NCBI RefSeq assembly: GCF_019924635.1
Contig: NZ_CP065037.1
Location: 3,658,001-3,722,000 of the forward strand
DNA length: 64,000 nt
Origin: Leifsonia sp. ZF2019
GTDB lineage: Bacteria; Actinomycetota; Actinomycetes; Actinomycetales; Microbacteriaceae
Direction: 5' to 3'
Under the pieces are notes generated by a model. It did not search any database and was not told where the DNA came from. It saw only the letters and a list, made by a program, of their open reading frames with translations. A program made the position numbers and the translations under genes. The stretch's first letter is position 1, and every line of letters starts with the position of its first letter. This document shows, in pieces, positions 1-64,000 of the stretch.

Positions 1-47
1 GAGCAGGAGTGCAGCAGCAGACGCGGATTCGGTGCGTGGTTGTCCAT
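1..47 (-). CDS. Possible 5' end of a gene running off the left edge
   Basis: Reading leftwards from an ATG at 47-45 the frame stays open to the window edge, giving about 15 residues (MDNHAPNPRLLLHSC). The product cannot be recognised. A short perfect palindrome lies directly upstream at 52-68, as expected for a promoter region. The evidence is only a start codon plus an open frame, so this may be chance. Confidence 0.25.
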   Translation of the reverse strand, partial: MDNHAPNPRLLLHSC

Positions 48-51
48 CAGT

Positions 52-68
52 GCGCACGTATCGTGCGC
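52..68. promoter_or_regulatory. Perfect 7+3+7 palindrome at the left edge
   Basis: GCGCACG-TAT-CGTGCGC is a perfect inverted repeat between the 3' end of the XRE/cupin regulator (ends at 97) and a possible leftward start codon at 47. It could be an operator for the left-edge gene or a short terminator hairpin for the regulator. Confidence 0.3.
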
Positions 69-96
69 TGCCGTCGCACCCAACGGCGGCGACTGC

Positions 97-657
97 TCAC
101 GAGACCACGAGCCGGACGAAGCGCACCCCCTCGTCCCCGGCCGCCGCGTAGGAGTAGCGCTGCGCACTGGAGTAGATGACGTGGTCGCCCGCTCCGAGCT
201 CCGAGACACCGTCCTCCCGCTCGATCACGAGGCGGCCGGCGGTCACGAAGACGATCTCGTGCCAGCCGGCCGGATCGGGCTCGGCGTCGTAGCGGTCGCC
301 CGCGGCGAGCGCCCAGGTCCACAGCTGTGCGTCGGCGCGGGCGGGCACGGCTCCGACCAGCGCGGCGACACTCTCCGTCGAGGCACCGCGCCAGGCGACC
401 GCGTTGACCGCGATCGCCGGGGCCGACGGCTCGGCGACGAGCGTGACGAAGTCGGTGTCCAGCGCCGCGGCGATGCGGTCGAGCCCGGAGAGGCTGATGT
501 TGGCCTCCCCCGCCTCCAGGTTGATGATCGTGCGACGGCTGATCCCGGAGCGGTCGGCGAGAGCCGCCTGACTGAGTCCGTGCTCCTGGCGGAGGCGGCG
601 GAGGTTGCCGGCGACGTGGGCGAGGACATCCGAGCCGTGCTCTGGCATGTGCACCAT
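97..657 (-). CDS. XRE-family HTH regulator with C-terminal cupin domain
   Basis: Cytoplasmic one-component regulator of 186 residues. An XRE helix-turn-helix lies at about residues 14-70 (LRQEHGLSQAALADRSGISR, then an NLEAGEANIS turn). A small cupin-type sensor domain follows at about residues 105-180. This is the usual HTH-plus-cupin layout. The start at 657 was chosen because a -10 box TATGGT (669-664, minus strand) lies exactly 6 bases before that ATG, the spacing of a leaderless actinobacterial transcript; an ATG at 648 is the alternative. The gene is divergent from an EamA-type exporter 22 bases away, and a large dyad covers the gap, so autorepression together with control of the exporter is the natural inference. 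The ligand is unknown. Confidence 0.85.
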   Translation of the reverse strand: MVHMPEHGSDVLAHVAGNLRRLRQEHGLSQAALADRSGISRRTIINLEAGEANISLSGLDRIAAALDTDFVTLVAEPSAPAIAVNAVAWRGASTESVAALVGAVPARADAQLWTWALAAGDRYDAEPDPAGWHEIVFVTAGRLVIEREDGVSELGAGDHVIYSSAQRYSYAAAGDEGVRFVRLVVS

Positions 658-687
658 TCTGCACCATAGAATGTGCAGGATGCTGCA
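650..687. promoter_or_regulatory. Four-half-site dyad operator with two overlapping -10 boxes
   Basis: TGCA elements start at 650, 660, 674 and 684 and are symmetric about 668.5. The left arm TGCACCATTCTGCAC (650-664) matches the inverse of the right arm (673-687) at 13 of 15 positions. The dyad centre carries TAGAAT (667-672, plus) 7 bases before the exporter ATG at 680, and TATGGT (669-664, minus) 6 bases before the regulator ATG at 657. One bound protein would block both promoters and both starts. Confidence 0.65.
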
Positions 688-1645
688 CACGCCCGTTGAG
701 AGCCGCGAACCCGCGCGGCGACGCCTCCCCATCAGCCGCCAGGAGGGCGCGCTGCTGGGGATCACCGCACTGTGGGGCTCGACCTTTCTCATCGTGCATC
801 TCGCCATGCAGCACAGCGGTCCGTGGTTCTTCGTCGGCCTGCGCTTCGCGGTCGCCGGGCTGGTCGGCATCGTCGTGTTCCACCGCGCCCTGCGCGGGAT
901 GCGCTGGCGCGACGTGGGGGCGGGCGCCGCGATCGGCTTCTCGATCGCGCTGGGCTACGGCCTGCAGACGATGGGCCTGCAGACGATCAGCAGCAGCACC
1001 TCCGCCTTCATCACCGCGCTCTACGTGCCGCTCGTGCCCCTGCTGCAGTGGCTCGTGTTCCGCCGCGCGCCACGCGCGCTCACCCTGGTCGGCGTCGCGC
1101 TCGCCTTCGTCGGTCTGCTGCTGCTCGCCGGACCGGACGCGCTGACCATCGGCCTCGGCTGGGGCGAGATCGCCACCCTCATCAGCACGCTGCCGATCGC
1201 GGCGGAGATCCTGCTGATCGGATTCTTCGCGAAGTCGGTGGACGCCGGGCGCGTCACCGTCGTGCAGCTGCTCGTCGCGGGGGCGGTCGGCTTCATCGCC
1301 ATGCCGTTCGCCGGAGAGGCCGCGCCGTCCTTCTCGTGGGCCTGGCTGCTGCCCGGCATCGGCCTCGGCGTCGCGAGCTGCGTCATCCAGCTCACGATGA
1401 ACTGGGCGCAGCGTTCGGTCTCGCCGACCCGGGCGACCATAATCTACGCCGGAGAGCCGGTGTGGGCAGGCCTCATCGGACGCATCGCGGGCGACCGCCT
1501 CCCGCCGATCGCGATCGCCGGGGCCTGCCTCATCGTCGCCGGTGTCATCGTGAGCGAACTGCGGCCCGGGAGGCGGAGGGCCGCCGATCCCGCCCCCGCC
1601 GCTCCCTCGTCCTCCGGCGCGGACCCGCAGCCCGACCTCGGCTAG
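680..1645 (+). CDS. EamA/DMT-family inner-membrane transporter
   Basis: Predicted drug/metabolite transporter of 321 residues with about ten hydrophobic helices in two EamA repeats (about residues 21-155 and 165-300). It contains the family-typical segment GITALWGSTFLIVHLAMQ near the N-terminus. DMT carriers usually export amino acids, metabolites or drugs; the substrate here cannot be read from sequence. The ATG at 680 is preferred over one at 671 because TAGAAT (667-672) sits 7 bases upstream, consistent with a leaderless mRNA, and there is no Shine-Dalgarno sequence. Sharing a dyad operator with the adjacent cupin regulator suggests induction by a small molecule sensed by that regulator. 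The C-terminus is a short Arg/Pro/Ala-rich cytoplasmic tail. Confidence 0.85.
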   Translation: MLHTPVESREPARRRLPISRQEGALLGITALWGSTFLIVHLAMQHSGPWFFVGLRFAVAGLVGIVVFHRALRGMRWRDVGAGAAIGFSIALGYGLQTMGLQTISSSTSAFITALYVPLVPLLQWLVFRRAPRALTLVGVALAFVGLLLLAGPDALTIGLGWGEIATLISTLPIAAEILLIGFFAKSVDAGRVTVVQLLVAGAVGFIAMPFAGEAAPSFSWAWLLPGIGLGVASCVIQLTMNWAQRSVSPTRATIIYAGEPVWAGLIGRIAGDRLPPIAIAGACLIVAGVIVSELRPGRRRAADPAPAAPSSSGADPQPDLG

Positions 1646-1687
1646 ACTCCGGCGCGCGGGCGTCTCCTGCCCGCGGAAGGAGCTCGG

Positions 1688-2635
1688 ATGACCGCCCGGG
1701 ACCATCGCGTCGCCGTCCTCGTGCTCGAGGGCGCGAAGCCGCTCGACGTCGGAATCCCGTCCCAAGTGTTCGCCCACCGGCCGAGCATGCCGTACGAGGT
1801 GCACGTGTGCGGCGCCGAACCGGGCCTCGTCACCGGCGGCGACGGACTCTCGTACCACGTCGCCGACGGGCTCGGCGCGCTGGAGTGGGCCGACACCGTC
1901 TTCGTGCCCGGCTACCGCGAGCCCGCGCGCACCGAGCCTCCCGCCGCCGTCGTCGAGGCGCTGCGCCGAGCCCACGACCGCGGCGCCCGCCTGGCCGCCA
2001 TCTCGACCGGCGCGTTCGCGCTGGCCGCGACGGGGCTGCTCGACGGCCGCCGCGCCACCACGCACTGGCATTACACGCGCGCCCTCGCCGAACGGCACCC
2101 CTCGATCCGGGTCGACGAGAACGTGCTCTTCGTCGACGAGGGCGACGTCCTGACCTCGGCGGGCGCCGCCTCCGGGATCGACCTGTGCCTGCACCTCGTG
2201 CGACGCGACCACGGCGTCGCCCTGTCCAACCGTGTCGCACGCCGCCTCGTCGCCGCGCCGTACCGCAGTGGAGGCCAGGCGCAGTACGTTCCGCGCAGCG
2301 TCCCCGAGCCCTTGGGCGACCTGTTCGCGGAGACACGGGAGTGGGCGCTCGGCCGGCTCGCGGAGCCGATCGCGCTGGCCGATCTCGCCCGCAACGCCAA
2401 CGTCTCGGAGCGCACCTTCTCGCGCCGCTTCGTCGAAGACACCGGCTACACGCCGATGCAGTGGGTGCTGCGAGCCCGCGTCGACCTCGCACGCGAGCTG
2501 CTCGAACGCAGCGATCTCGGTGTGGAGCAGATCGCCCACCGGGTCGGCCTCGGCACCGGCGCCAACCTCCGCCTGCACTTCCACCGCATCCTCGGCACCT
2601 CCCCCACCGACTACCGCCACACCTTCTCCGCCTAA
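1688..2635 (+). CDS. GlxA-type transcriptional regulator (DJ-1/PfpI plus AraC HTH)
   Basis: A 315-residue regulator with an N-terminal class-I glutamine-amidotransferase/DJ-1-like domain (about residues 8-185) and a C-terminal AraC-type double HTH (about 215-312; SERTFSRRFVEDTGYTPMQW and the GLGTGANLRLHF second helix pair). At the position where many homologues have Cys in a CTGAF motif, this protein reads ISTGAFALAATGLLDGRR, so the nucleophile position appears to be Ser. The domain is therefore probably a sensor rather than an enzyme. A clear Shine-Dalgarno GGAAGGAG (1675-1682) sets the start. The gene stands alone, 42 bases after the EamA gene. The target is unknown. Confidence 0.85.
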   Translation: MTARDHRVAVLVLEGAKPLDVGIPSQVFAHRPSMPYEVHVCGAEPGLVTGGDGLSYHVADGLGALEWADTVFVPGYREPARTEPPAAVVEALRRAHDRGARLAAISTGAFALAATGLLDGRRATTHWHYTRALAERHPSIRVDENVLFVDEGDVLTSAGAASGIDLCLHLVRRDHGVALSNRVARRLVAAPYRSGGQAQYVPRSVPEPLGDLFAETREWALGRLAEPIALADLARNANVSERTFSRRFVEDTGYTPMQWVLRARVDLARELLERSDLGVEQIAHRVGLGTGANLRLHFHRILGTSPTDYRHTFSA

Positions 2636-2681
2636 CCCCCCTCCCCCTCCCCTCCCCTCCCCTCCCCCCAGACGGCACAGC

Positions 2682-2740
2682 GAGGCGGCTCGAAATCGCA
2701 CGAAAAGCTCCGAGGCGGCGCACTATTCGCCGCCTCGACG
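2682..2740. repeat. Intergenic palindromic element, family C copy 1
   Basis: An element of about 59 bases starts GAGGCGGCTCGAAATCGCAC and ends in a perfect 10-base hairpin CGAGGCGGCG-cactatt-CGCCGCCTCG (2711-2737). About 49 of 59 positions match the copy at 26824-26882, and a diverged inverted copy lies at 62103-62162. It lies downstream of the GlxA-type gene and upstream of gap, after a C-rich CCCCT-type stretch at 2636-2670. It may act as a terminator or be a mobile palindromic repeat. Confidence 0.65.
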
Positions 2741-2881
2741 TCGCAGGGTGCGGATGGGTGGCGGGATGCTTGGGCGCAGTGGCGAGGACCGTGGCGGGAT
2801 GCTTGCGGGAGGTGTCCACGCAGCCACTTTCGTGGCGCACGCGGAGTGCTGACGATGGAAGGCGCAACGAAAGGACTCCCC

Positions 2882-3880
2882 ATGACCCGCATCGCCGTCA
2901 ACGGCTTCGGCCGCATCGGACGAAACACCCTCCGCGCCCTCCTCGAGCGTGACACCGACCTCGAGGTCGTCGCCGTCAACGACCTGACCGCGCCCGACGC
3001 CCTCGCCCAGCTCCTCCGGTTCGACAGCTCGCTCGGCCGCCTCGGCCGCCCGGTCGAGGTCGACGGCAGCGCCCTCGTCGTCGACGGCCGCCGCATCGAG
3101 GTGCTCGCCGAGCGCGACCCCGAGAACCTGCCGTGGGCGGAGCTCGGCGTCGAGATCGTGCTGGAGGCCACGGGCCGCTTCACGTCCGCCGAGGCCGCCC
3201 GCGCCCACCTGCGCGCGGGCGCCGAGCGCGTGCTGGTGAGCGCCCCGTCCGACGGCGCCGACGTCACCCTCGCCTACGGCGTGAACACGGACGCGTACGA
3301 CCCGGCCGCGCACACCATCGTCTCCAACGCCTCCTGCACCACGAACGCCCTCGCACCGCTGGCGAAGGTGCTGGACGACCTCGCGGGCATCGAACACGGC
3401 TTCATGACGACCGTGCACGCCTACACGCAGGAGCAGAACCTCCAGGACGGCCCGCACCGCGACCCGCGCCGCGCCCGCGCGGCCGGCGTCAACATCGTGC
3501 CCACCACGACCGGAGCCGCCAAGGCGATCGGCCTGGTGCTCCCGGGCCTCGATGGCAAGCTGTCGGGCGACTCCATCCGCGTGCCCGTCCCGGTCGGCTC
3601 GATCGTCGAGCTCAACACGACGGTCGCCCGCGAGGTCACCCGCGACGAGGTGCTCGCCGCCTACCGTGCCGCCGCCGAGGGTTCGCTGGCCGGCATCCTG
3701 GAGTACTCGGAGGACCCGCTGGTCTCCAGCGACATCACCGGGCAGCCCGCGTCCTCCATCTTCGACTCCGCGCTCACCCGCGTGGACGGCAAGCACGTGA
3801 AGGTCGTCGCCTGGTACGACAACGAGTGGGGCTTCTCCAACCGCGTCGTCGACACCCTCACCCTCCTCGCCCGGTCCTGA
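2882..3880 (+). CDS. gap: Type I glyceraldehyde-3-phosphate dehydrogenase
   Basis: A 332-residue cytoplasmic glycolytic enzyme oxidising glyceraldehyde-3-phosphate to 1,3-bisphosphoglycerate with NAD. The N-terminal Rossmann motif is NGFGRIGRN. The catalytic cysteine is Cys152 in SNASCTTNALAPL, followed by the expected HAYT segment, the VPTTTGAAKA phosphate-binding stretch and the WYDNEWGFSNR C-terminal signature. Length is normal for the family. The ATG at 2882 has AAAGGA about 10 bases upstream; an in-frame ATG at 2846 would add residues not seen in the family. No pgk or tpi is adjacent, unlike the classic gap-pgk-tpi operon, so this may be a second, stand-alone GAPDH. A strong hairpin follows at 3889. 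Confidence 0.95.
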   Translation: MTRIAVNGFGRIGRNTLRALLERDTDLEVVAVNDLTAPDALAQLLRFDSSLGRLGRPVEVDGSALVVDGRRIEVLAERDPENLPWAELGVEIVLEATGRFTSAEAARAHLRAGAERVLVSAPSDGADVTLAYGVNTDAYDPAAHTIVSNASCTTNALAPLAKVLDDLAGIEHGFMTTVHAYTQEQNLQDGPHRDPRRARAAGVNIVPTTTGAAKAIGLVLPGLDGKLSGDSIRVPVPVGSIVELNTTVAREVTRDEVLAAYRAAAEGSLAGILEYSEDPLVSSDITGQPASSIFDSALTRVDGKHVKVVAWYDNEWGFSNRVVDTLTLLARS

Positions 3881-3888
3881 TCCGTCTT

Positions 3889-3950
3889 GCGAGACGTGAG
3901 TCGTTGCGGGGTGGAGGCACGTCCTCACCCGCAACGACTCACGTCTTGCG
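3889..3950. repeat. Long hairpin, family B copy 1 (terminator-like) downstream of gap
   Basis: The arms contain a perfect 19-base match, AGACGTGAGTCGTTGCGGG and its complement, around a 17-base loop. It begins nine bases after the gap stop codon. No clear T-run follows. A related copy lies at 28995-29055. Termination of gap transcripts is likely. Confidence 0.65.
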
Positions 3951-3960
3951 GCCGGTCTGT

Positions 3961-3966
3961 TAGCGT
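3961..3966 (+). promoter_or_regulatory. -10 box of a probable leaderless transcript
   Basis: TAGCGT ends 7 bases before the GTG at 3974 and no Shine-Dalgarno is present. This supports the chosen start and independent transcription of the kinase-like gene. No convincing -35 is visible. Confidence 0.5.
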
Positions 3967-3973
3967 CGAGCGG

Positions 3974-4885
3974 GTGCACTCAGGATCCACTCCGACGGCG
4001 GACATCGCCGCCGACGCCACGCTCGTCGCGCGCATGATCGCCGAGCAGCACCCCGATCTCGCCGGCCCGCTGCGGCTGGTCTCCGACGGGTGGGACAACC
4101 GCATCTTCCGGCTCGGCGACGACCTCGCGGTCCGCGTGCCGCGGCGGGAGGCCGCCGCCCACCTCATCGAGCACGAGCAACGCGTCCTCGCCGCGATCGC
4201 CGAGCGCGTCGCCGTCCCCGTCCCCGCCCCCGTGCGCGTCGGCGTGCCGAGCGTGACCTTCCCCTGGCCGTGGAGCATCGCCCGCTGGCTGGAGGGGGTC
4301 GACGGCGCATCGGTCGACGCCTCCGCCCGCGCCGTGATCGCGGAGCCGCTGGCGGGCTTCCTGCGCGCTGTGCACATCCCCGCGCCCGCCGATGCGCCAG
4401 TCAACCCGGTCCGCGGCGTTCCGCTCGCGACGCGCGACATCGCCGTCCGCGAGCGCCTGGCGATGCTCGCCGCCCGCCCTGACACCGTGGCCTCCACCGA
4501 CGCCCTGCTCGCCGTGTGGGAGGACGCGCTGGCCGCTCCGCTGTGGACCGGGCCGGCGCTCTGGCTGCACGGCGACCCCCACCCCGGCAATCTCCTGCTC
4601 CGCACCGACGCCAGTGGCACCGTGGAGGGCCTCGCCGCGGTCATCGATTTCGGGGACGTGACCGCCGGCGACCCGGCGACCGATCTCGCGACGGCCTGGC
4701 TCACCTTCGACGCACCGGCCCGCGCCGAGTTCCGGGAGACGCTGGACGGCTCCGTCGACGAGGCGACGTGGCGACGCGCACGCGGCTGGGCGGTCATCAT
4801 GGGCACGGCACTGGCGGCGAACTCCGACGACAGCCCGCGCATGGCGTCCCTCGGCCGGCACGCGCTGGCACAGCTGACCGGCTGA
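3974..4885 (+). CDS. Aminoglycoside phosphotransferase-family kinase
   Basis: A 303-residue protein of the APH/choline-kinase fold. It shows an N-lobe with GWDNRIFRLGDDLAVRVPRR, the catalytic loop LHGDPHPGNLL (about residues 198-208, with the expected Asp and Asn), and the metal-binding VIDFGDVTAGDPATDLA. The GTG at 3974 was chosen from its position after TAGCGT; upstream codons in frame run through the gap terminator hairpin. Family members phosphorylate aminoglycosides or small metabolites such as sugars or homoserine, and the sequence alone does not prove resistance. It is convergent with the helicase gene, with a shared terminator between them. Confidence 0.85.
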   Translation: MHSGSTPTADIAADATLVARMIAEQHPDLAGPLRLVSDGWDNRIFRLGDDLAVRVPRREAAAHLIEHEQRVLAAIAERVAVPVPAPVRVGVPSVTFPWPWSIARWLEGVDGASVDASARAVIAEPLAGFLRAVHIPAPADAPVNPVRGVPLATRDIAVRERLAMLAARPDTVASTDALLAVWEDALAAPLWTGPALWLHGDPHPGNLLLRTDASGTVEGLAAVIDFGDVTAGDPATDLATAWLTFDAPARAEFRETLDGSVDEATWRRARGWAVIMGTALAANSDDSPRMASLGRHALAQLTG

Positions 4886-4905
4886 CCGCCGGCCGCCCGC
4901 AACAC

Positions 4906-4957
4906 AGGAGCCCCCGCCCACCGCTCAGCAGACGCTGCGCGACGGACGGGGGCTCCG
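4906..4957. terminator. Bidirectional terminator hairpin
   Basis: GGAGCCCCCG (4907-4916) pairs perfectly with CGGGGGCTCC (4947-4956) between two convergent genes ending at 4885 (plus) and 4974 (minus). Confidence 0.6.
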
Positions 4958-4973
4958 CGCTTCGGGCCTCCGC

Positions 4974-7118
4974 TTACGCGTCGGCCCCGGCGAGCGCGGA
5001 CGCCTGGGCGAGGTCGGTGACCAGCTGATCGCCCGGGATGACCGGGACGAACTCGGCCTCGATCTCGGCGCGGTCGAGCAGGTCGTTCATGCGGCGCTGG
5101 CGCTGGCGCGGGATGAGCGTCACGACCGTGCCCTGCTTGCCGGCGCGGCCGGTGCGGCCGGAGCGGTGCAGATAGGTCTTGTACTCGTCCGGCGCATCGG
5201 CCTGGATGACCAGGTCGATGTCGTCCACGTGGATGCCGCGGGCGGCGACGTCCGTCGCGACGAGCACGTTGACGCGGCCGCTCGTCAGCTGCTGCAGGTT
5301 GCGGGTGCGCCGGGACTGGTTGAGGTCGCCGTGGAGGCTGACCGCGGGGATGCCCGCGTCGTCCAGCTGGTCCGCCAGCATCTCGGCGAAGGCGCGGGTA
5401 CGGGCGAAGATCAGCGTCTTGCCCTCGCGGTCGGCGAGCTGCTCGATGATGGCCGGCTTGTCACGGTGCTCGATCACGAGCACGCGGTGATCGATGGTGG
5501 AGGACGCCTGGTCCTCCCCCGCGACCTCGTGCACGGCGGGCTCGACGAGGAACTCGTCGACGAGCTGGGCGACCCCGGTGTCGAGGGTCGCCGAGAAGAG
5601 CAGCTTCTGGCCGCCCTCGGCGGTCTCGCGCAGGATGCGCTGCACCGGCTCGAGGAAGCCGAGGTCGCACATGTGGTCGGCCTCGTCGAGGACGCTGATG
5701 ACGACCTGGCTGAGGTCGAGACGACCCTGCTCCACGAGGTCCTCGATGCGGCCCGGGGTGCCGATCACGATGTCGACGCCGCGCTGAAGGGCACCGACCT
5801 GACGGCCCTGCGGCACGCCGCCGTAGATCTGGGTGGTGAAGAGGCCGACGCTGCGGGCGATCGGCTGCACCGTGCGGTCGATCTGGAGGGCCAGCTCGCG
5901 GGTGGGGGCGAGGATCAGGGCGCGCGGGGCGCGTCCGATCTGGCGCTTGCCGCCCGACTTGCCCGACTCCGCCCAGAGCTGCATGAGGCGCTCGACCAGA
6001 GGGGCGCCGAAGGCGATCGTCTTGCCGGAGCCGGTGCGGCCGCGGCCGAGCACGTCCTTGCCGGACATCACGTCGGGGGCTGTGGCGGCCTGGATCGGGA
6101 ACGGCCTCTCGGCGCCGAGCTCGGCGAGGGCGCGCACGACGTTGCCGCCGAAGCCCAGGTCGGCGAAGGTCACGCCGTCGACGTCCTCCGCCTGGATGGC
6201 GTCGGCCTCGAGCCGCTCGAGCACGACGTCGTCCTGCGCGTTGTAGGCGGGCTTGCCGTCGCGGGACGGAAAGAAGGAGGAGTCGCGACGCGGGGCACGG
6301 TCGCCGCGGTCGTCGGACGAACGACGCGGACGGTCGTCGTACTCGCGACGCGGCCGCTCGGCGCGGTCGTCGAAGGAACGTCGCGGGCGGTCGGAGAAGT
6401 CGCGACGCGGGCGGTCGGAGAAGTCGCGACGCGGGCGCTCGGCGCGGTCGCCGCGGTCGTCGAACGAACGACGCGGACGGTCGTCCTCGCGACGCGGGCG
6501 CTCGGCACGGTCGTCGAACGAACGGCGGGGACGGTCGTCATAGTCGCGACGCGGGGCACGGTCGCCGCGGTCGTCCAACGAACGACGGGGACGGTCGTCC
6601 TCGCGACGCGGGCGCTCGGCACGGTCGTCGAACGAACGGCGCATGCGGTCGGCACGGTCGTCCGCCGTGCGGCGCGGACGGTCGTCGTACTCGCGACGCG
6701 GAGCACGGTCGCCCCGGTCGTCGAAGGAACGACGTGGGCGGTCGTCGTACTCGCGACGCGGGGCCCGGTCGCCCCGGTCGTCGAACGACCGACGCGGGCG
6801 GTCGTCGTCGCGGCGCGGCCGGTCATCGCGGCCGGCGCGACCGCGGTTGTCCCACTCGCGCTCGGTGCGGCGGGCGTCTTTGCCGCGGGGCTCCCAGTTC
6901 GGGCGCTCTCCGCGACCACGGCCGCCGGCGCTGTCGGAGGCATCACGGGTGCCGTAGACGGAACGGCCGCGCTCGGCACTCGCGCCGCGCTTGGCCCGGT
7001 CGTCGGCGGACCAGCGGGCCTTCTTGCCCGCGGTCTGCTCCTCGGGGCGATAACCGCGGTGCTTGGGGCTCTTGCTGCCGACCTGCTTGGGCCGGTCGTT
7101 CTTCTTGTACGGGGGCAT
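4974..7118 (-). CDS. DEAD-box RNA helicase with long Arg/Asp-rich N-terminal repeats
   Basis: A 714-residue ATP-dependent RNA helicase. The catalytic core occupies about residues 300-705 and carries the expected motifs: GRTGSGKT (near residue 358), PTRELALQ, TPGR, VLDEADHM (near 476), FSATLD, LIFARTR, ATDVAARGIHVDD and HRSGRTGRAG. It resembles DeaD/RhlE-type helicases of cold adaptation and ribosome assembly. The core follows a basic, disordered N-terminal region (about residues 55-280) of repeated RPRRSFDDRGDR/APRREYDDRP units, likely an RNA-binding or phase-separating tail. The ATG at 7118 is preceded by AGGAAG; an ATG 27 bases upstream lacks a ribosome-binding site. A 5' leader of over 100 bases with a hairpin is possible. 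It is convergent with the phosphotransferase gene. Confidence 0.93.
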   Translation of the reverse strand: MPPYKKNDRPKQVGSKSPKHRGYRPEEQTAGKKARWSADDRAKRGASAERGRSVYGTRDASDSAGGRGRGERPNWEPRGKDARRTEREWDNRGRAGRDDRPRRDDDRPRRSFDDRGDRAPRREYDDRPRRSFDDRGDRAPRREYDDRPRRTADDRADRMRRSFDDRAERPRREDDRPRRSLDDRGDRAPRRDYDDRPRRSFDDRAERPRREDDRPRRSFDDRGDRAERPRRDFSDRPRRDFSDRPRRSFDDRAERPRREYDDRPRRSSDDRGDRAPRRDSSFFPSRDGKPAYNAQDDVVLERLEADAIQAEDVDGVTFADLGFGGNVVRALAELGAERPFPIQAATAPDVMSGKDVLGRGRTGSGKTIAFGAPLVERLMQLWAESGKSGGKRQIGRAPRALILAPTRELALQIDRTVQPIARSVGLFTTQIYGGVPQGRQVGALQRGVDIVIGTPGRIEDLVEQGRLDLSQVVISVLDEADHMCDLGFLEPVQRILRETAEGGQKLLFSATLDTGVAQLVDEFLVEPAVHEVAGEDQASSTIDHRVLVIEHRDKPAIIEQLADREGKTLIFARTRAFAEMLADQLDDAGIPAVSLHGDLNQSRRTRNLQQLTSGRVNVLVATDVAARGIHVDDIDLVIQADAPDEYKTYLHRSGRTGRAGKQGTVVTLIPRQRQRRMNDLLDRAEIEAEFVPVIPGDQLVTDLAQASALAGADA
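6290..6820 (-). repeat. Degenerate tandem repeats inside the helicase gene
   Basis: The stretch encoding the N-terminal tail repeats units of roughly 27-60 bases built from GGTCGTCG, GAACGACG and CTCGCGACGCGG blocks, giving RPRR-(E/S)(Y/F)DDR peptides. Copies are similar enough for slippage or recombination to change repeat number between strains. Confidence 0.75.
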
Positions 7119-7384
7119 GCGTCGTTCTTCCTGGGTTGAGTTCAAGTGCGCGGCGGCGCGCTGAAGCGCACCGGGGATTCCCCGACGAACATCGTCCGGG
7201 GCCGTTCACATCGTGATTGTCCGCACCACCGATCGGGTGCGGAACCGGCCCGCTTGACTTACAAACCCATCCGCGCGCCACATGCGCGGTGCCAAGAGCC
7301 GACCGTTCAACGATACAGGATGGATGCTGGGAGCGGGCTGCCGATCCTCACGACCGCGGGCGACCTCCGGGGTATACAGGAGTC
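7119..7384. promoter_or_regulatory. Divergent promoter region between helicase and oxidoreductase
   Basis: This 266-base gap contains a perfect stem TCCGCACC-accgatcg-GGTGCGGA (7220-7243) that would lie in the helicase 5' leader, and a TTGACT box at 7254-7259 on the plus strand. GTATAC (7373-7378) and AGGAG precede the oxidoreductase start. I cannot assign exact transcription starts. Confidence 0.35.
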
Positions 7385-8848
7385 ATGTCCTCCGATTCCT
7401 CCGTCGACGCCGTCGTGATCGGCTCCGGCCCCAACGGGCTCGCCGCGGCCGTGACGCTGGCCCGCGCCGGTCTCGCCGTCCGCGTGTACGAACGCAACGC
7501 GACGGCCGGAGGCGGGATGCGGACCGAGGAGGTCACCCTCCCCGGCTTCCGCCACGACCTGTGCTCCGCCGTGCACCCCCTGGCCTTCGCGTCGGGCTTC
7601 TTCCGCCGGTTCGGGCTGGCGGATCGGGTGCGGTTCATCACACCGACCGCCTCGTACGGTCACCCGCTCGACGGTGGACGCGCAGCCCTCGCCTATCGCG
7701 ACCTGGAGCGCACGGCCGACGCGCTCGGCCCCGACGGAGCCGCCTGGCGCGCGCTGATCGGCCCGCTCGCGCGGCACGCGGACGAGGTGGCGCAGTTCAC
7801 CGGCTCCGCGGTGATCCAGCTCCCGCGGCACCCGCTCGTCGCCGCCCGTCTCGGCGCGACGGCGCTGCTGCAGGGCGGCCCCTGGTGGAACCTCCCCTTC
7901 CGCACCGAGGAACCGGGCGCCCTGCTGGCCGGAGCCTTCGCGCACACGACGGTCGCCCTCCCGAGCGTCGCGGGCGCCGCCGCCGGGCTGACCCTCGTCA
8001 GCTATGCGCACGCCCGGGGCTGGCCTGTACCGATCGGCGGGTCGCAGAGCATCGCGAACGCCCTCGTCGCCGATCTGGAGGCGCACGGCGGCGAGGTCGT
8101 GACCGGGGCCGAGATCACCAGCCTGGGCGACCTCCCCGACGCGCGCGCCATCGTGTTCGACACCCACGTGCGTGCGGCCGCGCGCCTCGGCGAGGACCGC
8201 CTCGCCGCCGGGTACCTGCGCCGGGTCTCGCGATTCCGCGACGGCAACGGCGTATGCAAGGTCGACTTCGCCCTGTCCGGCCCGGTGCCGTGGACGAACC
8301 CTGAGCTGAACGAGACCGCGACCGTCCACCTCGGGGGCTCGCGGCCCGCGGTCGCCCGCTCGGAGCGTGCGGTCGCGGCCGGGCGGCTCGGTGACGATCC
8401 GTACGTGCTCGTCTCGCAGCCCTCCCTCTTCGACGGATCCCGGGCACCGCTCGGTAAACATGTCCTCTGGGCGTACACGCACGTCCCGCGGGGCTCCTCC
8501 GCCGACCGCACCGAGGCCGTCATCCGGCAGATCGAACGGTTCGCCCCGGGCTTCCGCGACCTCGTGCTCGCCAGCACGTCCCGCACCGCCGTGCAGATGG
8601 AGCAGTACAACCCCAACTACGTCGGCGGCGACATCTCGACGGGGATGCCCGATTTCCGCCAGCTCATCGCCCGCCCCGTGCTCTCCCCGGACCCGTGGCG
8701 GATGCCCGGCCGCGGCCTGTACCTCGCGTCCGCCTCCGCCGCGCCCGGCCCTGGTGTGCACGGGCTCGGCGGCTACTACGCGGCGCGGAGCGCGCTGCGC
8801 CACGAGTTCGGCGTGACCCGCATGCCGTCGCTAGCGCCCGAAGGGTGA
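7385..8848 (+). CDS. FAD-dependent oxidoreductase, phytoene-desaturase-like
   Basis: A 487-residue flavoprotein. The N-terminal dinucleotide-binding motif is [20 protein letters not shown] (about residues 9-28), followed by [15 protein letters not shown], typical of the phytoene desaturase/amine-oxidase superfamily. The C-terminal FAD segment is [30 protein letters not shown]. Actinobacterial members near this type are annotated only as NAD(P)/FAD oxidoreductases, so the substrate is unknown; carotenoid or fatty/polyprenyl chemistry is possible but unsupported by neighbours. The ATG at 7385 has AGGAG 3-8 bases upstream. An SRPBCC lipid-binding-fold gene follows after 4 bases, so the two are probably cotranscribed and may act on one hydrophobic substrate. 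Confidence 0.85.
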
Positions 8849-8852
8849 CATC

Positions 8853-9287
8853 GTGTCCGTGACCGTCCGCCGTCTCGACTGCACTCCCGAGCAGGTCTTC
8901 GCCGTGCTCGCCGACCCGTGGGTCTACCCGAGCTGGGTGGTCGGCGCGTCCCGCATGCGGGCGGCGGACGACGGATACCCTGCCGCGGGTTCGCGGCTGC
9001 ACCACTCCATCGGGGTGTGGCCGTTCGTGCTGAACGACGAGACCCGCGTCGACGAATGGGACCCGCCACGACGGATGGTGCTGCAGGCCAAGACGCGTCC
9101 CTTCGGAGAGGAGCGTGTCGTGATCGACGTCCGCCCACGCGGCGCGGGATGCCTGGTGCGGATGGAGGAGCACCCGGTCGCGGGGCCGGCGCGCCTCATC
9201 CCGCGCCCGATCGCCGACCTCGTGCTGCACGTGCGCAACGCCGAGTCGTTGCGCAGGCTGGAGTGGGCGGCGCGCGGACGGGCGTAG
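8853..9287 (+). CDS. SRPBCC-family (START-like) small protein
   Basis: A 144-residue protein of the polyketide-cyclase/SRPBCC helix-grip fold, seen from the N-terminal [34 protein letters not shown], central [31 protein letters not shown] and the C-terminal amphipathic helix [17 protein letters not shown]. Such proteins bind hydrophobic ligands or act as cyclases. The GTG at 8853 begins 4 bases after the oxidoreductase stop with AAGGG upstream, suggesting translational coupling. No catalytic function can be assigned. Confidence 0.8.
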
Positions 9288-9344
9288 CGCCGTCGCGGCC
9301 CGACGGGCATGGCGACGACGCCGCGCCCGGCGTACCCTCCCGGT

Positions 9345-9617
9345 ATGTGCCGCAACATCCACGTCCTCCACAACTTCGAGCCCGCGGCCACCTCTGACGA
9401 GGTGCGCGCCGCCGCGCTGCAGTACGTGCGCAAGGTGTCCGGGTCGACCACGCCCTCCCAGGCGAACGCCGCGGCGTTCGACGAGGCTGTCGCGGAGATC
9501 GCCCACGCGACCCAGCACCTCCTCGATCACCTGACGACCTCCGCCCCGCCGAAGAATCGCGAGGTGGAGGCGGAGAAGGCGAAGGCGCGGTCGGCGCAAC
9601 GCTTCGCCCAGGTCTAG
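9345..9617 (+). CDS. DUF2277 domain-containing protein
   Basis: A 90-residue small cytoplasmic protein that matches DUF2277 throughout: it starts [20 protein letters not shown], continues with [11 protein letters not shown] and ends in a helical Lys/Ala-rich tail. The function of the family is unknown. The ATG at 9345 is fixed by the conserved MCRNI start and by TACCCT (9333-9338), 6 bases before it, indicating a leaderless mRNA. It is flanked by a short UvrA-like gene with its own promoter-like TAGCGT at 9644. Confidence 0.9.
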
Positions 9618-9677
9618 CTCTCTGCACCGTCGGCCCCACCCGCTAGCGTGGGAGGCGTCGCACCGAGGGAGAGACCC

Positions 9678-12041
<2,364 letters not shown>

Positions 12042-12425
12042 CGCGGCCAGGCGCTCAATACGTCGCGCGCCCCCGCTGACGTCGTAGACGCCCCCGTGGA
12101 GAAGCTCAGCCCGCCGGAGGCGAGCCGGGCGACGAGCATCGTCGCCGGATTCCACTGAAGATGGAAAGGAAGGGGCCACCCCGGTGACGCGCGGGCAGCG
12201 GAGAGGTGTCCGATCGGTGAACACACCCGCGCCCCCACCGATCCGCCGGCCCAGCGCCTTACAACGTGAGCCCCGACGTCCCTCCCCGCCTCACATTTGG
12301 ACCGAATGTGCACTCTGGCGCCGACGCCATTCCCCACATTTGGTCCGAATCGCAAGGCTCGCACCACGCCACGGTCGGCACTGTCGGGCGTGCTCGGCGG
12401 CGTAGCGGCGTTGCGAAGCGCCGCC
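12042..12425. other. 384-base gap between UvrA-like gene and membrane protein
   Basis: No convincing gene is visible. A 20-codon frame starts at GTG 12095 and an AAAGGAAGGGG purine run lies near 12164, but neither is supported by similarity. The right half holds a 16-base direct repeat (12292-12350, listed separately). Base composition dips around that repeat. Confidence 0.4.
12292..12350. repeat. Two 16-base direct repeats 43 bases apart
   Basis: CACATTTGGACCGAAT (12292-12307) and CACATTTGGTCCGAAT (12335-12350) differ at one position. The period of 43 bases is about four helical turns. The core TTGG(A/T)CCGAA is partly palindromic. They sit about 75 bases beyond the 3' end of the leftward membrane-protein gene, so either a paired protein-binding site or a remnant is possible. 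Confidence 0.5.
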
Positions 12426-12812
12426 TCAGGCGCGGGAGGCGGTGACCTTCTTCTTCAGGAAGATCAGCGGCAGCAACCAGGTGCCGAGCGCCGTGACGAG
12501 CCACACCACCAGGGCCGCGAGGATCCACGTCGCGAAGTCATCGACACGGATACCGCCGGGGAACAACGACGCGATGATCAGCGCCACGAGCGTCGACACG
12601 AGCCCGATTCCGCCGAGCACCGCCGACGCGTACTTGCGCGCCAGGTTGAAGATGAACGGCGCCAGCACGCTCTGCGCGATGGCGAAGACCACGATGGCGA
12701 CGAGACCGCCGGCCCACTCGAGATGGAACCCGGGCAGCAGCCACATGGCCACCAGCAGTCCGAGAGCGGCGGTCACGACGAAGATCGCCGCACGGATGAG
12801 GAACCTGACCAT
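12426..12812 (-). CDS. Phage-holin-family/DUF360-like four-helix membrane protein
   Basis: A 128-residue integral membrane protein with four hydrophobic helices (about residues 4-24, 34-58, 64-84 and 94-120), a conserved LLPGFHLEWAGGLVAIVVFA hinge and a basic C-terminus LKKKVTASRA. This is the mycobacterial four-TM phage-holin superfamily pattern common in actinobacterial chromosomes, where it is not tied to phage lysis. It starts at ATG 12812 and is divergent from the HtrA-like protease 66 bases away. Function is unknown; an envelope role is plausible. Confidence 0.8.
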   Translation of the reverse strand: MVRFLIRAAIFVVTAALGLLVAMWLLPGFHLEWAGGLVAIVVFAIAQSVLAPFIFNLARKYASAVLGGIGLVSTLVALIIASLFPGGIRVDDFATWILAALVVWLVTALGTWLLPLIFLKKKVTASRA

Positions 12813-12878
12813 GCCAGGACAGTAGCGCCACGCGCTCCGGCGCCGCTAACCTTGCGCACGATCGACCAGGGAGGCGCC

Positions 12879-14066
12879 GTGACAGACCGCGACGAGCAGT
12901 CGGAGAACGCTCCGAACGACGGCGCCGACGCGCCGACCGGGTCGACATCAGAAGGGGTGAGCACCGAGCCGACGACCACGACGCCGGCCGACCTCGCGCC
13001 GACCCCCGCATCCCGCACCTCCTGGGCCACCGCCCTCCTCGTCACCGGTTCGGCCCTCGCCCTCATCGCCGGCGGATTCATCGCGGGCACCATCACGACG
13101 ACCGCGCTTACGGCGGGTGCGTCCGGAGCCTGCGACGCCTCCTCGGTCGCGAACGGCGTCCTGCCCACGATCGTCACGATCTCCGTCACCTCCTCCTCGG
13201 GCGGCCGCAGTAACGGCAGCGGTCAGATCATCGCGGACGACGGCTACATCCTCACGAACAACCACGTCATCTCGCCCGCGGCCTCCGGAGGCTCCCTCTC
13301 GGTGCGCTTCAGCGACGGGCACGACCTCGACGCCCGGCTCGTCGGCCGCGACCCGAAGACCGACCTCGCGGTGGTGAAGGTCGACGACGACGAGCCGCTG
13401 CCGGTCATCTCGATCGGCGACTCGGGCGCCCTGTCCGTCGGGCAGCCCGTGGTCGCCCTCGGCGCGCCGCTGGGGCTGTCGAGCACCGTCACCGCCGGCA
13501 TCGTCAGCGCGCTCGGCCGCACCGTCCCCGTCCCGAGCGACGACGACCGCAATGCGGTGCTGGTCGGCGCCATCCAGACCGACGCCTCCATCAACCCGGG
13601 CAACTCGGGAGGCGCGCTCGTCGATTGCCGCGGGCGTCTCGTCGGCGTGAACACCGCGATCGCGACCGTGCCGGGCAGTGGAGGCCAGAGCAGCACGGGC
13701 AGTGTGGGCATCGGCTTCGCCGTGCCGGAGTCCTCGGCGATGCGGATCGCGCACGAGCTCATCGACAAGGGAAAGGTCTCGTACCCCACGGCGGGCCTCT
13801 CCGTCCTCCCGATCCCGCCCGGCGTCGCCGCCGCCTACGGCATCGCCGACGGCCTCTTCGTGCAGTCCATCGACGCGGGAGGCCCGGCGGCCGACGCCGG
13901 GCTGCAGGCCGGGGATGTCGTCACCGCCCTGAACGGGACGCCCGCCAGCAGCGTCGACGTCCTCACGGCAGTGCAGATCACCTCCCGGCCCGGCGACGAG
14001 GTCGCGGTCACCTTCGTGCGCGGAGGCCGCTCGCACGACACGACCCTCACCCTCGCCGAGGGCTGA
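12879..14066 (+). CDS. Membrane-anchored S1C serine protease with PDZ domain (HtrA/DegP-like)
   Basis: A 395-residue envelope protease. It has a disordered acidic N-terminus (1-45), one signal-anchor helix (about 48-72, ATALLVTGSALALIAGGFI), a trypsin-like domain (about 85-275) and a C-terminal PDZ domain (about 300-390). The triad is visible as His129 (TNNHVI), Asp162 (KTDLAVVKV) and Ser243 (NPGNSGGAL). It would act outside the membrane in protein quality control. The GTG at 12879 has AGGGAGG upstream, and TAACCT at 12847-12852 is a plausible -10. A family A hairpin follows the stop. The gene lies between a holin-like membrane protein and the hut regulator. Confidence 0.92.
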   Translation: MTDRDEQSENAPNDGADAPTGSTSEGVSTEPTTTTPADLAPTPASRTSWATALLVTGSALALIAGGFIAGTITTTALTAGASGACDASSVANGVLPTIVTISVTSSSGGRSNGSGQIIADDGYILTNNHVISPAASGGSLSVRFSDGHDLDARLVGRDPKTDLAVVKVDDDEPLPVISIGDSGALSVGQPVVALGAPLGLSSTVTAGIVSALGRTVPVPSDDDRNAVLVGAIQTDASINPGNSGGALVDCRGRLVGVNTAIATVPGSGGQSSTGSVGIGFAVPESSAMRIAHELIDKGKVSYPTAGLSVLPIPPGVAAAYGIADGLFVQSIDAGGPAADAGLQAGDVVTALNGTPASSVDVLTAVQITSRPGDEVAVTFVRGGRSHDTTLTLAEG

Positions 14067-14083
14067 GCGGCCCCCTCTCCCGC

Positions 14084-14142
14084 CACAGGGGTCCCACTCC
14101 GCCGCTCTGATCGGCGCAATGCGGCAGAGTGCGACCCCTGTG
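14084..14142. repeat. Family A palindromic element, copy 1 (convergent terminator)
   Basis: Arms of 22 bases beginning CACAGGGGTC and ending GACCCCTGTG pair at 20 of 22 positions around a 15-base loop. It lies between convergent stops at 14066 (plus) and 14172 (minus). Related copies lie at 19547, 24216 and 36827. Confidence 0.7.
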
Positions 14143-14171
14143 CGGCAGCGGAGCGCCCGACGCCTCCCGCC

Positions 14172-14930
14172 TCAGCTCCCGCGGATGCGCCGCGACAGCT
14201 CCGCCGCCGCATCCCGCACCCGCGCGGCGAGCGTCTCCCATTCCGTGTGGGGCACGTTCTCGCGCGGGAACGTCACCGCGATCCCCGCAGCCGGCCAGCC
14301 GGCGTGATCGCGCACCGACACGGCGACGGACGCGAAGCCGGGCGTGACGTCTCCGTCCTCCGTCGCGAACCCGCGTTCGCGCACCTCCGCCAGCACCCGG
14401 CGCAGCTCGCCGTAGGTGTGCGGTCCGGCGCCGGTGCGCTCCTCGAAGGCGTCTCGGTCGGGGTACAGGGCGCGCAGCTGCCCGGCAGGGAGGGTCGCGA
14501 GCAGCGCCCGGCCGCTGGCGGTCAGGTGAGCCGGAAGGCGCACCCCCACATCCGTCACGAGCCGCGGCCGGCGGGGCGCACGCTCCTCCACGATGTACAC
14601 GACGTCGCGCCCGTGCAGCACGGCCACGTGTCCGGATTCGCCGATCGCGTCGACCAGACCGGCGACGATCGGGCGGCCGAGCCTGCTCAGCGGCTGCTGG
14701 CGTGAGAAGGCGCTCGAGAGCTCGTAGGCGGCGACGCCGAGACCGTAGCGGCGCGCCTCCGGGAAGTGGAGGACGAACCCGTGGTCTCCGAGCACGGTGA
14801 GCAGGTGGTAGACGGTGGAGCGCGGCAGAGCAAGCGCCGTCGCGATGCTCGCCGCCGGAACCGGTCCTCGCTGTGCGGCGAGGTGGCCGAGGATGCGGAG
14901 GGTGTTCTCTGCAGCGGGGACCTTGCTCAT
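14172..14930 (-). CDS. IclR-family regulator, probable hut regulator
   Basis: A 252-residue IclR-type regulator. The N-terminal winged HTH has ENTLRILGHLAAQRGPVPAASIATALALPRSTVYHLLTVLGDHGFV (about 8-55), and the C-terminal effector domain has GLGVAAYELSSAF, ASGRALLATLP and the SVAVSVRDHAGWPAAGIAVTFPR segment. It is divergent from hutH with a shared 126-base promoter region holding the 16-base pseudo-palindrome at 14987-15002. Control of histidine utilisation, probably by urocanate or another pathway intermediate, is an inference from position and from the identical site before hutG. The ATG at 14930 is preceded by GAGAGG. Confidence 0.88.
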   Translation of the reverse strand: MSKVPAAENTLRILGHLAAQRGPVPAASIATALALPRSTVYHLLTVLGDHGFVLHFPEARRYGLGVAAYELSSAFSRQQPLSRLGRPIVAGLVDAIGESGHVAVLHGRDVVYIVEERAPRRPRLVTDVGVRLPAHLTASGRALLATLPAGQLRALYPDRDAFEERTGAGPHTYGELRRVLAEVRERGFATEDGDVTPGFASVAVSVRDHAGWPAAGIAVTFPRENVPHTEWETLAARVRDAAAELSRRIRGS

Positions 14931-14984
14931 CGACCCATCCTCTCGCGGGCGCGCGGCGGGGGAGGCCGCCCTGCCTCCCGGGCG

Positions 14985-15002
14985 CCGTCTGGGATCCCGG
15001 AC
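14985..15002. promoter_or_regulatory. Putative hut operator, copy 1
   Basis: CCGTCTGGGATCCCGGAC occurs here and again, identical over all 18 bases, at 20615-20632 upstream of hutG. Its core GTC-T-GGGATCCC-G-GAC is a 16-base pseudo-palindrome. It lies between the divergent iclR and hutH genes, so it is probably the binding site of the IclR regulator. Confidence 0.65.
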
Positions 15003-15056
15003 ACGGATGAGTGTACAGCCGACCCGAGCGCATGCCCCCGCGGCGAGGATCGGAGC

Positions 15057-16619
15057 ATGCTCGTCACCACCTCCACCGACATCAGTGCCGTGACCGTGGG
15101 CGGCGCACCGCTCACCATCGCGGACGTCGTCGCCGTCGCCCGCCACGACGCCCGCATCGAGCTCGACCCGAATGCGCTCGAGACCGTCGCCGCCTCCCGC
15201 GCGATCGTGGAAGCGCTGGCCGACGACACGGAGCCGCACTACGGCATCTCGACCGGCTTCGGCGCGCTCGCGACCACATTCATCCCGGCCGAGCGGCGCG
15301 CGCAGCTGCAGGCGAGCCTCGTGCGCTCGCACGCCGCGGGCAGCGGACCGGAGGTCGAGCGGGAGGTCGTCCGCGCGCTCATGCTGCTGCGCCTCGCGAC
15401 CCTCGCGACCGGCCGCACCGGCGCCACCCCGCGCACGGTCGAGACCTACGCCGCCGTGCTCAACGCGGGCATCACGCCGATCGTCCGGGAGTACGGCTCG
15501 CTCGGCTGCTCGGGAGACCTCGCGCCGCTCGCCCACTGCGCGCTGGCGGCGATGGGCGAGGGGCAGGTCAGGGTCGATGGCGAGCTCGTGGACGCAGCGG
15601 ACGCCCTGGCCGCCGCCGGCATCGAGCCGGTCGTTCTCGCCGAGAAGGAGGGCCTGGCGCTCATCAACGGCACCGACGGGATGCTCGGAATGCTGTCGCT
15701 CGCCCTCCACGACCTCCAGCGCCTCCTCACCACCGCCGACATCGCGGCCGCCCTCAGCGTCGAGGCGCTCCTCGGCACCGACGCGGTCTTCGCGGACGAC
15801 CTGCAGCGGCTGCGCCCGCAGACCGGGCAGGCCGTCTCGGCCGGCAATCTGCGCGACCTGCTCGCCGGCTCGCCGCTCGTCGCCAGCCACAAAGGCACCG
15901 AGTGCACGCGCGTCCAGGATGCCTATTCTCTGCGCTGCGCCCCGCAGGTCCACGGCGGAGCCCGTGACACCGCCGCACACGCCACGACCGTCGCCGAGCG
16001 CGAACTGGCCTCCGCTATCGACAACCCCGTCCTGACGCTCGACGGCCGGGTGGAGTCGAACGGCAACTTCCACGGCGCGCCCGTGGCCTACGTGCTCGAC
16101 TTCCTCGCCATCGTCGTGGCGGACGTCGCGAGCATGTCCGAACGGCGCACCGACCGCTTCCTCGACCCGGCCCGCAACCAAGGCCTCCCACCGTTCCTCG
16201 CCCACGAGGTGGGGGTCGACTCCGGCCTGATGATCGCGCAGTACACCGCAGCGGGCATCGTCTCGGAGTTGAAGCGGCTCGCGGCCCCGGCTTCGGCCGA
16301 CTCCATCCCGTCGTCCGCCATGCAGGAGGATCACGTGTCGATGGGATGGGCCGCGGGCCGCAAGCTCCGCCGGGCCGTCGACGGGCTCACGCGGGTGCTC
16401 GCGATCGAAGTGCTCACGGCCTCGCGCGGCGCCGACCTCCGGGCGCCCCTCGGCCAGGCTCCCGCCACCGGTGCGGTCACCGCGGCGCTTCGGAAGGCCG
16501 TCGCCGGTCCCGGGCCGGACCGCTACCTCTCCCCCGAGATCGAGGCCGCGGTCGCGCTCGTCGCCTCCGGCACCCTCGCCGACGCCGCCGAGAGCGCCCT
16601 CGGCCACGCCCTCCGCTGA
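15057..16619 (+). CDS. hutH: Histidine ammonia-lyase
   Basis: A 520-residue enzyme converting L-histidine to urocanate and ammonia, the first step of histidine degradation. Diagnostic segments are YGISTGFGALATTFI, RALMLLRLATLATGRTG, the cofactor loop GSLGCSGDLAPLAH and PSSAMQEDHVSMGWAAGRKL. The prosthetic MIO group forms from three residues that are Ala-Ser-Gly in most family members; here they read Cys151-Ser152-Gly153, a variant I recall from other actinobacterial enzymes. The ATG at 15057 follows GAGGATCGGAG. hutU starts 35 bases after the stop, and hutI overlaps hutU, giving a hutHUI operon. Confidence 0.96.
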   Translation: MLVTTSTDISAVTVGGAPLTIADVVAVARHDARIELDPNALETVAASRAIVEALADDTEPHYGISTGFGALATTFIPAERRAQLQASLVRSHAAGSGPEVEREVVRALMLLRLATLATGRTGATPRTVETYAAVLNAGITPIVREYGSLGCSGDLAPLAHCALAAMGEGQVRVDGELVDAADALAAAGIEPVVLAEKEGLALINGTDGMLGMLSLALHDLQRLLTTADIAAALSVEALLGTDAVFADDLQRLRPQTGQAVSAGNLRDLLAGSPLVASHKGTECTRVQDAYSLRCAPQVHGGARDTAAHATTVAERELASAIDNPVLTLDGRVESNGNFHGAPVAYVLDFLAIVVADVASMSERRTDRFLDPARNQGLPPFLAHEVGVDSGLMIAQYTAAGIVSELKRLAAPASADSIPSSAMQEDHVSMGWAAGRKLRRAVDGLTRVLAIEVLTASRGADLRAPLGQAPATGAVTAALRKAVAGPGPDRYLSPEIEAAVALVASGTLADAAESALGHALR

Positions 16620-16654
16620 CCTGAGCCCACGACCACGACGAAGGAGCCGACACC

Positions 16655-18334
16655 ATGGATGGAGCGAGAGCAGTGCGCGCCCCGCGCGGCACCCAGCTGA
16701 CCGCCAAGAGCTGGCAGACGGAGGCGCCCCTCCGGATGCTGATGAACAACCTCGACCCGGAGGTCGCGGAGCGTCCCGACGACCTGGTCGTCTACGGAGG
16801 CACCGGCCGTGCGGCCCGCAGCTGGGAGGCGTTCGACGCGATCGTCGAGACCCTCCGCGACCTGGAGCCCGACGAGACCCTGCTGGTGCAGTCGGGCAAG
16901 CCGGTCGGCGTCTTCCGCACGCACGAGTGGGCGCCGCGCGTGCTCATCGCCAACTCGAACCTCGTCGGCGACTGGGCGACCTGGCCCGAGTTCCGCCGCC
17001 TCGAGGCCCTCGGCCTCACGATGTACGGCCAGATGACGGCCGGCTCGTGGATCTACATCGGCTCGCAGGGCATCCTCCAGGGCACGTACGAGACCTTCGG
17101 CGCCGTCGCCCGCAACAGGTTCGGGGGCAGCCTCGCGGGGACGCTCACGCTGACCGGCGGCTGCGGCGGGATGGGCGGCGCCCAGCCCCTCGCCGTCACG
17201 CTGAACGGGGGTGCCGTGCTCATCGTCGATGTGGACCGCAGCCGCCTCCAGCGCCGCGTCGACCACGGCTACCTCGACGAGCTCGCCGACGACCTGGACG
17301 ACGCCGTCGCCCGCGCGGTCGCGGCCAAGGAGGAGGGCCGCGCGCTCTCCGTCGGCGTGGTCGGCAATGCCGCCGAGGTCTTCCCCAAGCTGCTGCGCCG
17401 GGCCGTTCCGATCGACATCGTGACCGATCAGACGAGCGCGCACGATCCGCTCAGCTATCTCCCCCTCGGCGTCTCCGTCGACGAGTGGCACGACCGCGCC
17501 GCCGCCGACCCCGAGGCGTTCACGCAGGCCGCACGCGCCTCCGTGGCGGCCCAGGTGGAGGCCATGGTCGGCTTCCTCGATGCCGGTGCCGAGGTCTTCG
17601 ACTACGGCAACTCCCTCCGTACCGAGGCGCAGCTGGGCGGGTACGACCGCGCCTTCGCCTTCCCCGGATTCGTGCCGGCGTACATCCGGCCGCTCTTCGC
17701 CGAGGGCAAGGGGCCGTTCCGCTGGGCGGCGCTCTCCGGCGACCCGGCGGACATCGCCGCGACCGACCGCGCCATCCTGGACCTCTTCCCCGAGGACGAG
17801 CACCTGCGCCGCTGGATCACCCAGGCGGGCGAGAAGGTGCCGTTCGAGGGCCTCCCGGCGCGGATCTGCTGGCTCGGCTACAAGGAGCGCCACCTCGCCG
17901 GCCTGAGGTTCAACGAGATGGTCGCGAGCGGCGAGCTCCGCGCCCCGATCGTCATCGGCCGCGACCACCTGGACTCCGGCTCCGTCGCCTCGCCGTACCG
18001 CGAGACCGAGTCGATGGCCGACGGCTCGGACGCCATCGCCGACTGGCCGCTGCTGAACGCCCTGCTCAACACCGCGTCGGGCGCCACCTGGGTCTCGCTC
18101 CACCACGGCGGCGGTGTCGGCATCGGTCGCAGCATCCACGCCGGACAGGTGATCGTCGCCGACGGTACGCCGCTCGCCGCGGAGAAGATCGAGCGCGTGC
18201 TCGTCAACGACCCGGGCACCGGGGTCATGCGGCACGTGGACGCGGGCTATGAGCGCGCGGTGGAGGTCGCCGACGAGCGCGGCCTGCGCGTCCCGATGCG
18301 GGAGCACGCGGCCCGGGAGGGGTCCCGCGGCTGA
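16655..18334 (+). CDS. hutU: Urocanate hydratase
   Basis: A 559-residue enzyme hydrating urocanate to imidazolone propionate with tightly bound NAD. Typical blocks are [24 protein letters not shown], the glycine-rich NAD segment [55 protein letters not shown], and the active-site region [20 protein letters not shown] followed by [18 protein letters not shown]. Length is normal. The ATG has AAGGAG 8 bases upstream. Its TGA overlaps the hutI ATG by one base, so translation of the two is coupled. Confidence 0.97.
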
Positions 18335-19512
18335 TGTCACGGCAGCCGTCTTCCTCGACGCTCCTCACCGGGATCGGTGAACTGGTCACTTTCGACCCGC
18401 AGCACGACGGGCCACTCGGACTCGTCCGGGATGCGGCCCTGCTCACCGTCGACGGCCGGATCGAGTGGACGGGCCCGGCATCGCGCGCACCCCGGGGAGA
18501 CGCGGACCGCGAGGTGGACGCGGGCGGCGCAGCCGTCATCCCGGGGTTCGTCGACAGCCACACTCATCTCGTCTTCGGCGGTGACCGCTCCGCCGAGTTC
18601 GAGGCGCGCATGGCGGGGCGGCCGTATTCCGCCGGCGGAATACGCAGCACGGTCGCGGCGACGCGCGCGGCTTCGGACGACGAGTTGCGTAACCGCCTCA
18701 CCCGGTTCACGGCCGAGTTGCGCGCCCAGGGGACCACGACCTTCGAGGTCAAGAGCGGCTACGGCCTCACGGTCGCCGACGAGGAACGCGCCCTGCGCGT
18801 GGCGCGGGAGGTCACCACGGAGACCACATTCCTCGGCGCGCATGTCGTCCCCGCCGAGTACGCGGACGACCCTGCCGCCTATGTCGACCTGGTCGTCGGC
18901 CCCATGCTCGACGCGTGCACGCCGCACGCCCGCTGGATCGACGTGTTCTGCGAGACCGGCGCCTTCGATCCGGAGCAGTCGCGCCGCATTCTGACGGCGG
19001 GCGCGGCGCGCGGGCTGGGCGTGCGGGTGCACGCGAGCCAGCTGGGTCCCGGCGAGGGCGTCCTCCTGGCCGTCGAGCTCGACGCCGCCGCCGTCGATCA
19101 CTGCACCTACCTCACGGACACCGATGTGGAGGCCCTCGCCGCTTCCGGCACGGTGGCCGGGCTCCTTCCCGGCGTCGAGTTCTCGACGCGGCACCCCTAC
19201 CCCGACGCCCGCCGGCTCCTCGACGCCGGCGTCCGGGTCGCCCTCGCGAGCGATTGCAACCCCGGGTCGTCGTTCACCTCGTCCCTGGCGTTCTGTATCG
19301 CCGTCGCGGTGCGCGACATGGGCATGACCGTCGCGGAGGCGCTGCGGGCGGCCACTCTCGGCGGCGCCGAGTCCCTCCGCCGCGACGACGTCGGTCACCT
19401 CCGCCGCGGCGCCCGGGCCGACTACGTCGTCCTGGACGCGCCCTCGTACGTCCACCTCGCCTACCGCCCCGGCGTCCCCCTCGTCGCGCAGACGGTCATC
19501 GGCGGCGCGTAG
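18334..19512 (+). CDS. hutI: Imidazolonepropionase
   Basis: A 392-residue metal-dependent amidohydrolase opening imidazolone propionate to N-formimino-L-glutamate. Metal and active-site motifs are all present: [16 protein letters not shown] (His-x-His pair), [15 protein letters not shown]-like [28 protein letters not shown] and [16 protein letters not shown]. It starts within the hutU stop codon. It is the last gene of the rightward hut operon and is followed by a family A hairpin before the convergent hutG. Confidence 0.96.
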
Positions 19513-19546
19513 CCGCGCGCCCGCGTGCGCCGCCCGCCGGCCACTC

Positions 19547-19599
19547 AGGGGTCGCAAACCGCCGGTATTAGGGCGCCAAAGCGGCAGAGCGCGACCCCT
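19547..19599. repeat. Family A palindromic element, copy 2 (convergent terminator)
   Basis: AGGGGTCGC on the left pairs with GCGACCCCT on the right; the inner part (CCGCC / GCGGCAG) is less perfect. It lies between convergent hutI (ends 19512) and hutG (ends 19648). Sequence and loop-side motifs match copies at 14084 and 24216. Confidence 0.65.
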
Positions 19600-19647
19600 C
19601 TCACGCTCACAGCGCTCACGCCACTCACACCCCGCAAGCCGCGCGCG

Positions 19648-20562
19648 TCAGGATGCGCGGGACGCGAGCCCGGCCACAGCCTCCAGCACCAGGAGCGCGG
19701 CCAGCCGCACCGTGCGCTGGTCGGCGGCGTCGGCGGTCGCGTCCACCTCCGCGATGTCGAGCGACCGGACGCGCGGGGAGGCCGCGGCGAGGCGTGCGAA
19801 GCGGCGCAGCTCCCACGCCGCGAGGCCACCGGGGACTGAGGCCGGGCAGCCGGGTGCGACGGAACGGTCGCACACGTCCACGTCGAGGTCGACGTGGACC
19901 GGGCCTGCGGATGCCCCGGCGATGTCGAGCGCCTCCGCCATGACATCGTCGAGCGGACGGCCGTGGAGCGCGTCACGCGGGACCACCGTGATCCCGAGCT
20001 CCTCGGCCCGGCGCGTGTAGGCGGCCGAGTTCGCGAAGTCGGCGATCCCGATCTGGACGATCCGGGTGCCGGCGAGCCCCGCCTCCACGAGCCGGCGGAC
20101 GGGTGAGCCGTTCGAGACGCCGTCTCGGAGGTCGTGGTGGGCGTCGAGGGTGATGAGCCCCGCCGTCCGCAGGTCATCGCCGAATGCGCCGAGAGCGGCG
20201 GGAACGGTCAGGGAGTTGTCGCCGCCGACCGCCACCGTGACGGTCGACCGGGCCGCGGCGGCCCGCATCGCCGCGATAGCGCGTGCCTCGCCCTCCGGGC
20301 CGTCCGGCTCCACGACATCGCCCTCGTCGACGAGCCGCAGGCGGTCGACCGCCGCGCCTGCGGTGTGGGTCGAATAGCGTCTCAGCGCGGATCGCACCGC
20401 GGCAGGCGTCGCGTGCGCCCCGGTCGGCGAGAGGGAGGTGCGCCAGGTCGGGAGTCCGAGCAGGGCGAGGTCCGCACGCGCGTCGTCCCCGAGCGTCTCG
20501 AGCGCGGGCCAGTCACCGGCCCGCGGCCAGAGCGGATCGACGGACAGCGCTGCGGTGCTCAT
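19648..20562 (-). CDS. hutG: Arginase/agmatinase-family hydrolase, probable formimidoylglutamase
   Basis: A 304-residue ureohydrolase. The family metal ligands are recognisable as VAVGGDNSLTV, LITLDAHHDLRDGVSNGSPVRR and VHVDLDVDVCDRS, with EVDATADAADQRTVRLAA near the C-terminus. The NGSPVRRLVEAGLAG and VQIGIADFANS stretches are typical of actinobacterial HutG enzymes that convert formiminoglutamate to glutamate and formamide. GGDN in place of the more common GGDH also fits that subgroup. It is convergent with hutI, completing the four-step pathway. An operator identical to the hutH/iclR site lies 53-70 bases upstream of its start, so coregulation is likely. Confidence 0.85.
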   Translation of the reverse strand: MSTAALSVDPLWPRAGDWPALETLGDDARADLALLGLPTWRTSLSPTGAHATPAAVRSALRRYSTHTAGAAVDRLRLVDEGDVVEPDGPEGEARAIAAMRAAAARSTVTVAVGGDNSLTVPAALGAFGDDLRTAGLITLDAHHDLRDGVSNGSPVRRLVEAGLAGTRIVQIGIADFANSAAYTRRAEELGITVVPRDALHGRPLDDVMAEALDIAGASAGPVHVDLDVDVCDRSVAPGCPASVPGGLAAWELRRFARLAAASPRVRSLDIAEVDATADAADQRTVRLAALLVLEAVAGLASRAS

Positions 20563-20579
20563 AGCGCGACGATACCGAG

Positions 20580-20617
20580 CGGGGGATGCGCGGACCGGAG
20601 CGGCCACGCATCCCCCG
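20580..20617. terminator. Perfect 11-base hairpin between RND gene and hutG
   Basis: CGGGGGATGCG (20580-20590) and CGCATCCCCCG (20607-20617) are perfectly complementary around a 16-base loop. It lies 41 bases after the leftward RND gene stop and 18 bases before the hutG start. It may terminate RND transcripts, or act with the overlapping hut site. There is no T-run. Confidence 0.45.
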
Positions 20618-20632
20618 TCTGGGATCCCGGAC
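20615..20632. promoter_or_regulatory. Putative hut operator, copy 2
   Basis: Identical in all 18 bases to 14985-15002 and placed 53-70 bases upstream of hutG. This exact sharing between two loci of one pathway is the main evidence for a common hut regulator site. Confidence 0.65.
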
Positions 20633-20657
20633 GACGTGTCGATCGCCCGGGACATCG

Positions 20658-23600
20658 TCAGAGCTGCCTGCCCCCGACCGGGGACGTGAACACAGGCGGC
20701 TGCGGGGTGCTCGCGCCGACCTCCGCTCCGGTGCCGCCGGGGCCCCGGGGAGCCCCGCCGTCGCCCGGCCCATCGTCGCCCGGCCCACCGTCCCCGGACG
20801 CGCCGCCGCCCTTCGCCGCCTTCTTCGCCTGCCGACGCTCCCGCGCCCCCTCGACGAGGTTGTAGAGCGTCGGCAGCACGACGAGCGTGAGCACGGTGGA
20901 CGAGATCAGGCCGCCGATCACCACGATCGCGAGCGGCTGCGAGATGAAGCCGCCGTGGCCGGTGAGTCCGATCGCCATCGGGGTCAGCGCGGCGATGGTC
21001 GCCAGCGCGGTCATCAGGATGGGGCGCAGACGGCGGGAGGCGCCGTGGACGACCGCCTCCGAGACCGAGAGCCCTCGCCTCCGGTACTGGTTCACCAGGT
21101 CGATGAGCACGATGGCGTTCGTCACGACGATGCCGATCAGCATCAGCACGCCGATGAGCGAGGCGACGCCGAGCGGGATGCCCGAGGCGAGCTGCAGCAG
21201 GATCGCGCCGGTGGCCGCGAACGGCACCGAGACGAGCAGGAGGAGCGGCTGACGCAGCGAACGGAACGTCGCCACCATCACGATGTACACGATCAGGATG
21301 GCTGCGAGCAGCGCGAGCCCCAGCTGCGCGAACGCGTCGGTCTGGCTCGACGAGACGCCGCCGATCACGGCGGTCGCGCCGTTCGGGAGGTCGGCAGCCT
21401 TGAGCGCCTTCGTCACGTCCGCGTTGGCGACCGTGAGGTTGTCCGTCGCGGGTGTCGCCGTCACCGTGGACGTGCGCAGGCCGCGCGCCGTGGTGACCGT
21501 CGCCGGGCCTTTGGCCTCCTCGACGGTCGCGAGGGAGCTGAGCGGCACGATGCCGGCGGCCGTCGGGATCTGCAGGTCCGCGAGCCCGGCGACGGTCGTC
21601 GGCGGGTTGGCGTTCTGGATGTAGATCTTCAGGCTGGTGTCGTCGATCGCGACGGTGCCGGCCTGGGTCGGCTGCATCGCCTGGGAGACGATCGTGCCGA
21701 CCGCGACCTCGCTCAGCCCGGCCTCCGCCGCCTTGGTGCGGTCGACGGTCACGGCGATGTAGGGCAGCGAGGCGCTCAGGTTGTCGGTGACCTGCTTGAG
21801 CGAGTCGTGCTTCTTCAGCTCGGCGACGACGGAGTCGGTCGCGGTCTGCAGATCGGCGCTGGACGTCGCCGAGATGTCCACCTCGATGTCGCTGGAGGCG
21901 CCGAATCCGCTCTGCGACGACACCTGGATGGTGCCCGCGCCGCTGATCGAGCCGAGTTCGCTCTCGATCGTGTTCTGCAGCTTCTCCTGGTCGGCGTCCG
22001 GGTCGGTCGTGATGGAGAAGGTGGTGCCGCCTCCGCCGCCGCCCGCGAAGGCGTCGCGCAGGGCGGAGCCGCTGGAGCCGATGGAGACCTGCACGGTCTC
22101 GACGCCCTTCGTGTCGAGCAGCTTCTGCTCGACCGCCTTCGCCGCGTCGTCCTTGGCCTGGAGGCTCGCGCCCGCCTCGAGCGTCTGCGTGATCGTCAGC
22201 GAGTTCTGGCCGCTCGAACCGAGGAAGTTCGTCTTCATCAGCGGGGCGAGCGCGAGAGTGCCGATCAGCACGAGGATCGAGAGGATCACCGTGATCGCCG
22301 AGTGCTTGAGCGTCCACCGGATGATCGGCAGGTAACCCTTCTGCAGTCGCGAGGGATGCTCGAGCTCGTCGTGACCGGACGCGGCGGCCTCCTCGACCGT
22401 CAGGTGCGCGGCATCGTCGTCGTGGGCGCCCCCCTCGTGCTTGCGCGCCTTCGGAGCGCGCAGGAACCAGTAGGCGAGCACCGGCACGATCGTCAGTGCC
22501 ACGAGCAGCGACGACAGCAGCGCGATCGTGACGGTCAGCGCGAACGGCCGGAACAGCTCGCCCGTCACGTCGCCCACGAACGCGAGGGGCAGGAACACCG
22601 CGACGGTCGTGATGGTGGACGCGGTGATCGCGCCGGCGACCTCGCGGACCGCGCGCACGATGGTGACCGCCCGGTCCGCGCCGGGCACCAGCTGTCTCTT
22701 GATGTTCTCGATGACCACGATGGAGTCGTCGACCACGCGCCCGATCGCGATCGTGAGCGCGCCGAGAGTGATGATGTTGAGTGTGTAGCCGGTCGCCCAC
22801 ATCACGACGAAGGTGATGAGCACGCTGGTCGGGATGGAGATCGCCGTCACCAGGGTCGAGCGCACCGACAGCAGGAACACCAGGATGACGATGACCGCCA
22901 TCACGAGGCCGAGCAGACCCTCCTCGGTGAGCGAGTTGATCGACTGCGTGATGAAGGGTGCCTGGTCGAACACGACGGTGATCTTCGCGTCGGAGCCGAG
23001 CTTCTTCTCGAGCTCGGAGATGAGCGCCGTCACGCCGTGCGAGACCTCGACCGTGTTGGCCGACGGGAGCTTGGTCACCGCGATCGTCAGGGCGGGCTTG
23101 CCGTCGACGCGGGAGAGGGAGGTGATCGGGTCGTCGGTCTCCGCCACCGTGGCGACGTCGCCGATGGTGGGCGGGGTGGCCGCCGCGTCGGCCGCGGCGG
23201 CAGCGGCGGCAGCGGCGGAACCGGCACCCGCGGCACCAGCGCCCGCGGCACCAGCGCCCGCGGCACCCGAACCCGCGGCACCGGCACCCGCGCCGCCCGC
23301 ACCCGCGCCGCTGCTCGATCCGCTCGCGGATGTCGTGCTGCGGACCAGCGGCAGTGCCGCGATGTCGTCGACCGAGGCGAGCTGCTTGCCCGACTGGATC
23401 GAGAGAGTCTTGCCGTCCTCGGTGATCGAGCCGCCCGGGAGCAGCACGCCGTTCTGCTGCAGCGCATCCTTGACCGCCGAGCTGCTGACACCCGCGGCAG
23501 CGAGCTTGGCCGCATCAGGGGTGATCGTGATGCGGCGGCCGACCTCGCCGACGAGCTGCGCGTCGTTGACGCCGGTGACGTCCTTGATGTCCGGGAGGGC

Positions 23601-24077
23601 GACCTTGGTGATGTCGTCGGCGAGCGTGCGCTGGTCGCCGCTGCTGCTGACGGCGAGCTGGATGACGGGGAGATCGTCGATGCTGCCGGAGACGACCTGC
23701 GGCTCGACCCCCGACGGGAGCGTCGACGAGATCTGGTTGATGGCGCGGTCGATCTTCTGCTCGGCCGTCGCCAGGTCGGTGCCGTAGGTGAACTTCGCCG
23801 TGATGATCGACTGGTTCGTGCTACTGACCGCCGACGTGCTCTCGAGGTCCGGGACGCCCTGGATCGCGGCCTCCACGGGCGTGCTCACGTCGTTGTTCAC
23901 GACCTCCGGCGACGCCCCGGGGTAGGTCGACACGATCGCGAGCTGCGGGAACGAGATCGACGGGACGAGCTCCTGCTTCAGGTTCGCGAGCGCGAGGCCG
24001 CCGAACACGGCCGCCACGATCGTGACGAGCGCGATCAGCGCGCGATTCTTCATGCTGAGCACAGCGAGAAAGTGCAC
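20658..24077 (-). CDS. RND-superfamily efflux permease (AcrB/HAE1-like)
   Basis: A 1139-residue membrane permease. The first helix (FLAVLSMKNRALIALVTIVAAVFGGLALA) precedes a large extracytoplasmic loop with the family segment TYPGASPEVVNNDVSTPVEAAI; two six-helix blocks follow, with GRVVDDSIVVIENI and the second-half counterpart VLIGIVVTNAIVLIDLV. The acidic GRVVDDS residues are typical of proton-driven RND pumps. A striking Ala/Gly/Ser-rich insertion of about 60 residues (encoded around 23160-23330) interrupts the first periplasmic loop. No membrane-fusion protein gene is adjacent, so this is probably a stand-alone Gram-positive type. The GTG at 24077 has GAGGGG upstream. The C-terminus is Gly/Pro-rich. 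Confidence 0.88.
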   Translation of the reverse strand: MHFLAVLSMKNRALIALVTIVAAVFGGLALANLKQELVPSISFPQLAIVSTYPGASPEVVNNDVSTPVEAAIQGVPDLESTSAVSSTNQSIITAKFTYGTDLATAEQKIDRAINQISSTLPSGVEPQVVSGSIDDLPVIQLAVSSSGDQRTLADDITKVALPDIKDVTGVNDAQLVGEVGRRITITPDAAKLAAAGVSSSAVKDALQQNGVLLPGGSITEDGKTLSIQSGKQLASVDDIAALPLVRSTTSASGSSSGAGAGGAGAGAAGSGAAGAGAAGAGAAGAGSAAAAAAAAADAAATPPTIGDVATVAETDDPITSLSRVDGKPALTIAVTKLPSANTVEVSHGVTALISELEKKLGSDAKITVVFDQAPFITQSINSLTEEGLLGLVMAVIVILVFLLSVRSTLVTAISIPTSVLITFVVMWATGYTLNIITLGALTIAIGRVVDDSIVVIENIKRQLVPGADRAVTIVRAVREVAGAITASTITTVAVFLPLAFVGDVTGELFRPFALTVTIALLSSLLVALTIVPVLAYWFLRAPKARKHEGGAHDDDAAHLTVEEAAASGHDELEHPSRLQKGYLPIIRWTLKHSAITVILSILVLIGTLALAPLMKTNFLGSSGQNSLTITQTLEAGASLQAKDDAAKAVEQKLLDTKGVETVQVSIGSSGSALRDAFAGGGGGGTTFSITTDPDADQEKLQNTIESELGSISGAGTIQVSSQSGFGASSDIEVDISATSSADLQTATDSVVAELKKHDSLKQVTDNLSASLPYIAVTVDRTKAAEAGLSEVAVGTIVSQAMQPTQAGTVAIDDTSLKIYIQNANPPTTVAGLADLQIPTAAGIVPLSSLATVEEAKGPATVTTARGLRTSTVTATPATDNLTVANADVTKALKAADLPNGATAVIGGVSSSQTDAFAQLGLALLAAILIVYIVMVATFRSLRQPLLLLVSVPFAATGAILLQLASGIPLGVASLIGVLMLIGIVVTNAIVLIDLVNQYRRRGLSVSEAVVHGASRRLRPILMTALATIAALTPMAIGLTGHGGFISQPLAIVVIGGLISSTVLTLVVLPTLYNLVEGARERRQAKKAAKGGGASGDGGPGDDGPGDGGAPRGPGGTGAEVGASTPQPPVFTSPVGGRQL

Positions 24078-24215
24078 GGATGTTCCCCTCAGCGGGTGGT
24101 TGTTACTGGACGTGCGACAGCGACGGCGCATGCCGAGTATCGCATTGCAGCGACTGCACAATCCTCATGCCGTGGTACTACATCCCCTTCGGCGCCCGGC
24201 GCCGGGTCGAACGAC
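24078..24215. other. Upstream region of the RND permease
   Basis: 138 bases holding the permease ribosome-binding site and presumably its leftward promoter. A TANNNT-type box (GATACT on the minus strand near 24138) is possible, but I cannot pair it with a -35. No gene seen. Confidence 0.3.
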
Positions 24216-24268
24216 GGGGGTCGCGAAACGCCGGATTGGTTGCACCGGAGCGGCAGGATGCGACCCCT
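24216..24268. repeat. Family A palindromic element, copy 3
   Basis: GGGGTCGCGAAACGCCGG on the left and CGGCAGGATGCGACCCCT on the right form the family A hairpin (GGGGTCGC/GCGACCCC core). It lies 45 bases beyond the stop of the leftward MocR gene at 24313, in terminator position. Confidence 0.65.
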
Positions 24269-24312
24269 CGGCGGGAAGGGCGGGGGCGGGCAGCGGCGCG
24301 GACGGCGGCGGC

Positions 24313-25791
24313 TCAGACCACGTTGGGCAGCGCCGGGGCGTCGTAGTATGGCGCGGGCTCGTTCGCCGCCACGGCCCACGCGCGCTCCAGGGCCGCGAAG
24401 GCGCGCTCCGTCTCCTCGACCGAGTAGGTGATCGGGATGCGCAGCGAACGCTCGAAGGCCCCGTCGAGCCCGAAGCGCGGGCCGGCGGCGATCAGGAGGC
24501 CGTGGTTGCGGGCGGCGAGAGCGAGCGCCGAGCTGACCGGCGCACCGATGCCGACCCACGCCGCGAGTCCTCCGTGGAGGCGCGGCATCGTCCAGTCGGG
24601 GAAGGTGGAGGCGATCAGGCGCTGCACGGTCGCGCGCCCCTCCCGCAGCTGCACCCGACGCTCCTCCACGATCTCCGCCGTCTGCGGCAGCATGCGGGCG
24701 ACGACGAGCTGCTCGAGCATCGGCGTTCCGAGGTCGGTGGCGGGTTTGGCGGCGATCATCCGCTGCACGAGCGGTCGGTCGGCGCGGATCCAGCCGATCC
24801 GCAGACCACCCCACAGGCTCTTGCTGGCCGAGCCGATCAGCAGCACGGGGGCCCCTCCCGCGTGGGGCTCCGCATAGTGCGGCAGCGGGAGGTGCGCACC
24901 GAGGCGGTCGATGTCGAGCTCGCCCGTCGTCTCATCCGCGACGACGATCGTCCCCTGGGCCGCGGCCGCGGCCAGCACCCGCTCGCGCGTGGTGGGCGAC
25001 ATGGACGCGCCCGTCGGATTGTGGAAGTCGGGGATGAGGTAGGCGAGGGCGGGGTTCGCTCGGCGGATCGTCTGCTCGATCGCGTCCACGTCCCACCCGT
25101 CGTTCTCCGCGTCGAGAGGATGCGGCCCCTCCTCCGGCGGCGTCACCGTGATCGGGACGAGCCGCGCGCCCGCCAGCCGGAGCGCCTCCGTGGCGTGGGG
25201 ATAGGTCGGCATCTCGACCAGCGCGCGGTCGCCGCGGCCGAGAAAGGTGCGGGCGATCAGGGCGATGGCCTGCTGCGCGCCGACGGTCACCAGCACCTGG
25301 TCCGGATCGGTCGGGAGCCCGCGTTCGGTGTAGCGGTCGGCGATCGCCTGCCGGAGGTGCGGCAGACCGACCGGGTCGTAGCCGGAGTCGGGGAGGAAGT
25401 GGGGCAGCTCTTCGGCGGCCGCGCGCGCGGCAGCCGGGAGCGACGCCGCCGCCGGCAGTGCGGCCTTCGTGAAGTCGAGCATCCCTTCGCCGCCGCCGAT
25501 CGGCAGGGCGAGCGCGGGTCCGGGGAGGCGGGTCACGCTGCCGGAGCCGCGCACGCTGTCGACGAAGCCGCCCTCGCGCAGGTGGCGGTACGCCGCGGCG
25601 ACCGTCGTGCGGCTCAGGGCCAGGCGGGCGGCGAGATCACGCTCGGCCGGCAGGCGTGTGCCGATCGGGATGCGGCCGTCGAGCACCAGGAGGCGCACCC
25701 GGTCGGCGAGGTCCTGGTACTGCGAGCCGTTCCCCCGCCACTGCCCGAGCAGGGCCTCCAGGGAGCGGGCCGTGAGATGTGTATCCGACAT
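24313..25791 (-). CDS. MocR-family regulator (GntR HTH fused to aminotransferase-like domain)
   Basis: A 492-residue regulator with an N-terminal GntR winged HTH (about 20-90; QDLADRVRLLVLDGRIPIGTRLPAERDLAARLALSRTTVAAAYRHL) and a class-I aminotransferase-like domain (about 115-480). The PLP lysine is in LIGSASKSLWGGLRIG, and PDFHNPTGA supplies the usual phosphate/Asn contacts. MocR proteins sense PLP or amino compounds and usually control the divergent neighbour. The ATG at 25791 was chosen because TAAGGT (25804-25799, minus strand) ends 7 bases before it. It is divergent from a YczE-type membrane gene, a pairing also known in Bacillus subtilis (ycxD-yczE). Confidence 0.9.
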   Translation of the reverse strand: MSDTHLTARSLEALLGQWRGNGSQYQDLADRVRLLVLDGRIPIGTRLPAERDLAARLALSRTTVAAAYRHLREGGFVDSVRGSGSVTRLPGPALALPIGGGEGMLDFTKAALPAAASLPAAARAAAEELPHFLPDSGYDPVGLPHLRQAIADRYTERGLPTDPDQVLVTVGAQQAIALIARTFLGRGDRALVEMPTYPHATEALRLAGARLVPITVTPPEEGPHPLDAENDGWDVDAIEQTIRRANPALAYLIPDFHNPTGASMSPTTRERVLAAAAAQGTIVVADETTGELDIDRLGAHLPLPHYAEPHAGGAPVLLIGSASKSLWGGLRIGWIRADRPLVQRMIAAKPATDLGTPMLEQLVVARMLPQTAEIVEERRVQLREGRATVQRLIASTFPDWTMPRLHGGLAAWVGIGAPVSSALALAARNHGLLIAAGPRFGLDGAFERSLRIPITYSVEETERAFAALERAWAVAANEPAPYYDAPALPNVV

Positions 25792-25798
25792 GCATGCC

Positions 25799-25845
25799 AC
25801 CTTAACTTAATTGGCATCTTGATGGAAGGCCAATCGGGCGATTGG
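25799..25845. promoter_or_regulatory. MocR-YczE divergent promoter with three ATTGG/CCAAT half-sites
   Basis: ATTGG at 25810-25814, CCAAT at 25830-25834 and ATTGG at 25841-25845. The last two form a perfect CCAATCG-GG-CGATTGG palindrome (25830-25845). Centres are 20 and 11 bases apart, near two turns and one turn of helix. The leftward -10 TAAGGT lies at 25804-25799. This arrangement resembles the mixed direct/inverted sites known for MocR regulators. Confidence 0.55.
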
Positions 25846-25848
25846 ATT

Positions 25849-26796
25849 GTGAAGGTGACCACTCGACTCCTCCTGACCCGGCGCCTCGTCCAGTTGCTGA
25901 TCGGCCTCTTCCTCTACGGGATGGCCATCGCACTGATGGTGCGCGCCGCCATCGGGGTGTCGCCGTGGGACGTGCTCGCCCAGGGCCTCTCCATCCACAG
26001 CGGCTGGGCGTTCGGCCTCATCACGAACGTGGTCGGCCTCGCGGTGCTCCTCCTCTGGATCCCGCTGCGACAGCGCCCGGGTCTCGGCACGGTGCTCAAC
26101 GCGCTGCTCGTCGGGCCCAGCGCGCAGTTCGGGCTGTGGATCATTCCGCAGCAGACCGAGGTATGGCTGCAGGTACTGCTCTTCCTCGCCGGGCTGGCCC
26201 TGCTCGCCGTCGCGACCGGCCTCTACATCGGAGCCCAACTGGGCCCCGGCCCCCGAGATGGCCTCATGACCGGCCTGCACGCGCGGACGGGATGGCCGAT
26301 CTGGGCCGTCCGCACCGGTATCGAGATCGTCGTCCTCGTGATCGGCTGGATCCTCGGCGGCAACGTCGGCGTCGGCACCCTCGCCGAGGCCCTCCTGATC
26401 GGGCCGCTCTGCGCCATCACGATCCCCTTCTTCGCCATCCGGCTGCCGCAGGACGCTGCAACGACTGCACCGCTGGAGAGCGAACTCGAGGGCACGGCCG
26501 AGCAGTCGGCCGGCCTTCGCGACGAGCAGGATGCCGCGCGTGTCGACGTGCGCGACGGCATCCTGCTCGAATCGGACGCCGCCGCACGCCATCGCTTCGC
26601 CGACCACGCGCGCAGCCCGCTCGTGCGCCGGACGCAGCCCGACCGGGCGCCGGCGGACGCGACGCCCGCCGCCCGCTCCGCGGACGCCGGAGAGTCCGCT
26701 CCCCCTGCCGACTCCGACCGCCGCCCCTCCCGCCTCGTCGCCGCCCACTGGCTCGACGACCGCCTCACCGGCCGCGCCCGCGCGCGCCGCGCCTGA
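25849..26796 (+). CDS. YczE/YyaS/YitT-like membrane protein with long C-terminal tail
   Basis: A 315-residue integral membrane protein. About five hydrophobic helices fill residues 10-200, including the YczE-type segment RLVQLLIGLFLYGMAIALMV, IGVSPWDVLAQGL and GPRDGLMTGLHARTGWPIW. Typical family members end near residue 215; here a hydrophilic Ala/Asp/Arg-rich tail of about 100 residues follows and may be disordered. Two starts are possible: GTG 25849 (chosen, as it lies beyond the operator) and ATG 25822 (inside it). Function is unknown; control by the adjacent MocR protein is inferred from divergent placement and shared half-sites. Confidence 0.82.
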   Translation: MKVTTRLLLTRRLVQLLIGLFLYGMAIALMVRAAIGVSPWDVLAQGLSIHSGWAFGLITNVVGLAVLLLWIPLRQRPGLGTVLNALLVGPSAQFGLWIIPQQTEVWLQVLLFLAGLALLAVATGLYIGAQLGPGPRDGLMTGLHARTGWPIWAVRTGIEIVVLVIGWILGGNVGVGTLAEALLIGPLCAITIPFFAIRLPQDAATTAPLESELEGTAEQSAGLRDEQDAARVDVRDGILLESDAAARHRFADHARSPLVRRTQPDRAPADATPAARSADAGESAPPADSDRRPSRLVAAHWLDDRLTGRARARRA

Positions 26797-26823
26797 CCCG
26801 CGCGCGCCTCCGGCGCTCTCGCC

Positions 26824-26882
26824 GAGACGGCTCGAAATCGCACGAATCGCGTCGAGACGGCCCACTGTGGGCCGCCTCGACG
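26824..26882. repeat. Family C palindromic element, copy 2 (convergent terminator)
   Basis: Begins GAGACGGCTCGAAATCGCAC and ends in the hairpin TCGAGACGGCCC-actgt-GGGCCGCCTCGA (26852-26880; 11 of 12 pairs). It lies between convergent stops at 26796 and 26906. The match to copy 1 (2682-2740) includes compensating changes in the stem. Confidence 0.7.
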
Positions 26883-26905
26883 GCGCGGGCACCCGGCGTG
26901 CGCGC

Positions 26906-27667
26906 CTACGCGGGGCCGGCAGCCACGTAGGCGCGCAGGGCGTCGCGGACGAACTCGGCACCGGAGGCGCCGCCGTAGTTCGCGGCGAAGCGCGCGTCGG
27001 CGACGTACATGTCGCCGAGGCCCGTCAAGTAGCCCGCCGGCGGCGTGCCGGTGCCGTAGCCCGGGGTTCCGGGGATGTCGGCCAGCCATTCCGCGTGACG
27101 CCGGGCGAGCGCCTGGGCCTCGTCCGAGTCGGGCGCGAGCCCGCGGGAGGCCGCGTCCGTCCAGTCGGCCGCGAGCCGCTCCTGGCGCTCCTTCCACCCC
27201 TGACGCTGCTCCGGGGTCATCCCCCGCCACCAGCGATCCGACGCGGCGTACGCCTCGCTCCCCCAGCGTTGCTCGACCTCCTCCTTGTACCGGGTGTGGT
27301 CGAACCCGTCGAACATGTCTTCCGCCATGATCTCTTCTCCTCTCTCCACGGCGTGGATGGTCGTCTCGACCGACGCGATCTGCCGCGCCAGTCGTGCCTG
27401 CTCGCCCTGCAGCCACCCGAGGTGGTCGCGCAGCGCGAGCACGGCGTCGTCCCGGTCGGCGAGCACGCGGGCGACGGCCGGGAGGCTCAACCCGAGCTCC
27501 CGCAGCAGCAGGATGCGCTGGAGCCGCACCAGCGCATCCCGGTCGTAGTGCCGGTACCCGTTCGAGCCGACGCGGCTCGGTCGCAGCAGACCGATGGCGT
27601 CGTAGTGGCGCAGCGTCCTGCTGGTGGTGCCGGCGATACGGGCGATGTCCTGGATGGACCAGTCCAT
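26906..27667 (-). CDS. TipA-type MerR regulator (HTH plus TipAS domain)
   Basis: A 253-residue MerR-family activator. The N-terminal winged HTH is DIARIAGTTSRTLRHYDAIGLLRPSR (about 7-32), followed by RILLLRELGLSLPAVARVL and a dimerisation coiled coil (about 85-110). The C-terminal half (about 120-253) is a TipAS antibiotic-recognition domain, with DHTRYKEEVEQRWGSEAY and PEQRQGWKERQERLAADW; in Streptomyces TipA this domain binds thiopeptides and other drugs. The ATG at 27667 has GAGGAGGG upstream. A MerR-class promoter with 19-base spacer lies directly upstream, so autoactivation is expected. An internal start giving the TipAS domain alone, as in tipA, may exist near the MAEDMF segment. Confidence 0.9.
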   Translation of the reverse strand: MDWSIQDIARIAGTTSRTLRHYDAIGLLRPSRVGSNGYRHYDRDALVRLQRILLLRELGLSLPAVARVLADRDDAVLALRDHLGWLQGEQARLARQIASVETTIHAVERGEEIMAEDMFDGFDHTRYKEEVEQRWGSEAYAASDRWWRGMTPEQRQGWKERQERLAADWTDAASRGLAPDSDEAQALARRHAEWLADIPGTPGYGTGTPPAGYLTGLGDMYVADARFAANYGGASGAEFVRDALRAYVAAGPA

Positions 27668-27692
27668 GGCGACCCTCCTCTCGTTCGCTGCC

Positions 27693-27723
27693 ACGCTACA
27701 ACTTGACGTAACGTCAATCTCAA
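27693..27723 (-). promoter_or_regulatory. MerR-class promoter with 19-base spacer and internal dyad
   Basis: On the minus strand: -35 TTGAGA (27723-27718), a spacer of exactly 19 bases containing the perfect dyad TTGACGT-T-ACGTCAA (27717-27703), and -10 TAGCGT (27698-27693). The over-long spacer with a central dyad is the hallmark of MerR-activated promoters. Confidence 0.65.
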
Positions 27724-27832
27724 GGCGCCGCTGCACGGTATTCGGTGCAGGCCCGGATGCGCGTGGGCCGCGTTCTGTTAGCGTGACTGGCGGGGGCGAG
27801 GGGCCTCCGCCAACCGTGGAAAGGCGTACGAC

Positions 27833-28988
27833 GTGACGACACCTGGCATCCGGAACAGTGCGATCGGCGGGTGGGCCCCGCGCGTGCTCATCGGGGCGGT
27901 GATCCTGGCGGCGCTCCTGTCGATCGGGTTCGTGCTCTTCGGCGTGAGCGGCGAGACCCTGGGACGCGTGATCGCGACCAACATCACCCTTGTCGTGTTC
28001 GCCCTGCTCGTGTGGGTGGACTCGCTCATCGGCCGGTTCCGTCCCTCCTGGTTCGAGTTCGCGTCGCTCGCAGCGGACGCCTACCTGCTCCTCCTCTGGA
28101 TCGGGATCATCTGGCTCGGACCCTTCACCGTCGGCGACCAGTTCGCCTCGTTCTTCCTCGCGATCGGCACGCTGCTGTGGGTGCGCGCCATGCTGGGCCT
28201 CGGCGACCTGCTGCGCCTCATCTGGAACCGCTGGCGCAGCCGCCCGACGGACATCTTCGCCGTCATCGCGCTCGTCGCCATCGCCGTCGTCGCCGTGCTC
28301 GTGACTCTTCCGGCGCCGCACTCGCTCAACGACCTGTGGGATTACGAGTTCTACGGTCGCGTCATCGGCGCCGTCAGCATCGTCGCCGCGGTGTGCTTCG
28401 TCCTCGTGCCGTTGTGGGGCCTCCTCGGCTCTCGCGACCAGCGCGTCGCCGCCGCGCAGGCGCAGGCCGCGGCTCGGTCCGGATACGGGCAGGCTCCCTC
28501 CGCGGGCGCCCCCTACGGACAGGCACCGTACGGACAGGCACCGTACGGACAGGCACCCTACGGACAGGCACCCTACGGACAGGCACCCTACGGACAGGCC
28601 GCCAGCGCGGCCGCTCCGATCCCCGCCCCCGGTGCTCCGGCGGCTCCCGCGGCTCCCGCGGCTCCGGCGGCTCCCGCGGCAGCCCCCGCAACGCCCGCCT
28701 CCCCGGCTGGCCCCGCTCCGACCTCCCCGGCGGCGCCCGCCCCCGCGGGACCCGCCCCCCGGCGGCGCCCGCCCCGCGGCACCCGCCTCCTCGGCACCCG
28801 CCCCCGCGGCCACGCCGTCCCAGCCGCTCGCCTGGCCGCGCCTGACCGACGGCACTCCGCTCGCCGCCGGCCCGGACGGCCGGCCCGACTTCCACGCCGT
28901 CCCGGCGGGGAAGCAGCTCGGCTGGCCGCTGCACGTGGACGGCACCCCCGTCCCCGCCGGTCCCGACGGAGCCCCGCTCTACCGCTGA
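27833..28988 (+). CDS. Multi-pass membrane protein with YGQAP repeats; apparent frameshift
   Basis: Unrecognised membrane protein. Residues 1-205 hold about five hydrophobic helices (for example PRVLIGAVILAALLSIGFVL). They are followed by six tandem YGQAP pentapeptides and a Pro/Ala-rich linker. In the starting frame the sequence turns into Arg-rich shadow after a run of six C (28755-28760) and reads on to 29113. Skipping one C restores a frame that ends at 28988 with a plausible C-terminal domain, WPRLTDGTPLAAGPDG, then a second similar unit, WPLHVDGTPVPAGPDG, and LYR. The annotated span assumes that restored frame. The cause may be a sequencing error, a phase-variable homopolymer or a real mutation. 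The GTG start has GGAAAGG upstream. Function is unknown. Confidence 0.65.
28514..28603 (+). repeat. Six tandem 15-base repeats (YGQAP)
   Basis: Units TACGGACAGGCACC(G/C) start at 28514, 28529, 28544, 28559, 28574 and 28589; the last diverges at its end. They lie inside the membrane-protein gene and encode a Tyr/Gly/Gln/Pro-rich linker. Units 1-2 and 3-5 form two identical blocks, indicating recent duplication. Confidence 0.9.
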
Positions 28989-28994
28989 GCCTCC

Positions 28995-29055
28995 GCGAGA
29001 CGCGAGTCGTTGCGGGTGTGCAGGCCGTCCCAGCGGCAATGACTCACGTCCCGCG
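28995..29055. repeat. Family B hairpin, copy 2
   Basis: GCGAGACGCGAGTCGTTGCG on the left pairs, with a few mismatches and G-U pairs, with GCAATGACTCACGTCCCGCG on the right. It starts 7 bases after the stop of the membrane-protein gene at 28988. The core matches the gap-downstream hairpin at 3889-3950, supporting 28988 as the true gene end. Confidence 0.6.
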
Positions 29056-29132
29056 CGGGAAGAAAGCGGGCCGTGCGACGGTTGCGGAGGAGGACGCGAC
29101 GCGACGGCGATGAGAGAGGCACCACAGCAGCG

Positions 29133-29672
29133 ATGAGCACGACCGAGACACCCCCGACCTCCCCCACGACGGCGGGTGACGGCCTCGTCATCCGGCTCGC
29201 GGAGCCGGACGAGTACGAGGCCGTCGGTGCGCTCAGCTATGCCGCCTACCGCAATGACTACACGATCAGCGACGGCTACCGCGCCCAATTGGTCGACACC
29301 GCGGGCCGCACCGACGAGTACGAAGTCTGGGTCGCCGCGGAGGCCGACGGCACGCTGCTCGGGACCGTGTCCATCCTGCGCGCCGGCTTCGACCTCGGCG
29401 GCGCACTGCGGGAGGGGGAGCTGTACTTCCGGCTCCTCGCCGTGAGCCCGGACGCCCGGCGGCGCGGGATCGGCGCCCGACTGACGACCTTCACCCTCGA
29501 CGAGGCCCGGCGACGCGGTTACCGCGTGGTCGCGCTCAACAGCGGCGAGCACATGACCGGCGCGCACGCGCTGTACCGGGGACTCGGATTCGTGGCGGAC
29601 CCCGACCGGGACATCCGCATCCACGACGACGACCACGAGATCGTGGTGCATCTCTTCACGCGCGAGGTCTGA
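29133..29672 (+). CDS. GNAT-family N-acetyltransferase
   Basis: A 179-residue acetyl-CoA-dependent acetyltransferase. The GNAT core is clear: LYFRLLAVSPDARRRGIGARL (motif A, with the R-R-x-G-I-G acetyl-CoA pyrophosphate loop) and ALNSGEHMTGAHALYRGLGF (motif B). The substrate is unknown. The ATG at 29133 was preferred because the upstream in-frame stretch is Arg-rich and non-conserved. The gene is convergent with gdhA, separated by a 51-base gap with a terminator hairpin. Confidence 0.85.
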   Translation: MSTTETPPTSPTTAGDGLVIRLAEPDEYEAVGALSYAAYRNDYTISDGYRAQLVDTAGRTDEYEVWVAAEADGTLLGTVSILRAGFDLGGALREGELYFRLLAVSPDARRRGIGARLTTFTLDEARRRGYRVVALNSGEHMTGAHALYRGLGFVADPDRDIRIHDDDHEIVVHLFTREV

Positions 29673-29684
29673 CGACGAAGCGCC

Positions 29685-29716
29685 GCGCGCCGCACCTGTC
29701 AGGGGATGCGGCGCGC
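29685..29716. terminator. Bidirectional terminator hairpin
   Basis: GCGCGCCGC (29685-29693) pairs perfectly with GCGGCGCGC (29708-29716) between convergent stops at 29672 and 29724. Confidence 0.55.
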
Positions 29717-29723
29717 AACACGC

Positions 29724-30989
29724 TCAGGGGTAGAGACCGCGTAGGCGGTGGGCCTCCGCCACCCGCTCCACGGCGAGCGCCGTGGCGGCCGCGCGCAGCG
29801 TGAGATCGCGCGAACGGGCGGATTCCAGCACGTCGCGCCAGGTCGCGAGCATGCGCTCCTCGAGGCGGGCCTCCACCTCGTCGACGCGCCACCAGTACGC
29901 CTGGTTCGCCTGCACCCATTCGAAGTACGAGACGATGACGCCACCCGAGTTGGCGACGATGTCGGGGACGACGAGCTGGCCGTTGGCGGCGAAGACCGCG
30001 TCGGCGGCGGCGGTGGTGGGGCCGTTGGCGCCTTCGACGATGACACGAGCGGTGACGCGCGGCGCGTTCTCCTCCGTGAGCACACCCTCGACCGCGGCGG
30101 GGACCAGGAGGTCGACGTCCAGTTCCAGCACCCGGCCGCTGTCGGCGGCGTCGGCGCCGATGTAGCCGACGACCGAGCCGGTGGCATCCACGTGGGCGGC
30201 CAGGCGCTCGGGGTCGAGCCCGGCGGGGTTGTGCACCGCACCGTACTGGTCGGCGACCGCGACGACCCGCACGCCGGCCTCGTGCAGGAAGAAGACGGCG
30301 TCGCGGCCGACCTTGCCGAAGCCCTGCACGACGGCGGTGGCGCCGGCCGGGGCGATGCCGCGGTGTCGCAGCGCGGCGAGCGCGATGTGCACCACGCCCC
30401 GGGAGGTGGCGCTGGCGCGGCCGAGGGATCCGCCGAGGCTGAGCGGCTTGCCCGTGACGACGCCGGGCACGGTGTAGCCCGAGACGACCGAGTAGGTGTC
30501 CATGATCCACGCCATGGTCTTCTCCGACGTCCCGATGTCGGGCGCCGGGATGTCGCGCTCCGGCCCGAGGATGGGCAGGATCTCGCTGGTGTAGCGGCGG
30601 GTGACGCGCTCGAGCTCCGCCTCGGAGTGCAGACGCGGGTCGATCCGTACGCCGCCCTTGGCGCCGCCGTACGGGATGTCGACGAGCGCGCACTTCCACG
30701 TCATCCACATCGCCAGTGCGCGCACCTCTTCGAGCGTGACGTTCGGGCTGTAGCGGAGGCCGCCCTTGGCGGGCCCGCGGGAGAAGTTGTGCTGCACGCG
30801 GTGGCCCGTGAACACCGTCACGGACCCGTCGTCGGCGCGCAACGGCACGGCCACGGTCATCTCGCGACGTGGGGTGGCGAGCATGTCGCGGATCCCCTGG
30901 TCGTAGCCGAGGGTCGCGATGGCCCCGTCCAACTGGGCGATCGCCTCCTCCAGCGGGTTCGCTTCCGTCCGATCCAACGTCAGGGCCAC
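29724..30989 (-). CDS. gdhA: Glu/Leu/Phe/Val-family dehydrogenase (glutamate dehydrogenase)
   Basis: A 421-residue hexameric-type glutamate dehydrogenase interconverting glutamate and 2-oxoglutarate plus ammonia. Visible motifs are GHRVQHNFSRGPAKGGLRY, the catalytic-lysine region PYGGAKGGVRIDP, PAPDIGTSEKTMAWIMDTYS, the Rossmann segment GATAVVQGFGKVGRDA, and EGANGPTT with PDIVANSGGVIVSYFEW. Length fits the NAD-type bacterial enzymes. The GTG at 30989 is preceded by GAGGAGGA. It lies in the same orientation as gabD, 211 bases apart with a terminator between, so it is probably transcribed alone. The product links nitrogen from the hut pathway to central metabolism. Confidence 0.93.
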   Translation of the reverse strand: MALTLDRTEANPLEEAIAQLDGAIATLGYDQGIRDMLATPRREMTVAVPLRADDGSVTVFTGHRVQHNFSRGPAKGGLRYSPNVTLEEVRALAMWMTWKCALVDIPYGGAKGGVRIDPRLHSEAELERVTRRYTSEILPILGPERDIPAPDIGTSEKTMAWIMDTYSVVSGYTVPGVVTGKPLSLGGSLGRASATSRGVVHIALAALRHRGIAPAGATAVVQGFGKVGRDAVFFLHEAGVRVVAVADQYGAVHNPAGLDPERLAAHVDATGSVVGYIGADAADSGRVLELDVDLLVPAAVEGVLTEENAPRVTARVIVEGANGPTTAAADAVFAANGQLVVPDIVANSGGVIVSYFEWVQANQAYWWRVDEVEARLEERMLATWRDVLESARSRDLTLRAAATALAVERVAEAHRLRGLYP

Positions 30990-31149
30990 GGCTCCTCCTC
31001 AAGCTCTCGTGTGCTAGCCACGGTACGGAGACCCGGGCGGGAGAGTGGTCGACATGGTGTCGAATCGGGAGGCCGAGGATCGACAGGATGGCGAGCCGCG
31101 GCCTGCGGGCGTCGGCCGATCCCGAGCCGCCGAGCTGCCCGGGGGAAAG

Positions 31150-31187
31150 ACGAACGGCCGCCCCGGAATCCCGGGACGGCCGTTCGT
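31150..31187. terminator. Strong intrinsic terminator of gabD
   Basis: Arms ACGAACGGCCGCCCCGG (31150-31166) and CCGGGACGGCCGTTCGT (31171-31187) pair at 16 of 17 positions with a 4-base loop. Reading leftwards the stem is followed by CTTTC, so it terminates the leftward dehydrogenase gene that ends at 31201. Confidence 0.75.
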
Positions 31188-31200
31188 ATGCGCGGCGGGG

Positions 31201-32565
31201 TCAGCCGATGCGGATGAGCTTCTTGTTCACGAACTCGTCGGCACCGAAACGGCCGAGCTCACGACCCGAGCCGGAGCGCTTCACGCCGCCGAACGGCAGT
31301 TCCGCGCCGTCGGCGAGGACGAGGTTGACGAAGACCATGCCGGCCTCGATCTGGTCCGCGACGCGGTTCGCCTGCTCCTCGTCGGTGGTGAAGAGGTAGG
31401 AGCCGAGACCGAACGGGGTGTCGTTGGCGATGCGGACGGCGTCGGCCTCGTCCTTCGCGCGGAACACCTGGGCGACCGGGCCGAAGAACTCCTCCTTCGA
31501 CGCGGGGTTCTCGGGCGTGACGTCGGTCAGGACGGTCGTCTCGAAGAATGCGCCGTTGCGGCCGCCGCCGCGCACCAGGGTGGCGCCGTTCTCGACGGCG
31601 CGCTTGACCTGCTCGTCGAGGTTCTCGGCGGCCTTGAGCGACGAGAGCGGGCCGAGGGCGGAGTCGGTGCTGGTGGGGTCGGTGGCCTCCACCTCGGCCA
31701 GCTTCGCGGTGAACTTCTCGAGGAAGGCGTCGTAGAGCTCGTCCGCGATGACGAATCGCTTCGCCGCGTTGCAGGACTGGCCGCTGTTGTCGAGGCGGGC
31801 GTCCACCGCGTTCTGCACGGTCGCGTCGAGATCGTCGGTGGAGAGCAGGATGAACGGATCGGAGCCGCCCAGCTCGAGCACGACCTTCTTGAGGTTGCGC
31901 CCGGCGATCTCGGCGACCGCCGCGCCGGCGCGCTCGGAGCCGGTGAGCGAGACGCCCTGGACGCGCGGATCGGCGATGACCTTCTCGATCTGGTCGTGAT
32001 CGGCGTAGATGTTCACGTACGCGCCGACCGGGAAGCCCGCGTCGAGGAAGATCTTCTCGATGGCCGCCGCCGACTCCGGGCACTGCTCCGCGTGCTTCAG
32101 GAGGATGGTGTTGCCGATGACCAGGTTCGGTCCGGCGAAGCGGGCGACCTGGTAGTACGGGAAGTTCCAGGGCATGATGCCCAGCAGCACGCCGAGGGCC
32201 GAGCGGCGCACGACGGCCGACCCGTCGCCGTCGAGGAGCGTGATCGGCTCGTCCTTGAGGAACTCGCTCGCGTGATCCGCGTAGTACTCGTAGATCGCGC
32301 CGGAGAAGTCGACCTCGCCCAGCGCCTGTTCCACGGGCTTGCCCATCTCGCGCACGATGATGTCGGCCAGCTCCTGCCGGCGCTCGACGTGCAGCTCGCC
32401 CACACGGCGGATGAGGGCGGCGCGCTCCTCGACCGTGGACGACTTCGACCAGCCGCGGTAGGCGTCGCTGGCGGCGGTGATGGCGGCCTCGAGCTCGGCG
32501 TCGCCGATCGGCTCGTAGGTCTTCACGGTCTCGCCGGTGGCGGGATTGGTCACGGCGTAGTTCAT
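31201..32565 (-). CDS. gabD: NAD(P)-dependent succinate-semialdehyde dehydrogenase-like
   Basis: A 454-residue aldehyde dehydrogenase. It has MPWNFPYYQVARFAGPNLVIGNTILLKHAEQCP, the catalytic glutamate in LELGGSDPFILL, the nucleophile in NSGQSCNAAKRF, and the C-terminal FGGVKRSGSGRELGRFGADEFVN block. This pattern is typical of the short succinate-semialdehyde dehydrogenases that feed the TCA cycle from GABA or from 2-oxoglutarate decarboxylation. The exact substrate is inferred from the subfamily only. The start has GAGGAG 9 bases upstream. No GABA transaminase or transporter is nearby; a KimA-like permease gene ends 129 bases upstream. Confidence 0.88.
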   Translation of the reverse strand: MNYAVTNPATGETVKTYEPIGDAELEAAITAASDAYRGWSKSSTVEERAALIRRVGELHVERRQELADIIVREMGKPVEQALGEVDFSGAIYEYYADHASEFLKDEPITLLDGDGSAVVRRSALGVLLGIMPWNFPYYQVARFAGPNLVIGNTILLKHAEQCPESAAAIEKIFLDAGFPVGAYVNIYADHDQIEKVIADPRVQGVSLTGSERAGAAVAEIAGRNLKKVVLELGGSDPFILLSTDDLDATVQNAVDARLDNSGQSCNAAKRFVIADELYDAFLEKFTAKLAEVEATDPTSTDSALGPLSSLKAAENLDEQVKRAVENGATLVRGGGRNGAFFETTVLTDVTPENPASKEEFFGPVAQVFRAKDEADAVRIANDTPFGLGSYLFTTDEEQANRVADQIEAGMVFVNLVLADGAELPFGGVKRSGSGRELGRFGADEFVNKKLIRIG

Positions 32566-32694
32566 GGCGCTCCTCTTCTCCGATGAATGGCCTGCGGCCC
32601 TCTAGCGACCCTACGCGGGATCCGCGAGGATCGCCTCGACACCGCGTCCGAGTCCGAGGGCTCAGACCGACACAGTGTACAGAGCGGGAACGGG

Positions 32695-34878
32695 TCAACG
32701 CTTGGCGCGGGCGGGCACCTTCGCGGCGGGCTCCGAGCCGGAGGGGGACGCCGCGGGAGCCGGTCCCGGTGAGTCGTGCGGCGCGGGAGGCGCGGGGGCG
32801 TCGTTCTCCGGCTGCCCGACCGCGAGCGGCGTGGAGTGGATGTGGACGCGCGCGTGCGGCTTCGAGGCCGGCACCAGAGGGCGGCGGGCGATGGCGCGCA
32901 CCGGTTCGCCGCGGCGGTCCTGCCCGGGGAGCGGGCGGGACCGGCGGCCGTAGATCAGCGACGACGAGTCGAGCAGCCAGGGCACGAGCGCGACGGTCAC
33001 ACCGTGGCAGAGCATCAGCATCTTGGCGAGCCGGCGGGCGCGGTGGTTGTGGAGCAGCCCTTCCCACCAGTGCCCAACGATGTACTGGGGCAGGTAGACG
33101 GTCGTGACCTCCGAGCCGTGCTCCTCGCGACGGTGCTTGAGGTACTTCACCAACGGGACGCCGAATTCGCGGTACGGCGACTCGATGATCGTGAGCGGCA
33201 CGTGGATGTTCTGCTCGACCCACTGCTTCTGCAGCAGCTCCGTCGCCTCCTCCTCGATCGAGACGTGGACCGCCTCGATCGAGTCGTGGCGGGCGGCGAT
33301 GGCGTAGTCGAGCGCTTTGAGGGCCGGCTTCTGCATCTTGCCGACCAGCACGATGGCGTGGTCGCCCACGGAGCCGAAGGTCGTGATCGGGTCGACCTCG
33401 ATCTCCTTCTCCACGTCGCGGTAGTAGCGGTTCACGCCGAGCATGAGGAACCACAGGATCGGCATGAAGATGAAGACGAGGTACGCGCCGTGCGTGAACT
33501 TCGTGATCGTGACGACGATCAGCACGATCGCCGTCAGGCAGGCTCCGAACGCGTTGATGCAGAGCGAGCGGACGATGCTGCTGCGCTCGCGGGCGGTCTG
33601 GCCGCCCTCTCGGAGCAGCGTGATCCAGTGCTTCACCATCCCGGACTGCCCGAGGGTGAACGAGACGAACACCCCGATGATGTACAGCTGGATGAGCTGG
33701 GTCAGGTTCGCCTGATAGACGAGCAGCAGGGCCGTCGCGGCGAGCGCGAGGAGGATCATGCCGTTCGAGTAGACGAGGCGGTCGCCTCGGGTGTTGAGCG
33801 CCTTGGGGGCGTAGGAGTCGCGGGCGAGCACCGAACCCAGCAACGGGAAGCCGTTGAAGGCCGTGTTGGCGGCGAGCAGCAGGACGATCGCGGTGGCGGC
33901 CTGGATGAGGAAGAAGAAGAACGTGTTGTTGCCGAAGGTCGCGGCGGCGATCTGCGCGATGAGGCTGCGCTGCGGGGAGGTGGCGCACTGCGCCCAGCCT
34001 TGCAGGTCGCACGGGCTCTCGGCGTAGTGCACGCCGCTGATCAGGGCGGTCGCGGTGAGCCCGGCGAACAGGACGATCGCGATGCCGCCCATGAGCCCGA
34101 GAGTCACACGGGCGTTGCGGATCTTCGGGGTGCGGAAGGCGGGCACCCCGTTGGCGACGGCCTCCACACCGGTGAGGGCGGAGCAGCCGCTGGAGAACGC
34201 GCGGAGCAGGAGGAGCACCATCGCGGCCTGCGTCAGGCTGCTGGCGTGCACCTGGAAGCCGGCGGACTCGGCCACGGGGGCGTCGCCGAGCACGGTGCGG
34301 ACGAGCGCCGTCACGATCATGAGGAAGACGCTGCCGATGAAGATGTAGGTGGGCAGCGCGAACGCCTTGCTCGACTCGCGGACGCCGCGCAGGTTCACCG
34401 CGGCGATGAGCACCACGCACAGCACCGCCAGCTCCACCCGCCACGGTGCGAGGAACGGCAATGCCGAGATGACGTTGTCGACGCCCGACGCGACCGAGAC
34501 GGCCACGGTGAGCACGTAGTCGACCAGGAGCGCGGAGGCGACGATGAGGCCGGCCTTCTCGCCGAGGTTCTTGTGCGCGACCTCGTAGTCGCCGCCTCCC
34601 GACGGGTAGGCCTTGACCAGCTGGCGGTAGCTGAGGACGACGGTGACGAGGAGCACGACGACGGCCGCGGCGACCCACGGGGCGAAGGTCAGGAACGAGA
34701 GCCCGCCCAGCAGCAGGATCATCAGCAGTTCCTGCGGAGCGTAGGCCACGCTCGACAGGGCGTCGGAGGCGAAGATGGGTAGGGCGAGGTGCTTCGGGAG
34801 CAGCTGTCCTTCGAGTTTCTCACTCGGAAGCGGGTCGCCGATCAACCAGCGCTTCGGGGATCTCCCCTCATTTGTCAC
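32695..34878 (-). CDS. APC-superfamily permease, KimA/YdaO-like
   Basis: A 727-residue membrane transporter. A conserved segment PKHLALPIFASDALSSVAYAPQELLMIL opens a 12-helix core (about 35-470), and a cytoplasmic domain of about 200 residues (from GVNRYYRDVEKEIEVDP) has an alpha/beta USP-like pattern. This architecture matches KimA-type high-affinity potassium importers, which in Bacillus are regulated by c-di-AMP; potassium is therefore the leading substrate guess, with amino acids as the alternative. The C-terminal 90 residues are Pro/Ala-rich. The GTG at 34878 lies 8 bases after a consensus promoter, implying a leaderless mRNA; an upstream ATG at 34953 lies ahead of that promoter and is rejected. 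Confidence 0.82.
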   Translation of the reverse strand: MTNEGRSPKRWLIGDPLPSEKLEGQLLPKHLALPIFASDALSSVAYAPQELLMILLLGGLSFLTFAPWVAAAVVVLLVTVVLSYRQLVKAYPSGGGDYEVAHKNLGEKAGLIVASALLVDYVLTVAVSVASGVDNVISALPFLAPWRVELAVLCVVLIAAVNLRGVRESSKAFALPTYIFIGSVFLMIVTALVRTVLGDAPVAESAGFQVHASSLTQAAMVLLLLRAFSSGCSALTGVEAVANGVPAFRTPKIRNARVTLGLMGGIAIVLFAGLTATALISGVHYAESPCDLQGWAQCATSPQRSLIAQIAAATFGNNTFFFFLIQAATAIVLLLAANTAFNGFPLLGSVLARDSYAPKALNTRGDRLVYSNGMILLALAATALLLVYQANLTQLIQLYIIGVFVSFTLGQSGMVKHWITLLREGGQTARERSSIVRSLCINAFGACLTAIVLIVVTITKFTHGAYLVFIFMPILWFLMLGVNRYYRDVEKEIEVDPITTFGSVGDHAIVLVGKMQKPALKALDYAIAARHDSIEAVHVSIEEEATELLQKQWVEQNIHVPLTIIESPYREFGVPLVKYLKHRREEHGSEVTTVYLPQYIVGHWWEGLLHNHRARRLAKMLMLCHGVTVALVPWLLDSSSLIYGRRSRPLPGQDRRGEPVRAIARRPLVPASKPHARVHIHSTPLAVGQPENDAPAPPAPHDSPGPAPAASPSGSEPAAKVPARAKR

Positions 34879-34886
34879 GAGGGACG

Positions 34887-34914
34887 AGATTACTCGCTGC
34901 CAATACCCTGTCAA
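34887..34914 (-). promoter_or_regulatory. Consensus sigma-70-type promoter of the KimA-like gene
   Basis: TTGACA (34914-34909), a 16-base spacer, then TAATCT (34892-34887) on the minus strand; 8 bases separate it from the GTG at 34878. This is among the best -35/-10 pairs in the window and leaves no room for a riboswitch leader. Confidence 0.75.
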
Positions 34915-35124
34915 GTCGGCGCGTCGGGGCGGCGTCGGCTTGCGATTCCGCAAGGCTCGGGCTTCGCCTCCCCGTCCTCTCCGGATCGGCGGAAAGACGC
35001 GGCGGAACGGGGGTCCGGCACTCTCTCTGAGACCTCTCAGAATGTTCGCCGGGAGTTGCTGTGCATCCGGTCACGGGCACGCTTCCACGCAGGTAGAACC
35101 TCAGCGACGACATCGCGTCCCCCG
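34915..35124. other. Gap upstream of the KimA-like promoter
   Basis: 210 bases between the KimA-like promoter and the 3' end of the PadR gene. An imperfect TCTGAG-acc-TCTCAGA dyad lies near 35024-35041. No gene or convincing terminator is seen. Confidence 0.3.
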
Positions 35125-35766
35125 TCAGCGGCGCGCGAGCGCCTCCAGGACGGAGCGGCGCACGCGCACCAGCTCGTCCTTCAGCAGCGCGACCACGTCA
35201 TCCGGCAGCGTGCCGCGCGAGGCCTGCAGCCGCAGCTCGGTGCGAAGCTCCTGGCGGAAGTCGTTCAAGGCGACGTCGGCCTCGCGGACGGCCGCGCCGG
35301 CCGCCATCCGGGCATCGCGCGTGGCCTCGCGGGCGGCGTCGCGTGCCTCCCGTCGCGGGTCCACTCGCGTGGCGTCCCGCCGATTCTGCCGGGCGGCGGA
35401 GGCCAGCTCGGCCCGCAGGGTGCGCATGGCGTCATCGACGCCCGCGCGCACCTCGTCGGCCAGCCGGCGCACCGAGTCGGTGACCTCGTCCTCGATCGCG
35501 TCGAGCTCGTGCTCCCGGGAGGCGAGCTCGCGCCGGCCCGCGTCGGTGATGGCGTACACGGTCTTGCGGCCGTCCGCCTGCTTGGTGACCAGCCCCTCCT
35601 CCTCGAGCTTGGCGAGGCGCGGGTAGATCGTGCCGGCGCTCGGGGTGTACGTGCCGCCGAATCGGTCGGAGAGCGCCTGGATCAGCTCGTACCCGTGCCG
35701 CGGGGACTCCGCGAGGAGGCTGAGCAGATACAAGCGGAGGCTGCCGTGGGCGAAGACGGGGGTCAC
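35125..35766 (-). CDS. PadR-family transcriptional regulator
   Basis: A 213-residue PadR regulator. The winged HTH occupies residues 1-85 (LRLYLLSLLAESPRHGYELIQALSDRFGGTYTPSAGTIYPRLAKLEEEGLV, then GRKTVYAITDAGRREL). A long helical, Arg/Ala-rich C-terminal half (about 90-205) suits a coiled-coil dimerisation arm longer than in typical PadR proteins. Its GTG overlaps the stop of the upstream DUF4097 gene within GTGA (35763-35766), so the two are translationally coupled. Two TCGCGATATATCGCGA-type palindromes upstream of the operon probably bind this repressor. Confidence 0.9.
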   Translation of the reverse strand: MTPVFAHGSLRLYLLSLLAESPRHGYELIQALSDRFGGTYTPSAGTIYPRLAKLEEEGLVTKQADGRKTVYAITDAGRRELASREHELDAIEDEVTDSVRRLADEVRAGVDDAMRTLRAELASAARQNRRDATRVDPRREARDAAREATRDARMAAGAAVREADVALNDFRQELRTELRLQASRGTLPDDVVALLKDELVRVRRSVLEALARR

Positions 35767-36614
35767 GCGGACGCCGCCTCGCCGTTGCGGCCCGCACCCT
35801 CCTGAGCCTCCCGTGGGCTGCGGAGCACCGAGACGCCGCCGGAGACCGAGTTGACGTTGATGTCGACCCAGGTGCCGTCGAGCGTGCCGGAGGTGCCGGT
35901 GTACCCCTTGCCGCCGTATCCGACGACCACCACGTCGTCCAGCTGCACGCGGCCGGAGACCGTGTTGGCGCGGTAGCGCGCTCCGACGGCTTCCGGGATG
36001 CGGATGGTCGAGTCGCCCGAGACCGTGTTGATCGCGATCTCGTCCGGCGTGCCCGAGATGTCCGCCATGACGTCGCCGGAGACGCCGTCGACCGCGAGCT
36101 TGCGGATGGCGCCGCTCACGGTCACGTCGCCCGAGACCGTGTGCGCGTTGATGCGGCCGGTGTGGTCGCGCACCGAGAGCTCACCGCTCACCGAGTTGAG
36201 CTCGATGTCCCCCACCAGGCCGTCCGCGACCACGTCGCCCGAGACAGTGCTGAGGCGCGCGTCCGTCCGCAGGCCCGAGACGAGTGCCGTCGCCGAGACC
36301 ACGCCGAACTTGAGTGCGACGTCGCGCGGCACCAGCACGCTGACGTCGGCCTTGGCGTTGGACCGCATCGACTTGAAGACCTCGATGAAGTTGTCCCAGC
36401 GCAGCTGCGGGTGGTCCACCTCCAGCCGGTCGCCGTCGATCGAGATCTTCAGATCCCGTCCCTGCACCGAGTGCACCTCGATGCGCGCTCCCGGCTCGTC
36501 GTGCCCGATCACGTCGATCTGCCCGCCGATGAACCCGACCTTCAGCGCGCGGACCAGCTCCACGTCGATCGTGCGGCTCTCGCCCGGCTGAACCAGCCAC
36601 TTCTCCTGTGCCAT
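35763..36614 (-). CDS. DUF4097-family beta-strand repeat protein
   Basis: A 283-residue protein of the putative-adhesin/DUF4097 beta-solenoid family, recognised by the repeated VSGD/VSG turn (NTVSGDSTI, VDGVSGDVMADI, HTVSGDVTVSG, NSVSGELSV, STVSGDVVADG). It starts MAQEKWLVQPGESRTIDVEL with no signal peptide or membrane segment, so it appears cytoplasmic. Such genes often pair with PadR regulators in actinobacteria and Firmicutes; the biochemical role is unknown. The ATG at 36614 follows GGAGAGGT. A leader of roughly 80 bases carries the paired operator. Confidence 0.88.
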   Translation of the reverse strand: MAQEKWLVQPGESRTIDVELVRALKVGFIGGQIDVIGHDEPGARIEVHSVQGRDLKISIDGDRLEVDHPQLRWDNFIEVFKSMRSNAKADVSVLVPRDVALKFGVVSATALVSGLRTDARLSTVSGDVVADGLVGDIELNSVSGELSVRDHTGRINAHTVSGDVTVSGAIRKLAVDGVSGDVMADISGTPDEIAINTVSGDSTIRIPEAVGARYRANTVSGRVQLDDVVVVGYGGKGYTGTSGTLDGTWVDINVNSVSGGVSVLRSPREAQEGAGRNGEAASA

Positions 36615-36695
36615 CGTCCTGACCTCTCCGTTGTGCCGCTGCCACGCGGCGATGCTGAAGAGGGTCCGGGCCGGTTCGCCGGGACCCTCGGTGAC

Positions 36696-36740
36696 TCGCG
36701 ATATATCGCGATGTTGACAAGACTCACGATATATCGCGAC
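36696..36740. promoter_or_regulatory. Paired GATATATC operators of the PadR-DUF4097 operon
   Basis: TCGCGATATATCGCGA (36696-36711) is a perfect 16-base palindrome. A second copy at 36725-36740 (TCACGATATATCGCGA) differs at one position. Centres are 29 bases apart, with TTGACA/TTGTCAA sequence between them. Autorepression by the PadR protein is the likely role. Confidence 0.7.
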
Positions 36741-36826
36741 TCGCGCCTCCTGCAACCCTGGCGCAGGGATTCAGGGTCGGATCAGGGTGCGCTCAGGGTC
36801 GCGCCGCCGGCGGCGCTTGCGCCTTC

Positions 36827-36883
36827 CAGGGTTCGCACATGGCCGGAATGTCGGAGGGAAAACGGCGGAATGCGACCCCGCTG
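36827..36883. repeat. Family A palindromic element, copy 4 (diverged)
   Basis: Left CAGGGTTCGCACATGGCCGG and right GGCGGAATGCGACCCCGCTG keep the family A layout with more mismatches. It lies 32-88 bases beyond the stop (36915) of the leftward ABM-domain gene, again in terminator position. A separate 16-base palindrome GCGCCGCCGGCGGCGC lies beside it at 36801-36816. Confidence 0.5.
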
Positions 36884-36914
36884 ACCGCTGGGCCCGCGGA
36901 GGACGCCGGGCGGC

Positions 36915-37508
36915 CTAGGCGCGCGGCTCACGTCGCAGCCAGGGCTGCAGCAGCCGGGTGACGAACGGCAGGAGGAGGTAGGTCATCGTCGGAGTGAGAC
37001 ACAGCGTGCTGATCAGCACGGTCGCGAGGGGCCACAGCGAATGCCAGCCCGGGACGAACGTGACGGTCAGCCAGGTGAAGAGGAGCGACAGCGGGAAGAA
37101 GCCGAGCCAGATCGTCACGGCCTGCTTCCAGCGGGGAGGCGCCGCGGGCACACCCGGCTGGGGCGCGTCGAACCATCCCTCGATCCCGGTGCGGCGCTCG
37201 ACGCGCGAGACCTCGACCAGCTCACGGCCGTCGTAGAGCCAGGACGTGCGGTCATCGGAGGCCTCCCACGCCTCGAGCGTCTCCGCATCGGCGAAACGGT
37301 AGAGCATGTGCCACTCGTCGGAGTCGGCGTGCGCGCGCACCCATCCCGAACCGAGGAAGCCGTCGTAGGTGTTGGCCAGGTTCACGCCCGACTGCACCCA
37401 CCGGGTGACCTCGGGCAGGCGGTTGCCGTCCACGCGACGGGTGATGGACACGGTGATCGGGAGGCGGTGCGCTTGTGGCGCGTCCCGCAGCGACTCTTGT
37501 GGAGACAT
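36915..37508 (-). CDS. ABM-domain (antibiotic biosynthesis monooxygenase-like) membrane protein
   Basis: A 197-residue protein with an N-terminal ABM ferredoxin-like domain (about 15-110; ITRRVDGNRLPEVTRWVQSG, EWHMLYRFADAETLEAWEAS) and two C-terminal transmembrane helices (about 130-155 and 160-185). This is the familiar ABM-plus-TM family of actinobacteria and proteobacteria; catalytic activity is unproven. The ATG at 37508 has GGAGG only 2 bases upstream, an unusually short gap, so the start is uncertain. An 8-base inverted repeat overlaps it. Its 5' end is next to the 3' end of the LacI gene. Confidence 0.8.
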   Translation of the reverse strand: MSPQESLRDAPQAHRLPITVSITRRVDGNRLPEVTRWVQSGVNLANTYDGFLGSGWVRAHADSDEWHMLYRFADAETLEAWEASDDRTSWLYDGRELVEVSRVERRTGIEGWFDAPQPGVPAAPPRWKQAVTIWLGFFPLSLLFTWLTVTFVPGWHSLWPLATVLISTLCLTPTMTYLLLPFVTRLLQPWLRREPRA

Positions 37509-37524
37509 GCCTCCATTGTCTCCA
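37500..37524. promoter_or_regulatory. Inverted repeat over the ABM-protein start codon
   Basis: TGGAGACA (37500-37507) and TGTCTCCA (37517-37524) are perfectly complementary with a 9-base gap, spanning the ribosome-binding site and ATG. It could be an operator or an mRNA hairpin hiding the start. Confidence 0.4.
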
Positions 37525-37576
37525 CCGCGCGTTACACCGGTGTTTCGGGGGGTGGACGAGCGCGGTGCGGTGCTGC

Positions 37577-38629
37577 TCAGCGCGGAGCGATGAGAGCGGG
37601 GCCGTCGCGGACCACGAGGCGCGGGGCCACGAGCCGGTGGCGGGGATCCGAGAGATCGCTGCCGGCGGTGACGCGGCCGCCGTGCACACCCGTCAGCAGT
37701 TCGAGCACGCCGCCGGCGACCTCCTCGAGCGGCTGCTCGACGCTGGAGTAGCCGAGCGATGCGGCGACGGGGGTGTTGTCGTACCCGACGACGGGGACAC
37801 GGGTGCCGACCACCGTCAGCGCCCCGAGGGCGAGGGAGTCGGAGGTGCAGACGACCGCGTCGACGCCTTCGGCGCCCGCTGCGACCTCCAGCCGTCGCAT
37901 GGCTTCCGCGCCGAAGGTCACGCCGTCCTCCGCGATCGCCTGGAGAGCGGGGAGGTCCGCCTCCGGTACGGTGCCTGCGTCGCGCATCGCCTCGAGCCAC
38001 CCGGCCCGACGGTCGTCACCGGTGCCCGAGCCGTCCGGCCAACCGAGGAAGCCGACGCGGCGCGCGCCGTGCTGGAGGAGGTGCGCCGTCGCATCCCGGA
38101 GGCCGGAGCGTCCGTCGACGTCGACCCAGAGGTGCTCCGGATCGGTCATGTCGTCGATGCCCCACGGGCGCCCGAACGTGACGAAGGGCTGGCCGTGCTC
38201 GATCAGCCATTCGGTGCGCGGATCGCCGTGGAAGGTGGAGGTGAGCACGAAGCCGTCGACGTCCGCCGCGTCGGAGAGGCGGCGGAACTGGCGGATCTCG
38301 TCGTCGGGGCTGTCGGCCGTGAACAGCAGGACGCGCAGGCCCTTGCGGTCCGCCTGCTCGGTGAGCGCATGCAGGAAGCGATCGAGGATGCTGCCCGAGA
38401 TGCCGTCCTGCGTGATCGGATCGAGGCGGATCCCGATCGTCGAGCTCTTCTGGGTGCGCAGGCGGCGGGCGGAGGCGTGCGGGCGGTAGCCGAGGCGCAC
38501 GATCGCGTCCTGCACGCGCTCCCTGGTCGCCGGGCGGACGACCTCGGGCGCGTTGAGCACGTTCGAGACCGTCTGACGGGAGACGCCTGCCGCATCGGCG
38601 ACATCGCTGACGGTGGGCTGGGACCCCAT
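37577..38629 (-). CDS. LacI-family transcriptional regulator
   Basis: A 350-residue repressor with the N-terminal LacI HTH (TVSDVADAAGVSRQTVSNVLNAPEVVRPATRERV, about 6-39), the hinge helix (PHASARRLRTQKS) and a periplasmic-binding-protein-like sugar domain (about 65-340; STIGIRLDP, VVCTSDSLALGAL, VVGYDNTPVAASLGYSSVEQP). It is divergent from a carbohydrate ABC operon. Two LacI-type palindromes lie in between, so it most likely represses that operon and releases on binding its sugar. The sugar identity cannot be read; a debranching-type glycosidase in the operon suggests an alpha-glucoside. Confidence 0.93.
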   Translation of the reverse strand: MGSQPTVSDVADAAGVSRQTVSNVLNAPEVVRPATRERVQDAIVRLGYRPHASARRLRTQKSSTIGIRLDPITQDGISGSILDRFLHALTEQADRKGLRVLLFTADSPDDEIRQFRRLSDAADVDGFVLTSTFHGDPRTEWLIEHGQPFVTFGRPWGIDDMTDPEHLWVDVDGRSGLRDATAHLLQHGARRVGFLGWPDGSGTGDDRRAGWLEAMRDAGTVPEADLPALQAIAEDGVTFGAEAMRRLEVAAGAEGVDAVVCTSDSLALGALTVVGTRVPVVGYDNTPVAASLGYSSVEQPLEEVAGGVLELLTGVHGGRVTAGSDLSDPRHRLVAPRLVVRDGPALIAPR

Positions 38630-38683
38630 GGCGGCCTCCTCTCGGCTCGGTGCTGGCTGTCCTAGACCCTACCGTCCGCCCGC

Positions 38684-38713
38684 TTGACAGGTCAGGAGGC
38701 CCATGGTTATGGT
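38684..38713 (+). promoter_or_regulatory. Promoter of the sugar ABC operon
   Basis: TTGACA (38684-38689), an 18-base spacer, then TATGGT (38708-38713). Transcription would start near 38720, just before two LacI-type operators, leaving an untranslated leader of about 300 bases. Confidence 0.7.
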
Positions 38714-38726
38714 GACAACACTCCAA

Positions 38727-38774
38727 TTTGATCGTTCAAATGGACGGTAGCACGACAAGATTTGATCGTTCAAG
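38727..38774. promoter_or_regulatory. Twin LacI-type operators
   Basis: TTTGATCGTTCAAA (38727-38740) and TTTGATCGTTCAAG (38761-38774). Each is a TTTGA-N4-TCAAA palindrome with a central CG, the LacI-family hallmark. Centres are 34 bases apart, and both lie immediately downstream of the operon promoter. Confidence 0.75.
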
Positions 38775-38805
38775 GACGATTGCACCACGGACCAGAGGAG
38801 GTCGG

Positions 38806-38952
38806 ATGCCCGCACCGAGGCGCAGCGTCCCTCCCCTGGCACACACGCTGACCGCATCCATGCCGCCGGATTCTTCGCGGGTCCGCTGGGCTACTGTCGG
38901 CGGCGCCGCCCCCTCCGGCACGGCGTGCTCCACAGCCCCGTCGCCGACCTGA
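38806..38952 (+). CDS. Possible 48-residue leader ORF of the sugar operon
   Basis: An ATG at 38806 follows AGAGGAGG with a 4-base gap, a stronger ribosome-binding site than most genes here. It encodes a Pro/Ser/Ala-rich basic peptide (MPAPRRSVPPLAHTL...) ending 75 bases before the substrate-binding protein gene. It lies inside the operon leader. It resembles no family known to me and may be a regulatory uORF or a chance frame. Confidence 0.35.
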   Translation: MPAPRRSVPPLAHTLTASMPPDSSRVRWATVGGAAPSGTACSTAPSPT

Positions 38953-39027
38953 CCCCTCCACACTTTCCCGACCCCACCCTCTGCGTGCCCGCCTGGCTGG
39001 CACGCTCACACCAAGGAGAGAAAACAC

Positions 39028-40278
39028 ATGCGCAAGAACACCAACCGGTGGATCGCGAGCGGCGCCGTCGCCGTCGCGACCGCCTTGGCGCTGACGGCCT
39101 GCGGGTCCGGCTTCAGCGGCAGCAGCAGCAGCGACTCGGGCAAGCTCACGTCGTCCGACAAGGCGCTCACCGTCATGATCGGCTCGTCCGGCGACGCGGA
39201 GACGACCGCGGTCAAGTCCGCGGTCTCCGACTGGTCGAAGAGCTCCGGGACCAAGGCGTCCGTCGTGGCGGCGACCGACCTCAACCAGCAGCTCTCGCAG
39301 GGCTTCGCGGCGAAGAAGCCGGCGGACGTCTTCTACCTCTCGACAGACGCCCTGGCCGGCTACGCGTCCAACGGCTCGCTGCTCGCCTACGGCGACCAGC
39401 TGAGCAACAAGGACGACTTCTATCCGAGCCTGGTCAAGTCCTTCACCTACGACGGCAAGTTCTACTGCGCGCCGAAGGACTTCTCGACCCTCCAGCTGAT
39501 CATCAACACGGACATGTGGAAGGCGGCCGGCCTGACCGACGCCGACATCCCGAAGACGTGGGACCAGCTCGAGTCCGTGAGCAAGAAGCTGACCACCGCC
39601 GACCACGTCGGCCTCGGCATCTCCGGCGAGTACGCCCGCATCGGGTCCTTCATGGTCCAGGCCGGCGGCAACCTCATGAACGACGACTCCACCAAGGCGA
39701 CCGCGAACAGCGACGCGAACGTGAAGGCGCTCGACTACGTCAAGACGCTGCTCGACGGCGGCGAGCTCAAGTACGCCAAGGACCTCGGCGCGGGCTGGGG
39801 CGGCGAGGCCTTCGGCAAGGGCCTCGCGGCCATGACCATCGAGGGCAACTGGATCACCGGTGCGATGACCGCCGACTACCCCGGCATCAAGTACCAGGTG
39901 GCCGAGCTGCCCGCGGGCCCTGCCGGCCAGGGCACTCTGCAGTTCACCAACTGCTGGGGCATCGCCGCCGACAGCCCCAACCAGGCTGCCGCGCTCAAGC
40001 TCGTCGAGAAGCTGACCAGCAAGGACGACCAGCTCGCCTTCTCGAAGGCGTTCGGCCCGATGCCGTCCATCAAGTCGGCCGCCGACGACTGGAAGTCGGC
40101 CAACCCCGAGCTCGTTCCGTTCCTCTCCGCCGCCGACTACGCCAAGGGCGTGCCGACCGCGAAGGGCTCGGCCGATGTCGTCACCGACCTCAACAGCAAG
40201 CTGGAGTCGCTGGCCACGGGTGACCCGAAGGCCATCCTGGACGCGACCCAGAAGAACCTCGAAGCACTGCTGAAGTAG
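39028..40278 (+). CDS. Carbohydrate ABC transporter substrate-binding lipoprotein
   Basis: A 416-residue extracytoplasmic solute-binding protein of the CUT1 sugar type. A Sec signal peptide ends in the lipobox LTAC with Cys25 as lipidation site, followed by a Gly/Ser linker. Family segments are QLSQGFAAKKPADVFYLSTD, PKDFSTLQLIINTDMWKAAG and MTIEGNWITGAMTADYPGIKY. It would deliver a sugar or oligosaccharide to the two permeases encoded directly downstream (14-base gap). No ATPase gene is present, so a shared MsiK-type ATPase encoded elsewhere is expected. It is controlled by the promoter and operators at 38684-38774. Confidence 0.93.
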   Translation: MRKNTNRWIASGAVAVATALALTACGSGFSGSSSSDSGKLTSSDKALTVMIGSSGDAETTAVKSAVSDWSKSSGTKASVVAATDLNQQLSQGFAAKKPADVFYLSTDALAGYASNGSLLAYGDQLSNKDDFYPSLVKSFTYDGKFYCAPKDFSTLQLIINTDMWKAAGLTDADIPKTWDQLESVSKKLTTADHVGLGISGEYARIGSFMVQAGGNLMNDDSTKATANSDANVKALDYVKTLLDGGELKYAKDLGAGWGGEAFGKGLAAMTIEGNWITGAMTADYPGIKYQVAELPAGPAGQGTLQFTNCWGIAADSPNQAAALKLVEKLTSKDDQLAFSKAFGPMPSIKSAADDWKSANPELVPFLSAADYAKGVPTAKGSADVVTDLNSKLESLATGDPKAILDATQKNLEALLK

Positions 40279-40292
40279 GAGCGATCACTCCC

Positions 40293-41429
40293 ATGTCGCA
40301 AACCACGAGTCGGTCTCGCCGTTCCGGAATCCGGCGCGGCGAGGCCGCCTCGGGGTGGTTGTTCACCGCCCCGGTCATCATCCTGCTCGGCGTGTTCCTG
40401 GTCGTCCCGGTGCTCATGGCGCTGTGGGTGAGCTTCTCGGACTGGGGCGGGCGCGGCAGCCCCTTCTCCAGCGATGTCAACTTCGTCGGACTGAAGAACT
40501 ACACGTCGATCCTCGCGGGTGGCGGCCTGGCCGAACAGGACTTCGGCATCTCCCTCAAGAACAACGCCTGGTACGTCGTGCTCGTCGTCCCGATCCAGAC
40601 CGCGGTCGCCCTCGGCCTCGCGGTTCTCGTCAACCGCGCCGTCCTGCGCGGCCGCGGATTCTTCCGCACCGCCTTCTACTTCCCGTCGGTCACCAGCTCG
40701 GTCGCGATCACCGTGCTCTGGCTCTTCCTCTTCAGCACCACGGGCGCCGTCAATCAGATGCTGTCGTGGATCGGGATCAACGGCCCCAACTGGTTCAACG
40801 ACCCCGACGGCATCGTCCACAACCTGCTCGGCGTCTTCGGCGTGAAGCAGGGGCCGGCCGCACTCACCCAGAACACGCTCCTCGGCGTCTCCTGGTGGGA
40901 TTGGCTCGGCGGTCCCTCCGTCGCCATGAGCGCGTACATCGTGATGGCCGTGTTCACCACGAGCGGCACCTTCATGCTGCTCTTCATCGCGGCCCTCCAG
41001 AACCTCGGCGGCGACGTCACCGAGGCCGCCATGATGGACGGCGCCAACGGCTGGCAGCGCTTCTGGCGCATCACGCTGCCGCAGCTGCGCCCCACCCTGT
41101 TCACTGTTCTCACGCTCGGCCTCATCGGCTGCTGGCAGGTCTTCGACGCGATCTACACGGGCACCAAGGGAGCCCCGGGCAAGACGACACTCACGCCCGC
41201 CTACCAGTCGTACAAGACCTCGTTCGTCGACCAGAACTGGGGTCAGGGCGCGGCGATCGCGTTCATCCTGTTCGTCATCATCGTGCTGTTCACCATCTTC
41301 CAGCGCTGGGTGCTGCGCGAGCGCTCGGTGTCGAAGCGCCGCATGCGCCTGTACGCGCCCGCCGTCGCCGCGAGCGGCTCCGTGCCGGCCGGTGCGACCG
41401 CCCCGGCCGAGAAGGAGTCGAAGCGATGA
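40293..41429 (+). CDS. Sugar ABC transporter permease (MalF-like)
   Basis: A 378-residue inner-membrane permease with about six to seven helices. The EAA loop is recognisable as NLGGDVTEAAMMDGANGWQRFWRITLPQLRP (around residues 235-265). A large loop between helices (about 135-215) is longer than in typical CUT1 permeases. Its stop overlaps the ATG of the next permease in ATGA (41426-41429), so both are translationally coupled and probably form the heterodimeric channel. Confidence 0.92.
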   Translation: MSQTTSRSRRSGIRRGEAASGWLFTAPVIILLGVFLVVPVLMALWVSFSDWGGRGSPFSSDVNFVGLKNYTSILAGGGLAEQDFGISLKNNAWYVVLVVPIQTAVALGLAVLVNRAVLRGRGFFRTAFYFPSVTSSVAITVLWLFLFSTTGAVNQMLSWIGINGPNWFNDPDGIVHNLLGVFGVKQGPAALTQNTLLGVSWWDWLGGPSVAMSAYIVMAVFTTSGTFMLLFIAALQNLGGDVTEAAMMDGANGWQRFWRITLPQLRPTLFTVLTLGLIGCWQVFDAIYTGTKGAPGKTTLTPAYQSYKTSFVDQNWGQGAAIAFILFVIIVLFTIFQRWVLRERSVSKRRMRLYAPAVAASGSVPAGATAPAEKESKR

Positions 41430-42349
41430 GCGCGACCGCCCCCACCGCCCCCTCGGGAGCCGAGGCCGCCTCGGCCTCCCCTGCTTCCGCGCGCCCGGCA
41501 CGGCCGCCGCGCCGGCACTCCACCGGCACGATCGCCGCCACGTCCGTCAGCTACGCCATCCTGATCGTCCTCGCGGTCGTCTACATCCTGCCGTTCCTGA
41601 TCCAGGTGGCCACCTCGTTCAAGACCGACGCCGACGCCACCGCGCACCCGGTCTCGCTCATCCCGCAGGTGTGGACGACGGCCGCCTACACGAAGCTCTT
41701 CCTCAACTCCGACTTCCCGACCTGGTTCGCGAACTCGGTGATCGTGACGGTCTTCGTGACGCTCGGGCGCGTGTTCTTCAACTCGCTCGCCGGGTACGCG
41801 CTGGCCCGCCTGCACTTCCGCGGCCGCGGCGTCATCTTCGCCGGGCTGGTCGCCGTGATGTCGGTGCCCATGGTCGTGCTGCTCATCCCCAAGTTCCTGG
41901 TGATCAACCAGCTGGGCATCTACGACTCCTACGCCGGCATGATCCTGCCCCTGCTGACCGACGCCGCCGGTGTCTTCATCATGAAGAACTTCTTCGAGTC
42001 GATCCCCGCCAGCTTGGAGGAGCAGGCCCGCATCGACGGCGCCGGCACCTTCCGCGTGTTCTGGTCGATCGTGCTGCCGATGGCGCGCCCCGCGCTGGTG
42101 ACCATCGTCATCCTGTCGTTCCAGGGATCGTGGAACGAGCTGGCGCACTTCATCGTCTCCACACAGGATCCCGCCCTCACCACCCTGACCAAGGGTGTGG
42201 CAGGTCTCGCCAGCGGCCAGCTGAGCCAGGGCAACCAGTTCCCGCTCAAGCTCGCCGCCGCGGCCCTCATGACGATCCCCGTCGCCGTGATGTTCTTCAT
42301 CTTCCAGCGCCGCATCATGAACTCGAGCGAGGGAGCGGTGAAGGAGTGA
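41426..42349 (+). CDS. Sugar ABC transporter permease (MalG-like)
   Basis: A 307-residue CUT1 permease. An Ala/Pro-rich cytoplasmic N-terminus is followed by six helices. The EAA loop reads SIPASLEEQARIDGAGTFRVFWSIVLPMARPALV, the contact site for the missing ATPase. It starts in the ATGA overlap with the upstream permease and ends in a GTGA overlap with the S51 peptidase, so the chain is tightly coupled. Confidence 0.93.
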   Translation: MSATAPTAPSGAEAASASPASARPARPPRRHSTGTIAATSVSYAILIVLAVVYILPFLIQVATSFKTDADATAHPVSLIPQVWTTAAYTKLFLNSDFPTWFANSVIVTVFVTLGRVFFNSLAGYALARLHFRGRGVIFAGLVAVMSVPMVVLLIPKFLVINQLGIYDSYAGMILPLLTDAAGVFIMKNFFESIPASLEEQARIDGAGTFRVFWSIVLPMARPALVTIVILSFQGSWNELAHFIVSTQDPALTTLTKGVAGLASGQLSQGNQFPLKLAAAALMTIPVAVMFFIFQRRIMNSSEGAVKE

Positions 42350-43149
42350 CCGCCGACGCCCCCACGATCGTCGCCACCTGCGGCGGCCTGAACGGCGGCG
42401 ACTGGTCCGACTCCGTGTACGGGCCACTGCTGCTGCACGCGATCGAGCTCGCCCGGGTGAAAGGACGAGCGCCCCGGGTCACGCACATCAACACCGCCGG
42501 CGGCGACCAGCGCCACGTCGAGGGCGCCGAGCTCGAGGCCGCCCGTCTCGCGGGAGTCGACGCCAGCCATGTGCGGTTCTTCCCGCACCCGAACATCCCC
42601 GACCTGCGCGCGCACCTGCTGCGCCAGGACGTCGTCTGGGTGAGCGGGGGGAGCCTGGTCAACCTGCTCGCCGTCTGGCGCGCGCACGGCCTCGACCGTC
42701 TGCTCGCCGAGGCCTGGCAGGCGGGCGTCGTACTCGCCGGCGGATCCGCAGGGGCACTCTGCTGGCACGAGGGCGGCACCACCGCCTCCTTCGGCCCGGG
42801 CATCAGCGCGGTGCCCGACGGTCTCCGCCTGCTGCCCGGCTCGCTGGGCGTCCACTGGGACTCCGACCCGCAGCGCCGGCCCGCCCACCTCGCGGCGATC
42901 GCCGCCGGCACCCTCGGCGACGGTCACGCCCTCGAGGAGGGTGTCGGCCTCGTCTACCGCGGCACCGACGTCGTCGATGTCGTGTCCGAACGCCACGGCG
43001 CCGCGGCCTGGCGCCTGACCGCCTCCGCGGGCGAGGTGACCGAGACGCGCGTGACTCCGCGGGTCATCGGGCACAGCTCGGCCCCCACCGACCCCTCCGA
43101 CCGAACCACACTCACACCCCCTATCGAGGAGGCGCGACAAACGCGATGA
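42346..43149 (+). CDS. Peptidase E-like (S51 family, class-I GATase-like) hydrolase
   Basis: A 267-residue cytoplasmic serine hydrolase of the peptidase E/cyanophycinase-like group. It has PTIVATCGGLNGG at the N-terminus, PRVTHINTAGGD, the serine nucleophile elbow VLAGGSAGALCWHEGG, and LGVHWDSDPQRR containing the probable His. Peptidase E cleaves N-terminal Asp dipeptides; the true substrate here is unknown. It starts in the GTGA overlap with the upstream permease and ends in an ATGA overlap with the glycosidase, so it is an integral part of the sugar operon, an unusual place for a peptidase. Confidence 0.87.
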   Translation: MTADAPTIVATCGGLNGGDWSDSVYGPLLLHAIELARVKGRAPRVTHINTAGGDQRHVEGAELEAARLAGVDASHVRFFPHPNIPDLRAHLLRQDVVWVSGGSLVNLLAVWRAHGLDRLLAEAWQAGVVLAGGSAGALCWHEGGTTASFGPGISAVPDGLRLLPGSLGVHWDSDPQRRPAHLAAIAAGTLGDGHALEEGVGLVYRGTDVVDVVSERHGAAAWRLTASAGEVTETRVTPRVIGHSSAPTDPSDRTTLTPPIEEARQTR

Positions 43150-45143
43150 CCCATCCGCTCCAACCCCTGCTGCACGACAGCGTCGTGGTCCTGACCGCGC
43201 CCAGCCAGGCCTGGTCGACCGCCGACGGCGACATCGACGGTGTCGGCATCCACGGGTTCTTCCACTCCGACCTGCGCGTGCTCGACCGCGTCGGCCTCAC
43301 CGTCGCGGGGTCCGCTCTCGAACACCTCGCCACGGCCGGGACGGATGCGGCGACCGCCGTGTTCACCGCGCTCGCGCGCGGGCTGGACGACACCACTGCC
43401 GACCCGCGTGTGCGGGTCGAGCGCACCCGCGAGGTGCGCGCGGGCGTGCTCCGCGAGACCATCGTCGTCCGCAACGCGCTGAAGCAGCCGATCTCGACGA
43501 CCGTCTCGATCTCCGTCCGCGGCGACTTCACGCCGATGCAGGTCGTCAAGGCCGGGATGACCGGGGCGGAGCACCCGGTCGAGGCCGCCGTCGACGGATC
43601 CACCCTGACGTACACCTCCGGTCCGGTCACGGCCGTGCTCCGTGCTGAGGGCGCACGCATCGCCATGGACGGAGCCGCCGCGACGCTCGACTGGGACGTG
43701 GAGCTCGCCGGTGCCTCCGCCGCGACCCTCTCGTGGGAGATCTCCGTCGACGACCCGACCGCTGTGGTCGCCGGGGCAGGTCCGTCGGCCCAGCGGGAAG
43801 CGTTCACGATCTCGACCGGCGACTCGCGACTCGCCTCCTGGCTCGAGCGCGCCCTCGCCGACCTCCAATCGCTGCGGATGACCACCACCGCGCGCCCCGA
43901 CGATGTCTTCCTCGCCGCAGGTGCCCCGTGGTTCTTCACCCTGTTCGGCCGCGACTCGATCTGGGCCGCCCGGATGCTGCTGCCCCTCGGGACCGACATC
44001 GCGGCCTCGACGCTGCGCGTCCTCGCCGCTCTGCAGGGCACGGATACCGTCGGGGAAACCGCTGAGCAGCCCGGCAAGATCATGCACGAGCTGCGTCCCT
44101 CCGCCCTGACCATCCCGGGCGAGGGCGTCGTGCTCCCCCCGCTCTATTACGGCACCGTCGACGCCACCGCCCTCTGGATTGCCCTCCTGCACGACGCCTG
44201 GCGCTGGGGCATGCCCGCCGCCGAGGTCGAGGAGTTGCTCCCGGCGCTCGAGGCCGCCCTGGTCTGGATGCGCGACCACGGCGACAGCGACGGCGACGGC
44301 TTCCTGGAGTACCGGGACACGACCGGTCACGGGCTCGCGAACCAGGGCTGGAAGGACTCGGGCGACTCGATCCAGTGGAACGACGGCACCCTCGCCGACG
44401 GTCCGATCGCACTCTGCGAGGTGCAGGGCTACGCCTACGAGGCCGCCATCGGCGGCGCCGAGCTCCTCGAGGCCTTCGGGCGCACCGGCGCCGATGAGTG
44501 GCGCACGTGGGCCGCCGATCTGAAGGATCGCTTCGCCGCCTCCTTCTGGATCGACGACCCGGCGGGCGCCTACCCCGCGATCGCGCTCGACGCCGCCAAA
44601 CGCAGGGTCGACACCGTGACCAGCAACATCGGGCACCTGCTCGGCACGGGCATCCTGCAGGACGGACAGGCCGAGCTGATCGCCCGCCGCCTCGCCTCCC
44701 CCGAGCTGTCGTCCGGCTACGGCCTGCGCACCATGTCGAGCGCCGCCGGCGGGTACTGGCCGCTCAGCTACCACGGCGGAAGCGTCTGGGCGCACGACAC
44801 CGCGATCGCCATCACAGGCCTCGCCCGCGAGGGCTTCGCCGCCGAGGCCGAGCAGCTCTCGGACGGCCTGCTCGCCGCAGCGGACGGCTTCGGCTACCGC
44901 ATGCCCGAGCTGCACTCCGGCGACAGCAGCGCCGAGACGGCAGCGCCCATCCCCTACCCGGCCGCGTGCCGACCGCAGGCGTGGTCGGCGGCCGCTGCCG
45001 TCGCGGTCCTGACGGCACGTCTCGGGTTGACCGCGGACGCTCCTGCAGGCCGCCTCGATGTCACGCCCGGCTCCGCCGCAGCGAACACGCGCGTCCACGG
45101 CCTCCGGTTCGCCGGCGAGCCGCGCGACATCGAGGTCGCCTAG
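43146..45143 (+). CDS. Glycogen-debranching-type glycosidase (amylo-alpha-1,6-glucosidase-like)
   Basis: A 665-residue cytoplasmic protein. The N-terminal beta domain (about 1-215) matches the glycogen-debranching N-terminal domain (GIHGFFHSDLRVLDRVGLTVAG). The C-terminal (alpha/alpha)6 barrel (about 230-660) shows AAGAPWFFTLFGRDSIWAARML, DATALWIALLHDAWRWG, LANQGWKDSGDSIQW and VTSNIGHLLGTGIL, with acidic residues placed as in inverting GH15/GH63-like enzymes. It probably trims an imported alpha-glucan or related oligosaccharide. Last gene of the coupled operon; a strong hairpin follows the stop. Confidence 0.87.
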   Translation: MTHPLQPLLHDSVVVLTAPSQAWSTADGDIDGVGIHGFFHSDLRVLDRVGLTVAGSALEHLATAGTDAATAVFTALARGLDDTTADPRVRVERTREVRAGVLRETIVVRNALKQPISTTVSISVRGDFTPMQVVKAGMTGAEHPVEAAVDGSTLTYTSGPVTAVLRAEGARIAMDGAAATLDWDVELAGASAATLSWEISVDDPTAVVAGAGPSAQREAFTISTGDSRLASWLERALADLQSLRMTTTARPDDVFLAAGAPWFFTLFGRDSIWAARMLLPLGTDIAASTLRVLAALQGTDTVGETAEQPGKIMHELRPSALTIPGEGVVLPPLYYGTVDATALWIALLHDAWRWGMPAAEVEELLPALEAALVWMRDHGDSDGDGFLEYRDTTGHGLANQGWKDSGDSIQWNDGTLADGPIALCEVQGYAYEAAIGGAELLEAFGRTGADEWRTWAADLKDRFAASFWIDDPAGAYPAIALDAAKRRVDTVTSNIGHLLGTGILQDGQAELIARRLASPELSSGYGLRTMSSAAGGYWPLSYHGGSVWAHDTAIAITGLAREGFAAEAEQLSDGLLAAADGFGYRMPELHSGDSSAETAAPIPYPAACRPQAWSAAAAVAVLTARLGLTADAPAGRLDVTPGSAAANTRVHGLRFAGEPRDIEVA

Positions 45144-45156
45144 GCACTGCACGGAC

Positions 45157-45213
45157 GGCGAGGTTCACGTCGTTGTCGCCATTTCGCGCGAATGGGCGCA
45201 ACGACGTGAACTT
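45157..45213. terminator. Bidirectional terminator hairpin, family B-like
   Basis: CGAGGTTCACGTCGTTG on the left pairs with CAACGACGTGAACTTCG on the right with one G-T mismatch; the rest of the stem to the ATT/AAT tip is imperfect. It lies between convergent stops at 45143 and 45226. The CACGTCGTTG core resembles the family B hairpins. Confidence 0.65.
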
Positions 45214-45225
45214 CGGCGGGCTTTG

Positions 45226-46299
45226 CTAGAGCTGGGCCATGATCTGGCGGGCGATCACGCGGCCGGCGCGGTTGGCGCCGATCGTGCTCGCCTGCGGGCC
45301 ATAGCCGGCGAGGAATATGCGGCTGTCCTGCCACGAAGCGCCTGAGGCGACCGTGAGGCCCCCCGCCTTCTCGCGGAGCTTGAGCGGCGCAAGATGCCGC
45401 AGCTCCGGACGGAAGCCCGTTGCCCAGATGATCGCATCGGCTCTGGTGAACGTGCCGTCCGGCCAGCGGACACCGTCGGTCTCGATGGCGCTGAACATCG
45501 GCCGCTCCACCAGCAGGCCGCGGTCGATGCCGGCGGCGATGCGGCGCGTGCGCGGCACCCCGGTGCCGCTGACGATGCTCGGGAGGGCCGCGCCGGCCCG
45601 TGCGGCGGCATCCTGCTGCTGCACGGCGGCCACCCCTCCCTCGATGGTGAGCTCCGACTCGTCCCGGAAGTCGACCGGACGTCGGGTCGCCCAGGCCAGG
45701 TCGGCCGCGACGCCCTCCAGCTCGAGGAGGAAGCCGATGGCGCTGGTGCCTCCGCCGACGACGACGACCGATTGGCCGGCGAACTCGTCGGCCGACACAT
45801 AGCCGGACGTATGCACATGCCGTCCTGAGAATGTGTTCATCCCGGGGTACCACGGGACGAACGGCGCGCCCCAGGTTCCGGAGGCGTTCACCACGACCCG
45901 GGTCGCCGTCTCCCCCGCGGAATGCGCGACGACCAGGTCGGCACCGCGATCGAAGACGCTCGCGACCGCGACCGGCCGCTGCACCTGCAGGCCGAAATGC
46001 TCCTCATAGCGGCGGTAGTAGCCGGCGACGATGTCCTTCGCAGGCAGGGAGCGGTCGGCGGTCTCGAAACTGAGCCCGATCTCGGCCATACCGGGAAGGT
46101 CGTTGACGTGATGGGCGCTGCCGAGCTTGAGCGCGTCCCAGCGGTGCTGCCACGCTCCGCCGGTGTGGGGGCCGCGGTCGAAGATCACGAAATCCTCGCC
46201 GGGAACCAGCTCGAAACGGCGGAGATAGTAGGCCACTGCAAGGCCCGCCTGGCCGGCACCGATGATGACCACCTGGGTCTCGGTCCTGGTCGTGGTCAC
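45226..46299 (-). CDS. Flavin-containing monooxygenase-like FAD/NAD(P)-binding oxidoreductase
   Basis: A 357-residue flavoprotein. The FAD-binding GxGxxG is VVIIGAGQAGLAVAYYLRRF (about 9-28); the NADPH-binding motif is VVVVGGGTSAIGFLLEL; WATGFRPELRHL matches the ATG(F/Y)xP motif. GPHTGGAWQHRWDALKLGSAHHVNDLPG is typical of the ArsO/Trk-type group of small monooxygenases. The substrate is unknown, and no arsenic genes are adjacent. It is divergent from a DUF3073 gene and convergent with the sugar operon. Confidence 0.85.
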   Translation of the reverse strand: MTTTRTETQVVIIGAGQAGLAVAYYLRRFELVPGEDFVIFDRGPHTGGAWQHRWDALKLGSAHHVNDLPGMAEIGLSFETADRSLPAKDIVAGYYRRYEEHFGLQVQRPVAVASVFDRGADLVVAHSAGETATRVVVNASGTWGAPFVPWYPGMNTFSGRHVHTSGYVSADEFAGQSVVVVGGGTSAIGFLLELEGVAADLAWATRRPVDFRDESELTIEGGVAAVQQQDAAARAGAALPSIVSGTGVPRTRRIAAGIDRGLLVERPMFSAIETDGVRWPDGTFTRADAIIWATGFRPELRHLAPLKLREKAGGLTVASGASWQDSRIFLAGYGPQASTIGANRAGRVIARQIMAQL

Positions 46300-46358
46300 A
46301 CTGCCATCCCATCATGTCGCGCTGTGCGCATACTCCGGGTCCCGGAGGTCCCGCATGC

Positions 46359-46422
46359 TAAACTCGATGCTAGTTTTTATTGTTTCTGTTCGGATCCCCG
46401 GGAGCCCAGCCCCCGGGCTGGG
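46359..46422 (+). promoter_or_regulatory. -10 box and leader hairpin of the DUF3073 gene
   Basis: TAAACT at 46359-46364 is a likely -10. The leader then has a low-GC stretch around 46371-46388 and a perfect 7-base hairpin CCCAGCC-cccg-GGCTGGG (46405-46422). AAAAGGGGGT precedes the start at 46441. The hairpin ends 4 bases before the purine run, so it could influence ribosome access. Confidence 0.45.
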
Positions 46423-46440
46423 ACCAAAAGGGGGTCACGC

Positions 46441-46653
46441 ATGGGGCGCGGCCGTCAGAAGGCAAAGCACACCAAGATCGCACGTGAGTTGAAGTCGTTC
46501 AGCCCGACTGTCAACTACGACGCTCTCGAGCGCGAGCTGACCGGACATTCACACCACGAGGACGACCAGTACGCCGCGTGGGCCGACTACGAGCCGGAAG
46601 ACGCCGGCGACGAATACGAGGACGAAGAGACCGAGACGCCGAAGCGCGCTTGA
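46441..46653 (+). CDS. DUF3073 domain-containing protein
   Basis: A 70-residue actinobacterial protein. The basic N-terminus MGRGRQKAKHTKIARELKSF is the conserved core of DUF3073; the C-terminal half is highly acidic (EDAGDEYEDEETE). The charge segregation suggests nucleic-acid or ribosome association, but no function is known. The start is fixed by the conserved MGRGRQKAK and by AAAGGGGG upstream. Confidence 0.92.
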   Translation: MGRGRQKAKHTKIARELKSFSPTVNYDALERELTGHSHHEDDQYAAWADYEPEDAGDEYEDEETETPKRA

Positions 46654-46879
46654 TCGATCCTCTGCGCTGCCGTGCATGACGGCCACGCCTGCTGCGGGCC
46701 GGCAACGACCGGGCAACAGCGGCTCCACCCGCGGGCGCACGCCCGGATCACCTGCCGATGGCGCGGCGGACGCCGCAGCTTCGCGAACTCCCCGGGTCGA
46801 GCACGCGGGCGACACGGCGACACAGCGAGCGGGCGCGTGAGGACGCCCGCGCCGCCGAGTGGCGCGCCCCCGGCGTGAG
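46654..46879. other. 226-base gap without gene
   Basis: Lies between the DUF3073 gene and the convergent ybhB-like gene. I see no convincing hairpin, promoter or coding frame. Confidence 0.35.
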
Positions 46880-47407
46880 CTATGCGACGAGCGTGGTGTG
46901 TGCCCGTGCGATCGTGTTCGCGCCGATGATGAACGTCGCGACCGCGGCCGAAGCGCTCGGAGGGATCTCGAGTCGTGGCACGGCGAGAGCGTGGACGGTG
47001 AAGAGGTAGCGGTGAGGGTGGTCCCCCTCCGGGGGCGCAGCGCCGTCGTAGGTCTCGTTGCCGAGGTCGTTCCGCAGCGTGTGAGCTCCCACGCCGAGGT
47101 CGGGGAGGGCGGCGGCATTCTCGGACAGCGCATCCGTCTCTGCAGGGATGTCGGTCACGATCCAGTGCCAGACCCCGGACGGGGTCGGCGCGTCGATGTC
47201 GAAGCAGCTGATGGCGAAGGACTGCGTTTCCGGCGGGGCGCCACGCCAGGTCAGAGCCGGGCTGGAGTCGGCACCGCCGATCCCCGCGGCCTTCTGGGGG
47301 AGCGGCATGGGGTCGCCGTCGCGCCCTGCGGTGGTGGTGACCGTGAACTCCGGTCGCCTCGGCATGAAGTCGTAGGGGTGCGGTGGGCGGGTGCGTTCCC
47401 AGGTCAT
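46880..47407 (-). CDS. YbhB/YbcL-family Raf kinase inhibitor-like (PEBP) protein
   Basis: A 175-residue phosphatidylethanolamine-binding-protein fold. Hallmarks are SSPALTWRGAPPETQSFAISCFDIDAPTPSGVWHWIVTDIP and GDHPHRYLFTVHALAV, forming the conserved anion-binding pocket. The function of bacterial members is unclear. Its ATG overlaps the leuD stop within ATGA (47404-47407), so it is the third gene of a leuC-leuD-ybhB operon, an unusual partnership. Confidence 0.9.
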   Translation of the reverse strand: MTWERTRPPHPYDFMPRRPEFTVTTTAGRDGDPMPLPQKAAGIGGADSSPALTWRGAPPETQSFAISCFDIDAPTPSGVWHWIVTDIPAETDALSENAAALPDLGVGAHTLRNDLGNETYDGAAPPEGDHPHRYLFTVHALAVPRLEIPPSASAAVATFIIGANTIARAHTTLVA

Positions 47408-48033
47408 CGATGGTCTCCTTGTCGCGGTGATCGTTCTGGGCGTCCGGCGGGGAGCCAGGGGTGCCTGCGGTTCTCATGACGGCGGATGATGTCGTCGAGC
47501 GTGAGCGTGACGGCGATCGGGTCCAGTCCGTTCACGAGGTTGTGGTGCGGTGCGTCATCGAGGCGGAAGGGAGCGTCTCTGATGCCGGCTGATTCGCAGG
47601 TCACGGTTCGCGCGACCACATCGATGCGCACGGGCGCTGCCACGTCGGCCTCCACCGCATCCATGATGCGATCGAGGACGTCGGGCTCGACTTCGACGGG
47701 GACGAGCCCTTCTTGCGGAAGGTTCGTGCGGTGGATGTCGGCGATGCGTGAACTGATCACCGCTCGGAAACCACCATCGCGGAGCGCCCAGACGGCGTGT
47801 TGACGCGAGGAACCGCAGCCGAAGTTGGGCCCGGCGACGAGGACGCTGGCGCCGGCGCGGGCGGGGTCGTTGAGGGGGAAGTCGGGATCCTTTCGCCAGT
47901 TCTGGAAGAGCCCTGGTCCATAGCCGTCGCGGTGGATCCGTTTCATCCACGGTGCAGGGATGATCTGGTCGGTGTCGATGTTCTCACGGCGCAGCACGAC
48001 GGCTGTCCCGGTGACGGTGGTGACGGGGTGCAT
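47404..48033 (-). CDS. leuD: 3-isopropylmalate dehydratase small subunit (LeuD-like)
   Basis: A 209-residue swivel-domain subunit. TGTAVVLRRENIDTDQIIPAPWMKRI, GPNFGCGSSRQHAVWALRDGGFRAVISSRIADI and NGLDPIAVTL are the LeuD signatures. Together with LeuC it isomerises 2- to 3-isopropylmalate in leucine synthesis; related pairs act on citramalate or other malate derivatives, and no other leu gene is nearby. The ATG at 48033 has AGGAG upstream and lies 11 bases after the leuC stop. Confidence 0.9.
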   Translation of the reverse strand: MHPVTTVTGTAVVLRRENIDTDQIIPAPWMKRIHRDGYGPGLFQNWRKDPDFPLNDPARAGASVLVAGPNFGCGSSRQHAVWALRDGGFRAVISSRIADIHRTNLPQEGLVPVEVEPDVLDRIMDAVEADVAAPVRIDVVARTVTCESAGIRDAPFRLDDAPHHNLVNGLDPIAVTLTLDDIIRRHENRRHPWLPAGRPERSPRQGDHR

Positions 48034-48044
48034 CGTCGCGGCTC

Positions 48045-49451
48045 CTAGTGCGTTCCGATGGGTGACAGGGTGCTCGGCGTGGTGAGATGCCCGGCGATGG
48101 CCGTGGCGGCCGCGGTCTCGGGTGAGACGAGATGGGTGCGGGCGCCGGGTCCCTGCCGTGATTCGAAGTTGCGGTTGGAGGTCGAGGCGGAGTGCATCCC
48201 GGTCGGAACGGTGTCGCCGTTCATCCCGACACACATCGAGCAGCCCGGGGATCTCCATTCGAAGCCGGCGTCGAGGAAGATCCGGTCGAGACCTTCCTCT
48301 TCGGCCATCCGTTTGGTCTGCGCGGAACCGGGGACGACGATCGCACGGATGCTCTCGGCGATCGAGCGCCCGTCGACGATTCGGGCCGCCGATCTCAGGT
48401 CGTCGATCCTGCCGTTGGTACAGGAGCCGATGAAGACGGTGTGGATCGGGATGTCGGCGATCGCCTGCCCCGGTCGCAGGCCCATGTAGGCCAGCGCCGC
48501 TTCCGCGGCGGCGCGCTGCTGCGCGTCGGGGAACTCGGAGGGGATCGCGCCACCGACGGAGACGGACTGTCCCGGGTTGGTGCCCCAGCTGACCATCGGA
48601 CCGACGCCGGTCACGTCGACGACGACCTCTCGGTCGAATGCCGCTCCGTCATCCGTCCGCACGGAGCGCCAGTAGGCGACCGCCTGCTCCCACAGCTCTC
48701 CGCGCGGGGACCGGTCGCGGCCCTTCAGATACGCGAACGTGGTCTCGTCGGGTGCGACCAGGCCGGAGCGCGCGCCGGCCTCGATGGCCATGTTGCAGAG
48801 TGTCATCCTCCCCTCCATGGTCAGCGCGGTCACGGGGTCGCCCCGGAACTCGATCAGATGACCGGTCGCCCCGCCGTGGCCGATCCGGGCGATGATCGCC
48901 AGGGCCAGGTCCTTGGCGGTGGCGTCCGCGTGGGGTGCGCCCACCAACGTCACCGACATCGTCTTCGGCCGGTCGACGCGGACCGTCTGGGTTGCGAGCA
49001 CGTGTTCGACCTGGCTCGTGCCGATGCCGAAGGCGATGGCTCCGAAGGCTCCGTGGGTCGCCGTGTGGCTGTCCCCGCACACGATCGTCATGCCCGGTTG
49101 GGTCAGACCCATCTCGGGACCGATCACGTGCACGATTCCCTGCCCCGCCGATCCCATCGGGTGCAGTTCCACGCCGAACTCGGCACAGTTCTCACGCTGG
49201 AGCCGCAGTTGCTCGGCGGCGAGCGCGTCCGCCAGGGGCAGATCGAGGCCGCTGGTGGGAACGTCGTGGTCGGCCGTGCCCACCGTGAGGTCGGGGCGGC
49301 GAACCCGTCGCCCGGCCTGCCGGAGCCCCTCGAACGGCTGCGGTGAGGTCACTTCGTGGATGAGATGCATGTCGACATAGAGCAGGTCGCCCTCCGCCTG
49401 GTGGAGGACGTGCTCGTTCCAGACTTTGTCGATCAACGTCATGGCTGTCAT
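48045..49451 (-). CDS. leuC: 3-isopropylmalate dehydratase large subunit (LeuC-like)
   Basis: A 468-residue aconitase-family subunit. The [4Fe-4S] cysteines are in [17 protein letters not shown] and [13 protein letters not shown], and the substrate region is [22 protein letters not shown]. Typical start [40 protein letters not shown]. The ATG at 49451 is preceded by AGGAGG at 7 bases. The promoter region carries four tandem 13-base repeats, while no regulator gene lies beside it; this differs from the usual actinobacterial IclR-leuC arrangement. It could be a second, specialised isomerase. Confidence 0.92.
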
Positions 49452-49541
49452 TCGTGGTCCTCCTACTCGAGGTCGCGCGGGACGCGGGCGGTGGCGGGCG
49501 ATGACAGAGCTCGTCGGGTCAGGCATCGACCCCCAACAGAA

Positions 49542-49593
49542 TTGGGATACCAGAATGGTACACCACGTTGGTATCCCAACTCGGTGCACCAGA
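49542..49593. repeat. Four tandem 13-base operator-like repeats upstream of leuC
   Basis: Units start at 49542, 49555, 49568 and 49581 with no spacer. Each carries a 10-base near-palindrome of TGGTNNACCA type: TGGGATACCA, TGGTACACCA, TGGTATCCCA, CGGTGCACCA. Units 1 and 3 also form a perfect 11-base inverted repeat TTGGGATACCA/TGGTATCCCAA. The array begins 91 bases before the leuC start, in the promoter region. Confidence 0.75.
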
Positions 49594-49649
49594 ATGACCA
49601 CGCTGGACAGAGCTTTCCACCGACGTCGCGGCGGGCCGGGGCTCGGCGC

Positions 49650-50258
49650 TTACAGCCACCCCTGGCGGGTGGCGATGAGCACCGCGTCCGAACGATTGCG
49701 CGCGGCGGTCTTGCCGATCGCGCTCGACAGGTGATTGCGCACCGTTCCCTCGCTGAGGTGGAGCCGTCCGGCGATGTCGGCGATCGTCGCTCCGTCGCCC
49801 GCGAGCGCCAGCACCTCCGCCTCCCGTACGGTCAGCGGAGAGACTCCGGAAGCGAGCGACTCGGCAGCGAGCGTCGGGTCGACCACGCGCAGGCCGGACG
49901 CGACTCGGCGCACCGCGTCGGCGAGCTGACCCGACGGCGTGTCCTTGACGATGAAGCCGGACGCGCCGGCCTCCATCGCCCGCCGCAGATAGCCGGGACG
50001 CCCGAAGGTCGTGACGATGAGCGACCGGCACTCCGGCACCGTCACGCGGAGCGCTGCGGCGACCTGGATGCCATCGAGACCGGGCATCTCGACGTCGAGC
50101 AGGGCGACGTCGGCCGCGGATGCGAGCGCAGCCTCGACGACCTCGTCGCCGCGGCCGACCTGCGCGACCACCTGCAGGTCGGCTTCGAGGTCGAGCAGCG
50201 CGGCGAGCGCGCCCCGCACGAGCGCCTGGTCGTCGGCGAGCAAGAGGCGGATGGTCAT
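49650..50258 (-). CDS. NarL/LuxR-family response regulator (DesR-like)
   Basis: A 202-residue response regulator. The receiver domain (about 1-120) has the acidic pair Asp9-Asp10, phosphoacceptor Asp55 in ALLDVEMPGLDG and a conserved Lys in FIVKDTP. A LuxR-type HTH follows (about 138-200; LTVREAEVLALAGDGATIADIAGRLHLSEGTVRNHLSSAIGK). It is coupled to the upstream kinase gene by an ATGA overlap (50255-50258). It probably regulates the ABC-2 exporter genes at the start of the same operon. Confidence 0.93.
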   Translation of the reverse strand: MTIRLLLADDQALVRGALAALLDLEADLQVVAQVGRGDEVVEAALASAADVALLDVEMPGLDGIQVAAALRVTVPECRSLIVTTFGRPGYLRRAMEAGASGFIVKDTPSGQLADAVRRVASGLRVVDPTLAAESLASGVSPLTVREAEVLALAGDGATIADIAGRLHLSEGTVRNHLSSAIGKTAARNRSDAVLIATRQGWL

Positions 50259-51400
50259 GCGGTCCTCCGGACGGTCAGCAGGGTGCCCCCGCGGGTGCCC
50301 TCGGAGATCTCCAGCACAGCGCCCGCGTCGCGCGCCCGCTCGGACAGACCGGCGAGGCCGGATCCGCGGACGGCGGCGGCCGCCGGCGCCGACCCGACGG
50401 GCGCGGGGCCTTGCCCGTCGTCCTCGATGGCGAGCGTCTCCGGCCCGACGGTGACCCAGCAGTTGCGGGAGCCGGAGTGCCGGATGACGTTGGTGATCCC
50501 TTCCCGCAGCACCCAGCCGAAGAGCTCGCGCAGGTCGGGCGCCACCTCCTCGCCGTTGCGTGGCAGGTGCGCGGTGATGTCCGCGGCGGCGAGGCTCGCC
50601 TGCACGGCGGCGAGCTCGGTGGAGATGCTCATCTCTCGGTAGCCGGCGACGGCGGCGCGCAGGTCGGCGAGGGCCGAGCGGGCGAGGCGCTCGATGTCCG
50701 CGAGCTCCGCCTCCGCCCGCGCCGGGTCCACCGGGACGAGTCGGCGCGCGAGCTCCGACTTCACGGTCACGACCGTGAGCGAGTGGCCGAGCACGTCGTG
50801 CATGTCACGGGAGAAGCGCGAGCGCTCCTCGACCACCGCCAGCCGCGCGATCTCGCCCTGGGCGGCCCGCAGCCGGCGCAGCGCGTTGATCTGGCGGGCG
50901 AAGGCGCTCATCATGACGCCGATCGACACCGTGATGAGGGCGATGTACCAGTAATCGTCGAACCCGCCCGCGATCAGGAAGACCACCAGCTGCAGGAGCC
51001 CGAGCCCCACGATCAGAGCGGTCGACAGGACGGGGCGCGCGACGACCATACCGATGACGCACGCGACGAAGACCCAGGTCCAGCAGGTGATGATGCCGAG
51101 GAACGGGACGAGCAGCAGGGTCAGCGCGAAGTACGCCGCGATCGCGACGAACCGCGTGCGCTCGCCCTCCCACCACAGCAGCGGCGGGAGGGCGAGGAAG
51201 CCCGCGTAGACGAGCGCGAGGAGCAGAGTGGCCACGACCTTCGACGCGGTCGAGCCGTCGGAACCCCAGAGTCCGAACAGGACCGACACCTGGTACACCA
51301 GGCCGATCACGGCCCCGGGGTACCAGCGCAGCGCCGCCGCGTGCGCCAACCGGGCGCCGAGGCCGACCGGCCGCCGCGCGTCGAGCTCGTTGCTGAACAC
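50255..51400 (-). CDS. Membrane sensor histidine kinase (DesK-like)
   Basis: A 381-residue kinase with about five to six N-terminal helices (about 25-165), a HisKA_3 dimerisation box (EERSRFSRDMHDVLGHSLTVVTVKSELARRL, phosphoacceptor His201) and an HATPase domain (LREGITNVIRHSGSRN, IEDDGQG, GSGLAGLSERARDAGA). The DesK class senses membrane state or envelope drugs. The gene lies 24 bases after the permease gene and overlaps the response regulator. Together they form an ABC-exporter plus two-component module typical of drug or lantibiotic response. Confidence 0.92.
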   Translation of the reverse strand: MFSNELDARRPVGLGARLAHAAALRWYPGAVIGLVYQVSVLFGLWGSDGSTASKVVATLLLALVYAGFLALPPLLWWEGERTRFVAIAAYFALTLLLVPFLGIITCWTWVFVACVIGMVVARPVLSTALIVGLGLLQLVVFLIAGGFDDYWYIALITVSIGVMMSAFARQINALRRLRAAQGEIARLAVVEERSRFSRDMHDVLGHSLTVVTVKSELARRLVPVDPARAEAELADIERLARSALADLRAAVAGYREMSISTELAAVQASLAAADITAHLPRNGEEVAPDLRELFGWVLREGITNVIRHSGSRNCWVTVGPETLAIEDDGQGPAPVGSAPAAAAVRGSGLAGLSERARDAGAVLEISEGTRGGTLLTVRRTA

Positions 51401-51424
51401 GTCCCTACCCTAATCAGCGGCCGG

Positions 51425-52168
51425 TCAGCCGCGTGCTGCGTCGCGGCGGTAGCGCCAGACGATCAGCGCCCCGAGAGCGACGGTCCACGCGGTGAGCACG
51501 AGCGCCGGGGTCAGGGCGTCGCCGCTCTGCAGGGCGCCGAGCTGCCCGACGCGGTTGAGCCAGTAGGAGGGAACCGCTTGCGCGACATTCGCGACCCAGG
51601 CGGGGAAGATCTGGAGCGGGATCCACAGGCCACCGAGCACGGCCATCCCCATGAACACCGCCATGAAGAGCGGCTGGGCGAACTCGGGCTTCGCGAACTG
51701 TCCGATCAGGATGCCGAGCAGGGCGAACGGGATGACGCCGCACCAGATCCCGAGTGCCGCGAGCATCCAGCTGCCCGCCGAGAGCACCGGGTGGTAGAGC
51801 GCCAGCGAGACACCGATGATGACCACGATGCTGACCAGCGCGAGGGCGAGGGCGGCGACCAGCTTCGACACGAGGTAGCCGGTGCCGGAGAGCGGGGTGA
51901 CCCGCAGCTGGCGGTTCCAGCCGATCGACCGCTCGGTGACGATCCCGAACGCCTGCGAGAGCGCCGCCATCATGCCGCCGTAGGCCGCGACCTGGATGGT
52001 GGTGACCACGATCCAGGGGAGGTGCGTGACCGTGTCCACCTGGCCGCGGCCCCCGAAGGTGCCGCCGAAGGCGATCAGCATGACGAGCGGGACGGCGAGA
52101 GTGAACACCATCGACCGCATGTTCTTCAGCTGGCGGAGCGACTCGCGCCCCAGGTAGGCGATGCTCAT
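51425..52168 (-). CDS. ABC-2 type transporter permease
   Basis: A 247-residue permease with six predicted helices. The start MSIAYLGRESLRQLKNMRSMVFTLAVPLVMLIAFGG and the ITERSIGW-like segment IVTERSIGWNRQLRVTPLSGTGYLVSKL are typical of ABC-2 exporters of drugs or polyketides. Its ATG overlaps the stop of the ATPase gene (52165-52168). Two copies would pair with two ATPase subunits. Confidence 0.9.
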   Translation of the reverse strand: MSIAYLGRESLRQLKNMRSMVFTLAVPLVMLIAFGGTFGGRGQVDTVTHLPWIVVTTIQVAAYGGMMAALSQAFGIVTERSIGWNRQLRVTPLSGTGYLVSKLVAALALALVSIVVIIGVSLALYHPVLSAGSWMLAALGIWCGVIPFALLGILIGQFAKPEFAQPLFMAVFMGMAVLGGLWIPLQIFPAWVANVAQAVPSYWLNRVGQLGALQSGDALTPALVLTAWTVALGALIVWRYRRDAARG

Positions 52169-53088
52169 CGCGTCGCTCCGTCCGTCTCGTGCGCCTCGGT
52201 CAGGGCGAGGAAGGCCTCGTCCATCGTGTGCGCGGTCACTTCGATGTCGTGGATGTCGTCGTGCGCCGCGAGGAGCGCACGGAGGGTGGCGTCGGAGTCG
52301 TCGCTGACGAGCGCGACGGTCCCCGCGCGGTGCTCGACACTGCGCACTCCGGGCAATCCGGCGAGTGCGGTCTCGACCGTGGGGCTCCAGGGGAAGTCCA
52401 CATTCGCCCGGATGCGGCGACCCGACACCACCGCCTTCACCTCGGCGGGCGTGCCGTCGGCGACGACCCGGCCGCGGGCCAGCATGACGATGCGATCGGC
52501 GTAGGTATCCGCCTCGTCGAGGTAGTGCGTGGCGAAGACGACGGTGCGGCCCTCCTCGGTGAACTCCCGCATCGACTGCCAGAACGTGCGTCGCGCCTCC
52601 ACGTCCATGGCGGCGGTGGGCTCGTCGAGGAACAGCAGGTCCGGGTCGGAGACGACGGCGACGGCGAACCGGGCGCGCTGCATCTGACCGCCGGACAGCT
52701 TGGAGACCCGCTGCGTGGCGATCTCGGTGCAGCGGGCGCGCTCGAGGGCCTCGGCGACGCTCAGGGGCTGCCGATGGGCGGAGGCGACGAGCGCGACGCA
52801 CTCCCTCACGGTCAGGGTCGGCAACAGCGCGCCACCCTGCAGCATGGCGCCGACGCGTCCGTCGCGGATCGCGCGGATCGGCTCGGCACCGAACAGCTCC
52901 GCGGTTCCTGAGCTGGGCCGTGCGAGGCCGAGGGCGAGGTCGATGGTCGTCGACTTGCCTGCCCCGTTCGGGCCCAGCAGCGCGACCACCTCGCCGGGGC
53001 GGATGGTGAGGTCGACGCCGTCGACGGCGGTGAGCGGGCCGAAGGACTTGCGCAGCCCGTCGAGGCGGATGGCGGGTGTCTGATTCAC
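52165..53088 (-). CDS. ABC transporter ATP-binding protein (exporter type)
   Basis: A 307-residue ATPase. Walker A GPNGAGKST (about 39-47), signature LSGGQMQRARFAVA, Walker B LLFLDEPTAAMD and the switch His in VVFATHYLDEADTYADRIV. The C-terminal 90 residues form the accessory domain seen in DrrA/CcmA-like drug exporters. First gene of a four-gene leftward operon (ATPase, permease, kinase, response regulator). The promoter must lie within 53089-53176, but no clear boxes are seen. Confidence 0.94.
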   Translation of the reverse strand: MNQTPAIRLDGLRKSFGPLTAVDGVDLTIRPGEVVALLGPNGAGKSTTIDLALGLARPSSGTAELFGAEPIRAIRDGRVGAMLQGGALLPTLTVRECVALVASAHRQPLSVAEALERARCTEIATQRVSKLSGGQMQRARFAVAVVSDPDLLFLDEPTAAMDVEARRTFWQSMREFTEEGRTVVFATHYLDEADTYADRIVMLARGRVVADGTPAEVKAVVSGRRIRANVDFPWSPTVETALAGLPGVRSVEHRAGTVALVSDDSDATLRALLAAHDDIHDIEVTAHTMDEAFLALTEAHETDGATR

Positions 53089-53176
53089 CTTCTCAGCGTC
53101 GCGCCGAGCGGGTCGCGGTGTGCAGAGCGGGTGTCAGGAGCTCGACGTGACGAATGTCACGGCACGCGCCGCCCGG

Positions 53177-55639
53177 TCAGTCGCCCTCGGACGCCGCCGC
53201 GGCCAGCTCCGCGCGGGTCTGCCGCCCCGTCTTGCGGAGGCCGTTCGAGATGTGGTGCTCGACGGTGCGGACGCTGATGCTCAGGCGCAGCGCGATCTGG
53301 GCGTTCGTCATCCCGCCGGCCAGGAGGGCGACCTCCCGCTCGCGCGCACTCAACGGCTCGTCCGCATCGAGGGTCGCGGTGAGCGGATGCAGAGGGCTCG
53401 CGGCGCGCGCCTCCAGCCCTCTGCAGAGCGGCTCGAGCTCCGCGGCGACCTCCCGATGGCCCTCGGCGTCGGCGCGCCGCTGACCTGCTCGCAGGATCTG
53501 CGCGACGAGCTGCACATCCTGTCCGACCGCCCCGCCGTCGACCATCGCTCTCAGCTCGCCCACCCGATGGGCCCGCACCGCGGAGGCGGCCCGTGCACTG
53601 TTCACGAACAGTGGTGGCGTGGCCGCCGCCGCCAGCTCCTCGAGCTGGTCGACGATCTCGTCGCCCGTGTCGAAGGTGGCCGCCGAGACCGCAGTCGTCC
53701 ACGCGGAGAGGAGGTACCCGCGCGATCGGCGCAGACGGACGCCGCCGGCGAGCAGACGTTCGAATCCGCGCCGTTCGTCGGCTCTCATCGTCTCCGGAGG
53801 CGTGAGGTCGTTCCCGGTCGCGTACACGGGGCCGGCGAAGGAGGCGTAGGTCGACACGTCCCGCGCGAGGATCCGCGACGCGGCGGACCCGGGCCGATCC
53901 ACGCGTGCCATCGCCGACGCGATGTTGAGGATGCCGCCGAACATCGGGCGGGCGAACATCGTCACCGGCGCGAGACCGAGCGTCGACCTGATCAGCTCGG
54001 ACGCATCCGGGATGCGCCCCTCGAGCGTTGCGGTCAGCACGGCGATGTAGGAGGCGGAGACGAACTCGGTGCGGTCGCGCTCCTGGGCCGCCGCGTCCCG
54101 CTGCGCGAGCGCGTCCGTGTACGCCCCGCGCAGATCGCCCGCGTACGCGTTGACCAGCGACGCGAGGCTCGTCGGCGCGATACCCCGGGTCTTCGCCAGG
54201 ACGGGCGCCAGTTCGGCCTTGGCGCGGCCCACCTCTCCGCTGAAGAGGAAGAGCGTGGCCAGAACCTGACGCGCGAACCCGCTCGTATCCTCGCTCCCCA
54301 GTTCTTCCAGCTCGGCTGCGAATCCCGCCGGCACCGCCTCGAGGAATGCCTGCAGGAGAAGAGCGGCGGACCGGGCGCGCGCCCGCTCCAGGCGGTTGGA
54401 CGCGACCAGTTGCGCCAGAACAGTGAGACCGGCATCGAGGTCGCCGCGGTCGAAGGCGAGCCACGCGGCCCGCTCGAACGTGAACCGGAACAGCTCGTCG
54501 CGTGTCGCGGCGGCGTGCGACGTGCGGGCGAAGACCTCGTCAACGCGGTCTCCGTCGACGAGGGTGCCCGGCGCGTGGAAGACGTACGCGCTCGCGACCG
54601 CCGTCGTCGGGGTGCGCTGCCACTGCCGGAACCGCTCGTCGGCCTCGGTGTCCGCCGCGACGTGGAAGGCCCCCGTCACCACGGATGCCGTCGGTGGTCG
54701 ACGCGAGCGCGGGAACCCGTCCGCGTCGTCGCCGATCAGGACGCGCACCGGATCCTGCGCGAAGAGGTCGCCGATGAGAGGCGGCCAGACGTCGAGAAAT
54801 CGTTCGGACGGGACCACGTCCACGATGCGGACGAAGCCTGCGGCGAGAAGGAGCCCCACGGTCTCGTCGTCTCCGTCGAACGCGCCGCCTCCGAAAGGAA
54901 CGGGACCGTTCAGCGCGACGTGTCGCAGCGCTCTCACGGCCTCCGGGGAGAGGTCGCGGATGCGCCAGCGGAGGAGAGGGATGAGTTGCTCGTTCCAGAG
55001 CGACCGTTCCGCCATCCGCCACAAGCCCGCCTCCTGGCGGAGGAGGCCGGACTGCAGCGCCGACTCCGCGATGGCGACCACGAGCTCCGGGTTGCCGCCC
55101 GAGGTGGAGAGGATGCGCGCGGTGACCGCGGTCGACGGGTCGGCACCCGGCAGTCGGTCGCGCAGCAGTTCGGCGACCCCCTCGAACCCGAGCTCGGGCA
55201 TGGCGACCGTCACCTCCGGCCACACCGGCTCGCTGCGCCCCGCGCTCACGCGCAGCACCCGGACGCTCACGAGCGGAGGACTGACCGAATCGAGCACCTC
55301 CATCGAGACGGCGTCGATCAGGTCCGCATCGTCGATGAGCAACACGGCTCCCGGCGTCTCCAGCAGAGTCCGCTGCATCGCGAGGGCCGCGTCCACCGGG
55401 GTACGCCGCTCCTCCTTCGCCCCCAGCTGCATCGACGCCACCGCGAACCCCGGAAGCTGCAGCGGCCGTGCCGTCTCCGGCGTCCGCAGCACCTCGAATC
55501 CACGTTCTTCCAGCAACCGTCCGATCTGACGCACCGTGGTCGACCGCCCCGACCCCGCACTCCCGACCAACCGAACGCTGCGCCCCTCGGCGACGTGCGC
55601 CGCGACGACCCGTGCCGTCTCAGCGAAGTGGAAGATCAC
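53177..55639 (-). CDS. LAL-type LuxR regulator (AAA ATPase plus LuxR HTH)
   Basis: A large regulator of 820 residues. The N-terminal P-loop region is VRLVGSAGSGRSTTVRQIGR, where the Walker A lysine is replaced by Arg32; Walker B is GAVLLIDDADLID. A long helical (TPR-like) middle follows, and the C-terminal LuxR HTH is SAREREVALLAGGMTNAQIALRLSISVRTVEHHISNGLRKTGRQ (about 755-800). Such proteins are pathway activators. The GTG at 55639 was chosen for GAGAGGGG upstream; a GTG at 55669 is possible. It lies next to a surface-protein gene on the same strand; its targets are unknown. Confidence 0.85.
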   Translation of the reverse strand: MIFHFAETARVVAAHVAEGRSVRLVGSAGSGRSTTVRQIGRLLEERGFEVLRTPETARPLQLPGFAVASMQLGAKEERRTPVDAALAMQRTLLETPGAVLLIDDADLIDAVSMEVLDSVSPPLVSVRVLRVSAGRSEPVWPEVTVAMPELGFEGVAELLRDRLPGADPSTAVTARILSTSGGNPELVVAIAESALQSGLLRQEAGLWRMAERSLWNEQLIPLLRWRIRDLSPEAVRALRHVALNGPVPFGGGAFDGDDETVGLLLAAGFVRIVDVVPSERFLDVWPPLIGDLFAQDPVRVLIGDDADGFPRSRRPPTASVVTGAFHVAADTEADERFRQWQRTPTTAVASAYVFHAPGTLVDGDRVDEVFARTSHAAATRDELFRFTFERAAWLAFDRGDLDAGLTVLAQLVASNRLERARARSAALLLQAFLEAVPAGFAAELEELGSEDTSGFARQVLATLFLFSGEVGRAKAELAPVLAKTRGIAPTSLASLVNAYAGDLRGAYTDALAQRDAAAQERDRTEFVSASYIAVLTATLEGRIPDASELIRSTLGLAPVTMFARPMFGGILNIASAMARVDRPGSAASRILARDVSTYASFAGPVYATGNDLTPPETMRADERRGFERLLAGGVRLRRSRGYLLSAWTTAVSAATFDTGDEIVDQLEELAAAATPPLFVNSARAASAVRAHRVGELRAMVDGGAVGQDVQLVAQILRAGQRRADAEGHREVAAELEPLCRGLEARAASPLHPLTATLDADEPLSAREREVALLAGGMTNAQIALRLSISVRTVEHHISNGLRKTGRQTRAELAAAASEGD

Positions 55640-55737
55640 GCACGGCCCCTCTCGGACGGTTGACTGCACGGTACTCCGGCCGGCGTCGAGGTTGAAGGCA
55701 CGAGCGGGCTCCCGCCGCGGAGGTCAGCGGCCGAGCG

Positions 55738-57018
55738 TCACGAGGCCCGCGCCCGCTCCATCGTCATCCCGCGGATGACGCTGACGACCCCGACGATACC
55801 TCCGGCCGTGAGCAGGGCGCCGACGATGAGGAGCAGGAGATCCTGGCCGGCACCGCCGTCGACTCGGGCGGTGGGGTCCGCCAGGGGAAGGGCGGAGGCG
55901 GGGCCGCCGCGGTCGCCGGTGGCCGGACGCGCGCCGGACGCGCCGGAAGAGCCGCCGGGCTGATCGGCCACGGCGAGCGCCGGCGCGGCCGGGACCGCGG
56001 GGAGCAGCACCACGGCGGAGGCGGTGGAGACAGTCGTGGAGGCCCGCTGCAGAAGGACGAAGAACGACACCGCGGGCGCCCCGGCGACACGCGCCGGGAG
56101 CGGGATGCGCACCGTCGCCTCGCGCATGCCGTCCGCCAGGACGACGGTGCCGGAGGCGGCGGCGTAGTCGAGGCCGGCGCGGGCGGTGCCGTCGGCCGTC
56201 GTGTAGTCGACAGTGGCTTCGCCTGCGGCGGAGCCCCGGGACACCACGACGATCGCGGAGGCGCTGCCCGCGACGACGCTGTTCGCGGCGACCGTCAACG
56301 GGCCGACCGCGCTCGCGCTGGCGAGCGCGGTCGAGGCGGACGACGGGCGGAGCGCGGATCCCTCCGCGGGCACGTAGCGGGCGGTGAGCGTGTGCGCGCC
56401 CGCAGAGGGAGCCACCAGCGTCGCGCGCGCCGATCCTCCCGCGACGGGGACGACGGTCTCGTCCCCGTCGTCGAGGGAGAAGGCGACCGCGCCGCCGCCG
56501 ACCGGTCCGAGCAGCAAGCGCGTGACGGCCGCCGTGACGACGACGGCCCGGCCCGGCTCCGCGGTGGCGGGCGCGCTCAGCGTGACGGCGGTCGCGGCCG
56601 TGCAGGCCGGGGCCGCGGGATCGATGGGGGCGACGGCATCGCGCACCCGCCAGCCGACCGTCGGCTCGGACTGCGCGTCGATCGTGAGGAGGGCGACGCC
56701 GTGGTGCTCACCGGGAAGGAACGTGCTCGGCTGCCCGCGATCGGGGGCGCCGGAGGTCAGATCGTTCTGGCCGCCGCCGGCGGGGATGGTGACAGGCCGA
56801 TCGGCCGTGGACCGGTAGCCCAGGACGACCGTGCGGGACACGACCGCGCCGAGGGGCGCATCCTGCACGCAGTCGACGACAGGAACGATCGCTCCGTCTG
56901 CGGCGGGCGCACTCGCAGCGGGCTCCGCGAGAGCGGCAGGGGCCGCGCCGAGCAGGAGGGCCAGCACGGCGACCCCGATTCCGCACGCCACGCGAAGGTG
57001 GGCAGACGAGCGGGTCAC
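55738..57018 (-). CDS. Secreted/anchored surface protein with Ig-like and Calx-beta domains
   Basis: A 426-residue exported protein. It has a signal peptide (VACGIGVAVLALLLGAAPAALA, cleavage near residue 31), an N-terminal domain with two cysteines (VVDCVQD and PACTAA), an Ig-like beta domain (about 140-225), a Calx-beta domain (about 232-330; ATVDYTTADGTARAGLDYAAASGTVV) and a Gly/Ser/Ala linker. A C-terminal helix (DLLLLIVGALLTAGGIVGVVSVI) with a basic tail anchors it. There is no LPXTG motif. Adhesion or cell-envelope display is a plausible role. It is downstream-adjacent to purM and upstream of the LAL regulator on the same strand. Confidence 0.75.
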   Translation of the reverse strand: MTRSSAHLRVACGIGVAVLALLLGAAPAALAEPAASAPAADGAIVPVVDCVQDAPLGAVVSRTVVLGYRSTADRPVTIPAGGGQNDLTSGAPDRGQPSTFLPGEHHGVALLTIDAQSEPTVGWRVRDAVAPIDPAAPACTAATAVTLSAPATAEPGRAVVVTAAVTRLLLGPVGGGAVAFSLDDGDETVVPVAGGSARATLVAPSAGAHTLTARYVPAEGSALRPSSASTALASASAVGPLTVAANSVVAGSASAIVVVSRGSAAGEATVDYTTADGTARAGLDYAAASGTVVLADGMREATVRIPLPARVAGAPAVSFFVLLQRASTTVSTASAVVLLPAVPAAPALAVADQPGGSSGASGARPATGDRGGPASALPLADPTARVDGGAGQDLLLLIVGALLTAGGIVGVVSVIRGMTMERARAS

Positions 57019-57088
57019 CCGGCCACTCTATCCGCTGGCCCGTGAGCGCCGCTCCGACCAGAACAGGGCACGCCGGGCACGGCGGAAG

Positions 57089-57107
57089 GCCCGCCTCCCG
57101 GGCGGGC
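57089..57107. terminator. Terminator hairpin of purM
   Basis: GCCCGCC-tcccg-GGCGGGC forms a perfect 7-base GC stem 7 bases beyond the leftward purM stop at 57114; leftwards it is followed by CTTCC. Confidence 0.6.
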
Positions 57108-57113
57108 GGGGGG

Positions 57114-58235
57114 TCATCCCGCGTACGAGCCGACCAGACGGACCGCGCCGCCGTCGACGCCCTTCGTTCCCTGCTCGAACCCGGCGAGGTCCCGGGCGGA
57201 GGTCGAGACCGTGCCCGCACGCCAGGTCGGGATCCCGTCGGCGGCGAGCGCCGCAGCGACCGCGTCGGCGGCCTCCGACGCCACGACCGCGAACATCCCG
57301 ATGCCGAGGTTCCAGGTGCCCTCGGACGACTCGAGCGTGCTTCCGGCGAGGTCGCTCAGGATGCGGAACACCGGGCTCGGCGACCACGTCGAACGATCCA
57401 CCTCGACCCACGAGCCGACGGGCAGCACGCGAGCCAGATTGGCGGCGATGCCGCCGCCCGTGACATGGCTCAGCGCGTGCACGGCCCCGCGGAGCGACGG
57501 CTCCTGGAGCACGCGCAGCAGCGGCGAGGTGTAGAGGCGCGTCGGCTCGAGGAGCGCCTCGCCCACCGAGCCGCCGAAGTCCTCCGAGTGGTCGGTGAAG
57601 CCGATGTTCCGCTGCGCGAGGATGTGCCGCACCAGCGAGTACCCGTTGGAGTGCAGTCCCGACGATTCCAGCGCGAGCACGACATCGCCGTCGCGCACGC
57701 GATCGGCTCCGAGCAGCTCGTCGGCCTCCACCGCGCCGACGGCGGCTCCGGCCACGTCGTAGTCGTCGGGGCCGAGCAGGCCCGGGTGCTCGGCGGTCTC
57801 GCCGCCCACCAGCGCCGTGCCGGTCGCCTCGCACGCCCCGGCGATGCCGGCGACGATCGCGGCGATGCGCTCGGGCACGACCGTGCCGCACGCGATGTAG
57901 TCGGTCATGAACAGCGGGCGCGCACCGACCACGACGATGTCGTCGACGACCATGCCGACGAGGTCCTGCCCGATGGTGTCGTGCTTGTCGATCGCCTGGG
58001 CGATCGCGACCTTGGTGCCGACGCCGTCGGTGGAGGTCGCCAGCAGCGGACGGCGGAAGTCCTTCAGGAACGACACGTCGAAGAGCCCGGCGAAACCGCC
58101 CACTCCCCCGAAGACCTCGGGACCGTGCGTGCGCGCGACGGCGGTCTTCATGAGCTCGACCGCGCGGTCCCCGGCGGCCGTGTCGACGCCGGCGGCGGCG
58201 TAGGAGGAGGACGAGGATGCGGTGGAGTCGGTCAC
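57114..58235 (-). CDS. purM: Phosphoribosylformylglycinamidine cyclo-ligase (AIR synthetase)
   Basis: A 373-residue purine enzyme closing the imidazole ring of FGAM to AIR with ATP. Signature segments are SSYAAAGVDTAAGDRAVELMK, LLATSTDGVGTKVAIAQ, DLVGMVVDDIVVVGARPLFMTDYIACG, ALVGGETAEHPG and SSGLHSNGYSLVR. The GTG at 58235 was chosen because TACGAT (58247-58242) is 6 bases upstream, matching the arrangement at purC; an upstream frame to 58274 is rejected. The gene lies 57 bases downstream of purF, so it may be both cotranscribed and separately transcribed. Confidence 0.96.
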   Translation of the reverse strand: MTDSTASSSSSYAAAGVDTAAGDRAVELMKTAVARTHGPEVFGGVGGFAGLFDVSFLKDFRRPLLATSTDGVGTKVAIAQAIDKHDTIGQDLVGMVVDDIVVVGARPLFMTDYIACGTVVPERIAAIVAGIAGACEATGTALVGGETAEHPGLLGPDDYDVAGAAVGAVEADELLGADRVRDGDVVLALESSGLHSNGYSLVRHILAQRNIGFTDHSEDFGGSVGEALLEPTRLYTSPLLRVLQEPSLRGAVHALSHVTGGGIAANLARVLPVGSWVEVDRSTWSPSPVFRILSDLAGSTLESSEGTWNLGIGMFAVVASEAADAVAAALAADGIPTWRAGTVSTSARDLAGFEQGTKGVDGGAVRLVGSYAG

Positions 58236-58241
58236 CCGCCA

Positions 58242-58247
58242 ATCGTA
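58242..58247 (-). promoter_or_regulatory. -10 box of leaderless purM transcript
   Basis: TACGAT ends 6 bases before the purM GTG. The stretch TACGATTGGCGGGTGA nearly repeats TACGATGGACGGGTGA at purC (63548-63563). Confidence 0.55.
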
Positions 58248-58292
58248 CCCGGGGTGCGGCGGCTCCCCGGTCACCCCGGTCGCCCGGGTGCG

Positions 58293-59885
58293 CTACTCCT
58301 GGCGCCCCGGATCACCGAACGAGAGCAGGCGCTCGTACTCGGAGTCCGGGCCGGGCTCGCAGCCGTCCGATGCGGCGTCCGCGCCGGTGTCGGTCTCGGC
58401 GATCGCGACGGCGGGCGCTGCCTGCTCGGTGCGCTCGAGGAGGTTCTTGCCGAGGTGGTGCGCGTCCGGGAGCTCGATCGGGTACTGGCCGGTGAAGCAG
58501 GCGGTGCAGAGGCGCTCGCGCGGCTGCTCGGTCGCGTCGATCATGCCGTCCTCCGACAGGTAGCCGAGGCTGTCGGCGCCGATGGACTGGCGCACCTCCT
58601 CGACGCCGAGGCCGGTGGCGATGAGCTCGGCACGGGAGGCGAAATCGATGCCGTAGAAGCACGGCCAGGTGATGGGCGGGCTGGAGATGCGCACGTGCAC
58701 CTCGGCCGCGCCGGCCTCCCGCAGCATCGAGACGAGCGCGCGCTGCGTGTTGCCGCGCACGATCGAGTCGTCGACCACCACGAGGCGCTTGCCCTTGATG
58801 ACCTCCTTGAGCGGATTCAGCTTGAGCTTGATGCCGCGCTGGCGGATGGTCTGCGAGGGCTGGATGAAGGTGCGGCCGACGTAGGAGTTCTTGACCAGGC
58901 CCTGCCCGAACGGGATGCCGGACGCCTGCGCGTAGCCGATCGCCGCCGGCGTGCCGGACTCGGGGGTCGGGATGACGAGGTCGGCCTCGACCTCGTGCTC
59001 CCGGGCGAGCTGGCGCCCCATCTCGACCCGGGCCTCGTAGACGCCGCGACCGGCGATCGTGGTGTCGGGACGGGCCAGGTAGACGTACTCGAAGACGCAG
59101 CCGGCGCGCTTCTCGGCAGCGAACCGCGCGGTGCGCAGGCCGTTCTCGTCGATCACGACGAGCTCGCCGGGCTCCACCTCGCGCACGAAACTGGCGCCGA
59201 CGATGTCGAGGGCTGCGGTCTCGGAGGCGACGACCCAGCCGCGGTCGAGGCGGCCGAGCACCAGCGGGCGCACGCCCTGCGGGTCGCGGGCGGCGTAGAG
59301 CGTGTGCTCGTCCATGAAGACGAGGCAGAAGGCACCCCGCAGACGCGGGAGCACCTCCAGGGCAGTGGCCTCGAGCGTGTGGTCGAGGTCGCCCGTGAGC
59401 AGTGCGGTCACGACGGCCGTGTCGGTCGTGTTGCCGCGGGTGAGCTCGCCGTCGAGCTCGGGGTAGCGCTCGTGGACGAGCTGCATCAGCTCGGCGGTGT
59501 TGGTCAGATTGCCGTTGTGGCCGAGCGCGACAGTGCCGCTGGTCGTGCGGCCGAGCGTCGGCTGCGCGTTCTGCCAGCTGGAGGCTCCGGTCGTGGAGTA
59601 GCGCGTGTGACCGACGGCGATGTGACCGGGGAGCGAGTTCAGCGCGTTCTCGTTGAACACCTGGGAGACCAGGCCCATGTCTTTGTAGATGAGGATCTTG
59701 TCGCCGTCGCTCGTCGCGATGCCCGCCGACTCCTGCCCGCGGTGCTGCAGCGCATAGAGGCCGAAGTAGCTGAGCTTGGCGACCTCCTCGCCGGGGGCCC
59801 AGACGCCGAAGACGCCGCACGCGTCCTGCGGGCCCTTCTCACCGGGCAGCAGATCATGACTGAGAAGACCGTCGCCTCCGGCCAC
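58293..59885 (-). CDS. purF: Amidophosphoribosyltransferase
   Basis: A 530-residue enzyme making 5-phosphoribosylamine from PRPP and glutamine, the committed step of purine synthesis. A 22-residue propeptide precedes the catalytic Cys23 (QDACGVFGVWAPG). The glutaminase domain continues through GHTRYSTTGASSWQNAQP and GLGHNG-like VALGHNGNL. The phosphoribosyltransferase domain has the PRPP loop RLVVVDDSIVRGNTQRALV. Cysteines around the middle (RAGCVFEYVY) and end (CTACFTGQYP) suit the Fe-S type. The GTG start has AAAGGGG upstream. Confidence 0.96.
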   Translation of the reverse strand: MAGGDGLLSHDLLPGEKGPQDACGVFGVWAPGEEVAKLSYFGLYALQHRGQESAGIATSDGDKILIYKDMGLVSQVFNENALNSLPGHIAVGHTRYSTTGASSWQNAQPTLGRTTSGTVALGHNGNLTNTAELMQLVHERYPELDGELTRGNTTDTAVVTALLTGDLDHTLEATALEVLPRLRGAFCLVFMDEHTLYAARDPQGVRPLVLGRLDRGWVVASETAALDIVGASFVREVEPGELVVIDENGLRTARFAAEKRAGCVFEYVYLARPDTTIAGRGVYEARVEMGRQLAREHEVEADLVIPTPESGTPAAIGYAQASGIPFGQGLVKNSYVGRTFIQPSQTIRQRGIKLKLNPLKEVIKGKRLVVVDDSIVRGNTQRALVSMLREAGAAEVHVRISSPPITWPCFYGIDFASRAELIATGLGVEEVRQSIGADSLGYLSEDGMIDATEQPRERLCTACFTGQYPIELPDAHHLGKNLLERTEQAAPAVAIAETDTGADAASDGCEPGPDSEYERLLSFGDPGRQE

Positions 59886-59917
59886 AGCGGACCCCTTTCT
59901 CGAGGTGTGTCGTGTGT

Positions 59918-60313
59918 TCAGCTCTCGGGGTGGGAGGCGGGGCGTTCACCGTCGGGCTCGACACCGGTGCGCGGGGTCTCGCCGGGCTCGGCGTCCTCGG
60001 GCTCCTCCACGGGGATGTGCACGTCGATTCTATCCGCCTGGACGCTGCGCGCGCGCCGGGAGGTGGAGCGGTCGACGATCAGCGCGACGACGCTGCCGAC
60101 CGCGACGCCGACGGCCACGCCGATCGCCAGCAGGAAGCCGAAGACGCTCCCGCGGTCGTAGGTCGGGTTCTCGGGGAACGAGAATGTGAGGACGAGGGCG
60201 ACGATCGCGAAGAGCACGGCGCCGGTGAGCATGAAGCGGAAGTACCGCGGCGAACGGTGCACCCGCACCTCCGCCTCGGTGACGGACGCCTGCTCCTCCG
60301 GATCAACGCTCAT
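59918..60313 (-). CDS. Small two-helix membrane protein, unknown function
   Basis: A 131-residue protein with a charged N-terminus, two transmembrane helices (about 28-48 and 60-85, separated by SFPENPTYDRGS) and an acidic Pro/Glu-rich tail. I do not recognise a named family, though similar proteins sit beside purF in relatives of this group. It lies 32 bases upstream of purF on the same strand and is probably cotranscribed. The ATG at 60313 has GGGGGG directly upstream. Confidence 0.75.
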   Translation of the reverse strand: MSVDPEEQASVTEAEVRVHRSPRYFRFMLTGAVLFAIVALVLTFSFPENPTYDRGSVFGFLLAIGVAVGVAVGSVVALIVDRSTSRRARSVQADRIDVHIPVEEPEDAEPGETPRTGVEPDGERPASHPES

Positions 60314-60378
60314 CCCCCCATTCTCCCCTACCCCGCCTGGGCGAACGCGCGTCGTCGGCGCAGGGATGCGGGACGCGG

Positions 60379-60735
60379 TCAGTACCGGAGCGGGAGCAGG
60401 CCCTCGAGGGAGGCGCGCTGGCCGGAGGCGTGCACGGCTCCGGAGGCGAGGCCATCGTCCCAGCTCAGCGCACCGGAGGCGAGGGCGAGCCACGTGCGCG
60501 GGTCGGTCTCGATCACGTTGGGCGGGGTGCCGCGCGTATGCCGCGGGCCCGGGATGCACTGGGTCGCGCCGAAGGGCGGGACGCGCACCTCGACGGTGTT
60601 GCCCGGGGCGCGCTCGGCCAGCAGCTGGAGAAGGTAGCGCACGGCGGTCGCGGTGGTGTTGCGGTCGGCGCCCTCGGTGAGCGCGGCGCGCACGGCGGGA
60701 CCGCCCTCGGAGTCGGGGATCTTCGCTCGGGCCAT
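60379..60735 (-). CDS. Sterol-carrier-family (SCP-like) small protein
   Basis: A 118-residue protein with the actinobacterial SCP-like pattern VEVRVPPFGATQCIPGPRHTRGTPPNVIETDPRTWLALASGALSWDDGLASGAVHASGQRA. The ETDPRTWLALASG stretch is the conserved lipid-pocket element of this family. Function is unknown; it is commonly found near purine genes in Microbacteriaceae. Probably the first gene of the leftward purF-purM transcription unit, divergent from purD by 98 bases. Confidence 0.85.
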   Translation of the reverse strand: MARAKIPDSEGGPAVRAALTEGADRNTTATAVRYLLQLLAERAPGNTVEVRVPPFGATQCIPGPRHTRGTPPNVIETDPRTWLALASGALSWDDGLASGAVHASGQRASLEGLLPLRY

Positions 60736-60821
60736 GACCCCATCCTCCCACCGTGCACATCCGGGAGCCGGCGGAAGCGACTCCGGAGCACGGCCGGGCC
60801 GTAACGCCCCTCCCGGCCCTC

Positions 60822-60827
60822 TAGCAT
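60822..60827 (+). promoter_or_regulatory. -10 box of leaderless purD transcript
   Basis: TAGCAT ends 6 bases before the GTG at 60834, with no Shine-Dalgarno sequence; it fixes the purD start. Confidence 0.55.
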
Positions 60828-60833
60828 GGTCGC

Positions 60834-62087
60834 GTGAAGATTCTCGTCCTCGGTTCCGGTGCCCGCGAGCACGCCATCATCACCGCGCTCCTCGCGGAGG
60901 AGGCGGGCCACCACATCGTCGCCGCCCCCGGCAACGCCGGCATCGCCGCGGATGTGCCGGTCGAGACCGGCCTCGACATGCTCGACGGCGCGGCGGTGGC
61001 GGAGTACGCGATCGAGAACGGCATCGAGCTCGTGGTGATCGGTCCCGAGGCCCCGCTGGTCGCCGGGGTGGCCGACCCGCTGCGCACCCGCGGCATCCCG
61101 GTCTTCGGTCCGGGCAAGGCGGCGGCGCAGCTGGAGGGGTCGAAGACCTTCGCGAAGCGCGTCATGGAGGCCGCCGGGGTGCCGACCGGCCGCGCCGTGC
61201 GCGCGGCCACCCTCGCCGACGTCGAATCCGCGCTCGACGATCTCGGTGCCCCGTACGTCATCAAGGCCGACGGGCTGGCCGCTGGCAAGGGCGTGCTCGT
61301 CACCGAGGACCGCGCCGCCGCGCTCGCGCACGCCGAGCACTACCTGACGCAGGGCGGGGTCCTGATCGAGGAGTTCCTCGACGGCCAGGAGGTCTCGCTC
61401 TTCCTCGTCAGCGACGGCCACACCGTGCTCCCGCTCAGCCCGGCCCAGGACTACAAGCGCCTCCTCGACGGCGACGCCGGACCCAACACCGGGGGGATGG
61501 GCGCCTACTCGCCGCTCCCTTGGCTCCCGGAGACCTTCGTCGACGAGGTCATCGACACCGTCGCGCTGCCGACCGTGCGCCGGCTGGCCGTCGAGCAGAC
61601 GCCGTTCATCGGGCTCCTTTACTGCGGACTGATCGTGACGGAGCGCGGCATCCGCGTGATCGAGTTCAACGCGCGCTTCGGCGACCCGGAGACGCAGGTC
61701 GTCCTCCCTCGGCTGGTCACGCCGCTGTCGTCGCTGCTGTTCGCGGCGGCGACCGGAGCGCTGGCCGGGATGCCGCGGCCGGAGTTCGCGCTCGACACGG
61801 CGGTCACCGTGGTGGTCGCGAGCGAGGGGTACCCGGAGGCGCCGCTGACCGGCCGCCCTATCACCGGACTGGAGGCGGCAGCCGAGGTCCCCGAGGTGAC
61901 GATCGCCCACGCGGCGACCGCACGCGACGCGTCGGGTGCGCTGATCGCGACCGGCGGCCGGGTGCTCTCGGTGGTCGCCCGCGGCACGACCTTCGCCGAG
62001 GCGCGCGAACGCGCCTACGCCGCCGTCGACCGCATCCACCTCCCCGGTTCCCAGCACCGCACGGACATCGCCGCCCGCGTCTCCTGA
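60834..62087 (+). CDS. purD: Phosphoribosylamine-glycine ligase (GAR synthetase)
   Basis: A 417-residue ATP-grasp enzyme joining phosphoribosylamine and glycine, the step after PurF. Signatures are VKILVLGSGAREHAIITALL at the N-terminus, the ATP-grasp segment YVIKADGLAAGKGVLV, LLDGDAGPNTGGMGAYSPLPW and IEFNARFGDPETQVVLPRL. Normal length. Divergent from the SCP-purF-purM unit and convergent with alditol oxidase, with a family C palindrome after the stop. Confidence 0.97.
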   Translation: MKILVLGSGAREHAIITALLAEEAGHHIVAAPGNAGIAADVPVETGLDMLDGAAVAEYAIENGIELVVIGPEAPLVAGVADPLRTRGIPVFGPGKAAAQLEGSKTFAKRVMEAAGVPTGRAVRAATLADVESALDDLGAPYVIKADGLAAGKGVLVTEDRAAALAHAEHYLTQGGVLIEEFLDGQEVSLFLVSDGHTVLPLSPAQDYKRLLDGDAGPNTGGMGAYSPLPWLPETFVDEVIDTVALPTVRRLAVEQTPFIGLLYCGLIVTERGIRVIEFNARFGDPETQVVLPRLVTPLSSLLFAAATGALAGMPRPEFALDTAVTVVVASEGYPEAPLTGRPITGLEAAAEVPEVTIAHAATARDASGALIATGGRVLSVVARGTTFAEARERAYAAVDRIHLPGSQHRTDIAARVS

Positions 62088-62102
62088 CCCGCGGCCTCGA
62101 GG

Positions 62103-62162
62103 CCACCGAGGCGGCCGATAGTCAGGCGTCTGGGCGGATTCGACCCCATTTCGGGCCGCTTC
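62103..62162. repeat. Family C palindromic element, copy 3 (inverted, diverged)
   Basis: Read on the minus strand it starts GAAGCGGCCCGAAATGGGGT and ends GGCCGCCTCGGTGG, aligning with copies at 2682 and 26824 but with more changes. It fills the 81-base gap between convergent purD and the alditol oxidase gene. Confidence 0.5.
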
Positions 62163-62168
62163 GGCGGC

Positions 62169-63413
62169 TCAGCCGAGGAGGCGGGTGAGGAACGGGTTGC
62201 GGAAGCGGCCCGCGGGGTCGAAGCGCTCGGCGAGGGCGCGGAAGTCGTCGAGGCGCGGGTACAGGTGCGGGACGAGGCCGGCCGGGTCGAGGTAGAGCTT
62301 GCCCCAGTGCGGGCGCGCGCCGAGCGGGAGGAGGGCGTCCTCGAGCGCGGGGAGCACCGCCTCCACCCCCTCCTGGTCGCGCAGCCAGGTGAAGTGGAGA
62401 CCGACCACGTCGGTGCCGTAAGCGCTCGACAGCCAGAGGTCGTCGGCCGCCGCGGTGCGGATCTCGCTGATCTGCAGCACCGGAGCGATCAGCGCGCCGA
62501 GGGAGCGCACGGCGCCGATCGCGGCGACGGCGTTCGCGCGCGGCACGAGGTACTCCGACTGGATCTCCGCGCCGTTCGACGGCGTGAACTCGAACCGGAA
62601 GTGTGCGAGCCGCTCGCTCCACGGGCCCGCGACTCCGAGCTGCTCGGTGGTGTTGCGCACGTCCATGGTCGCGATCATGTGCCGGGCCTCGGTGAGGGCG
62701 GGTGCGCCGAAGAAGTCGTCGCCGACGGCGGAGGGAGCGTCGGCGAGCTCCTTGATCCAGCCCAGGCTCACCGTGGGCTCGTCCCACGTGGTGAAGAGGG
62801 AGACGCTGTAGGCCGCCGACGTCACCTCGTCGAACCGGTCGAGGACCGCCTCCCACGGCACCCCGCCGAACAGTCTCTGCCGCACGGTGTAAGTCGGCCG
62901 GATGTCGAGGGTCACCTCCAGCACGACGCCGAGCGCCCCGAGCGAGACCACGGCGCCGTCGAAGCCCTCGTCCCCGCGGCGCAGGTCGACGACGTCCCCG
63001 TCGGCGGTGAGGATGCTCAGCCCGGCGACCGCCGTCGCGAGCGTGCCGTTGCGGTCGCCCGACCCGTGGGTGGAGGTCGCGATCGCGCCCGCGACGGAGA
63101 TGTGAGGGAGCGACGCGAGGTTGTGCAGTGCCCAGCCGGCGGCCTCCAGCTCCCGCGCGAGGTCGCCGTAGCGCACCCCGCCGCCGACGGTGGCCGTGCG
63201 CGCCTCCGCGTCGATCCGGATCATCGCCGGGAGCGCCGCAGTGCTCACGAGGAGGTCACCGGTGTCGGCGAGATCGTTGAACGAGTGCCGGCTCCCCAGC
63301 GCCCGCACGGTGCGGGCGCTGGCGATCAGCTCCCGCAGCTCCGCCACGGTCGCCGGAGCGGCGATGCGGCTCGCCCCGTACTCGTAGTTGCCGGCCCAGT
63401 TCCATTCGCCCAC
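62169..63413 (-). CDS. aldO: Alditol (xylitol/sorbitol) oxidase, VAO-type flavoprotein
   Basis: A 414-residue oxidase of the vanillyl-alcohol-oxidase fold converting sugar alcohols to aldoses with O2. GEWNWAGNYEYGASRI, ALGSRHSFNDLADTGD (His43 at the position that covalently binds FAD in Streptomyces AldO), NLASLPHISVAGAIATSTHGSGDRNG, AAYSVSLFTTWDEP and the C-terminal HFTWLRDQ with RPHWGKLY closely follow the Streptomyces alditol oxidase as I remember it. D-arabinono-lactone oxidase is the wider family. The GTG at 63413 has AAGGAGG at 5 bases; a longer upstream frame is rejected. It sits between purD and purC without functional link. Confidence 0.88.
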   Translation of the reverse strand: MGEWNWAGNYEYGASRIAAPATVAELRELIASARTVRALGSRHSFNDLADTGDLLVSTAALPAMIRIDAEARTATVGGGVRYGDLARELEAAGWALHNLASLPHISVAGAIATSTHGSGDRNGTLATAVAGLSILTADGDVVDLRRGDEGFDGAVVSLGALGVVLEVTLDIRPTYTVRQRLFGGVPWEAVLDRFDEVTSAAYSVSLFTTWDEPTVSLGWIKELADAPSAVGDDFFGAPALTEARHMIATMDVRNTTEQLGVAGPWSERLAHFRFEFTPSNGAEIQSEYLVPRANAVAAIGAVRSLGALIAPVLQISEIRTAAADDLWLSSAYGTDVVGLHFTWLRDQEGVEAVLPALEDALLPLGARPHWGKLYLDPAGLVPHLYPRLDDFRALAERFDPAGRFRNPFLTRLLG

Positions 63414-63547
63414 GTGGTCCTCCTTCGCACCGTGGCACGCGCGGTCCCGCGCCGCCTCCGACCGGTTCAGTCTAGGGATGTGAACGTGCGCATCGCGACG
63501 GCGACGCTGCTCGGCCGGCGGAGGCGCGTGCACCCGACGAACGCCCC

Positions 63548-63553
63548 TACGAT
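63548..63553 (+). promoter_or_regulatory. -10 box of leaderless purC transcript
   Basis: TACGAT ends 6 bases before the purC GTG at 63560. The context TACGATGGACGGGTGA nearly duplicates the purM promoter. Confidence 0.55.
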
Positions 63554-63559
63554 GGACGG

Positions 63560-64000
63560 GTGAGCGAACTGGCGGGATGGGTCCACAGCTATTCGGGCAA
63601 GGTGCGTGACCTCTATGTGCCGGACGGCGCCTCCGGGCTCGACGACGCGGATGCGATGCTCGTCGTCGCCAGCGATCGGGTGAGCGCGTTCGACCACGTC
63701 CTGTCCCCGGGCATCCCGGGCAAGGGCGAGTTGCTGACCGCGCTCAGCCTGTGGTGGTTCGACCAGCTGAGCGACGTTCCGAACCACCTGGTGCCCGATC
63801 ACGAGCTGCGCCGGGAGGGGGCGGATGACCGGGTCGTCGAGCGCATCCCCGCCGAGGTCTCCGGCCGCGCCATGCTGGTGAAGCCGCTCGACATGTTCCC
63901 CGTCGAGTGCGTCGTGCGCGGGTACCTGACGGGCAGCGGGTGGGCCGAGTACCAGGCCAGCCGGAGCGTGTGCGGCATCCCGCTGCCCGAGGGCCTGAGC
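63560..64000 (+). CDS. purC: SAICAR synthase, 5' part (runs off right edge)
   Basis: The first 147 codons of phosphoribosylaminoimidazole-succinocarboxamide synthase, which joins CAIR and aspartate in purine synthesis. The start [23 protein letters not shown] is followed by [61 protein letters not shown], all SAICAR-synthetase hallmarks. The open frame continues to the window end. The GTG start is supported by the -10 box at 63548. Confidence 0.95.

Follow-up and report, generated by a model that had tools for sequence, protein, structure and literature searches.

An array of four abutting 13-bp repeats lies upstream of a leuCD paralogue in the window (the whole 64-kb stretch that was analysed, G000:C1:3658001-3722000), and a second array of the same period was found in the same genome beside a gene coding for a GntR/FCD regulator. 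The leuC array would probably serve (at a rough probability of 0.84) as the multi-site operator of this one GntR/FCD (VanR-like) factor, encoded 1.8 Mb away, which would repress both the gntR/MFS pair and leuCD2-PEBP until its effector is sensed; direct binding, repression, the effector and cooperativity are what we infer for this system. A literature search of titles and abstract openings, with most subscription journals outside its coverage, turned up nothing about this operator or about the regulator.

Units, register and position of the leuC array

The features of the locus, in window coordinates, are as follows.

49542..49554, no strand: array unit 1, TTGGGATACCAGA, core GGGATACC at 49544-49551, 7/8 against GGTATACC
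49555..49567, no strand: array unit 2, ATGGTACACCACG, core GGTACACC at 49557-49564, 7/8 against GGTATACC
49568..49580, no strand: array unit 3, TTGGTATCCCAAC, core GGTATCCC at 49570-49577, 7/8 against GGTATACC
49581..49593, no strand: array unit 4, TCGGTGCACCAGA, core GGTGCACC at 49583-49590, 6/8 against GGTATACC
49555..49560, minus strand: TACCAT, a -10-like TANNNT inside the array; candidate promoter element
49459..49464, minus strand: leuC ribosome-binding site AGGAGG, 7 nt ahead of the ATG
48045..49451, minus strand: leuC paralogue (LeuC2) of 468 aa, the large subunit of a hydro-lyase in the aconitase family
47404..48033, minus strand: leuD paralogue (LeuD2), start codon placed at residue 76 of the listed ORF
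46880..47407, minus strand: PEBP/YbhB-like gene, with a 4-bp overlap with leuD and taken as part of the same operon

The sequence-only reading had described four abutting 13-base units beginning at 49542, 49555, 49568 and 49581, and they were read there directly, with a period of exactly 13 bp. The cores match GGTATACC at 7, 7, 7 and 6 of 8 positions (27/32 in total), and the flanking 13-mers on either side drop to 2/8. The GGTATACC consensus was derived from other loci, and the test is thus independent of the array itself. The near-palindrome that had been ascribed to every unit is exact (TGGTNNACCA) in unit 2 alone, while units 1, 3 and 4 each depart from it by one mismatch. The core variant of unit 4 recurs as a unit of the gntR/MFS array of this genome.

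A chance origin of the array was considered and rejected, since its 27/32 compares with a maximum of 20/32, never exceeded, across 12 Mb of simulated DNA (12 million positions with the dinucleotide composition of the window). Within the 64-kb window, the runners-up at the 13-bp period (23 and 22 of 32) are both the array shifted by one unit, and a scan of periods 8 to 30 yielded nothing above 20/32 apart from whole-unit shifts of the array. The window also has long, degenerate tandem repeats (period 15-147 bp) at 6276-6808 and 28484-28810, unrelated to the leuC array.

Counted from the ATG of leuC at 49451, the array lies 91-142 bp upstream. The TACCAT inside it is the sole TANNNT on the leuC strand across the whole 198-bp gap 49452-49649, and a full sigma-70 promoter scan of 49400-49700 found none. 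On the other side of the gap is a gene for a LuxR-type response regulator (49650-50258), on the minus strand like leuC; 57 bp separate its end from the array. The earlier statement that no regulator gene is adjacent is thus correct for GntR genes, none of which adjoins, and incorrect for this response regulator. The seven neighbours scanned include the response regulator, a histidine kinase, leuCD, PEBP and a flavin oxidoreductase, and no replication initiator gene is among them. The product of 45226-46299 is a flavin-dependent oxidoreductase which is ArsO-like, yet under the family cut-off (268.6 vs 425 bits).

The second array and the regulator beside it

The sequence-only reading had proposed a genome search for 13-bp-spaced sites, and this search led to the second array and the regulator. 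The array, GGTGCACC-N5-GGTATACC-N5-GGTATACC, was located by pattern search of the 4.34-Mb genome at C1:1872837-1872870, 1.8 Mb from the leuC array. Two divergent genes flank it, one on the minus strand for a GntR/FCD regulator and one on the plus strand for an MFS transporter, and the array takes up most of the short distance between their start codons; the gene pair is located between rimM and trmD.

G000:C1:1872161-1872820, minus strand: gntR, GntR/FCD regulator gene

The suggestion of a distant GntR-type protein in the sequence-only reading is supported by this GntR/FCD gene, 1.8 Mb away beside a second 13-bp array. When up to one mismatch was allowed, pairs of GGTRYACC units 13 bp apart occurred in the 4.34 Mb only at the leuC array, at the gntR/MFS array and at one site in a coding frame, the searches having used fixed patterns or single proteins, which arrays with another core or period would escape. 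The coding-frame site, C1:2345182, was rejected as a further two-unit target on account of its location. There are 7 copies of GGTATACC in the genome, 2 of them in the gntR/MFS array, and no common theme was noticed among the other five single sites. The leuC array, which has no perfect GGTATACC unit, is weaker than the gntR/MFS arrays.

The regulator, a protein of 220 residues, matches Pfam GntR (3.1e-15) and FCD (1.9e-24), and its structural model (pLDDT 92.3) exhibits a winged helix and a helical C-terminal domain. The nearest solved folds found by Foldseek are PmiR of Pseudomonas (7xp1, E 9e-11) and the VanR protein Atu1419 of Agrobacterium (6za0, E 2.5e-9), the top seven rows being taken by PmiR, Atu1419 and a Brucella GntR. 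The recognition helix SRTP[LI]R is conserved across 19 and across 33 aligned sequences. Among named proteins, the closest homologues of the regulator belong to Leifsonia, so that the genome probably comes from a Leifsonia-like bacterium of the Microbacteriaceae. The FCD metal site consists of one Asp and three His; H126, H170 and H192 are invariant here, and the residue four before H126 is Gly122, invariant in the 19 sequences and nearly so in the 33. The C-terminal helices of the model comprise six long ones and one of 6 residues, the VanR group being defined by six instead of seven (PMC7797058). Helix 1 begins at residue 7 in the model, the 19 aligned sequences have at most 6 extra N-terminal residues, and an N-terminal extension of about 32 residues like that of NanR is absent from the regulator and from all 19. 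In the orthologue of L209 (G014, 1438-1500), which is not one of the 19, the start may lie behind the best ribosome-binding site, 18 residues further upstream.

The association between array and regulator extends throughout the genus. An orthologue of gntR is present at E 1e-30 in 27 of the 28 genus genomes, its own included, and an array adjoins the gene in all 27, at loci found via the regulator protein and not via the pattern; palindromic GT-N(2-3)-AC sites resembling GGTATACC stand just upstream of gntR in each of them. The three-unit score in 26 gntR loci is 24/24 (three perfect GGTATACC units) in 18 and 20-23 in 8. G022, the sole genus genome without gntR, is also the sole one without a match to the pattern. 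In G017 gntR is broken and the array is retained, with two perfect units and one near-perfect unit; the portion with the recognition helix is missing there and the frame is altered (L221, approximately 1350-1800), a natural loss of the regulator in one species. A wider sample was provided by 30 loci read from a 249-genome pattern search, with some hits outside the genus (G034, G116, G066, G207 and second hits of a few genomes) left unread. All 17 loci which scored at least 20/24 hold a GntR frame with the same helix motif, as opposed to none of the 13 which scored 18 or less; 8 of the 17 are outside the genus, and 3 of these 8 belong to two other families.

The spacing is likewise conserved. 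With no period presumed, the 26 upstream regions located via the protein have 49 steps between neighbouring cores, of which 48 are 13 bp and one is 26; the addition of eight pattern-found regions and L005 brings this to 62 of 64, with one step of 26 and one of 21. All 26 gntR/MFS arrays retain a TANNNT between units 2 and 3 (23 TAGGGT and three variants occurring once each), 6-7 nt ahead of the presumed MFS start codon, an arrangement in which the MFS transcript would be leaderless and its -10 element covered by the operator. The three closest relatives (L198, L197 and L196) have degenerate extra units on the gntR side which keep to the 13-bp register, so that arrays may expand or degenerate one unit at a time.

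Upstream regions of other leuC genes served as controls. Among the matches listed, at least 80 LeuC loci reached a maximum of 16/24 (up to 500 bp, some contigs being shorter), the array of L005 falling outside the scored stretch, beyond its gntR. In a second LeuC set, the 27 of 29 loci scored were all at or below 13/24, L085 and L105 having been left out when the script did not find the LeuC motif. The region upstream of the other leuC in G000 scores 13/24.

The LeuCD paralogue and its links to the regulator

The genes following the array had been called leuCD, and leuCD genes they are, yet they form an extra pair: the other leuC of the genome (C1:1833293-1834693), with leuD adjoining, is 57% identical to the window copy. 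In a quick tree of 159 LeuC proteins the window LeuC falls in a clade of 44 rows (SH-aLRT 99), its companions being proteins of Streptomyces, Actinomadura, Streptacidiphilus and others, and the other G000 LeuC groups with the LeuC of its order. The motif ADIH, followed by NLPQEG or NLPTEG, is found in all four LeuD2 (window, G075, L005 and L006; three distinct sequences, those of L005 and L006 being identical), as opposed to ADIF in 94/94 other LeuD, LeuD having been located in 98 of the 116 loci examined. Judged from sequence, the window leuCD is a separate paralogue and not the housekeeping copy of isopropylmalate isomerase. The window proteins pass the NCBIfam cut-offs for leuC and leuD, which does not fix the substrate; the change from ADIF to ADIH in LeuD2 suggests a different one, and a changed LeuCD2 substrate is likely. 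The array also offers a functional handle on a clade of LeuCD paralogues whose listed members bear leucine-synthesis names. Two of the leuC relatives on Streptomyces plasmids adjoin adenylation-domain genes, a setting that shed no light on the function.

The distribution of LeuC2 is sparse. None of the other 27 genomes of the genus has it at E 1e-195, and at E 1e-196 or better it occurs in 2 of 398 sampled family genomes, G000 and G075; within this sample an array directly ahead of leuC is known from G000 only. The sequence-only reading had offered conservation of the repeats ahead of orthologous leuC genes as a check, and the outcome is divided between two lineages. The closest LeuC among the matches listed (at least 80 loci), 67% identical, comes from L005, an actinobacterial metagenome contig of 52% GC as against 72% in the window. 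Its gene order is a GntR/FCD gene, leuC and leuD, and its GntR is 53% identical to that of G000. The operator lies upstream of the gntR start, GGTATACC-N5-GGTATCCC, with cores 13 bp apart and a score of 15/16; it has two units and stands ahead of gntR rather than directly ahead of leuC. L006 shows this operon again, truncated where its contig stops, and is not an independent case. A relative of the L005 GntR was found at E 1e-38 only in G000 among 396 phylum genomes, a sample with few genomes of the family of G000. The leuC array matches the L005 operator at 22/24 and the gntR/MFS arrays at 21/24 at best (median 18, 52 comparisons), a difference so small that the comparison falls short of shared descent for the leuC and L005 promoters. 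The same kind of regulator, the operator and leuCD thus co-occur twice, in G000 and in L005, and are arranged differently.

G075, of the same family, has the nearest leuC orthologue with readable surroundings (79% identical), in a run gntR-PEBP-leuC-leuD, and here the conservation fails: no array was found upstream of the leuC, PEBP or gntR genes, and the GntR is a different one. This adjacent FCD GntR (L138 8380-9171) is 33% identical to the G000 regulator, and its upstream motif, ATTCGTC-N9-GACGAAT, is unlike GGTATACC. A GntR of the G075 type was rejected as the regulator of the array, its best match in G000 being only 41% identical and its promoter motif being the one just given. A PEBP/YbhB-like gene accompanies the leuCD2 run twice, after leuD in the window and before leuC in G075 (L138 9168-9734; Pfam 9.2e-38).

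Could a different FCD-type GntR of G000, with a similar GGTATACC-like specificity, read the leuC array? Candidates are not lacking, as 22 places in G000 match the G075 GntR at E 1e-3, and TKGT/ACMA boxes are the consensus common to the FadR subfamily (PMC4494728). Nevertheless, the sole other array that the pattern searches found in the genome adjoins the gntR at C1:1872161-1872820, and the L005 operon couples a 53%-identical relative of that very regulator with leuCD, which makes another reader of the array unlikely. About equally improbable is that the array has fallen out of use, either as a relic or as something that arrived together with the leuCD2 operon. The weaker units and the lack of leuCD2 (at E 1e-195) in the 27 other genomes of the genus would agree with such a history, but all four units match the core at 6-7 of its 8 positions and keep strictly to the register, and the array overlaps the sole TANNNT of the gap.

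The remaining explanations fare worse than these. The adjacent response regulator, whose gene is the closest of any regulator and shares the strand of leuC, might bind the array and control leuC; this is very unlikely, as arrays at the loci read accompany a GntR gene and not a response regulator, and GT-N2-AC palindromes are a trait of the FadR subfamily (PMC4494728). A role as RNA, in which the repeat would fold into a hairpin ahead of leuC and act as attenuator or terminator after the response-regulator gene, is slightly less credible still. Units 1 and 3 pair on the leuC strand, but tandem palindromes do so automatically; the 198-nt gap folds with z = -2.04 (6/200 shuffles equally stable) and the genes to either side share the minus strand, but no terminator-like site and no Rfam match were found at the gap, and at gntR/MFS the start codons flanking the array diverge, which makes a common RNA role implausible. 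Finally, the label 'iteron-like' does not survive: the units have an iteron-like size and are tandem direct repeats, but they are palindromic, lie inside a 4.24-Mb contig with no replication gene among the seven scanned neighbours, and belong to a kind of array which is a promoter-region element beside gntR in 27 genomes, so that iterons of a replication origin have a negligible chance.

Proposed mechanism and comparison with known operators

Under the preferred reading, in which the GntR/FCD factor acts on both arrays, each 8-bp GGTRYACC core would be the site of one dimer. Dimers 13 bp apart would each stand about a quarter turn from their neighbour (approximately 86 degrees per dimer, at 10.5 bp per turn), and the four sites would span about five helical turns. 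Because of its position, the occupied array would block RNA polymerase by covering the TANNNT -10-like element at MFS and at leuC. Binding of the effector by the FCD domain would cause the dimers to leave, and the transporter, the regulator and, in G000, leuCD2-PEBP would then be made. PmiR is a sensor of 2-methylisocitrate; on the basis of this ligand and of the enzyme family of LeuCD2, the effector would most likely be a hydroxy-di- or tricarboxylate, being both the MFS cargo and the LeuCD2 substrate.

A broader picture is possible, and it is put forward tentatively. A small, undescribed GntR lineage may stack its dimers helically on 13-bp palindromes, four per superhelical turn and without the NanR extension, and may sense the substrate of LeuCD2 as a new enzyme of the aconitase family that is not an isopropylmalate isomerase. 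The MFS transporter, the regulator and the enzyme would then constitute a scattered uptake-and-use module, in which the operator code persists while the enzyme comes and goes. Spacing and stoichiometry could both be addressed using a single protein of 220 residues and 60 bp of DNA.

The steps of the NanR operator are shorter than 13 bp. The E. coli NanR system is otherwise the closest precedent: it is an FCD GntR with side-by-side GGTATA cores, whose several dimers share a short operator and need close spacing, three of them binding (GGTATA)3 cooperatively about half a turn apart (PMC8012715). The sequence-only reading had noted that 13 bp is a non-integral turn and that the sites rotate, and the NanR case shows that such a period is no argument against cooperativity. 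The NanR sites are direct repeats (PMC4494728), whereas full palindromes follow one another at a 13-bp step here. Cooperativity of NanR requires a 32-residue N-terminal extension (PMC8012715), in contrast to the regulator of G000, in which helix 1 is modelled from residue 7; cooperation between its dimers, if any, would therefore come about by other means.

The arrays share with operators of the FadR subfamily the GT-N2-AC palindrome and, at gntR/MFS, the location within a divergon (PMC4494728). In this subfamily, further half-sites accompany the palindromes at 7-12 nt from their centre (Suvorova et al. 2015, PMC4494728), a distance which fits the present arrays, where the near half of the next unit is 9-13 nt from the centre. 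Those extra boxes are weaker half-sites, with a role which that article leaves open, while the boxes described here are three to four full sites in a fixed 13-bp register, conserved across the genus and beyond. Atu1419, which together with PmiR is nearest in fold to the G000 regulator, binds a 10-bp palindrome and, as a tetramer, can loop palindromes 190 bp apart (PMC7797058), in contrast to the abutting units of the array.

UxuR-type operators have a TTGGTATACCAA core, and we know of no 13-bp tandem array among them. Their core palindrome is the same as that of the array, with a 2-nt spacer between GT and AC (spacer from PMC4494728), and they serve a different regulon. As for leuCD itself, in actinobacteria these genes are controlled by NdgR, of the IclR family (PMC4340878); an IclR gene, of which the window has none near leuC, adjoins leuC in L229 (by Pfam), with look-alikes in L230, L231 and L233.
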